Notes under the pieces: model-generated
What the model saw: the letters and a program-made list of their open reading frames with translations, nothing else
Databases searched by the model: none
Told to the model about the DNA's origin: nothing
Origin: a virus
Direction: 5' to 3' (one strand)
Length of the DNA stretch: 29,894 bases
Virus record (IMG/VR): IMGVR_UViG_3300042691_035875
Location: 1 to 29,894 of that record
Position numbers and translations under genes: made by a program
In this document: in pieces, positions 1 through 29,894 of the stretch
How the letters are laid out: every line of letters begins with the position of its first letter
How positions within the stretch are numbered: position 1 is the first letter of the stretch

Positions 1-1394
1 ACTTCTCGTCACTTTATCCTTCAATACAGTTGGTACATGACGTATTCCCAACTTGTGATATCACAGGTGCAATGAAGGGAATGTTAAATTACTTCCGTAA
101 TACTCGTATTAAGTATAAAAACTTGGCTAAGGAATATCAGGATATTGATAAAAAACAAGCAACCTCTTACGATAGAAAACAATTACCGATTAAGATATTC
201 ATTAATAGTATGTTTGGAGCTCTATCAGCTCCACAGGTATATCACTGGGGTGATATGTATATGGGTGAACAGATTACATGTACCGGTAGACAGTATCTCC
301 GTCAGATGTTACGTTTCTTTATGAAACGAGGTTATACTCCACTTGTGTGTGATACGGATGGTATGAACTTCTCATTACCTGAAGGTGGTGTGGGTGATAG
401 AAGATATATCGGTAAGGGTAACAATTGGTTGGTTAAAGCCGGTAAGGAATATACAGGTTATGATGCTGATGTTGCCGAATTTAACGATATGTTTATGAAA
501 GGTGCGATGGGTCTTGATTGCGATGGTACTTGGAAATCTTGTATGAATATTGCTCGTAAGAACTATGCAACAATGGAACATAATGGGAAGATTAAACTTA
601 CAGGTAACTCAATCAAGAGTAAGAAACTACCACTTTATATTGAGGACTTTTTGGATAAGGGAATTAAGATGTTGTTAGAAGGTGACGGTCAATCATTTGT
701 TGAATGGTATTACGAATACTTGGAAGTAATTTTTAACCAACAAATTCCATTAATGAAGATTGCCCAAAGAGCAAAGGTTAAGTTATCAATTGACGATTAT
801 AAAAAACGTTCAAAGGAAAAGACCAAAGCTGGTAATGAGATGTCTCGTATGGCTCATATGGAATTGGCAATCCGTGATGGTATTGCAGTGAGTTTAGGTG
901 ATGTAATATTCTATGTTAATAACGGTGTGAAAGCTTCTCACGGAGACGTTCAGAAAGTTAATGATAAGATGAGTAAGAAAGATAAAGACGCTTACACCGC
1001 TCTTCACGGAAAACCTCCTGTTTTAGGTTCAACAATTCAACTTAACTGTTACCGTCTTAACCCATCTGAATTGGAGTCAAATCCTAATATGACAGGTGAA
1101 TACAACGTGGCAAGAGCAATTGTCACATTTAATAAAAGAATTGAACCATTGTTAATTGTATTTGGTGAGGAAGTAAGAAACAATCTAATCGTTACTGACC
1201 CTAAAGACAGAGGTTTATTCACCAAAGACCAATGTAAATTAATTAATGGTGTCCCTTTTGAACCTGCAGACCAAGATAGTATTGAAGACTTATTAACTAT
1301 TACAGAACAAGAGAAGGTGTACTGGGGTAAACGAGGTATTGACCCTGAATATATTTACAAACTTGCTGAAGAAGGGTGGGAGGAGATGGTTTAA
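1..1394 (+). CDS. 43: Family B DNA polymerase, C-terminal part (gp43-like), 5' end outside window
   Basis: Replicative DNA polymerase; the palm, fingers and thumb part is present. The reading frame is open from the first base, so the gene continues upstream and the TTG at 30 is not its start. The first codons read FSSLYPSIQ, which is motif A (DxxSLYPS), its Asp codon being cut by the window edge. Motif B follows as KIFINSMFG (K-x3-NS-x-F-G) and motif C as CDTDGMNF, which carries both catalytic Asp residues. RKNYATM matches the KxY motif that holds the primer terminus. Motif C reads DTDG rather than the usual DTDS. The exonuclease domain would lie upstream and cannot be assessed. The gene converges on the leftward block; its stop overlaps the stop of the opposing gene within the sequence TTAA. 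Family assignment is very secure; orthology with T4 gp43 rests on the neighbouring T4-like genes. Confidence 0.95.
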   Translation, partial: FSSLYPSIQLVHDVFPTCDITGAMKGMLNYFRNTRIKYKNLAKEYQDIDKKQATSYDRKQLPIKIFINSMFGALSAPQVYHWGDMYMGEQITCTGRQYLRQMLRFFMKRGYTPLVCDTDGMNFSLPEGGVGDRRYIGKGNNWLVKAGKEYTGYDADVAEFNDMFMKGAMGLDCDGTWKSCMNIARKNYATMEHNGKIKLTGNSIKSKKLPLYIEDFLDKGIKMLLEGDGQSFVEWYYEYLEVIFNQQIPLMKIAQRAKVKLSIDDYKKRSKEKTKAGNEMSRMAHMELAIRDGIAVSLGDVIFYVNNGVKASHGDVQKVNDKMSKKDKDAYTALHGKPPVLGSTIQLNCYRLNPSELESNPNMTGEYNVARAIVTFNKRIEPLLIVFGEEVRNNLIVTDPKDRGLFTKDQCKLINGVPFEPADQDSIEDLLTITEQEKVYWGKRGIDPEYIYKLAEEGWEEMV

Positions 1395-1726
1395 TTAGAT
1401 TTAATACCGTCTGATGAGACTACGTACCAAGAACCAAATGCATAGTACAATTCAACACAAGCTCCCTTTTCAATATTAATTTCATTAAACTCCTCATCAA
1501 TCAAACCCTCAATGGGTTTGATTTTTGTGTTTGTAAGAGCCTTAATTATTACGTGGTCGGTGTTATTGTGATTAATTATAACTTCACAGTTGTCAACTAC
1601 TTTAGTTACAATTACTGATTCACCTTCAGTTGTATATTGGTTATCAGATACAATACAAATTTCAGATGTTTTAAGTACAACACCTGAAATTACCCGTTCC
1701 ATCGGTATTGATTTTTGTATTGGCAT
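1391..1726 (-). CDS. Small hypothetical protein (111 aa), last gene of the leftward block
   Basis: Not recognised. The sequence is rich in beta-forming residues, with no signal peptide or membrane segment. The C-terminus (INIEKGACVELYYAFGSWYVVSSDG) has the alternating pattern with a final G-x-W-x-V-x-S-S-D-G that is often seen in small phage virion or tail-fibre beta domains, so a structural role is plausible but unproven. Its ATG overlaps the stop of the gp13-like gene by one base (TAATG), which suggests translational coupling and co-expression with the neck protein. Its own stop overlaps the polymerase stop on the other strand. A rho-independent terminator acting on the polymerase transcript lies inside its coding region. 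Confidence 0.75.
   Translation of the reverse strand: MPIQKSIPMERVISGVVLKTSEICIVSDNQYTTEGESVIVTKVVDNCEVIINHNNTDHVIIKALTNTKIKPIEGLIDEEFNEINIEKGACVELYYAFGSWYVVSSDGIKSN
1499..1526 (+). terminator. Rho-independent terminator for the DNA polymerase transcript, inside an opposing gene
   Basis: A perfect 10-bp stem (AATCAAACCC / GGGTTTGATT) with a TCAAT loop runs into a T tract on the plus strand. It lies about 105 bases past the polymerase stop. No T tract follows the stem when read leftward, so it should act on the rightward transcript only. It sits within the 3' half of the minus-strand 111-codon gene, where it encodes part of KIKPIEGLID. Confidence 0.75.
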
Positions 1727-2847
1727 TAGATTACATACAATCCTCTTGGGAATGCTCTTAGTTTAAGTTCTTTATTTAGGTTTTCAGTAATTGCTGCGTT
1801 AGTTTCACTGAATGTCTTAGGTGCTAATCCATCAAGTCTTAATTTTAAGTTTTCTTCTAATTTAGCCTTTTCATCTTTACCTTCAGTTGCTAAGGATTGA
1901 TAGTCCATTGTAAGTTCAGAATCAGGAGTTTTTAAATTACCTGAATATTTTCCTCTTACTTTCGATAAAGTTTCTTTACAACTCGCAATAAACCACCTTC
2001 TAACAAATTGTTTTGCGGGATTGTTTAAGTCTTCCCATCTTAAAGGTGCCAATGGTACATCAGATGGTAATTTAATAATTTCAGGATTGGCGTTATAACA
2101 AGCATTTTGTTGGTCGGCATTTCCGACTTCAACTTCATAATACCAATACCAAACTTGCATATTTTTTAATTCGGAATTACCAAAGTCAAATTTTCCACCT
2201 GGTGTTTGCATTAAATGTATTGCCTTTTTACCTTCAGGTAATGCTGTCATTCTATATGTTAAATCACCTGCAATAATTCTTCTTTGTATATTAATTTCTT
2301 GCATTCTTAATAACATATCAAAACCTGGCATCATGAAATATGAGCCGGTGTAACCCATTTGTGAATAACCTGCTGGACCACCTAAACCATATCCTCCTAA
2401 AGACCCAAAACTCCAAGGGTCAAATAAAATGTTATTTTGTGCCGCTGGTGTAAACCATAATAATTCATTAACTTCTCTACCCGCAGGTATTTCATAAATT
2501 TGTTGTCCGGGCACTAATGTAATAAAATCTTTTTTAAGTACGGCGTCTCCATTTGTTTGTAAACCAACAATTTTAGAATATGCTTGCATATATCTGTTGG
2601 TATAGTCAAAATCTCTACTTAAAAAAGCTTGTGCGACTGATTGAGTCTCAATATTAAGATTGTATAAATTAGACCATTGTGATTGAATTAACCAATCCTG
2701 AACGTATTGAGAATAATCACCAATTGAAAATTCCAATAGTGTATCCATTTGTTCGTCCTCAAGTTCAATTGAACGTAGAGGGGCTCCTAAAATGTGTCTG
2801 ACCTTTGTGAATAAATCACTTCTTTCAGGTTCTGCAATAACTCCCAT
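1726..2847 (-). CDS. 13: Neck protein, T4 gp13-like head completion protein
   Basis: Virion protein predicted to sit at the head-tail junction, where T4 gp13 and gp14 form the neck that closes the filled head and receives the tail. The N-terminus (VRHILGAPLRSIELEDEQMDTLL, residues 16-38) matches the T4 gp13 opening pattern (RRLGAP, then VELTPDQI). The C-terminus (LNKELKLRAFPRGLYVI) matches the helix followed by PFGILVG that ends T4 gp13. At 373 aa it is longer than T4 gp13 (about 309 aa); the middle holds a Gly/Tyr-rich stretch around residues 150-175. A TATTTATA motif lies 16 bases before the ATG. It lies 24 bases after the SOD fusion gene and is coupled to the small gene downstream. Unlike T4, it is on the opposite strand from the following neck and tail genes. 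The comparison is from memory of the T4 protein, not an alignment. Confidence 0.72.
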   Translation of the reverse strand: MGVIAEPERSDLFTKVRHILGAPLRSIELEDEQMDTLLEFSIGDYSQYVQDWLIQSQWSNLYNLNIETQSVAQAFLSRDFDYTNRYMQAYSKIVGLQTNGDAVLKKDFITLVPGQQIYEIPAGREVNELLWFTPAAQNNILFDPWSFGSLGGYGLGGPAGYSQMGYTGSYFMMPGFDMLLRMQEINIQRRIIAGDLTYRMTALPEGKKAIHLMQTPGGKFDFGNSELKNMQVWYWYYEVEVGNADQQNACYNANPEIIKLPSDVPLAPLRWEDLNNPAKQFVRRWFIASCKETLSKVRGKYSGNLKTPDSELTMDYQSLATEGKDEKAKLEENLKLRLDGLAPKTFSETNAAITENLNKELKLRAFPRGLYVI

Positions 2848-2863
2848 AGTATGATATTTTATC

Positions 2864-2871
2864 TATAAATA
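2864..2871 (-). promoter_or_regulatory. TATTTATA motif before gp13-like gene (candidate late promoter element)
   Basis: On the minus strand the sequence reads TATTTATA, ending 16 bases before the ATG. It begins just past the SOD fusion stop codon. It is the same motif, in the same orientation relative to the gene, as those before many other structural genes here. Confidence 0.5.
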
Positions 2872-4404
2872 TCAAACTAGTTCATAAATTAAATTGTCTG
2901 ATGGTATTTTAAAATGGTCCCCTGAAGCGTCTACATTTTTATTATCAAATACATAAACTTTTTTATTGTCGGTGAAAATTAATAAATCGGTTTTATAATC
3001 TTTTACAAATCCTTTTATTTTGATTACGTATTCACCTTCAGATTGTGTTATTGAATAAATGGGTTTAACTTGTCCTGTCTTATCCACACCGTCAATTGTT
3101 AAAATGATATCAACACCTCCACTCATATCTTGCTCACTACCCAATTTACCTACAGTTTTAACATTTTCATCACCTAATTTTTTCTTTAGTAATGTGTTAA
3201 CAAATGATTCATTACTTTCACCTTTATTATGAGTTTTAGTTAAAATATTCATAATATTTGTTAAAGTATTAGATGATGGGAAAATTCTATTTTTGTATTT
3301 TTTTATGTAATTACAAAATCTATAAACCTCATTAATTTGTTCTTTTGGTGTTTTCCCAACTAAAGTTATTTCAGGTTCACCCATTTTTACAACTGCTTTA
3401 TTAATATCATGAAGTAAAATTACAAAACCAATAATGTTTGTATTTAATTTATTTAAAACTGAACGTCCCTTAATTCCATCAATATCATATACACCTGACA
3501 TTTCACCTGGTGCATATTCTCCTTTTTCATAATAGTTTTCACCGTAAACATCAGAAAGTACTGAATCAATACATTTTCTAAAGGTCCACAATAAGTTTTT
3601 GTTGTTACTCAAAATAAACATGTAATTTTGAATCGCCTTACCTATTGGAGTGTATGACTCTTTTTGTTCGTTAATCATAAATGATTCGGTAATTGTTTCT
3701 TCTTTTTTTGTTTTTGATAAAAATAATTCGTTAACAAATTTCCAGTTAATTGCATCCCAAAAATTTTGAATGTATTCGTCTCTTTTGTTTTGATATTTTA
3801 AGTAATAAGCGTGTTCCCATAAATCTAAACCTAAAACAGGGAATCCACCTTTATCAAAAATATTCATTAATGGGTTGTCTTGATTTTGAGTTGACATCAC
3901 CTTTAATCTACCACCTTTAGTTATTACTAACCAAACCCACCCTGAACCAAATCTCTTTTTAGCAACTGATTCAAATCTTTCTTTAAATTCTCTATAACTT
4001 CCAAAATCTTTTTTTATTTTGTCTAAAATTTCTCCTGTTGGTTTTTGAGGTGTTGGTGATAACATTTTCCAAAACAATGCGTGGTTAAATGCTCCACCCG
4101 CATTATTTCTAATGGTTGTGTTATATTTTGAGATTTGTTTAACAATTTTTTCTAACTCAACATCACCATATTCTTTTTTACGTAGAGCTGAGTTTAATTT
4201 ATTAACGTAACCCTTATAATGTTTTTGATAGTGGAATTTCATAGTCTCAGGGTCAATAAATCTTCGTAAAGATGCATACCCGTATGGTAATTTCTCAATA
4301 CCAATTGTTTTCATCTCATTGATAAAAAACTTAGTTTCAGGTAAACTTTTTTCCCCCGTTATTTTTTGTATTAAAGATTCTGATAATAAATTTAACGATT
4401 TCAT
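2872..4404 (-). CDS. Mn-type superoxide dismutase fused to a PD-(D/E)XK nuclease-like domain
   Basis: Residues about 37-230 are a complete Fe/Mn superoxide dismutase, which converts superoxide to peroxide and oxygen. All four metal ligands are visible: His58 (KFHYQKHY), His108 (FNHALFW), Asp194 and His198 (DLWEHAYY). Gly104 together with Gln175 (NQDNPL) is the arrangement typical of Mn-type rather than Fe-type enzymes. Residues about 250-510 are a second region absent from ordinary SODs, which are about 200 aa. It ends in a restriction-endonuclease-like pattern: GGVDIILTIDG with Asp432, then QVK with Gln445 and Lys447, then a strand of type DLLIFTDNKKVYVF. This is weaker evidence than the SOD part. 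The N-terminal 30 residues and the 231-250 linker contain LSE, INE, ITE and INE, which resemble (L/I)-x-E prohead-protease sites. I chose the ATG at 4404 over a TTG one codon earlier. The stop is TGA. A TATTTATT motif lies 4 bases before the ATG. Confidence 0.88.
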   Translation of the reverse strand: MKSLNLLSESLIQKITGEKSLPETKFFINEMKTIGIEKLPYGYASLRRFIDPETMKFHYQKHYKGYVNKLNSALRKKEYGDVELEKIVKQISKYNTTIRNNAGGAFNHALFWKMLSPTPQKPTGEILDKIKKDFGSYREFKERFESVAKKRFGSGWVWLVITKGGRLKVMSTQNQDNPLMNIFDKGGFPVLGLDLWEHAYYLKYQNKRDEYIQNFWDAINWKFVNELFLSKTKKEETITESFMINEQKESYTPIGKAIQNYMFILSNNKNLLWTFRKCIDSVLSDVYGENYYEKGEYAPGEMSGVYDIDGIKGRSVLNKLNTNIIGFVILLHDINKAVVKMGEPEITLVGKTPKEQINEVYRFCNYIKKYKNRIFPSSNTLTNIMNILTKTHNKGESNESFVNTLLKKKLGDENVKTVGKLGSEQDMSGGVDIILTIDGVDKTGQVKPIYSITQSEGEYVIKIKGFVKDYKTDLLIFTDNKKVYVFDNKNVDASGDHFKIPSDNLIYELV

Positions 4405-4408
4405 CAAT

Positions 4409-4416
4409 AATAAATA
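4409..4416 (-). promoter_or_regulatory. TATTTATT motif before the SOD fusion gene
   Basis: On the minus strand TATTTATT ends 4 bases before the ATG. It fills most of the 13-base gap after the SNF2-type gene. It is a one-mismatch version of the motif found before structural genes. Confidence 0.4.
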
Positions 4417-4417
4417 C

Positions 4418-6178
4418 TTACCTATTATTGATTTCTTTCAAGATTTGTTCCACAATGTCTGCATCAGTTTCTTGTAAGTCCCCCATAACAGTTCCGATGA
4501 TTTTCTTTTTTCTATCTAAAATATCGTAAATTACCCCTTCAATCGTATTCTCAAAAATTGGATAGTAGATTGAAACTGTGTTTTTTTGTCCGTAACGATA
4601 CGCTCGGTCCTCTGCCTGACTGTGTTCCGCAGGTACAAATGATAAGTCATTCATGATACATGCTTCAGCCGCGGTTAATGTTAAACCAACCCCCGCTGCT
4701 TTAATATTTCCACAAAACACCTGTATCTTATCACTTTCTTGAAATTTATCAACAGCATCTTGTCTTGCAGGTTTTGTGGTTGACCCGTCTAAATAAACTG
4801 ATTTTTTACCAAAATGTTCGTGTATCTTTTTTAAAGGTTCAGTGAAGTTACTAAAAATAATAACTTTCTTACCTTGCTCAATAATGTTTTCAGCAAGCTC
4901 AATTGTGTGAGATATTTTCTCTTCGGCAAGAACCTGTCTAACTTTCATCAATTTTGTAAACTGTACGGACAATGATTTTGATTCGTCTTGACGATTATTA
5001 TACCAATCATAATACTCACCCATAAGTCCTTCATATAAACGAGATTTTAAACGAAGGTAAACGGGTGTCATAATTTTATCGGGTAAATCCAAAACATCCG
5101 TCTTTAATCTACGAAGAATTTGTCTTGAGGTTCTATCTCGTAATTCTTCTAAATTAGACGCTCCTGTGACATTCCAAACTTTTTTACTACCAACTCTAAA
5201 TTGATATCCATTACAATAACGGATTGCGTATGCCATCCAATTCTGACTAACAGGACTATCAATTAACTTCAGTATGTTATAATAATTCATTGGACGTGAG
5301 GTCATCGGAGTACCTGTTAACAACCAAAGTTTTTTAATATTCTTGGTTAGGTCCATAATGATTTTTGTCCTCTGAGCCTGAGCGTTAGACACATAATGGG
5401 CTTCGTCAATAACCACCAAATCAAATTTTGATTTTAAAAGTATTGAGTTTTCTTTATCTTTCGGGTCGTGAAAGTTTTTTAATATATCATAGTTTGTAAT
5501 GATATAGTCAGCGTCTTCAAATTTCTTACCCTCACAAATATAAACCGTCTTATCAGTGTAGTTCTTAATCTCCCTCTCCCAATTTATCTTCAAAGATGCC
5601 GGACAGATAATTAAAGTTTTTTTAGACCCACTCTCCAACGATGCGATAACAGTTGAAGTTGTCTTTCCTAGTCCCATATCATCTGCCAATATGAACTTAT
5701 CATTCTTCAATAACTTTTCAATTGCTTCCTTTTGGTGAAACAGTGGGGGACGATTATCGTATTTTGAATAATCAACATTAACAATGTTTTCTTTATACTC
5801 CTTAATTACCGCAGCTTTAGGTACCCAAAAATCGTGAATAGTGTCACCACTAAAAACCTTACCCCATATATGATAAGACTTATCTTTCTCAACGAGTAAT
5901 TTCTCAATATAGATTTTATCAGGTTCCTTAATGAATGGATTATCTTCCACAAGTTTTTTTGAAAAGTATGAATCAATGTCAACCCATTTTTTTGCAACTT
6001 TAGGTGTTGTTTTATAATACGTTATAACATATTCACATTGAGCCCTTGTGGGAATGTGTTTTTTATTAGACTCACATTGTTTTTTAATTCTAAGTATATA
6101 GTTGTTTGACCCTTCATATTTTTCTAAAAGGTCAATTGCTTCTTGCTCAATACTTAAATGTTGTTTTCCTGTTTCCAA
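4418..6178 (-). CDS. SNF2-family (superfamily 2) DNA-dependent ATPase/helicase
   Basis: Predicted ATP-driven DNA translocase or remodeller. The two RecA-like lobes of an SF2 enzyme are complete: motif I DDMGLGKT (166-173), motif Ia region IICPASL (190-196), motif II DEAH (258-261), motif III LTGTP (287-291), and motifs V and VI NIKAAGVGLTLT and QAEDRAYRYGQ (521-531). The DRAxRxGQ form of motif VI is diagnostic of SNF2/RapA/HARP-like proteins rather than of T4 UvsW or Dda. About 140 residues precede the helicase core and are not recognised. The start is a TTG at 6178: reading upstream in frame there is no ATG before a stop codon, and the next internal Met is far inside. It is the first gene of the leftward block and diverges from the gp14-like gene 53 bases away. 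A role in replication fork repair, recombination or transcription-replication conflict is inferred. Confidence 0.92.
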   Translation of the reverse strand: METGKQHLSIEQEAIDLLEKYEGSNNYILRIKKQCESNKKHIPTRAQCEYVITYYKTTPKVAKKWVDIDSYFSKKLVEDNPFIKEPDKIYIEKLLVEKDKSYHIWGKVFSGDTIHDFWVPKAAVIKEYKENIVNVDYSKYDNRPPLFHQKEAIEKLLKNDKFILADDMGLGKTTSTVIASLESGSKKTLIICPASLKINWEREIKNYTDKTVYICEGKKFEDADYIITNYDILKNFHDPKDKENSILLKSKFDLVVIDEAHYVSNAQAQRTKIIMDLTKNIKKLWLLTGTPMTSRPMNYYNILKLIDSPVSQNWMAYAIRYCNGYQFRVGSKKVWNVTGASNLEELRDRTSRQILRRLKTDVLDLPDKIMTPVYLRLKSRLYEGLMGEYYDWYNNRQDESKSLSVQFTKLMKVRQVLAEEKISHTIELAENIIEQGKKVIIFSNFTEPLKKIHEHFGKKSVYLDGSTTKPARQDAVDKFQESDKIQVFCGNIKAAGVGLTLTAAEACIMNDLSFVPAEHSQAEDRAYRYGQKNTVSIYYPIFENTIEGVIYDILDRKKKIIGTVMGDLQETDADIVEQILKEINNR

Positions 6179-6220
6179 AATTCCAAAATTACATTATCGT
6201 AATAATAAGTAAAAAATAGA

Positions 6221-6228
6221 TATTTATC
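6221..6228 (+). promoter_or_regulatory. TATTTATC motif in the divergent gap (6179-6231)
   Basis: TATTTATC ends 3 bases before the ATG at 6232. With its preceding GA it forms GATATTTATC, so the minus strand reads GATAAATATC, close to the T4 late core TATAAATA. It may therefore serve either or both of the divergent genes. Confidence 0.4.
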
Positions 6229-6231
6229 AAT

Positions 6232-6747
6232 ATGTCAAATAGAAGTGTACCAATAACAAGATTATCAAAATTTTTTGGGGCTGAAGATTTTAACTTAGAC
6301 GTTAATATGGGGCGTGAATGGCTGGAGGGAGATATGAACTTCACACTTGTTTTATACCGTGTTGATAAAGGTAAAACAAATATTGATAGTGTTTATGGTG
6401 AAGCTTTAGATGACGGTATTAAATTTTTACCACCAATAGAATTTAGGGCATTTGTGCAGATTGTCGCACCTGAAAATAAATTTTTAGGTAATAGTAAGAT
6501 AAATCAAATTGAGCCAGGTAATTTAAGAATATCGGTTTATCAATCACACTTGGATGAATTGGAAATTGATATTGAGTATGGTGATTATATTGGGTATTAT
6601 GAGACGGAGACAAGAGTTAGATATTATGTTGTGAATAATGATGGTAGAGTTGTTTCCGATAACAAACATACGTATGGTGGATATAAACCATTTTACAGGA
6701 CAATTAATGCGTCTCCTGTTAATGAAAATGAATTTAGAGGATTATAA
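6232..6747 (+). CDS. Virion protein, possible gp14-like neck protein
   Basis: A 171-residue soluble protein with no membrane segment or signal peptide. Position is the main clue: it lies directly before the gp15-like gene and near the gp13-like gene, where T4 carries gene 14. The C-terminal third (EYGDYIGYYETETRVRYYVVNNDGRV, then YGGYKPFYRTI) resembles the part of T4 gp14 with GDLIYFP, then a strand, then DPFYQLG. It is clearly shorter than T4 gp14 (about 256 aa), so the name is tentative. Its stop overlaps the next ATG by one base (TAATG), so it is probably coupled to the tail completion protein. Confidence 0.5.
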   Translation: MSNRSVPITRLSKFFGAEDFNLDVNMGREWLEGDMNFTLVLYRVDKGKTNIDSVYGEALDDGIKFLPPIEFRAFVQIVAPENKFLGNSKINQIEPGNLRISVYQSHLDELEIDIEYGDYIGYYETETRVRYYVVNNDGRVVSDNKHTYGGYKPFYRTINASPVNENEFRGL

Positions 6748-7802
6748 TGGCGTTACCTAAAAAAATAAAAAAGAACATTAATTTAACACCTGAAAAAACA
6801 GGGTTGGCTCGTAGATATCAGTTACTTGATGATATTAACGACAATGGTACATTTTTACCTAAATCATTATTACATGAAGATTTAGATGGGGGATTTCTAA
6901 ATTTTGTGAAAGAAGATTTAAAAACCACAATAAATGGTAAAGTAATTCCTGTTGTTAATATTTTATTAACATCTCAAAACTGGGCTCAGTTTACACAAAC
7001 TTGGGATTTCAATGACTTAGATAAAAATTCTAAACCTCCATTCATTACTACAATTAGACAACCTGAAGTTAAATTTGGGACAATTCCTTCTCTTAGGTAT
7101 AACATACCGAATAGAAAACAATATTACTACGCAGCGGTACCTACTTGGGACGGAACAAGAAAGGGTTTAGACATTTACACAATCCCACAACCTGTCCCTG
7201 TTGATATAAAATATACGGTTAAAATAATTTGTAACCGTATGAGGGAGTTGAATTTATTTAATCAAACTGTGATTGAAAAGTTCGCATCAAGGCAAGCGTA
7301 TACACAAATAAAAGGACACTATATCCCAATCCAATTAGATGATATATCTGATGAATCAGTAATGGATTTAGAAAAACGAAGATATTATATTCAATCATAT
7401 GGATTTACATTACAAGGATTTTTGATAGATGAGAACGAGTTTGAAGTGAAACCCGCAATTAGTAGAGTATTAATGTTAGTTGAAACCCAATCTCAAAAAA
7501 AACCTAAGAAAATAAATAAGTTTCCTAAAAATCCTGACAGTATTCCATTAACATTTTCTTACCCTGTTGGGACCACAACTTATAGTAAGACTTTTGAATA
7601 TAATACTAACTTAACTTTAAATAGTTCTGATAATATTGCGTCATATGAAGTGTATATTAACAATCTATATTACGGTAACAATATATCTCAGTTTTTGACA
7701 GGTAAAATACAATTGAACTCTAATGACACCCTTAGGATTGAAATTGTAAAAGATAACGGTTCATTGGAATCAAATTTTGAGTTTACATCAATATTACTTT
7801 AA
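6747..7802 (+). CDS. 15: Tail completion / sheath stabiliser protein, T4 gp15-like, with extra C-terminal domain
   Basis: Predicted to cap the tail tube and sheath and join the tail to the neck. Residues 149-185 (PVPVDIKYTVKIICNRMRELNLFN) match the T4 gp15 segment with PSPIKMIYELSIFTRYEDDMFQI. Residues 208-228 (LEKRRYYIQSYGFTLQGFLID) match its RRRIEWSLTFEVNGWMYP segment. The N-terminal half includes a loop ending in a Tyr-rich strand (QYYYAAVPTW). From about residue 266 to 351, after a Lys-rich linker, there is an extra beta-rich domain that I do not see in T4 gp15; it reads like an immunoglobulin-like fold. The stop codon overlaps the stop of a small minus-strand gene. The gene lies downstream of gp14-like and upstream of the sheath gene, as in T4 order. 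Confidence 0.7.
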   Translation: MALPKKIKKNINLTPEKTGLARRYQLLDDINDNGTFLPKSLLHEDLDGGFLNFVKEDLKTTINGKVIPVVNILLTSQNWAQFTQTWDFNDLDKNSKPPFITTIRQPEVKFGTIPSLRYNIPNRKQYYYAAVPTWDGTRKGLDIYTIPQPVPVDIKYTVKIICNRMRELNLFNQTVIEKFASRQAYTQIKGHYIPIQLDDISDESVMDLEKRRYYIQSYGFTLQGFLIDENEFEVKPAISRVLMLVETQSQKKPKKINKFPKNPDSIPLTFSYPVGTTTYSKTFEYNTNLTLNSSDNIASYEVYINNLYYGNNISQFLTGKIQLNSNDTLRIEIVKDNGSLESNFEFTSILL

Positions 7803-7948
7803 CGTTCTCCGTATATATCCTTTTTTTCCTGACAATTATCTTCAATTAACTTTTCTAAAAATTTATGAATTTTCAATCCATTCTTCATGCAATACTTTTT
7901 AAGTATTGAATGACTGTCTTCAGATATTTTTAAGTTCTTGATTTTCAT
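7799..7948 (-). CDS. Small ribbon-helix-helix (Arc/CopG-like) DNA-binding protein, 49 aa
   Basis: Translated from the ATG at 7948: it begins MKIKNLKISEDSHSILKKYC and ends in Tyr-Gly-Glu-Arg followed by TAA. The pattern is a short basic strand (KIKNLKI), a helix (DSHSILKKYCMKNG) and a second helix (LKIHKFLEKLIEDN), as in RHH regulators of the Arc, CopG and ParD type. It is the only minus-strand gene between 6.2 kb and the right end. Its stop overlaps the gp15-like stop within TTAA. Two perfect 11-base repeats lie directly before its start codon, so self-regulation is likely. No toxin gene is beside it, so a solo phage regulator is more likely than an antitoxin. Fold assignment is from the residue pattern only. 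Confidence 0.72.
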   Translation of the reverse strand: MKIKNLKISEDSHSILKKYCMKNGLKIHKFLEKLIEDNCQEKKDIYGER

Positions 7949-7970
7949 GGCAGAATTAAGGCAGAATTAA
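7949..7970 (+). repeat. Two tandem perfect 11-base repeats, candidate operator of the RHH gene
   Basis: GGCAGAATTAA occurs twice head to tail, at 7949-7959 and 7960-7970. On the minus strand the pair (TTAATTCTGCC twice) abuts the RHH start codon. An 11-base period places both copies on the same face of the helix, as RHH operators often do. Binding by the encoded protein is inferred. Confidence 0.65.
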
Positions 7971-8026
7971 ATCATACTTCCTGATAAATAGTTTAAAAAA
8001 CAATAAGTTTTTGGAAAAAACGATAA

Positions 8027-8034
8027 TATTTATG
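8027..8034 (+). promoter_or_regulatory. TATTTATG motif before the tail sheath gene
   Basis: The motif lies 33 bases before the sheath ATG. The leader between them is almost entirely A and T, with no Shine-Dalgarno sequence, and ends in CAAAAAATAA before the ATG. This is one of the copies at a distance suited to a true promoter -10 element. Confidence 0.5.
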
Positions 8035-8067
8035 AATAAATAAATTTTTAAAAACATCAAAAAATAA

Positions 8068-11000
8068 ATGGCAACAGCAAACAAAGTATTCGTTTCTCCG
8101 GGTGTATACACATCCGAGACCGATTTATCATTTGTTTCACAAAGTGTTGGTGTTACAACTTTAGGTATTGTTGGTGAAACTTTAAAAGGTCCTGCTTTTG
8201 AACCTATCTTTATTGGTAGTTATGACGAGTTTCAAACATACTTCGGTGGTACTACACCTGAAAAATTTGTGAATACACAAATTCCTAAATACGAGGCGGC
8301 GTATATCGCAAAGTCTTATTTACAACAATCTAACCAATTGTTTGTTACAAGAATATTAGGTCTTAATGGTTATGATGCAGGTCCATCTTGGTCCATCAAA
8401 ACAATTGCAAACGTTAACCCTGATACTATAGGATTTTCAGGAAGTACAGGACAACCAACAGTATATACTTTACAATTCTCAGGTAATACAGGTGGTACTG
8501 TTAACTATACAAATATTGCGTCATGGACGGCATCACCAATGTATAATGTATTTACGTCAACTTATACAACATTTAACAAGGGTACTTCAACAATCAAAAC
8601 TGATTTAACAACAATGTTGTCAGGTATTTTTACAACACCTGCAAATTCAGCAACAACAATTGATTATTTCGGTTCAATACCTGGAGCTAATTATTCAGCA
8701 TTAAGTTCGTACACAAATAGAACTAACGTATATGGTGTCGAGTCTTTATCAGGGGCAAGTTTAAGTTCTCGTAATAACGATGCTTGGTTCTACTCGGCAT
8801 TTGACCCAACAATGAATGGTGTTCTACAAACAAGTGCATATACAGGATACTCTTTCTATAGTGTAGTTACAAATTTAGTAACAGGTGCTACTGCAGGAAC
8901 TTATACAGGTACTGTTTCAGGTACTTACTATACTTTGACAGGTACATCTTACAGTGATTACACTAACTTAGTTGTTGCAACTTTACGTTCAAGAGGTATT
9001 ACACAATATTCAACAACTTTAGACGGACAACAATACCAAGTAACAGGTACTACCGACGTATCCTTATTAGGTTCAGGAACTGCGTATTCGGCAATTACAA
9101 AGAACCCATATGCAACATTTAAAGTTTCAGGTATTACTGTTGATAGTAGTTCTTTTGAGTTTGAAACTTCATTCTTAACATCTCAGTCAAATTATTTGGC
9201 AAGTGTGTTTGGAACTGAAAACTTTGCAAAAGAAAGAACTGAAGTTCCATTATTCTTAGAGGAAAGATATGATACTTTATTATCTTATGGATATAACAAA
9301 GGTTATGTTAGAGGTATTAATAGTAATATCGTTGGTTTAGGTGACTCAAGAAATTCTTTGAATACTGGTTTTGCAACAACAGGTTTTTATCTACAAAGAT
9401 ATCAAACACCTGAGTCTCCATGGGTTGTTTCTGAATTACGTGGTAACGTTGTTTACAGACTATTCAAATTTACAACAATATCTGATGGTAACGCTGCAAA
9501 CAGACAAGTTAAAGTATCTTTAGCTAACATGTCATTCGTTAACCAAACATTTGACGTAATTGTTAGAGATTTTTACGATACAGATTCTAATCCTGTAGTA
9601 CTTGAGAAGTTCACTAATTGTTCTATGGACCCAAGTCTTAACAATTATGTGGCTAAGAAAATTGGTACTTCAGATGGTGAGTTTGAGATTAAATCAAAAC
9701 TTGTAATGGTTGAAGTTAATTACGAAGCTCCGATAGACGCATTACCTTGTGGTTTTGAAGGTTTTGTTACAAGAGTTTATGGTGTATTATCCAACTCATC
9801 TGCGTTTCCTGTTATTAAGACAAAATATAACACACCTGGTGAAATTATTTACAACCCACCATTTGGTTCACTTGCGGGAGGTGATGATGCATTACCAGCA
9901 GCAGGAGACAACGTAAGAAGAACTTACTTAGGTATTTCAACTTCAATAGGTGTGGATAACGATTTCTATGAATATAAAGGAAAAGTTAGACCTGTAGGTG
10001 ATATCTGTGAAGAAGGTTCTTACGACAACTGGCCAAGATTAACTAGAGGTTTCCACATGGATAGCGGGGCAACTGCAATCACAATCTCATCAGCAGTCTA
10101 TACTGCATCAACAGGTAATCAAGCATTTGATTGTGGTGTGGCGTCATTCTCAAGTGAACCAACTGACACTGAGAATCCATATTACAGATTGTTCGCACGT
10201 AAGTTTACTTTATTAGTTCAGGGCGGATTTGATGGATGGGATATCTATGAAGAAAGACGTACAAATGGTGACACATATGCATTGGGACAATCAGGATTTA
10301 AAGCTGGATTCTGCGCAGGAGTTGACCCATATCCAACATCAACAGGCCAAGGTAACTTTAAGAAAATTGCGGTTGAGGATGGAAGTATTGAATACGGTAA
10401 CTCTGACTATTACGCATACTTAATGGGTATTAGAACATTTGCAAACCCTGAGGTAACTAACATTAACGTGTTTGTAACACCTGGTATTGATTATGTTAAT
10501 AATAGTGGATTGGTTGAGGAAAGTATCAATATGATTGAGAATGAAAGAGCTGACTCAGTTTACATCGTAACTGCACCTGACTTTAATTTGTTACAATCAT
10601 CAACATCTATGGATAACTTAATTTATCCTCAAGAAGCGGTAGATGCGTTAGAAGAGACTGGAATTGACTCTAACTACACAGCAACTTACTACCCTTGGGT
10701 GTTGACTCGTGATACTGTTAACAATACACAAATTTACTTACCAGCAACTGCTGAGGTAACAAGAAACTTAGCATTAACAGATAACATTGCCTTCCCATGG
10801 TTCGCAACTGCGGGTTACACAAGAGGTTTGGTAAATGCCATCAGAGCTCGTAAGAGATTAACTCAAGAAGATAGAGATACTCTTTACAAAGGTAGAATTA
10901 ACCCAATCGCAACTTTCAACGACGTTGGAACTGTAATTTGGGGTAATAAAACACTTCAAGTTAGAGAGTCAGCTCTTGACAGAATTAACGTTAGAAGATT

Positions 11001-11289
11001 GTTATTACAAGCTCGTAAGTTGATTTCAGCGGTGGCTGTAAGATTATTGTTTGAGCAAAACGATAACTTAGTTAGACAACAGTTCTTGAGTCAAGTTAAT
11101 CCTATCTTAGACGCTATTCGTAGAGATAGAGGTTTATACGATTTCCGTGTAACAGTTTCTAATAGTCCTGAGGACTTAGATGCTAATCAATTAGTAGGTA
11201 AGATTTATATCAAACCAACTAAAGCGTTAGAATTTATTGACATTGAATTCTTAATTACTCCAACAGGGGCTTCATTTGAAGATATCTAA
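8068..11289 (+). CDS. 18: Tail sheath protein, T4 gp18-like, enlarged
   Basis: Main contractile component of the tail. The opening VSPGVYTSETDLSF is the usual sheath start (SPGVxxxExD). The C-terminus carries the conserved sheath end: ARKRLTQEDRDTLYKGRINPIATF, then DRINVRRLLLQARKLI, and finally strands ending IEFLITPTGASFEDI, which match T4 gp18 (DRINVRRLF, then NFVATATGADFDE). It is 1073 aa, against about 659 in T4. Most of the extra length appears to lie around residues 120-370, rich in Ser, Thr, Gly and Tyr, which would form outward-facing domains. A strong terminator follows within 20 bases, so it is probably made from its own abundant transcript. Confidence 0.95.
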   Translation: MATANKVFVSPGVYTSETDLSFVSQSVGVTTLGIVGETLKGPAFEPIFIGSYDEFQTYFGGTTPEKFVNTQIPKYEAAYIAKSYLQQSNQLFVTRILGLNGYDAGPSWSIKTIANVNPDTIGFSGSTGQPTVYTLQFSGNTGGTVNYTNIASWTASPMYNVFTSTYTTFNKGTSTIKTDLTTMLSGIFTTPANSATTIDYFGSIPGANYSALSSYTNRTNVYGVESLSGASLSSRNNDAWFYSAFDPTMNGVLQTSAYTGYSFYSVVTNLVTGATAGTYTGTVSGTYYTLTGTSYSDYTNLVVATLRSRGITQYSTTLDGQQYQVTGTTDVSLLGSGTAYSAITKNPYATFKVSGITVDSSSFEFETSFLTSQSNYLASVFGTENFAKERTEVPLFLEERYDTLLSYGYNKGYVRGINSNIVGLGDSRNSLNTGFATTGFYLQRYQTPESPWVVSELRGNVVYRLFKFTTISDGNAANRQVKVSLANMSFVNQTFDVIVRDFYDTDSNPVVLEKFTNCSMDPSLNNYVAKKIGTSDGEFEIKSKLVMVEVNYEAPIDALPCGFEGFVTRVYGVLSNSSAFPVIKTKYNTPGEIIYNPPFGSLAGGDDALPAAGDNVRRTYLGISTSIGVDNDFYEYKGKVRPVGDICEEGSYDNWPRLTRGFHMDSGATAITISSAVYTASTGNQAFDCGVASFSSEPTDTENPYYRLFARKFTLLVQGGFDGWDIYEERRTNGDTYALGQSGFKAGFCAGVDPYPTSTGQGNFKKIAVEDGSIEYGNSDYYAYLMGIRTFANPEVTNINVFVTPGIDYVNNSGLVEESINMIENERADSVYIVTAPDFNLLQSSTSMDNLIYPQEAVDALEETGIDSNYTATYYPWVLTRDTVNNTQIYLPATAEVTRNLALTDNIAFPWFATAGYTRGLVNAIRARKRLTQEDRDTLYKGRINPIATFNDVGTVIWGNKTLQVRESALDRINVRRLLLQARKLISAVAVRLLFEQNDNLVRQQFLSQVNPILDAIRRDRGLYDFRVTVSNSPEDLDANQLVGKIYIKPTKALEFIDIEFLITPTGASFEDI

Positions 11290-11307
11290 TTAAGAGTAAA
11301 TAATTTT

Positions 11308-11337
11308 AAAACCCTCACAGATATGTGGGGGTTTTTT
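11308..11337 (+). terminator. Rho-independent terminator after the sheath gene
   Basis: The stem AAAACCCTCACA / TGTGGGGGTTTT (one G-T pair) with a GATA loop is followed by a T tract. It begins 19 bases after the sheath stop. The T tract runs directly into a TATTTATA motif. Confidence 0.88.
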
Positions 11338-11355
11338 ATTTATATGATATTTATG
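11337..11355 (+). promoter_or_regulatory. Two copies of the TATTTAT motif before the HAD gene
   Basis: TATTTATA at 11337-11344 and TATTTATG at 11348-11355 are spaced 11 bases apart. They end 15 and 4 bases before the ATG at 11360. The first copy overlaps the last T of the terminator, so one transcript would end where the next begins. Confidence 0.5.
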
Positions 11356-11359
11356 TTAT

Positions 11360-12175
11360 ATGAAAGTTTATTTAGTTGAAAATTTTAAAGAAGAGATTAC
11401 TCCTGAATTAAAATATTATGCATTTGATTGGGACGATAATATTATGATGATGCCGACTAAAATCATTTTAAAAGACGAAAATGGTGAAGAGGTTGGGATG
11501 TCTACAGAGGATTTTGCAGAATATAGAGTTAATATTGGAGTTAAACCATTTGACTATAAGGGAAAACAGATTGTTGGGTTTGCTGAGGACCCATTTAGAT
11601 ACTTCTCAACTAAAGGTGATAAGAGATTTATAGTTGATTCAATGTTAGCTGAACCAGGTCCAGCATGGGGAGACTTTGTGGAAGCGATTAATGGAGGTTC
11701 AATATTCTCTATAGTAACTGCAAGAGGACACTCTCCACTTGTTATTAGGAGAGCAATTGAAAATATGATTAATACAAACTTCAAAGGGATTTCCAAAAAA
11801 GAATTGGTTAAAAACCTTAGAAAGTTTAGAGATATTGCTGGTGAAGAGGATATGTCAGACAGTGAATTAATTGAGACATATATGGATATGAATAAGTACT
11901 ATCCTGTAACATTCGGAGCCGGTTCAGCACAAAGTCCTGAAAAAGGAAAGGTTGAGGCTTTAAAAGAGTTTCAACAATACGTAAAATATTTGGCAAAACA
12001 ATTACAAAAACCTGGAATGTTTAAAAATGACATTTCTAACCGTTTTATACCACAAATAGGATTTTCAGATGACGATTTAAGAAATTTAGAGAAAGTTAAA
12101 ACAGAATTAGGAAAAGACCCAGAAAATATTATTAAAACAATTTCAACTCATGGAGGAGTTAAGAAAGATTATTAA
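11360..12175 (+). CDS. HAD-superfamily phosphatase-like protein inside the tail gene cluster
   Basis: All four HAD motifs can be seen. Motif I is FDWDDN (nucleophile Asp23, acid/base Asp25), motif II is SIVTARG (Thr120), motif III has Lys residues in SPEKGKVEAL (195-197), and motif IV is GFSDDD (237-239). An Mg-dependent phosphohydrolase acting on a small phosphate ester, a nucleic acid end or a phosphoprotein is therefore likely; the substrate cannot be read from the sequence. An insertion of about 65 residues between motifs II and III is mostly helical. It sits between the sheath and tube genes, where T4 has none, and has a terminator and two TATTTAT motifs in front, so it is probably expressed late with the structural genes. 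The N-terminus (MKVYLVENFKEE) precedes motif I by only about 20 residues. There is no signal peptide. Confidence 0.85.
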   Translation: MKVYLVENFKEEITPELKYYAFDWDDNIMMMPTKIILKDENGEEVGMSTEDFAEYRVNIGVKPFDYKGKQIVGFAEDPFRYFSTKGDKRFIVDSMLAEPGPAWGDFVEAINGGSIFSIVTARGHSPLVIRRAIENMINTNFKGISKKELVKNLRKFRDIAGEEDMSDSELIETYMDMNKYYPVTFGAGSAQSPEKGKVEALKEFQQYVKYLAKQLQKPGMFKNDISNRFIPQIGFSDDDLRNLEKVKTELGKDPENIIKTISTHGGVKKDY

Positions 12176-12246
12176 TTAATAACTGGTCTTATTGCAAATT
12201 TGAAATAAAAAAATCCAAAGTAAATAGAAAAATTTTATTTTGGTAC

Positions 12247-12254
12247 TATTTATA
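12247..12254 (+). promoter_or_regulatory. TATTTATA motif before the tail tube gene
   Basis: An exact copy, 31 bases before the tube ATG. The leader is purine-rich (AAAGAAATTAAAAAGAAAAAA) with no anti-16S match, which is common for highly translated genes of Bacteroidota and their phages. Confidence 0.55.
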
Positions 12255-12285
12255 ATAAACTAAAAGAAATTAAAAAGAAAAAAAT

Positions 12286-12774
12286 ATGGCTGATTTATTA
12301 ATGAAAATGCCGATACCTTATGAGCCCAAAAGAAAAAACAGGTTCATTTTAAGATTCCCTTCAGAATTAGGTATCAACGAATGGTTTGTTGAATCTACAA
12401 GTAGACCAAAAATTACAATCGGTTCAACTGCAATACCGTTCTTAAATACTGAAAAGTATGTTGCTGGTAAGTATACATGGGGAACAATAAGTGTTACTTT
12501 CCGTGACCCAATTGGACCTTCTGCCGCTCAAGCATTGATGGAATGGGTTCGTTTACACGCTGAGTCTGTAACAGGACGTATGGGATATGCTGCGGGTTAT
12601 AAAAAGACTATTGAGTTAGACATGTTAGACCCAACAGGTGTTGTTATTGAAAAATGGCAATTAGTTGACACTTTCTTAACGGATGTTGATTTTGGTTCTT
12701 TAGGTTATGGTGAAGATGGATTGGCTAATATTACAGTTACACTTCGTCCTGATTATTGTGTATTGTTATACTAA
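12286..12774 (+). CDS. 19: Tail tube protein, T4 gp19-like
   Basis: Forms the inner tail tube through which DNA passes. At 162 aa it matches T4 gp19 (163 aa). The family pattern is clear: N-terminal PYEPKRKNRFILRFPSEL, a central strand WGTISVTFRDPI, and a C-terminal DVDFGSLGYGEDGLANITVTLRPDYCVL. The aromatic and Gly spacing is that of T4-type and type VI tube proteins. It has its own TATTTATA motif upstream and a strong terminator 23 bases downstream, consistent with a high-copy monocistronic transcript. No unusual features. Confidence 0.95.
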   Translation: MADLLMKMPIPYEPKRKNRFILRFPSELGINEWFVESTSRPKITIGSTAIPFLNTEKYVAGKYTWGTISVTFRDPIGPSAAQALMEWVRLHAESVTGRMGYAAGYKKTIELDMLDPTGVVIEKWQLVDTFLTDVDFGSLGYGEDGLANITVTLRPDYCVLLY

Positions 12775-12797
12775 TTTTTTACATATTATTTTTTTTC

Positions 12798-12822
12798 AAA
12801 ACCCACTTTATGTGGGTTTTTT
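12798..12822 (+). terminator. Rho-independent terminator after the tail tube gene
   Basis: The stem AAAACCCAC / GTGGGTTTT with a TTTAT loop is followed by T residues. The T tract leads directly into TATTTACA, the same terminator-then-motif arrangement as after the sheath gene. Confidence 0.88.
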
Positions 12823-12829
12823 ATTTACA
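12822..12829 (+). promoter_or_regulatory. TATTTACA, weak copy of the late motif before the chaperone gene
   Basis: One mismatch to TATTTATA, 45 bases before the chosen ATG. It is the only copy between the tube terminator and the chaperone gene. Confidence 0.3.
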
Positions 12830-12874
12830 TAGTTATTATAATGATTATTGTTTTTAACAAAAACTAATTTAATT

Positions 12875-13627
12875 ATGGACGAAAGAATTGCCGGACAAGA
12901 AAATTTTAATTTACCTCATGACGTGGTTCAGTTACCAAGTCAAGGTATTTTCTATAAAAACAAAAAAAAATCAGTTAAAGTTGGTTATTTAACTGCTGCA
13001 GATGAAAATGTTATTGCAAGTGCATCTAATATTGGGGCGACTGAGATGATTAAAAATCTTATTCGTTCAAAAATGTATGAACCTGACATAAAAATTGATG
13101 ATATGTTAGAAGGTGATATGCAGGCAATCTTAGTCTTTTTAAGAAACACATCATTTGGTACTGAATATGAACTATCTTTAGTTGACCCTAAGTCTAATAA
13201 AGAGTTTAATACTACGATTAATTTAGAAGAGTTAAATTTTGTAAAATTAGAGGTTGAACCTAATTCCGATGGTCTTTTTGAAACCGTGTTACCGAAAACA
13301 AATTCTAAAGTTAAACTTAAATTATTAACTTACGGTGAAATCATGGAACTCCAAAAAATGGAAGATGAATATCCTAGAGGTATGGTTGCCCCTAAAGTAA
13401 CGTGGAGATTAATGAAACAGATTGTTGAAATTGACGGTCAAAACTCCAAAGAAGAAATTTCAAAATTTATAAATAAAATGCCAATCGCTGACTCTAAATA
13501 TATTTCTAATTTTATATCTAAAAATGAGCCAGGTCTTGATTTAAGAAAAGAAATTATCGCCCCGTCCGGAGAAAGAGTATTCGTTAGAATATCTTTTGGG
13601 GTGGAGTTTTTTCGCCCTTTCTTCTAA
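12875..13627 (+). CDS. Tail assembly chaperone / T4 gp26-type baseplate-family protein, zero-frame product
   Basis: The protein has the pattern of the T4-type baseplate family (gp26-like): VVQLPSQGIFY near the N-terminus, then GYLTAADENVIASASNIGATEMIKNLI, then DDMLEGDMQAILVFLRNTSFGTEYEL. These proteins are cytoplasmic assembly factors or minor baseplate components. Its position between the tube and tape measure genes is that of the G/GT tail chaperones of other phages. I chose the ATG at 12875 (MDERIAG, 250 aa) over an in-frame TTG nine codons earlier. Translation ends soon after TTTTTTC, whereas the family usually continues with a C-terminal helical part. That part lies in the +1 frame directly downstream (13614-13769), so a frameshifted product of about 297 aa is likely. 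Confidence 0.78.
   Translation: MDERIAGQENFNLPHDVVQLPSQGIFYKNKKKSVKVGYLTAADENVIASASNIGATEMIKNLIRSKMYEPDIKIDDMLEGDMQAILVFLRNTSFGTEYELSLVDPKSNKEFNTTINLEELNFVKLEVEPNSDGLFETVLPKTNSKVKLKLLTYGEIMELQKMEDEYPRGMVAPKVTWRLMKQIVEIDGQNSKEEISKFINKMPIADSKYISNFISKNEPGLDLRKEIIAPSGERVFVRISFGVEFFRPFF
13607..13613 (+). other. Candidate +1 frameshift site TTTTTTC
   Basis: Zero-frame codons are GAG TTT TTT CGC. The tRNA on the second TTT could slip one base onto TTC while CGC waits, giving GCC CTT TCT and onwards. The zero frame stops at 13625. The +1 frame is open from about 13545 to 13766, so the shift must occur in this overlap. A one-base homopolymer error (five T in the true sequence) would produce the same fused frame and cannot be excluded. 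Confidence 0.5.
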
Positions 13628-13769
13628 TCACGCAACAATTTTAATGGATGATTACTATACTATGGCCCATTTTTTAGGGACATCATATAGTGATTTTATG
13701 GTAATACCAACGTTCCAAAGAAAATACCTTTTAAATAAAATTGTAGAATTTAACACTCCAAAAACGTAA
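13614..13769 (+). CDS. Frameshifted C-terminal extension of the tail chaperone
   Basis: Read in the +1 frame this gives ALSSNHATILMDDYYTMAHF, then GTSYSDFMVIPTFQRKYLLNKIVEF, ending at TAA 13767-13769 (51 codons). The sequence looks like the helical C-terminal part of tail chaperone proteins (a helix, then Met-x-x-x-P-hydrophobic-x-x-R-x-hydrophobic-hydrophobic). It has no start of its own except an ATG at 13644, which would give a 41-aa protein with no late motif or ribosome-binding sequence in front. I favour expression as an extension of the upstream gene. Confidence 0.55.
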   Translation, partial: ALSSNHATILMDDYYTMAHFLGTSYSDFMVIPTFQRKYLLNKIVEFNTPKT

Positions 13770-13776
13770 TTTTAGT

Positions 13777-13784
13777 TATTTATA
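13777..13784 (+). promoter_or_regulatory. TATTTATA motif before the tape measure gene
   Basis: An exact copy ending 3 bases before the ATG. At this distance a -10 element would place the transcript start at or inside the start codon. The motif may therefore serve another purpose here, or the mRNA may come from upstream. Confidence 0.4.
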
Positions 13785-13787
13785 GTT

Positions 13788-15749
13788 ATGGCTGGAGAAG
13801 GAATTAAAAAAGTATTAGGTGTGGGTAAAGATGTGATAAAAACTCTTGACCCTACACAGGAAGGTCTGACCGATTTAGATAAAATTTTAAAAAGTATGAT
13901 TCCAACAGCTGGTGCATCCGCATTAGCTTCAGGACTAAATGACTCTTTAAAATTTGTCATAGAGATGGACCAAACTTTTGCAAAATTAGCACAAAAGATG
14001 GGTGTTGGAGAACAAATGTCTTCTTTGATGAAAGAAAACTTTGCAAAGACTACTGAGGAAATAATTTTGATGGGAGGTAAATTTGAAGATGCGGTTAAAA
14101 TACAGGAAGATTATTTAAATGTTACAAATAGAGCCGCGTTATTAAATGCGGATATTGCAAAATCACTATATGCGACTTCTAAAGTTACGGGACAAGCTGC
14201 AGATGCATTAGTAACAGGTTTCTTAGATGCGGGATATGAGGCTGATAACATTGCTGAAAATATGTTACGAGTCCAAAAAACCGCAAATTCTATGGGGATT
14301 AGTTCTCAGGCGGTATCTTCAATGGTATTGTCAAACTTAGATAAATTAAATAAATTTACTTTTAAAGATGGTGTTGATGGATTGGCTAAAATGGCTGCTA
14401 AAGCAGCAATGTTTAGAATTGACATGTCTGAAACATTTAGTTTGGCGGATAAGTTATTAAGTCCTGAAAATGCAATTGAAGTTGCATCCGCATTACAAAG
14501 ATTAGGTGGCGCAACAAGTCAATTGGCTAGTCCATTAAGATTAATGGATTTGGCTCAAAATAATGTACCCGAATTACAAAATCAACTTGGAAAACTTGTT
14601 GAAAAATATACTTTCTTTAACGAAGAAACTAAGTCATTTCAAATTATGCCAGGCGCAAGAAGAGAATTGAAAGCGGTAAGTGATAGTTTAGGGGTTAGTG
14701 TTGAGACTCTAACTAAGATGGGTATTGAAGGTGCAAAACTAAAAAAGAAAATGTCTGAAATTAGTTTTGATGGGCTTGATTTTAATAAAGAACAACAAGA
14801 ACAAATTACTAATTTGGCAAATTTAAAAGGTGGTAAATATCAAATTGAATTTAAAGATAAGGATGGTACGACTATAACAAAAACATTAGAAGAATTAAAA
14901 AATTTAACTGATGAGCAGGAAGTAAGTTTAAAGGAATATTTACAAAAACAAACTGAAACGGTAAGTGATGACCCCCAAAAACAGATGGTTGATTTGGCTA
15001 AAGAACAATTAGGTAGAGCTGACACTATGATTGCTAAATTATCTGCATTACAAATGGCGCCTCAGTTGGCGGTTGCTGGTGGTAAAGGAGGTGAGGATTT
15101 ACTACAAAAATCATTTGAAATTAATCAAAAACAATTAGAGTCATTTTTGTCGGCAAATAAATTTGATAATTTGTCAAAAACAATTACCCCTGTTACGGAT
15201 TCTTTGATTAAAATTTCTGAATTAATGAGTGATGGGGAATTTAAAAAGGCCGCTGAGGAGTTTAAAAATTTACCTGGAGAATTTGGTAAAGTTATTGGAG
15301 CACAAATTGCAACACCATTAATGGAGACATTAATGAAAAATCTACCTGAAACTCTTAAACAAACTATTACTGATTTTTTTGGTAATGCTGGGGAGGCTGA
15401 GGACTTTATTTGGAGACCTGGTGGTAAAATTCAAAAATTCAAACAAGACGATTTAATAATTGGAGGAACTAACTTAGTTAATCAAAAGGTTAATAAACCA
15501 GTTATTACTGAACCTGAAAATAAAAATATCATTCAGAATAATAACACTACCTTAACTAATAAAACCGAATCAACTGTTGGTGGTGAGATTACTCTAAAAG
15601 TTGTTGTTGATTCATCTACAAGTAAAAATATTACAATAAGTGAAGCAAATATTATTGGAGAGAGAGTTGCTGCGGCACTTAAAAGTAGACCCGACCTCCA
15701 AGATGAGTTTAAGAAAGCCTTGAACTTTACATCTAATGATAAGAAGTAA
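13788..15749 (+). CDS. Tail tape measure protein
   Basis: Determines tail length and occupies the tube lumen before DNA ejection. The 653-aa sequence is largely helical and repetitive in Ala, Leu, Lys and Glu. It contains AADALVTGFLDAGYEADNIAENML and LQRLGGATSQLASPLRLMDLAQNN, the latter a pattern common in phage tape measure proteins. A hydrophobic small-residue segment (MIPTAGASALASGL) lies near residue 35. An Asn/Thr-rich linker near residues 575-600 precedes a short C-terminal domain. The length is comparable with T4 gp29 (about 590 aa), which suggests a tail of roughly T4 length. Its place directly after the tail chaperone matches the conserved order chaperone, tape measure, baseplate. 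Confidence 0.85.
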   Translation: MAGEGIKKVLGVGKDVIKTLDPTQEGLTDLDKILKSMIPTAGASALASGLNDSLKFVIEMDQTFAKLAQKMGVGEQMSSLMKENFAKTTEEIILMGGKFEDAVKIQEDYLNVTNRAALLNADIAKSLYATSKVTGQAADALVTGFLDAGYEADNIAENMLRVQKTANSMGISSQAVSSMVLSNLDKLNKFTFKDGVDGLAKMAAKAAMFRIDMSETFSLADKLLSPENAIEVASALQRLGGATSQLASPLRLMDLAQNNVPELQNQLGKLVEKYTFFNEETKSFQIMPGARRELKAVSDSLGVSVETLTKMGIEGAKLKKKMSEISFDGLDFNKEQQEQITNLANLKGGKYQIEFKDKDGTTITKTLEELKNLTDEQEVSLKEYLQKQTETVSDDPQKQMVDLAKEQLGRADTMIAKLSALQMAPQLAVAGGKGGEDLLQKSFEINQKQLESFLSANKFDNLSKTITPVTDSLIKISELMSDGEFKKAAEEFKNLPGEFGKVIGAQIATPLMETLMKNLPETLKQTITDFFGNAGEAEDFIWRPGGKIQKFKQDDLIIGGTNLVNQKVNKPVITEPENKNIIQNNNTTLTNKTESTVGGEITLKVVVDSSTSKNITISEANIIGERVAAALKSRPDLQDEFKKALNFTSNDKK

Positions 15750-15782
15750 CCTTCCTTAATTTTAAAAAATTACATTTTATTC

Positions 15783-15790
15783 TATTTATA
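15783..15790 (+). promoter_or_regulatory. TATTTATA motif before the 1546-aa baseplate gene
   Basis: An exact copy, 14 bases before the ATG, within the 55-base gap after the tape measure gene. No hairpin terminator was seen in this gap. Confidence 0.5.
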
Positions 15791-15804
15791 TAGAAATTAA
15801 CGTA

Positions 15805-18800
15805 ATGTCCGAAAACAAACTTAGTTTAATTGGTTCCGAGCAATTTAGAAATTCTATTTTAGTCAAAAATTTGAAACCTTATAATGTTTCAGGTAATTTT
15901 ACACCGGCCCAAGAACCTATAAATTATGAAACAGAATTAACTGTTGATGGTACAGTACGTGATAGTGAGAATATCAGTACTAACATTACTTTTCCTGCTA
16001 AAAATAAAACAATCCCTAACAAATATGGTGCGGATGATGGTAATTTTATTGACGGAGCTGAGTTAATCCAAGACGTTACACTTGCAAACCCTGTTAATGT
16101 CGTTACTGATAATGAATCAATAACACCGGCATTTCCACCAAGAGTTGAGTATAACTATTCGGACAGCAAACTGGATTTAGTTAGTGAATTTTTTATTGAT
16201 AATTCTGAGGTTATAAATCGTTTCGTACCTAATGAAGGTTACGAAGATATGTATATTGTAACTGACACCATCGTTCAAAAAGACGTAAAATTTAATGGTG
16301 TTTATCCTGAGTTCGTACAAGGTACTTATAGTATTTTAGATATAATATCTAACAATGAAGCAACCAGTAATGATTCATATATCCAAAGAATCGGAGCGGA
16401 CAGATTGAAATTTTCTTTTGAGGAGAGAGTTTTTGAGGAAATTAGAAAAAACACATTAGGTAGAGTTAACATATTAAATCAGCCTGATTTATCATTATTT
16501 GTCACAGGACAAGTTCCATTGACAGATAAGAATTGGACTATTACCGTACCTGACGGTTTATTAGATAATTTAGTTGCGTTAACTCAAAGAGTTACTGGAA
16601 CGTATTATCCACAGTCACCTATTGAGGGTGAGTATTTTGAAACACCACAAAGAAGGTCAACAAAAGCGGGACAGTTATTACAAAAAGGAATAAGAAATTT
16701 ATCTAATAATAATTCTCCTTCACAAAAATTTATAGCAAATACAGGTAGCGGACAAAAATCCACTTTATTTGCAAATTTAGATTATAACAAATATAAACCA
16801 GGTTATAGTGGTAAATTAAATTATTATGTTGGTAATGAGAATTTGGCAGGAGCGTTAGTTGCTTCACCTGCTGATGATGTACCAAAAACTGCGGAAGGTT
16901 TAGTTACAACTACAACAGTTTATGGACCCGATAAGTTAGCGACATTATTTGATGGGAACGTTCAGTATCAATTTGGAATGGCTTCCAAAACATACGATGA
17001 ACGTCCTGTTTTTGACGGAGGATTTGTTTGGGTTCAAAAAGGAAAGAAAAGTGATGAGTTTAAGAAGGTCGGACCTGGTGGTGAAAAGTTTGGTAAGAAC
17101 GATGCTTCAAACTCACTTAGGTCAGCTTACGACCAAGTATTATCAACTGATTACGAATTCAGACCTGGCTCAATATTAGATGCTACTCAGAGATTAATTG
17201 ATGCAACCCCAAATAGAGGTGTTGATAGATTGGCTCACGTTGGTAACGCTATTAATCAGGTTTCTAAAGTATTTTGGGATGGATATAAAGAAATAACTAA
17301 AGGTTCTAAAGTTAGAACTTATGTTAATGAAAAAGGTAAGGAAGTTGGAAAAGAATACGGTAGAGTGTTTGCGAAAGACAATCCATATTTTACCTATTCA
17401 AACCTACAAGGTACGATTGCAAATACTTCAGGAAGTGAAACTAATGGTAATATTAGAAGATTTTCATATTCAGTCCTTGATAGTACGTACAACTTGAATA
17501 TTACTCCATTTAAAAATGGAGGAACTAGTGTTAAAGACGGTAAGGTAAAAAAATACATGGTGTCAATTGAGAACTTGGCGTGGAAAGGTTCTCCTGAATA
17601 TGACGATTTACCTGCTTGTGAAAAAGGTCCTAATGGTGGTAGAATCATGTGGTTCCCCCCATACGACTTAACTTTTTCAGATTCATCTGCTGCCGGATGG
17701 AACCCAACCAATTTTTTGGGTAGACCCGAACCAATTTACACTTATCAAAATACAACTAGAACTGGTAGTATTGGATTTAAAGTTATTGTGGACCACCCAT
17801 CAGTATTAAATTTAATTGTTAATAAAGAATTAAATAAAGAGGATAACTACACAACCCAACAAGTAATTAATTCATTTTTTGCTGGATTAAAAAAATATGA
17901 CATATATGAAATTGCTAAAAAATTCAATTCTTTAAGTCTACCTACAATAGAACAGGCATATCAGTCAATATTAGAAAATCCAAATGCGACAAGAGAAGAT
18001 ATACAAGGAGTTGCCAACGGATTAAGTGGACCTTCTGAAATTAATAACTCTGAAAATATTCAGGTTGATGGATGGGCCGGAATAAGATTTTTCTTTAATC
18101 CTGAACCCCCGTTTGATAACTCACAAAATTTTTCCGAGGTTAGTCTTGCTTTAAGTACTTTACTAACAACTAAAGGAGATAATTTTGATACATTCGGTTC
18201 ACAAATAGTGGAATATAATAATGTAACCATTGAAGATATTAGACAACAAATTACTTCAATTATTACTGATAAAAAAGGTAAAATTAGTATTGAGCTTGAA
18301 CCTGGTCTTTCATCAATAAATGCGAGTGACATTGAGTTATCAGTTACAAAATATTTTACTGACATTACTGAAATTGGTGAAAAGTCATTTGAAAATGGAG
18401 ACATTAAAATTAATGTATTGACTTCACCATCAACTACAATAATACCAAAAAATTCGTCAGGAAACGGAGGAACATATAATTGTCCTAATAATCAATATGA
18501 CCCAAGTTCAATTGATTCCTTTGCATGTAGTTCGGCACTAATTAAAAATATCACAGTGACCCCAAGTCAACCAACCGCTCAAGGTGAAAATCAAAATAAT
18601 CAGAATAGAGCTAATCAAAATGTAAACAATGGGTTACCAACACAACCAAACACTGATATAATAGACAAAACTAAAAATATTAGTAAAAAAATATTAAGAG
18701 AATTATTAGTTGAGTCGGACTACTTTGAAATGATAAAACAGGATACCCCATTTTTATACGACTCAATAAAACAAAAAATAAAATATTTTCATCCTGCATT

Positions 18801-20445
18801 CCACTCAATTACTCCCGAAGGGTTAAACTCAAGGATTACATTTTTAAACCAATGTGTTAGACCTGGAAGAACAATACCAACTGAAAGAGGTAATGATTTA
18901 ATCGCGAATGATTCGTTTAATACTAATTTTGGTACACCTCCGGTTTTAATATTAAGAATTGGTGATTTTTATAATACTAAGATTATTCCTGATGGGGTAA
19001 CATTTACTTATGAAAATTTGGATATCAATCCTGAGGGAATTGGAGTACAACCAATGATTGCGTCAGTTCAGATTAATTTTAAAATGATTGGGGGTCATGG
19101 GTTAAAAGAGCCGGTTGAAAAATTACAAAACGCATTGTCATTTAATTTCTATGCTAATACTGAAATGTATGACGATAGAGCGGATGTTACTGAAGATACT
19201 ACTGCAATTGATAATGAATTAGTTAGTGCAATTTTTAATAACGAACCAATTGCGACAATTAATGACGTGTCAAACATTATTGAAAATGATGGAGGGGACA
19301 CTATTGGTAAAATACTGACTATAACTCCTAATACAGGAGGTACTCAGACAGGGACTATTAGTTACACCACATTTGTTGATGAAGTCGTTAATCAAACCAA
19401 AGAATATTTTGACGAAACAAATAAATTTATAACATCAACTGTTAATCAGTATGGATATGGGTTATTTAAACAATTCTCAACATATAGAAAATATTTTGAA
19501 GGTGATTTGAATGATTTTAATGTGTCAAAATATCCTACTAAAATATATGGTAAAACTAGTTATGAGGGTAATATCGGAGCTCTTTCTCTGTTATTACAGG
19601 GGATAGTAACTGCGGGTAACGACGTATTTCACGAGGAGTTAACAAAAATAAATTCACCAATTTCAGATAGATTGGCACTAACTACCAATTTTAATACTTT
19701 AATTCAGAACAAATCAAAGGGAGGATTTTCTGACTTATCGTCAAGTATGAATGATTTTGCAAATAAACAAGCGAATTACATACAGTTCTTCAGAAAAATG
19801 GATTTTATATTAAGTTCTACTGATGGTAAAATATTAAATAATAATAGCCCAAAGATATATGATTTATCAGGTACTACAACATTGACAGCTATGACAAGTG
19901 ATTATGGGGTGATTTCAGATAATTTAAATAACTTTTCTACTTTGTTGTCAGACAATGATTTATATCCTTCAGGTGATAATAAATATATTGAAGATTCTGC
20001 AGGATTTTATTTTACCCCATTTGTTAATAGTAATGTGTTACAATCAAACAATAATGTTAATTTGATTTACACTTTATTTGCGTCTGATTTATTGGATGAG
20101 GGAAAGAAACAGAAATTTAGAGATGACTTGATAAAAAACATTAATACCCAACAATCAATAGATGGTATTGATACTGTAATTAAGCAACTTGTAGACGCTT
20201 TCCAAGAAGAAAAAACAAAAGAAATGGAAAAGATTAATTCTATTTTATCTGGACCTGGTTATGATATATATCTGAATTATAACCCATTAGACAATGATGG
20301 GAAATCAATTAAAGGTAAAGAAAGGACCGTTAATTTTACAACATCAAACGGTACCGACGAGCAGAAAAACAGAATTAAAAAAATATACTCAAGTGAGAAT
20401 ACTGGAAGTGATGATAAATTTAATGACAAAAAGAAATTTTTATAA
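15805..20445 (+). CDS. Large baseplate / tail tube-end structural protein (1546 aa)
   Basis: No close named match is recognised. Two regions look like tube-type beta domains. One is residues about 605-680 (IMWFPPYDLTF, then WNPTNFLGRPEPIYTYQNTTR, then IGFKVIVDHPS). The other is about 1040-1125 (PPVLILRIGDFYNTKIIPDGVTF, then IASVQINFKMIGGHG). Patterns of this kind occur in proteins that join the tail tube to the baseplate, such as T4 gp48 and gp54. An Asn/Gln-rich linker around residues 925-945 separates the two halves. The location after the tape measure gene is where T4 has genes 48 and 54, so one fused protein doing both jobs is possible. There is no signal peptide or membrane segment. The stop is two bases before the next ATG, so the three baseplate genes are tightly linked. 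Confidence 0.6.
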   Translation: MSENKLSLIGSEQFRNSILVKNLKPYNVSGNFTPAQEPINYETELTVDGTVRDSENISTNITFPAKNKTIPNKYGADDGNFIDGAELIQDVTLANPVNVVTDNESITPAFPPRVEYNYSDSKLDLVSEFFIDNSEVINRFVPNEGYEDMYIVTDTIVQKDVKFNGVYPEFVQGTYSILDIISNNEATSNDSYIQRIGADRLKFSFEERVFEEIRKNTLGRVNILNQPDLSLFVTGQVPLTDKNWTITVPDGLLDNLVALTQRVTGTYYPQSPIEGEYFETPQRRSTKAGQLLQKGIRNLSNNNSPSQKFIANTGSGQKSTLFANLDYNKYKPGYSGKLNYYVGNENLAGALVASPADDVPKTAEGLVTTTTVYGPDKLATLFDGNVQYQFGMASKTYDERPVFDGGFVWVQKGKKSDEFKKVGPGGEKFGKNDASNSLRSAYDQVLSTDYEFRPGSILDATQRLIDATPNRGVDRLAHVGNAINQVSKVFWDGYKEITKGSKVRTYVNEKGKEVGKEYGRVFAKDNPYFTYSNLQGTIANTSGSETNGNIRRFSYSVLDSTYNLNITPFKNGGTSVKDGKVKKYMVSIENLAWKGSPEYDDLPACEKGPNGGRIMWFPPYDLTFSDSSAAGWNPTNFLGRPEPIYTYQNTTRTGSIGFKVIVDHPSVLNLIVNKELNKEDNYTTQQVINSFFAGLKKYDIYEIAKKFNSLSLPTIEQAYQSILENPNATREDIQGVANGLSGPSEINNSENIQVDGWAGIRFFFNPEPPFDNSQNFSEVSLALSTLLTTKGDNFDTFGSQIVEYNNVTIEDIRQQITSIITDKKGKISIELEPGLSSINASDIELSVTKYFTDITEIGEKSFENGDIKINVLTSPSTTIIPKNSSGNGGTYNCPNNQYDPSSIDSFACSSALIKNITVTPSQPTAQGENQNNQNRANQNVNNGLPTQPNTDIIDKTKNISKKILRELLVESDYFEMIKQDTPFLYDSIKQKIKYFHPAFHSITPEGLNSRITFLNQCVRPGRTIPTERGNDLIANDSFNTNFGTPPVLILRIGDFYNTKIIPDGVTFTYENLDINPEGIGVQPMIASVQINFKMIGGHGLKEPVEKLQNALSFNFYANTEMYDDRADVTEDTTAIDNELVSAIFNNEPIATINDVSNIIENDGGDTIGKILTITPNTGGTQTGTISYTTFVDEVVNQTKEYFDETNKFITSTVNQYGYGLFKQFSTYRKYFEGDLNDFNVSKYPTKIYGKTSYEGNIGALSLLLQGIVTAGNDVFHEELTKINSPISDRLALTTNFNTLIQNKSKGGFSDLSSSMNDFANKQANYIQFFRKMDFILSSTDGKILNNNSPKIYDLSGTTTLTAMTSDYGVISDNLNNFSTLLSDNDLYPSGDNKYIEDSAGFYFTPFVNSNVLQSNNNVNLIYTLFASDLLDEGKKQKFRDDLIKNINTQQSIDGIDTVIKQLVDAFQEEKTKEMEKINSILSGPGYDIYLNYNPLDNDGKSIKGKERTVNFTTSNGTDEQKNRIKKIYSSENTGSDDKFNDKKKFL

Positions 20446-20447
20446 TA

Positions 20448-20771
20448 ATGGCAAATGAATATTTGAATAGATATCAAAAATTGATTACTGGAGACATTCA
20501 AACATATATCCCATATGTTAAATTACCTGTCAAATCAACGGATAAAAAGTATATCTATAAATTAGGGGTTTCTAGATTAGATAAAATATCTCAGTTTTAT
20601 TACGAAACACCATTTTTTGGATGGTTAATTTTACAAGCGAATCCTCAATACGGCGGTTCGGAATTGTCAATACCAAATAATTCGGTGTTAAATATACCAT
20701 TTCCTTTAAACAGTTCATTATTAGATTATAATTCAGCGTTGGATACCCACTACTATTATTATGGCAGATAA
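20448..20771 (+). CDS. Baseplate protein, gp53 / tail protein X-like (LysM-like)
   Basis: A 107-residue protein with the pattern of small LysM-like baseplate proteins: KLGVSRLDKISQFYYETPFFGWLILQANPQYGG, then a polar turn and VLNIPFPL. The series RLDxIs-x-x-Y-Y, a W-x-x-hydrophobic-x-x-A-N-P core and a final I-P-x-P is shared by T4 gp53 and the tail protein X family. These sit at the base of the tail tube and help anchor wedge proteins around the hub. It is shorter than T4 gp53 (196 aa), with only the core domain kept. It begins 2 bases after the preceding stop, and its last 11 bases overlap the next gene, so the three baseplate genes are probably translated from one mRNA. Confidence 0.75.
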   Translation: MANEYLNRYQKLITGDIQTYIPYVKLPVKSTDKKYIYKLGVSRLDKISQFYYETPFFGWLILQANPQYGGSELSIPNNSVLNIPFPLNSSLLDYNSALDTHYYYYGR

Positions 20772-23700
20772 AAACATATATATTGAATCAGATTACAATA
20801 ATATTTTTATCATTAATCCTAATAAAGTTTTTGGTGTTGATGGTAAGGTTGAAGATAGGAATGTTGCTCACGAAGAGTTAATAATGTATGCTAACTTAGA
20901 GTGTGACCTACAACCAAGAAGTAGATTAATTAGTGGTTCGGACTCTACAAATATTAGACAAATAGGTTCTTCATCAATTAATTTTTTAAAACCAAATAAT
21001 CAAGATTATTTAACTACAAATTGGACTAAATCACAATTGGATGTTAATGATATTAATGTTGTAAATGGAGAATTATTAGGTATAACTGCAATTAATTTTA
21101 AGGTAAGTAATTCACAAGTCCCTGTAGTTACTGTCAGTTTAGAGGATAGTAAGGGAAGAGCCTTATTTGAGGCGGGTAACGAAAGTATTTACTCAGTATT
21201 TTTTAATCTACCCTACCCAACGTTTTACCTAACTCTTAAAGGTTATTATGGAAAGGCAGTTAGATACCCTTTGTTACTAACAAAATTTGCAAGTAGTTTT
21301 AATTCAAGTACAAGCAATTTTGAAATCACTTTAAATTTTACAGGGTTCCAATTCGGGGTACTTAATGATATTAACATGGGAGAAATATTGGCGTTGCCTC
21401 AAATGTATGTTGAAAGAACTACAGAAAACTCAGGAGGGCAAACTACAAATTTACCAAACCCATTTAAGACAACAACTAGTAAATTCAGTCAAAAAGGATA
21501 TGAGAAAATAGTTCAGGTATATAAAGAGTATAAGTCTAAAGGGTTGATAAGCTCTGATTTTCCAGAATTAACAATTAACCAATTAATAACCACTTTAGAT
21601 AATTTTGTTGCAACCAAGTTAAAAAGCTTTGGTTCAATTTCAATGAGTATATTAAATGACATTCCTACTTATAAGGATGTTATTGACAGCTTTAGAAAAG
21701 ATGTTTTAACTGCGGTGACCCCTCAGTCTTGGGTTAACAAATATTTGGATTTAACTAATCCTTATTATTATGTTATTGAATCTGCAAACGGAGCTCAATA
21801 CAATGAAGAAATACCCGTTTACACATTTAAAAATACTGTCAAAGATGAAGAAAAGATTACTGCCTATGCGGAGTTAGTTGCAATTTTTACAAAGTATTCT
21901 TTAAAATTATCTGAGATAAAGACTTTTAGTATTGGTAAATACGCAATTATTAACGATGTGAATGTTTTAAGTATTTCCAAACTGGATGTTAATCCTCAAA
22001 CCTTCATTGATTATGCTCAATTGACTTTTGAAAAACGAAATGGGGGGGTCAAACCTACTCAGGACCAATTAGAAACAATTATCAATGAGATTAAAAATTT
22101 GTTCCCAAGTGGTAATGAGGAAGAAGATAATATACCGAAAGTAACTTTAAATGGTATTGCTAACAATGTTGTAGGTTCGCAAACATCAAATCAATCAACA
22201 CCCACTCCTCCTTTATTTTTTTCTTGGGAAGGCCCTAAGGAATTTAATGAAAAGATATCAAATCTTGAAACAAAATTATCCGAGAGAGAAGAAGAAATCC
22301 AAGATGATGTTTCTGAAAAATTGACTGATATATTAAAGTCCTCAAATGGTATTGGATTCAGTCCGACAATCCGTAATATTATTGCGGTAATTATGGCCTC
22401 TTGTGAAGGGTTTTTGAGATTAATGAATGAGGTACATGAAAATGCATTTAAAGAAAGAGATAATTCACAAAAAAAACAAGGAGTTCCATTAGATATTAAA
22501 GGACAAAGTTTCCCAGTTTACCCATGGCCTCAGTTTGCGGTTGAATATGTTGATAAGAAAGGTAATAAAAAAGTTGAGCAACAATACCCTGGTGACCCTA
22601 AATACATTAAACAATCTAATGGTAATAATTATAAAGTTTGGCCTGAAATTGAGTTTGTTGAGGAGTTTGTTAAAGGATTTATACAGAGAAGTTTTCCACC
22701 GGTTATCCTACAGAAAAAAACCAATTTAGATTTAGTTACCCGAATATTAATAAGCGGATTTGAAACCCCTTCAAATAATAATCCATATAGTAATGTTATA
22801 TTGACTAACTTTATAATGGAGTATGCTGAAAGATTAAGATTGATTAGTCAATATAATAATTTTATTGATACTAACGATGAAAATCTTTTAAATTATTTAT
22901 CCGCATCCGAAGCTAAAAACTTTTTAGAGGGAGTTATTTCCAATTCTATTGAGATACCTAATTTCTTTAAAAATAATCAAATAAACACGATTACAATTTT
23001 AGAAGACCTACTTAAATCTAAATTTGGGGAGTCAAATCCAAAATATTTAAATTACATTTATGGTAATATTGTGACAGAATATTTGGCGTCCGAGATAAAT
23101 AATACTTTTGACATTTATGATAAAGACTTACCTATTGTCTCAACAGAGATACCTGAAGAGTCAGTAATTCAAAAATATATTGAGTCAAAGAAAAATAATT
23201 TGATACTTCCAACAGTAACCTATCCTTTTGTAATTCCTGATTGGAACAAAGTTAATTTGTCAAATGGTAAAGAAAATTTTGACGCCGACAAAGTGTTTAA
23301 CACCAATAAATCATTGGCTTATAACAAAAATATTAAAAAAATTGCCAACTATGTTAACCCTACAGTTGTTGGTTCATTCGGTGATAAAAAATCAAACCGA
23401 CCATTTACCAACTTTAAATCATTTAGGAATTTAATTGATATTACTAATGTAACAAATTTAGAAACTTTTTATGATAATAGAAAAACTTATGAAGTTTTTA
23501 CTGAAGGACAAGTAACTAATCTTAGAAGTTTATTCAAATCAAAACAAACTACGTCAATTCTCAATACTCCATATTTCATAAATGCATTACAAGAAGGGGT
23601 TGAAAATGAAAGACAAGAGTTAAGTTACGCTTATAAAAAGGCATCATATCTATTCATTAATAGTTTACCATTATCAACATTAAGAGAGAAATATAGAAAT

Positions 23701-26700
23701 GATGATGGTACCACAGGTATTGATTTAGATTACATCGCGTCCACATTTAGAAAATTTGGGGCGGTTCATACTTTACCTAAATTATGGATAATTAAAATTG
23801 GTTCAATTTGGAGCCGATACAAATATTGGATTGAAAATAATAAGACCGACTATATGTCATCAGTTTTTACTGATTTCAATGCTAACCTTAATTACGACCC
23901 AATTAACTCCGACCCAACAAAACAATATGAAATTGATGGTGTTTACTATGGTAGTGCATACACATTTACATTACAAAGGATACAAACTAATCAATTAAAT
24001 GCGACGACCGCAGTGACTCAAAATGTAGGATTCTATCCGAAACTAATCAACGACTTTAATTATTTTATCAACGGTTCAAACATCTATCAAGATAACTCAA
24101 CAATTGAAGACAATATAAATACAAAAGTTTCGTTTGGTAAACTTATATTTAAAAACACTAATTCTTCAAATTTGGTTGCTAATGACTCGGTTAATGAGGG
24201 GATAGTTGATTTTAAAGGATGGTCCATTTTAATTGAAAATGAGATTAAAAGTACTCCACTTAAAAAATATTACACACCTGTCCCATCTTATGGAACTGTT
24301 GTGTCTCAAATAGTTAATGAAAGTTTAATTCCTGGAACCCCATCTACAGTTAGGTCTCAATTTGATTTTGTTAACAACCCTGCAATTTTTAATGGGTCTG
24401 TTAGGTTATTATGGGGTGCACCAAACTATGGATATTTTGATACCAAATCATATAAGATTAACCAACCAAATGAGTATTTGAAGAAAGTTAAAGATGATGA
24501 GGTCTATCAAAACCCATTTGACTTATTGGCTAGCGGAGGAACGGATAGTTACAGTTCAATTGAAGAAATTTTTACAGTATTTACCAAAGAGGAATTGGAT
24601 ATTTTTGAAGGATATTTTAATGTATTTAGTCAATCGTCTAAAAAAACTACCGATGAGATAACTTTCCAAAAGATAATGATTAATGCATTGTCAGTTGATT
24701 TAAATTTTAATGCTGACACTTTAACCGACTCAGGTAAACAAATTGCTCAAATCCAAACGGACCAACTTAAAAACTTTGTCAACACAATATCGTCAAATAT
24801 TAATTATGATTTAATAATTAAAAAGGGGAATACCGAGAACTTTAGTTACAAGGACTTCTCAATTTTTTCAAACACACCTTTAAAATATTCAAACGATAAT
24901 ATTGAAACTTATATTAATAATTCTGTTCCGACTTCAGCAAATACTATAACATTAGAAACATCACAAGAAAATGAAAATAAAGCTTGGGAAGCTTTAGAAC
25001 TGTATGTAGGATTTTCAAATATTAACGGGTTTAAATATAGTGATAGTGGTTCATATATAACTGATTTTTTCCCTGATTTTAATATAGGATTTACTGAAGA
25101 AAATATTAAGAGATTTAGTGGTATAATTAAAATTTATGCGACTCAAAAATATAAAGGAGAAACACCAACATCTTTTAGAACAATAATATCAAACAATCTT
25201 GAATCTAAAGATATATTAGCAAATAACCTAATTCAAAAAATAGATTTAAAATTGAAAAAAGAATTACCTTCATATAGTGAGGGTGGTAACTACAAATCAA
25301 AACGAGATGTTACAGAAGGTATGCAAAGTAAATTTGAATACTATGACATGTTTAAAGCGTTAAATGATAAATGGGTTGCTGGTAATGATTATAATGATAA
25401 ATTATTGTTTGAAGACTTTTTATTTTTAGACAGAGCGAATAGAGATGTTGGTAATGATATATATGTAGATGTTTTTGGTATAAAAGATTATTTAAAAAAT
25501 GCTTCACCTGAAGCTAATCTATATACAATAATTGAAAGTATTGCGCGAAATGCTAACTTCGTACCATTTATGATGCCTTCGTATATTAACTTTTATAATA
25601 TACAAAGAGTTGGTACAACACCTAGACCATATAACCCTGATGAGTTCGCCAATTCATTATTTGGGACTTACACTACAGTTGATTACCAAGACTCAAGAAC
25701 CAAATATCTGTTTCAGTATTCGGACGAACCGTCAACACATTTAGACGTTCAAGACACAAATTATGGATATAATGACGACGGAATTTATTTAGATAGACCT
25801 GGTAATAATACTTTATTGGTTGATGACGGTAAGAAAACAGAAACTGAAAAGGCGTTATCAAATAAAGTCTGTGGATTTGCAATTGATTTTGGTTTACAAA
25901 ATCAAAGTGTATTTGAAGGTATACAGGTGGGTCAAGATATCGGACAACCAACATCTGAGTCATTAAAGGCTGAATATGACATGGCAAATTTGGCGAATGG
26001 AACATCAACAACAACCCAAAGTGTTAGTTTATATAATTTATATAAACAAAGAAGTTATTCGTCAACTATAAGTTGTATGGGTAATGCTATGATACAACCT
26101 ACTATGTTTTTTGCATTAAGAGGGGTACCATTATTTGCAGGTACCTACCAAATACAAGAAGTTAGCCATGTGGTGACACCTGATTCATTTAAGACAACTT
26201 TTTCAGGGGTAAGAGTTAAAACTACGACATTCCCAACAATTGATAATGTTTTACAATCAATTAACAAACAAATTATTAGTAATATAAAATCTCAGACAAG
26301 TCAGGAACAATCATTACAAACGTTACCAAACACAAATACTATAACAAATAACGCATCAACTGCGGTTAATGTTGCCGGTAACAAACCTGTATCATCCATA
26401 CAAACTTGTAAACCAACACCAACAGCTTACTCTAAATTCCCATTGATAAATCCTAACGAAACTGTTAGTACGAAAGAGGAAATAATAAGTGGAATGACAC
26501 AGTTAAACATTTCAAAATTAAAACAAGAAATTATTTACAACTTATTTGCAATTGGTTCTTGGAACGGAAATTCGTTCAAAGGAATATGGTTTAACTATGC
26601 GGAGGTTAGTTTAGACGTTCCGACTAAGTTTGGAGGTAACCTAAAGGATTACTTATTTAACGGATATTTGTGTGTGGTAAATAAGAAAAACGAACAGGTA

Positions 26701-26964
26701 CCAATTGCTATTTTTAAAAATTTAGAAGACTCAATAAAGTTTTCTGATTCAAAATACGTAAATTCGTTCTTACAAGTTATTGGAGATAATTTTGGAGATG
26801 CTCAGAGTTTAGCTAATAAATTTGTTGAAGCATACATTAAGTATTTCCCGTATGATAAATTTGTCAAAGATAGTGATGTTTATGATAAGTTTTTAGCGAC
26901 ATATCCTGACGATGTTGAGTACCTTAGAAGTATTGTAAGAAAGAATTATAACCTTTTTCATTAA
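20761..26964 (+). CDS. Very large baseplate hub protein (2067 aa)
   Basis: The N-terminal 200 residues contain hub or wedge-like strands: VVTVSLEDSKGRALFEAG, PTFYLTLKGYYGKAVRYPLLL and NFEITLNFTGFQFGVL. Near the C-terminus (about residues 1680-1825) there is a pattern of the gp27/late-control-D type: a Gln-rich helix, then YSSTISCMGNAMIQPTMFF, then VPLFAGTYQIQEVSHVVTPDSF, TTFSGVR. This is how hub proteins end (G-x-Y-x-I-x-x-V-x-H). The last 170 residues form an additional domain I do not recognise (FAIGSWNGNSFKGIWFNYAEV and onwards), followed by a helical tail. No lysozyme motif was seen. It is far larger than T4 gp27 (391 aa), so it probably combines hub functions with extra domains. Its start overlaps the gp53-like gene by 11 bases. 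The hub role is an inference from the C-terminal pattern and gene order. Confidence 0.6.
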   Translation: MADKNIYIESDYNNIFIINPNKVFGVDGKVEDRNVAHEELIMYANLECDLQPRSRLISGSDSTNIRQIGSSSINFLKPNNQDYLTTNWTKSQLDVNDINVVNGELLGITAINFKVSNSQVPVVTVSLEDSKGRALFEAGNESIYSVFFNLPYPTFYLTLKGYYGKAVRYPLLLTKFASSFNSSTSNFEITLNFTGFQFGVLNDINMGEILALPQMYVERTTENSGGQTTNLPNPFKTTTSKFSQKGYEKIVQVYKEYKSKGLISSDFPELTINQLITTLDNFVATKLKSFGSISMSILNDIPTYKDVIDSFRKDVLTAVTPQSWVNKYLDLTNPYYYVIESANGAQYNEEIPVYTFKNTVKDEEKITAYAELVAIFTKYSLKLSEIKTFSIGKYAIINDVNVLSISKLDVNPQTFIDYAQLTFEKRNGGVKPTQDQLETIINEIKNLFPSGNEEEDNIPKVTLNGIANNVVGSQTSNQSTPTPPLFFSWEGPKEFNEKISNLETKLSEREEEIQDDVSEKLTDILKSSNGIGFSPTIRNIIAVIMASCEGFLRLMNEVHENAFKERDNSQKKQGVPLDIKGQSFPVYPWPQFAVEYVDKKGNKKVEQQYPGDPKYIKQSNGNNYKVWPEIEFVEEFVKGFIQRSFPPVILQKKTNLDLVTRILISGFETPSNNNPYSNVILTNFIMEYAERLRLISQYNNFIDTNDENLLNYLSASEAKNFLEGVISNSIEIPNFFKNNQINTITILEDLLKSKFGESNPKYLNYIYGNIVTEYLASEINNTFDIYDKDLPIVSTEIPEESVIQKYIESKKNNLILPTVTYPFVIPDWNKVNLSNGKENFDADKVFNTNKSLAYNKNIKKIANYVNPTVVGSFGDKKSNRPFTNFKSFRNLIDITNVTNLETFYDNRKTYEVFTEGQVTNLRSLFKSKQTTSILNTPYFINALQEGVENERQELSYAYKKASYLFINSLPLSTLREKYRNDDGTTGIDLDYIASTFRKFGAVHTLPKLWIIKIGSIWSRYKYWIENNKTDYMSSVFTDFNANLNYDPINSDPTKQYEIDGVYYGSAYTFTLQRIQTNQLNATTAVTQNVGFYPKLINDFNYFINGSNIYQDNSTIEDNINTKVSFGKLIFKNTNSSNLVANDSVNEGIVDFKGWSILIENEIKSTPLKKYYTPVPSYGTVVSQIVNESLIPGTPSTVRSQFDFVNNPAIFNGSVRLLWGAPNYGYFDTKSYKINQPNEYLKKVKDDEVYQNPFDLLASGGTDSYSSIEEIFTVFTKEELDIFEGYFNVFSQSSKKTTDEITFQKIMINALSVDLNFNADTLTDSGKQIAQIQTDQLKNFVNTISSNINYDLIIKKGNTENFSYKDFSIFSNTPLKYSNDNIETYINNSVPTSANTITLETSQENENKAWEALELYVGFSNINGFKYSDSGSYITDFFPDFNIGFTEENIKRFSGIIKIYATQKYKGETPTSFRTIISNNLESKDILANNLIQKIDLKLKKELPSYSEGGNYKSKRDVTEGMQSKFEYYDMFKALNDKWVAGNDYNDKLLFEDFLFLDRANRDVGNDIYVDVFGIKDYLKNASPEANLYTIIESIARNANFVPFMMPSYINFYNIQRVGTTPRPYNPDEFANSLFGTYTTVDYQDSRTKYLFQYSDEPSTHLDVQDTNYGYNDDGIYLDRPGNNTLLVDDGKKTETEKALSNKVCGFAIDFGLQNQSVFEGIQVGQDIGQPTSESLKAEYDMANLANGTSTTTQSVSLYNLYKQRSYSSTISCMGNAMIQPTMFFALRGVPLFAGTYQIQEVSHVVTPDSFKTTFSGVRVKTTTFPTIDNVLQSINKQIISNIKSQTSQEQSLQTLPNTNTITNNASTAVNVAGNKPVSSIQTCKPTPTAYSKFPLINPNETVSTKEEIISGMTQLNISKLKQEIIYNLFAIGSWNGNSFKGIWFNYAEVSLDVPTKFGGNLKDYLFNGYLCVVNKKNEQVPIAIFKNLEDSIKFSDSKYVNSFLQVIGDNFGDAQSLANKFVEAYIKYFPYDKFVKDSDVYDKFLATYPDDVEYLRSIVRKNYNLFH

Positions 26965-26970
26965 TTAATA

Positions 26971-26978
26971 TATTTATA
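26971..26978 (+). promoter_or_regulatory. TATTTATA motif before the 74-aa gene
   Basis: An exact copy, 12 bases before the ATG, in the 26-base gap after the hub gene. It probably drives the two small genes that follow. The leader AAAAGAAATT is purine-rich. Confidence 0.5.
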
Positions 26979-26990
26979 ATAAAAGAAATT

Positions 26991-27215
26991 ATGACAACAA
27001 AAGATTTATTAGATAGATATTTGGGTAAAAATACCAGAATAACTGAAACTGATAAAGGAAACGGTTTCAAAGAAGTTTGTGATTTAGATACAGGTGATTG
27101 TTACACTGTAAGAATGAAAGACGGACTAATTGAAAGAGTAGATAATACTATGTTCTCAAATAAAAAAATAAATGTTGAAACTAAAAACGGTTTCAAGCAA
27201 CTTTTAAACGGGTAA
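26991..27215 (+). CDS. Small hypothetical protein (74 aa)
   Basis: Not recognised. It is a charged, soluble protein with two Cys residues five apart (VCDLDTGDCYTV) in what looks like a beta hairpin, followed by a second hairpin (VRMKDGLIERVDN). No membrane segment is present. It has its own TATTTATA motif and is separated by five bases from the acidic protein downstream, so the two are probably expressed together, late. The coding frame is convincing: codon use matches its neighbours and the gene fills the gap exactly. Confidence 0.72.
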   Translation: MTTKDLLDRYLGKNTRITETDKGNGFKEVCDLDTGDCYTVRMKDGLIERVDNTMFSNKKINVETKNGFKQLLNG

Positions 27216-27220
27216 TTAAA

Positions 27221-27883
27221 ATGGCAATTTCAGAAAGAATTATTGAAGAAATCACAAGATATAATAAAATTAACAAATATATCTTAGAACAAGAGGCAAC
27301 TGAATTGCCAGCACCTGACACTGGTGATACCCCACCACCTCCACCACCTGCGGATGCTGCGGCGGAAACACCCGCACCTACAACCGAACCAGCTGCGACT
27401 GAACCTGAAGTTATTGATGTTGAAGCGGATGCTGAAGTTGAAAAGATTGGGGATGAGGGAACAGAAGAAAGTGGTAGTGAAGAATTAGATATTACTGATT
27501 TAGTAACATCTCAGAAAAATATTGAATCAAAGCAAGAAGAATACTTTAATAATTTATTCACACAACTTTCATCATTAGAAAGTAAATTAGGTGAAATGAA
27601 TTCAGTTTTTGAAAAATTGAATAGTATTGAAGCTAAGATTGAAAAATATAGAGAGAAGACACCACAAGAAAAACTTGAACTTAGAAGTTTAGATTCAGGT
27701 CCATTTAATCAAAAATTGACTGATTTCTTTACGGATAAGTCTGAAGATATTGAAAAGACTGGAAAAAATGAATATGTTTTAACGACTGACGATGTTGAAG
27801 ATTATTCACCATCTGAAATCAAAAACACTTTTAATGACTACACTATGAATAGCGACAACGCTTTCAAACCACTGAAGTTCTAA
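27221..27883 (+). CDS. Acidic, Pro/Ala-rich coiled-coil protein (220 aa), possible head core or internal protein
   Basis: Three parts are visible. Residues 1-28 form a helical N-terminus ending YILEQEATELP. Residues about 30-90 are a disordered Pro, Ala, Glu and Asp-rich linker with six consecutive prolines. Residues about 95-150 form a coiled coil (IESKQEEYFNNLFTQLSSLESKL and onwards), followed by a polar tail. The overall acidity and coiled coil resemble prohead core or scaffold proteins. The ILEQE sequence near residue 25 resembles an (L/I)-x-E prohead-protease site if read loosely, but this is weak. It could equally be a tail-fibre or baseplate accessory protein. No homologue is recognised. 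Confidence 0.72.
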   Translation: MAISERIIEEITRYNKINKYILEQEATELPAPDTGDTPPPPPPADAAAETPAPTTEPAATEPEVIDVEADAEVEKIGDEGTEESGSEELDITDLVTSQKNIESKQEEYFNNLFTQLSSLESKLGEMNSVFEKLNSIEAKIEKYREKTPQEKLELRSLDSGPFNQKLTDFFTDKSEDIEKTGKNEYVLTTDDVEDYSPSEIKNTFNDYTMNSDNAFKPLKF

Positions 27884-27892
27884 AAGTACTAT

Positions 27893-27923
27893 TTGACATT
27901 TACGGCTGACACACTTATACTTG
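27893..27923 (+). promoter_or_regulatory. Host-type promoter before the gp32-like gene
   Basis: TTG at 27893-27895 is followed after 20 bases by TATACTTG at 27916-27923. The Bacteroidota vegetative pattern is TTG, about 20 bases, then TAnnTTTG, with one mismatch here. The same region also reads TTGACA, 16 bases, TTATAC. A late-motif variant, AATTTATA, lies at 27937-27944. Confidence 0.55.
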
Positions 27924-27948
27924 TTTATTAACTATTAATTTATATATC

Positions 27949-28791
27949 ATGGCGACAAATTCACTAGATGCTGTTCTCGCTCAGTATGAAAAAGCGAAAG
28001 GTGGCTCAAACGGAGCTAACAAGATGTCTCAAGAAGACAGAATGAAAAAGTATTTTGCGGCAATTCTAACGCAAAATGAAACATCGGGACAAAAACGTCT
28101 TCGTATTTTACCAACTCCTGACGGTTCATCTCCTTTTAAAGAGGTGTGGTATCATGAGGTTCAAGTTGAGGGTAAATGGAATAAAATCTATGACCCAGGT
28201 AAAAACGACAATGAGCGTTCACCTCTTACCGAGATTCATGACGAATTGATGTCTACGGGTAAAGAATCTGATAAGGAACTTGCTAAGGCATACAAACCTC
28301 GTAAGTTTTACATCGTTAAGGTTATTGACCGAGATAACGAAGCGGATGGAGTTAAGTTTTGGAGATTCAAACATAACTACAAAAACGAAGGTATCTTAGA
28401 CAAAATCATTCCAATTTGGAAAGCTAAAGGTGATATCACTGACCCTGTTAACGGACGTGATTTAATCATTGAGTTGGCTAAAGCAAAAACTCCTAAAGGT
28501 GCTACTTACACAGTTATTCAGACTGTAATGCATGACGACCCATCACCTGTTCACACAGAATCTGAAACAGCTAAAGCTTGGACTGAAGACCCACTTACTT
28601 GGGCAGACGTTTACTCTAAAAAACCTGTTGAGTATTTGGAAGCAATTGCTCGTGGGGAGACTCCAAGATGGTCATCAGATTTAGGTAAATATGTTTATGG
28701 TGATAGTTCATCTGAAGAAAGTACTATCGGTGGAGCATCATATGTTGACCCACAGGCAGGTGACGAACCTGATGGTGATTTACCATTCTAA
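27949..28791 (+). CDS. 32: Single-stranded DNA-binding protein, T4 gp32-like, lacking the zinc site
   Basis: Coats ssDNA during replication, recombination and repair, and organises the phage replisome. Features of the gp32 core are RLRILPTPDGSSPFKEVWYHEV, then RKFYIVKVIDRDNEADGVKFWRFKHNYKNEGILDKI, which matches the T4 segment around VFKYRFGKKIWDKI. The length, 280 aa, is near T4 gp32 (301 aa). The protein contains no cysteine, so the zinc-binding His-Cys3 subdomain of T4 gp32 is absent; its place (about residues 80-116) is taken by a charged helical insert. The C-terminus is acidic and ends DEPDGDLPF, very like the D-D-D-I-P-F tip of bacterial SSB. The gene has a host-type promoter and a strong terminator, and is followed by uvsX. 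Confidence 0.88.
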   Translation: MATNSLDAVLAQYEKAKGGSNGANKMSQEDRMKKYFAAILTQNETSGQKRLRILPTPDGSSPFKEVWYHEVQVEGKWNKIYDPGKNDNERSPLTEIHDELMSTGKESDKELAKAYKPRKFYIVKVIDRDNEADGVKFWRFKHNYKNEGILDKIIPIWKAKGDITDPVNGRDLIIELAKAKTPKGATYTVIQTVMHDDPSPVHTESETAKAWTEDPLTWADVYSKKPVEYLEAIARGETPRWSSDLGKYVYGDSSSEESTIGGASYVDPQAGDEPDGDLPF

Positions 28792-28797
28792 TTTATA

Positions 28798-28836
28798 AAA
28801 AGATGGGCACTGATATAGACAAAGTGTCCATCTTTT
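28798..28836 (+). terminator. Rho-independent terminator after the gp32-like gene
   Basis: The 14-bp stem AAAAGATGGGCACT / AGTGTCCATCTTTT has one G-T pair and an 11-base loop. It starts 6 bases after the stop. The right arm ends in four T but the T tract is short. It may also protect the 3' end of the mRNA. Confidence 0.8.
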
Positions 28837-28879
28837 ACTATTTTATTTCAATACAAACAATTTAAACGCATAGACATTT

Positions 28880-29878
28880 ATGGCGATAAAGAAAAAAGAA
28901 TTCTCACTTGATGCAATCAAGAACAAATACTCCACAAAAACAAAATATAAAGAAACAGACTTTTATGAAGTCGGTGAAGCTTTCCATAATAGTTGCGGTT
29001 TACCTGGTCCTGCTTTGGGTAACATCAACATGTTCCTCGGTCATTCGAACTCTTCAAAAACGACCGCGCTTGTCAAAGCCGCTGTGTCTGCTCAGCAGAA
29101 GGGGCATTTGCCTGTTTTCATTATCACCGAGAAAAAATGGAGCTGGGACCACGCAGTAGAACTTGGTCTTAAGGCTGAAATGAATGAAGGTGAATGGGAC
29201 GGACAATTTATCTTCAACGATAACTTTGACTACATTGAACAAGTTACAGATTACATCAACGAACTATTAGACGAACAAGAAAAAGGTAACATTCCTTATT
29301 CTCTTTGCTTCCTTTGGGATTCAGTTGGTTCAGTTCCTTGTAAGATGACATTTGACGGTAAAGGTGGTAAACAACATAACGCATCTGTATTGGCGGATAA
29401 GATTGGTATGGGTATCCAAGCTCGTATTACCAAATCACGTAAGGAAGATTATCCATATACAAACACAATGGTGGTAGTTAATCAACCTTGGGTTGAATTA
29501 CCTGACAATCCATTCGGACAACCAACAATTAAGGCGAAAGGTGGTGAAGCTCTTTGGTTAGCATCAGCTCTTGTATTCTTGTTTGGCAATCAGAAAAATG
29601 CTGGTATTAATCACATTACGGCAACTAAAAATGGTAGAACGGTATCTTATGCTATCAGAACAAAGATATCAGTTTTAAAGAACCATATTAACGGATTAGG
29701 GTATAAAGACGGTAAGATTATCGCAACCCCACAAGGTTACATTGCTGACGATAAAGACGCTCTTGAAAAATACAAAAAAGAGTATTCTCAGTATTGGAAC
29801 GCTATTCTTTCAGGGACAGGAGAGATTACTCTTGATGAAACTGAAGAAACTTTTGCAAACGAAAACGAACCATTTTAA
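28880..29878 (+). CDS. uvsX: UvsX/RecA-like recombinase
   Basis: Strand-exchange ATPase used in recombination-dependent replication and repair. The Walker A motif is GHSNSSKT (54-61). A catalytic Glu is expected at Glu84 in FIITEKKWSWD, and the Walker B strand is SLCFLWDSVGS with Asp147. The RecA-type L2/C-terminal core segment KAKGGEALWLASALVFLF (about 218-235) is present. The length is 332 aa, against about 390 in T4 UvsX. The C-terminus is acidic and ends ANENEPF, so it shares an acidic Pro-Phe ending with the neighbouring gp32-like protein. The ATG follows GCATAGACATTT with no Shine-Dalgarno sequence. The gene is separated from gp32 by a terminator, so it must have its own promoter in the 43 bases before it; I could not identify one with confidence. 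The window ends 16 bases after the stop. Confidence 0.92.
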   Translation: MAIKKKEFSLDAIKNKYSTKTKYKETDFYEVGEAFHNSCGLPGPALGNINMFLGHSNSSKTTALVKAAVSAQQKGHLPVFIITEKKWSWDHAVELGLKAEMNEGEWDGQFIFNDNFDYIEQVTDYINELLDEQEKGNIPYSLCFLWDSVGSVPCKMTFDGKGGKQHNASVLADKIGMGIQARITKSRKEDYPYTNTMVVVNQPWVELPDNPFGQPTIKAKGGEALWLASALVFLFGNQKNAGINHITATKNGRTVSYAIRTKISVLKNHINGLGYKDGKIIATPQGYIADDKDALEKYKKEYSQYWNAILSGTGEITLDETEETFANENEPF

Positions 29879-29894
29879 TTAATAGTTTGTGAAG

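Follow-up and report, generated by a model that had tools for sequence, protein, structure and literature searches.

Introduction

In phage T4, the internal proteins IPI, IPII and IPIII, as well as Alt, bear a targeting propeptide that is cut by gp21, and IPI is injected together with the DNA. According to two reports, the propeptides of internal proteins are N-terminal, removable and 10–19 residues long, and gp21 is described as cleaving after L/I-X-E (PMC9026906, PMC5694885). The closest functional precedent for the protein presented here is found in another large dsDNA virus, the chlorovirus PBCV-1, which infects green algae. Its virion contains a packaged Cu/Zn superoxide dismutase (SOD; A245R) and restriction endonucleases, the former predicted in a review to lower superoxide in infected cells, and the latter presumed to degrade host DNA early (PMC7019647). 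PA5oct-like Pseudomonas jumbo phages also encode SODs (for example sodB of Callisto and MIJ3).

Here we describe a gene found in a stretch of viral DNA of 29,894 nucleotides (hereafter, the window), in which a SOD of the Fe/Mn family continues without a stop into a PD-(D/E)XK-like region, as the initial annotation had read it. Like the T4 internal proteins, the product has an N-terminal leader and L/I-x-E sites, and relatives of the phage encode gp21 and a gp23 with a matching site. Unlike these small proteins, it would bring two enzymes into the head as a single chain with a further site between them, and its leader is longer than the T4 propeptides (30 residues), to which homology is not evident by eye. 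PBCV-1 resembles the proposed phage cargo by the presence of a SOD and DNA endonucleases in one virion, whereas its SOD is of the Cu/Zn rather than Fe/Mn type and its enzymes are separate proteins; no protein family has been shown to be shared by the two viruses. With the bacterial Mn-type Fe/Mn SODs, the phage SOD has metal ligands and second-sphere residues in common, and it differs from them by its leader, linker and nuclease. The SODs of PA5oct-like phages are 22.9% identical to it over residues 39–228 only, and the match does not reach the nuclease half. This half, finally, is similar to I-Ssp6803I, Hjc and RecU in its core fold (Foldseek and VIA) and in its conserved E, D and Q-x-K residues, but has an extra N-terminal helical part and no sequence match in the PDB.

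The SOD-nuclease gene recurs among uncultured T4-like phages

The features of the gene are collected in Table 1. T4-type genes are present on the source contig (pol B, gp32-like, sheath, tube and baseplate), and the group in which the fusion is found consists of uncultured T4-like phages. In a scan of viral contigs, the same two-domain protein was recovered at 51–75% identity in the best 80 of 595 confirmed loci, 79 of these 80 matching at least as far as residue 506, whereas the match of the remaining one (L064) ends with its contig. Since the fusion recurs in this way across other loci (74 distinct complete forms, at least 51% identity for the best 80 of the 595 first-scan loci), a chimera created by assembly, the reservation made in the initial annotation, is ruled out. 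Among 236 matches in bacterial genomes, none of the 80 best extends past residue 263, so these do not carry the fusion. Together with the T4-type genes, this rules out host contamination. No record covering at least 80% of the protein was found among 50,697 phage records, and our literature search returned no description of a SOD-nuclease fusion, in agreement with the initial claim of novelty.

Some contigs were fetched twice as different loci, and ORF totals (167 fusions and 60 standalone nucleases) include them. Distinct sequences were therefore counted, which gave 74 complete fusions and 23 complete standalone nucleases, hence 97 homologues of the nuclease half; 3 partial C-terminal matches and 2 open-ended ORFs (one fusion, one standalone) were left out.

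Table 1. Features of the SOD-nuclease gene and its neighbours (window coordinates).
Feature	Position	Strand	Basis
Whole SOD-nuclease gene	2872..4404	-	510 aa + stop, ATG start
N-terminal leader, residues 1-30, proposed capsid-targeting propeptide	4315..4404	-	[LI]xE density
LSE9/S triplet inside leader (cut mark after E9)	4378-4386	-	sequence
Site 1, I-N-E30/M, proposed prohead-protease cut before SOD	4315..4323	-	74/74 fusions
Fe/Mn SOD domain, residues 37-226	3727..4296	-	Pfam PF00081 + PF02777
His58, metal ligand	4231..4233	-	invariant 74/74 fusions
His108, metal ligand	4081..4083	-	invariant 74/74 fusions
Asp194, metal ligand	3823..3825	-	invariant 74/74 fusions
His198, metal ligand	3811..3813	-	invariant 74/74 fusions
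Linker, residues 229-252	3649..3720	-	[LI]xE density, pLDDT
I-T-E240/S, additional linker L/I-x-E triplet in window phage	3685..3693	-	sequence
Site 2, I-N-E246/Q, proposed cut between SOD and nuclease	3667..3675	-	71/74 fusions
Proposed mature nuclease fragment, residues 247-510 (helical part + PD-(D/E)XK-like core)	2875..3666	-	AF2 model
PD-(D/E)XK-like core, about residues 391-510	2875..3234	-	Foldseek, VIA
Glu399, proposed active-site residue, first core helix	3208..3210	-	invariant 97/97
Asp432, proposed active-site residue	3109..3111	-	invariant 97/97
Gln445 of Q-x-K motif	3070..3072	-	invariant 97/97
Lys447 of Q-x-K motif	3064..3066	-	invariant 97/97
SNF2-type ATPase/helicase, kept upstream neighbour	4418..6178	-	Pfam/PHROG
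Neck/head-completion protein, kept downstream neighbour	1726..2847	-	phrog_211, E 6.7e-10

A neck gene follows the SOD-nuclease gene in the same orientation, in keeping with a head cargo, and Pfam and PHROG agree with the first identification of both neighbours. The SNF2 gene is found upstream of 58 of the 59 evaluable fusions and 19 of the 20 evaluable standalone nucleases, the neck gene downstream of 67 of the 70 evaluable fusions and 22 of the 23 standalone nucleases. Such constancy of the SNF2 gene could indicate that ATPase and nuclease form a phage-borne anti-phage defence pair, comparable to the ZorD/DrmD helicase-nuclease modules, with the SOD as an accessory, all the more so as the SNF2 protein has its best PADLOC match (E 1.4e-48) in ZorD (“SWI2/SNF2 helicase, Mrr-like nuclease”). 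However, this match is limited to the ATPase part, the PHROGs label of the protein is DNA helicase, neither the fusion nor its nuclease half has a PADLOC match, and the neck gene is an equally constant neighbour; we hold a defence pair to be very improbable. The adjoining neck gene brings to mind another function, that of a head-completion or packaging nuclease in the role of T4 gp4, the SOD being a passenger. T4 gp4 itself has a D...E-I-K-P stretch, and searching 7 long relatives with it gave a single weak match (E 0.018). Yet alignment of the nuclease family with T4 gp4 by hhalign, in which the gp4 side is a single sequence, reached a probability of 0.1%, and we give this function hardly any credence, less than to any other considered here.

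The SOD half is apparently intact

Residues 37–116 match Sod_Fe_N (PF00081; E 4.1e-22, 78.9 bits for a cut-off of 27) and residues 122–226 match Sod_Fe_C (PF02777; E 1.6e-40, 137.7 bits for a cut-off of 20.9). The four metal ligands are where the initial annotation had placed them and, like the Gly/Gln pair (Gly103 and Gln175), are invariant in the 74 distinct complete fusions; Gly104 is invariant as well in 29 aligned rows. We take this second-sphere pair to be a label of the Mn type rather than the Fe type, and MnSODs are the top solved sequence matches of this half. Judging from its residues, the SOD is apparently intact, with a Mn-type second sphere from which the metal itself is presumed. 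Compared by VIA, the model of the whole protein gave Z values up to 17.8, and all 50 matches listed are SODs, among which SOD subunits of the plastid RNA polymerase.

The phage SOD is 41–54% identical to its 80 best matches in bacterial genomes. In a tree, 25 phage SOD representatives are split from 79 bacterial rows by a 100/100 branch of length 0.8, a two-group split spoiled by one misaligned row (L242, with 16% of columns filled and a branch length of 10). Over 60 random pairs out of 156, the median dN/dS is 0.031 for the SOD half and 0.102 for the nuclease half, showing that both are under purifying selection.

The C-terminal half is PD-(D/E)XK-like

Because the search with the whole model returned only SODs among the 50 matches listed, the nuclease half was folded and searched by itself. 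The AF2 model of residues 236–510 has a mean pLDDT of 83.5, with ten-residue blocks mostly between 80 and 96. Foldseek ranked I-Ssp6803I first (E 3.4e-3, probability 1.00), no match being below E 0.001 and chains of unrelated proteins appearing from rank 4 onwards. VIA matches cover positions 156–275 of the model; the first 25, which we take to be nucleases of the PD-(D/E)XK superfamily, have Z values from 7.5 down to 4.4, hence under the tool's own guide value of 8, and rmsd of 2.9–5.7 over 80–106 residues. Structural matches thus include, with modest scores, I-Ssp6803I, Hjc, RecU and restriction enzymes, and what they match is a core made of a central mixed sheet with flanking helices, in line with the fold initially suspected. 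The conserved acidic residue, the Asp and the D/E/Q-x-K pattern of such nucleases are present as E399, D432 and Q445-x-K447 in all 97 homologues; of these, Glu399 had been absent from the initial list. The extra N-terminal helical part has invariant residues of its own (G-x-Y ... G-R-S ... N).

Sequence profiles place this half outside any named family. The nuclease profile found no match in the PDB at E up to 10, the nuclease half of the window protein has no Pfam match above cut-off, and Pfam searches with 30 members gave a best E of 0.0016, no family being matched by more than 2 of the 30. Only weak matches came from PHROGs, NCBIfam and PADLOC; one of them, to phrog_8330 “genome terminal protein” (E 0.0099), was taken as chance. 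By fold and motif, the C-terminal half is PD-(D/E)XK-like, and it would probably act as a nuclease on a DNA substrate.

L/I-x-E triplets bracket both domains

Both domains are bracketed by triplets of the type cut by gp21, a point missed by the initial annotation. At E30, [LI]xE is present in all 74 distinct fusions, which are related sequences and not 74 independent events, in eight different forms whose middle residue varies (INE 26, LNE 23, LTE 10, IVE 5, LFE 4, LSE 4, ISE 1, LLE 1). At E246 it is found in 71 of the 74, the exceptions being two sequences with V three residues before the cut and one without E. A further linker column, E236, has it in 60 fusions, the window protein being among the 14 that do not. 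Only one other column reaches at least 80%, E197 of the invariant active-site L-W-E-H. The motif has just two fixed residues, and its conservation may extend to the inside of a domain: in the E359 column of the nuclease half, [LI]xE is found in 51 of the 74 fusions. Density was compared between regions of the 74 fusions: 200 triplets over 2656 positions in the leader (residues 1–36) and 143 over 1738 in the linker, against 131 over 14208 in the SOD core, of which 74 are E197, and 185 over 19057 in the nuclease. Leader and linker are thus about eightfold denser than the two domains. Among the 266 ORFs of a 242-kb relative, the motif occupies 212 of 8,778 positions with E at residues 6–38 (0.024) and 720 of 58,601 beyond residue 60 (0.012), bins past residue 38 ranging from 0.008 to 0.019.

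In the model that includes the SOD, pLDDT falls below 50 at residues 234–247 of the linker, which is not specific to it, as much of residues 21–82, inside the SOD, is below 50 as well. The likeness of the leader to T4 propeptides, as judged by eye against IPI, is of a general kind, and the literature search found no paper containing the sequence text “LTESDL”.

Of 12 long relatives, 5 gave matches to both gp21 (PF03420) and gp23 (PF07068), namely four fusion carriers (L010, L013, L015, L027) and one SOD-less record (L144). The two were not found in the other 7, whose records do not state completeness, nor in the genes scanned in the 29.9-kb window. In all four gp23 of these relatives that were aligned with that of T4, LINE/A falls on E65/A66, the cut being after E, within FLINE in three cases and HLINE in one, close to the FFINE/M and MINE/Q of the SOD-nuclease protein. 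From this site we infer that the relatives' gp21 has L/I-x-E specificity.

SOD is an optional part of the protein

Among standalone nucleases, the junction triplet is kept in 21 of 23 (19 if counted strictly by column, L312 and L334 being shifted by one), L295 and L323 lacking it. Compared by eye, 17 of the 23 begin with a similar leader, the N-terminus of the 6 others being limited to about 14 residues. Presence and absence of the SOD requires three changes on the tree, and one SOD-less form retains a remnant of the SOD deletion: SOD is an optional part of this protein. Twelve long records were compared. Exactly one SOD is present in each of the 6 that have a fusion. In the 6 with a standalone nuclease (160–318 kb), no SOD was seen in another gene, which is not proof of absence as record completeness is not given. 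No SOD without nuclease was seen either, in loci obtained with fusion or nuclease queries (best 80 per scan), a sampling that does not amount to a census.

A proposed head-targeted polyprotein

We consider it fairly likely that the protein is a polyprotein targeted to the head, where maturation would split it into a SOD and a nuclease, both injected with the DNA. The gene would thus encode a virion cargo composed of a leader, a Mn-type SOD and a PD-(D/E)XK-like nuclease. Its leader would bring it into the prohead core, as the T4 capsid targeting sequences do, where a gp21-type prohead protease would cleave after E30 and E246, as well as at L/I-x-E triplets close by. The products inside the head would be a SOD of about 206–216 residues and a nuclease of about 264. 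Upon infection, both would enter the host together with phage DNA, the SOD clearing superoxide during the first minutes, and the nuclease attacking the DNA of the host or of rivals, or else a DNA structure that the packaged genome lacks. The nuclease needs a reason to spare the packaged genome next to it, and we found none. Among the roles put forward initially, those most compatible with such an injected cargo are the defeat of an oxidative stress from the host and damage to other DNA, while protection of packaged DNA is possible.

An uncut bifunctional enzyme of the infected cell, with the SOD dimerising the nuclease and guarding replicating phage DNA from superoxide, would be in keeping with the invariance of E197 and Y201, presumably the SOD dimer-bridge residues, in the 74 fusions. 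It would also fit with the structural match to the SOD subunits of the plastid RNA polymerase, to which a protective role for the chloroplast nucleoid is ascribed. We find it unlikely, as it leaves unexplained the conservation, at E30 and E246, of triplets whose middle residue is free to vary, their excess in leader and linker, and the existence of SOD-less nucleases with leader and site. The initial view of a SOD joined to a nuclease-like domain stands, and that of one two-headed enzyme is weakened: given the bracketing, the gp23 site and the standalone nucleases, separation by the prohead protease and carriage in the head are more likely. Packaging evidence (sites, motif density, gp23 site) is shared by a scheme in which the SOD works within the capsid, outside cells, shielding packaged DNA from superoxide, the nuclease being a separate cargo. 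But SOD-less relatives retain nuclease and leader, and a mature head would have little enzymatic source of superoxide, which makes this scheme quite unlikely.

If the polyprotein is indeed cut and injected, each virion would bring along the means both to detoxify superoxide and to cut DNA, two injected enzymes from one gene. A virion-carried SOD would make phage control of reactive oxygen early in infection directly testable, and a prohead protease dividing a two-enzyme polyprotein would extend the idea of T4 internal proteins to modular cargo. It would also be a case of convergence with chloroviruses, whose virions carry SOD and restriction endonucleases. It is an even call whether, more generally, T4-like jumbo phages, probably of Bacteroidota, deliver leader-tagged head proteins including this self-dividing polyprotein, with the prohead protease as processor and the SOD as a module exchangeable between two protease sites. 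The conserved leader provides a handle for spotting injected proteins in metagenomic T4-like phages.

Further searches with the nuclease

Scanning viral contigs with the C-terminal half of the window protein alone matched 6 stretches, none of which was confirmed. Within 25.6 kb of Flavobacterium phage immuto, the best match of the nuclease profile had an E of 0.15, and no paper on immuto structural proteins was found. A standalone relative was detected in the 735-kb huge phage LR756501 (hmmsearch E 8.4e-24), in which E, D and Q-C-K are kept; it has no SOD, and a leader is not evident by eye. Used in turn to scan viral contigs, this protein matched 15 stretches, none confirmed. Finally, 9 records were searched for thymidylate synthase, taken as a hint of DNA modification; it was found in 4, none with a SOD, and in none of the 5 fusion records.

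A superoxide dismutase joined to a C-terminal domain

The initial annotation had noted a superoxide dismutase (SOD) with a C-terminal extension, and this joined protein proved real. Both Fe/Mn-SOD domains lie within residues 37-226 of the 510-aa protein, no domain above cut-off was found after residue 226 in Pfam, and the closest solved structures to the SOD half by sequence search are Mn-SODs. Scanning viral contigs with the full-length query gave at least 595 confirmed relatives; among the best 80, identity was 51-75%, and 79 extended at least to residue 506, the last (locus L064) ending with its contig. At least 509 relatives were confirmed with the C-terminal alignment. Since many of these relatives span both halves, the fusion is real and not rare in metagenomic viruses. 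None of 50,697 phage records covered 80% or more of the fusion, and searches of the open-access literature found no description of an SOD-nuclease fusion, so that it is perhaps, not certainly, undescribed.

Features of the window, of homologue loci (L) and of long virus records of relatives (G); slashes mark candidate cuts
Feature	Record	Position	Strand	Basis or detail
SOD-nuclease ORF, 510 aa	window	4404-2872	-	window translation
LSE9/S, INE30/M, ITE240/S, INE246/Q	window fusion protein			sites read from sequence
Tail sheath protein, 1073 aa	window	8068-11289		best sheath-family matches at residues 776-1070
Second leader-like protein	L077	2136-3617	-	PF25735 at residues 56-167, E 5.6e-29; paralogous nuclease domain, hmmsearch E 1.2e-15
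Second leader-like protein	L067	2119-3597	-	
Leader-sharing ORFs, type MKKIIRLTESDLTRIIKRVIAEQ, 10/266	G001 (record of L015)	222-242 kb and 9 kb		
DUF5856 protein, 123 aa	G001	16483-16854	-	Pfam PF19174, E 1.5e-17
Protein with HEMLH motif	G001	7074-8117	-	leader-like start
Two leader-like proteins	L345, Flavobacterium phage immuto	2712-4012		begin MADNFNLRSFLTENKL and MENFDLKKFLVENKL
Nuclease-family member, standalone	L002 (LR756501, 735-kb huge phage)	4743-5615		without SOD or evident leader
Second distant nuclease-profile match	G015 (record of L283), SOD-less phage	238417-238899	+	E 3.3e-13

After two open-ended ORFs were dropped, 97 distinct complete homologues remained, 74 fusions and 23 standalone nucleases lacking the SOD. 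In these rows, which are related sequences, H58, H108, D194, H198, G103, Q175, E197 and Y201 are invariant (74/74 fusions), as are E399, D426, D432, Q445 and K447 (97/97). Median dN/dS, from 60 random pairs of the 156 at 80-96% identity, was 0.031 for the SOD and 0.102 for the nuclease; purifying selection acts on both halves. We predict with great confidence that the SOD is enzymatically active.

Fold of the C-terminal half

Structure prediction of the C-terminal region, modelled with 30 homologues (mean pLDDT 83.5), gave a nuclease-type fold, with I-Ssp6803I at Foldseek rank 1 (E 3.4e-3, probability 1.00). Structural matches are modest: Foldseek returned none below E 0.001 with this model, and Hjc resolvases come in at ranks 6, 8 and 10 (E 0.57-0.90) amid unrelated chains. 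The first 25 VIA rows (Z 7.5 to 4.4) comprise Hjc, I-Ssp6803I, NhoI, HhaI, Eco15I, RecU, DpnI and other nucleases, all of which we take, from their names, to be PD-(D/E)XK enzymes. In the model, the long core helix carries E399, D432 directly precedes a strand, and the following strand holds Q445-x-K447, the order expected of this fold. The PD-(D/E)XK-like domain initially proposed is thus supported by fold matches and invariant D432, Q445 and K447, and E399 is added to its motif. Sequence searches with the nuclease half matched no named family, hence the label "PD-(D/E)XK-like", taken from fold and motif; judging by the model, the half very probably has this fold.

Candidate prohead-protease sites

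The prohead protease gp21 of T4 is specific for L/I-X-E (PMC9026906), and propeptides of 10-19 residues target the internal proteins of T4 to the core before being removed (PMC9026906, PMC5694885). Per residue, [LI]xE occurs at 200/2656 in the leaders (counted over residues 1-36) and 143/1738 in the linkers (229-252), against 131/14208 for the SOD core and 185/19057 for the nuclease. At each of eleven columns, at least 90% of the 74 fusions have Glu. Leu or Ile stands two residues before it at E30 (74/74), E246 (71/74) and E236 (60/74), with a variable middle residue, and at the invariant active-site L-W-E197-H (74/74); it does so in 51/74 at E359, which lies in the nuclease half, and in at most 4/74 at the remaining columns. 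The sites of the fusion appear protease-like, in a motif that two fixed residues make short. pLDDT is below 50 at linker residues 234-247, but equally over much of 21-82, and therefore backs the cut-site reading weakly.

A search of 12 long relatives found gp21 together with the major capsid protein gp23 in 5, of which four carry the fusion and one is SOD-less; neither was found in the other 7, records whose completeness is not given. In four of the five, LINE/A of gp23 aligns with T4 E65/A66 (4/4), reading FLINE in three and HLINE in one; capsid FLINE/A and fusion FFINE/M or MINE/Q look much alike. Among 266 ORFs of a 242-kb relative (simple longest-ORF calling), [LI]xE at residues 6-38 is twice background (212/8778 vs 720/58601), later bins ranging from 0.008 to 0.019, and a leader M...[LI][TS]E-x-[DEQ]-L opens ten, seven reading R-L-[TS]-E. 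These starts, with the N-terminal excess, suggest a leader-tagged set wider than the fusion alone; the ten proteins are possibly a head-packaged family. In the same record, the DUF5856 protein has a short L-x-E-bearing start and by eye looks like Dps/ferritin, and the HEMLH protein, with nothing above cut-off in Pfam, is by eye possibly a zinc metallopeptidase.

Gene neighbourhood and proposed role

A SNF2-type ATPase gene lies upstream in 58/59 evaluable fusions and 19/20 standalone forms, and a neck gene downstream in 67/70 and 22/23. The neck protein matches the "putative head completion protein" of immuto (21% over 332 residues, E 2.3e-10). The fusion gene precedes this head gene and shares its strand, which fits late expression as a structural gene.

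We propose that the leader would direct the polyprotein chain into the prohead core, that gp21 would cleave it after E30 and E246, and that the freed SOD and nuclease would be kept in the head and delivered into the cell alongside the DNA. Cleavage and packaging are predicted as fairly probable; that both enzymes act on the host side, rather than protecting in the capsid, is only slightly favoured. The triplet at E359, the low pLDDT outside the linker and the standalone forms with a short leader lower confidence in the proposal slightly. Cargo size need not bar packaging, since T4 has served to deliver beta-galactosidase from its head into E. coli (PMC9026906). PBCV-1, whose virion holds packaged SOD and restriction endonucleases, is a precedent for the combination: according to PMC7019647, its SOD is late-expressed and virion-packaged, superoxide in infected cells is lower than after infection with a virus that has no SOD gene, the authors predict that SOD contributes to this lowering, and the packaged endonucleases presumably begin host-DNA degradation within 5 minutes.

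Across the SNF2 gene from the fusion, a second protein with a leader-like start (MKFRITE or MKFVLTE) occurs at L077, L067, L313 and L317, with a CxxC...CxxC stretch, a PF25735 domain and a linker, "LFVISEVRKIGITE", that closely resembles "LFLNEMKKIGIE" of the fusion. The window's tail sheath protein has first residues that are sheath-like by eye, and several hundred residues between these and the sheath-family match at 776-1070 may be an insert.

SOD module history and host

Nuclease-profile ORFs numbered 230 (167 fusions, 60 standalone, 3 partial), a count including some contigs fetched twice; distinct C-termini were 75 for fusions and 24 for standalone forms. A leader of about 30 residues is joined straight to the nuclease in 17 of 23 standalone forms, and the N-terminus is shorter in 6. 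The junction [LI]xE is kept in 21 of these 23 complete distinct forms (L295 and L323 are without it). At locus L301, a SOD-start-like stretch "INEMKKIEIEKL" precedes "KSIISEGKSERCS", a remnant that makes it read as an in-frame SOD deletion. SOD-less forms nest among fusions in the nuclease tree, which is midpoint-rooted with some long branches, and three changes are needed. Searching 6 long SOD-less records for a SOD at another place found none. Of the two halves, as read from these sequences, the nuclease is constant and the SOD optional. Thymidylate synthase matches occur in the four longest SOD-less records (G003, G013, G014, G015), with none in five fusion records searched alongside; the subgroups may differ in nucleotide metabolism.

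The best 80 of 236 bacterial SODs, mostly Bacteroidota by record title, share 41-54% identity with the fusion SOD, and none matched beyond residue 263. All 25 phage SOD representatives are split from 79 bacterial rows (one misaligned row falls outside these) by a 100/100 branch of length 0.8. Nearest to the family gp23 are those of an uncultured 484-kb phage, Microcystis phage Mel-JY01 and immuto, and the host is likely a member of the Bacteroidota. Leader-like N-termini with an L-x-E triplet also exist in immuto, a cultured phage whose virions could feasibly be studied by proteomics.

Follow-up and report, generated by a model that had tools for sequence, protein, structure and literature searches.

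We conclude that positions 12,875 to 13,769 of this stretch very likely (probability ∼0.87) hold a T4-family tail assembly chaperone gene with a programmed +1 frameshift that gives rise to two products. This conclusion is inferred from comparative sequence evidence; frameshifting was not measured. The source record is an IMG/VR contig, and all 29,894 bases of it were analyzed (referred to here as the window). The general kind of system is known, while the class of slip site, the T4-like setting and the reading of gp26 and gp51 given below appear to be new, as far as the searchable literature shows. The parts of the gene are the following.

12875..13627, + strand: short form of the tail assembly chaperone, zero frame (T4 gp26-type, PF12322), 250 amino acids; supported by PF12322, phrog_150 and a predicted fold (pLDDT 88.5).
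13598..13600, + strand: GGG codon, nine bases 5' of the first TTT; possible stimulatory element, role unknown; GGG in 55 of 56 distinct homologues.
13607..13613, + strand: slip site TTT TTT C, with an inferred +1 move of the P-site tRNA-Phe from UUU onto UUC; present in 79/79 homologues, with no five-T relatives.
13613..13615, + strand: CGC, the zero-frame A-site codon at the shift; inferred hungry-codon stimulator, based on codon rarity.
13614..13769, + strand: +1-frame extension of 51 codons plus TAA, giving the long form (297 amino acids); supported by purifying selection, a predicted three-helix domain (pLDDT 92) and profile matches to the extensions of other phages.

The zero frame runs from an ATG at 12875 to a TAA at 13625-13627, and its product ends in VEFFRPFF. 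Close to this end, six T residues (13607-13612) are followed by an in-frame CGC (13613-13615), so that TTT TTT CGC occupies 13607-13615. The +1 frame is open from 13545 to 13766 and closes with a TAA at 13767-13769; when the frames are joined at TTT_C, 51 residues are added (ALSSNHATILMDD...NTPKT), for a total of 297 amino acids. The -1 frame is closed in the window; the layout is +1, so there is no canonical -1 heptamer. A first-pass annotation of the window, made from the sequence alone, had claimed that the zero frame stops at 13627 soon after TTTTTTC and that the +1 frame is open here for 51 further residues. Both claims held, with six T and then C found at 13607-13613 and the extension under purifying selection. 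The claim can be refined in that the gene belongs to the T4 gp26/gp51 family: its zero-frame product scores 46 bits against PF12322 (T4_baseplate), passing the gathering cutoff of 24.5, and matches phrog_150 (baseplate hub) at 3e-17.

A scan of IMG/VR yielded 80 relatives with 55-83% identity, two of which are truncated, one ahead of the site and the other immediately past it. The remaining 78 relatives and the window form an intact set of 79 rows, 56 of which are distinct. In all 79 intact homologues, TTTTTTCGN is found in the same frame and is accompanied by a +1 extension of 50-54 codons, and the slip site TTTTTTCG is likewise present in 79/79. The homologue comparison that the first-pass annotation had proposed thus shows a conserved slip site and a conserved two-frame layout. 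That annotation had also named a five-T version, which would make one continuous gene, as the observation that would refute its reading. Such a site is absent from all gp26 homologues, as judged from viral contigs without raw reads: a search of 2.9 million viral contigs returned six IMG/VR pattern matches, all in unrelated sequence and none in gp26, while the six-T site occurs in at least 120 IMG/VR contigs.

Selection acts on both products. The zero-frame end is FFRPFF or a near variant in all 79 rows. In the extension, the median dN/dS is ∼0.09 (457 pairs among the 56 distinct homologues), and mismatches by +1 codon position (3883/1815/7886) fall mostly in the third position. The other two frames over the extension are closed in 55/56 and 56/56 homologues, and only 0.95% of shuffled extensions stay open. 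These pairs are not independent, given the relatedness of the sequences; the effect is nonetheless large, and the open +1 extension is far beyond chance.

At the site itself, the zero-frame codons TTT, TTT, CCT and TTC are invariant in 56/56 rows, compared with a gene-wide mean synonymous mismatch of 0.81 of that expected. The frozen synonymous sites near the slip are explained in part by dual coding, since RPFF is read in one frame and LSS in the other, but dual coding leaves the first TTT and the GGG codon at 13598-13600 unaccounted for. The synonymous site of this GGG is frozen (mismatch 0.06 of expected), even though the protein requires only a glycine there.

The conserved site places UUU_C in the P-site and a CGN codon in the A-site in 122/122 distinct loci. 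With one occurrence each among 9,620 codons, CGC and CGG are used least in the window, and the single CGC is the one at the slip. This rarity fits a slow A-site, as judged by codon frequency only. Among the relatives, CGC and CGG are used at 0.30 and 0.46 per 1000 codons, yet they make up 81 of the 122 slip A-sites. Codon rarity is not a strict rule, because the moderately used CGT fills the A-site in 40/122 relatives, and the CGN at the slip is also constrained by the overlapping +1 codon. The proposal of the first-pass annotation that a CGC next to TTT_C makes a sound +1 slip site is thereby supported, and refined by the finding that this codon is among the window's two rarest.

In the relatives' genes, UUU_CGN is avoided outside the slip site (14 observed versus 71.9 expected), while the synonymous UUC_CGN is found 123 times versus 30.7 expected. 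This is the pattern expected if UUU_CGN is prone to +1 slippage. Context bias contributes to it, because UUU is likewise underrepresented ahead of every type of C codon (0.37-0.63), and GAT_CGN counts are low as well; the counts, moreover, are not independent, as they include orthologous genes across contigs. The avoidance of GAT_CGN, equally strong at 0.20 of expected in the genes of relatives L001-L081 and L215-L294, has no known reason.

No consensus structure was detected in a search for a downstream RNA stimulator (RNAalifold 0.0). Mean folding z scores, calculated against mononucleotide shuffles only, were -0.2 to -1.4 downstream and -2.0 upstream. In the window, a hairpin folds across the slip site itself, and all its bases are invariant, so that no covariation test is possible. 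Sites of +1 frameshifting frequently lack a downstream RNA structure.

The ribosomal shift itself, its +1 direction, its efficiency and the chaperone roles of the two products are inferred. In the proposed mechanism, the majority of ribosomes would stay in the zero frame and stop at 13627, producing the 250-amino-acid gp26-type short form. On the remaining ribosomes, the single tRNA-Phe would re-pair from UUU to the better-matched UUC, moving the ribosome into the +1 frame, where it would read to 13766 and produce the 297-amino-acid long form with an extra small helical domain. By analogy with lambda gpG/gpGT, numerous short forms may coat the tape measure protein, while few long forms may recruit the tube protein.

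The genes surrounding the chaperone gene are arranged as follows.

8068..11289, + strand: tail sheath protein, long, 1073 amino acids (phrog_23, 2e-54).
12286..12774, + strand: tail tube protein (gp19-type; phrog_4542 tail tube, 6e-28), upstream of the chaperone gene.
13788..15749, + strand: probable tail tape measure protein, 653 amino acids, assigned by position and without a family match of its own.

The counterpart of the last gene is annotated as tape measure in the phages immuto, SP-15 and LIS04, which share this gene order. The order tube, chaperone, tape measure is that of G/GT-type genes, the tube being identified by profile and the tape measure by the relatives' annotation. The first-pass claim of a +1 slip at TTT_C in a tail chaperone between tube and tape measure genes is thus supported by comparative evidence.

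The two-part layout extends well beyond the close relatives. A +1 layout is also found in Flavobacterium phage immuto, Microcystis phage Mel-JY01, Rhodothermus phage RM378, Bacillus phage SP-15 and Listeria phage LIS04. A -1 layout at TTTTTTC or close variants, with the slip site T_TTT_TTC, is found in cyanophages Bellamy, P-SSM2 and S-SM2, in KVP40, Atu_ph07, Ah1 and Cronobacter S13, and further in Mendera, Cr30, Melnitz-2, a Rhizobium phage and Vibrio D510. In 80/80 cyanophage-like IMG/VR loci the zero frame ends in TTTTTTC-NNN-stop, followed, where the contig is long enough, by a -1 extension of 54-61 codons. Like the window gene, the cyanophage/KVP40 gp26 plus short "gp51" is a two-part gene at TTTTTTC with the same kind of extension; unlike it, the layout is -1 (T_TTT_TTC GNN TAR) and annotated as two genes, and in cyanophages an ATG lies close to the stop. 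In cyanophages and KVP40, the annotation treats the extension as a short "gp51"; in Aeromonas phage Ah1 and Cronobacter S13 it is unannotated. Frameshifting is favored in Ah1 and S13, because no early ATG is present there, whereas re-initiation is also possible in cyanophages, because an ATG follows the stop.

The extensions of these groups are related to different degrees. In profile comparisons, the window extension matched that of the Mel/immuto group with 96% probability, that of the SP-15 group with 91% and that of the -1 group with 49%, and the SP-15 group matched the -1 group with 87%; reversed and column-shuffled controls remained below 5%. As separate observations, the "gp51" genes of cyanophages and KVP40 probably represent -1 extensions of gp26, as do the stretches without annotation in Ah1 and S13 (L093, L095, L096, L097, L199, L201), and two loci, L188 and L194, carry the extension as an independent gene that has an ATG of its own and lies in another frame, which makes a third route to the two parts.

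In T4 itself, genes 26 and 51, which encode hub assembly chaperones, are separate and divergently oriented, unlike the window gene, and have no frameshift layout; no extension was found in the other frames of gene 26. PF12322 spans the short-form region in both proteins, matching gp26 (208 amino acids) over 1-206 and gp51 (249 amino acids) over 1-201 (4e-52). The C terminus of T4 gp51 matches the -1 extensions of cyanophages and KVP40 (hhalign probability 97%; controls at most 1%), whereas a direct profile match between the window's +1 extension and T4 gp51 was not significant (2%), so that the two are related only through intermediate families. A tree built from the short-form domain separates +1 from -1 members into two sides, with the exception of Atu_ph07, which has a long branch. 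Within the -1 side, the gp26 and gp51 proteins of T4, RB43 and Aeromonas 31 form one group (93/84, not starred). Profiles and tree suggest that T4 gp26 corresponds to the short form and gp51 to the same domain plus the extension domain. Given the grouping within the -1 side, the simplest account is that a frameshifting gene was duplicated in T4, with one copy then fixed as the short form and the other as the long. A bolder reading, which we regard as probable, is that chaperone frameshifting is ancestral to T4-like phages, with a +1 branch (UUU_CGN and related sites), a -1 branch (U_UUU_UUC) and a T4 lineage that replaced it by duplication into a short gp26 and an essential long gp51. As a further refinement of the first-pass annotation, the two-part layout recurs across T4-like phages: one large group has it as +1 and the other as -1, and T4 itself divides it between two genes. 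That annotation was right that T4 is not known to use a frameshift, since tail-chaperone frameshifting is described as conserved in long-tailed phages "except T4" (PMC5009743).

According to earlier work, T4 gp51 is a hub-assembly protein that is essential, has no known function and does not occur in the particle (PMC3004832); it was also noted that the gp51 of cyanophages and vibriophages is without its first ∼200 residues and that gp51 is missing in Aeh1 (PMC3037559). None of these three papers (PMC5009743, PMC3004832, PMC3037559) mentions gp26 frameshifting, and we found no report of gp26-type frameshifting, or of T4 gp26/gp51 as a G/GT pair, in the open-licence literature searched. Reading gp26 as the short chaperone form and gp51 as the long one, which relatives produce by frameshifting and T4 from two genes, provides a joint explanation that covers both the cyanophage "gp51" without its first ∼200 residues and the seemingly missing gp51 of Aeh1. 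On this view T4, named as the exception to such frameshifting, may have come to encode each of the two forms in a gene of its own. In thousands of phage records, the two parts are annotated as unlinked or the extension is left out.

We folded the zero-frame product and the extension separately. The short form was predicted with a pLDDT of 88.5 and a pTM of 0.83, and its best viral structural matches are baseplate-hub/gp26 proteins; the extension alone was predicted to form three helices (pLDDT 92). A fold search of the PDB with the short form gave nothing significant, the HK97 gp13 chaperone (2OB9) being a weak match (Foldseek probability 0.75, E value 0.54; VIA Z 5.3, rank 2, 86 residues). 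The window gene resembles lambda gpG/gpGT in layout, as a single gene between tube and tape measure genes with a short form and a long form that gains a C-terminal domain via a frameshift near the 3' end. It differs in that the shift is +1 at UUU_CGN rather than -1 and that the family, PF12322, has no detectable sequence relation to the lambda type, with only the weak fold similarity to HK97 gp13.

The closest parallel for the slip site is influenza A PA-X (UCC_UUU_CGU, +1), whose shift at UUU_CGU has been proven by mass spectrometry (PMC3498833). Both have UUU_CGN with P-site UUU moving to UUC (inferred in the window), CGN in the A-site and a conserved E-site codon; unlike in PA-X, the E-site codon of the window family is an invariant UUU rather than UCC, and PA-X has a eukaryotic host and an unrelated protein. 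The UUU_CGN class of +1 sites, known from eukaryotic viruses, would thereby extend to bacteriophages, with its avoidance in other genes as independent support. Shifts of +1 are known in other tail chaperones (PMC5009743, PMC10274946), including HSTV-2 and 350 forward cases in the PRFect training data, although these come from other phage lineages that are not T4-like.

Among the alternatives, a -2 ribosomal shift on the six U residues (UUU back to UUU) would reach the same frame with one extra Phe (...FFFALSSN). In its favor, all six T residues are kept, even the first TTT, although this codon is not a strict requirement for a +1 slip of a single tRNA, and the LIS04 site (TTT TTT AGT) offers poor +1 re-pairing at the second TTT. 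However, the same layout occurs without a T run, at TTC TTT CGT (Streptococcus phage GXN1), CTG TTT CGC (Streptomyces phage pSt2308), TTT CTA TTC (LR756508) and TTC TTT TGG (L179-L193), and in relatives of this kind -2 re-pairing fails while +1 works. The conserved rare CGN in the A-site also indicates a +1 hungry-codon slip, and an E-site effect (PMC3498833) can account for the first TTT. We therefore consider the -2 shift very unlikely.

Transcriptional slippage, in which RNA polymerase slips on T6 and some mRNAs lose one U to give one continuous gene, is supported by the invariance of the T6 run in the close family. Six T residues are, however, a short run for efficient slippage. The layout persists in relatives without a T run, and slippage leaves both the CGN conservation and the UUU_CGN avoidance unexplained, making this alternative highly improbable.

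Nor does it seem at all likely that re-initiation past the zero-frame stop translates the extension as a small gene of its own. In IMG/VR contigs L188 and L194 the extension domain does lie in another frame and is preceded by an ATG of its own, and in the cyanophage versions an ATG comes right after the stop. In the window family, however, the extension has no conserved start codon, an ATG occurring within its first 15 codons in only 7/56 distinct homologues; moreover, selection begins at the slip codon and the overlap codons are frozen.

A sequencing or assembly error in the homopolymer that splits one gene, conceivable for a six-T run in a metagenomic contig without reads, is all but ruled out and was rejected, since the same six T residues occur in 79 homologues and at least 120 contigs with five T in no gp26 homologue, and the zero-frame RPFF residues past the slip are conserved as protein. 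The preferred reading remains a programmed +1 shift at UUU_CGN.

Some further features of the window lie outside the chaperone gene. The family matches of the sheath protein (8068-11289) are restricted to its C-terminal third, implying a large N-terminal or inserted region. Between the sheath and tube genes, a gene at 11360-12175 (+ strand, 271 amino acids) has no Pfam or PHROG match above chance. On the minus strand, the gene at 2872-4407 encodes a 510-amino-acid protein. Its N-terminal ∼230 residues form an Fe/Mn superoxide dismutase, matching both Pfam domains (1.6e-40 and 4e-22), and the ∼280 residues behind them match no family.
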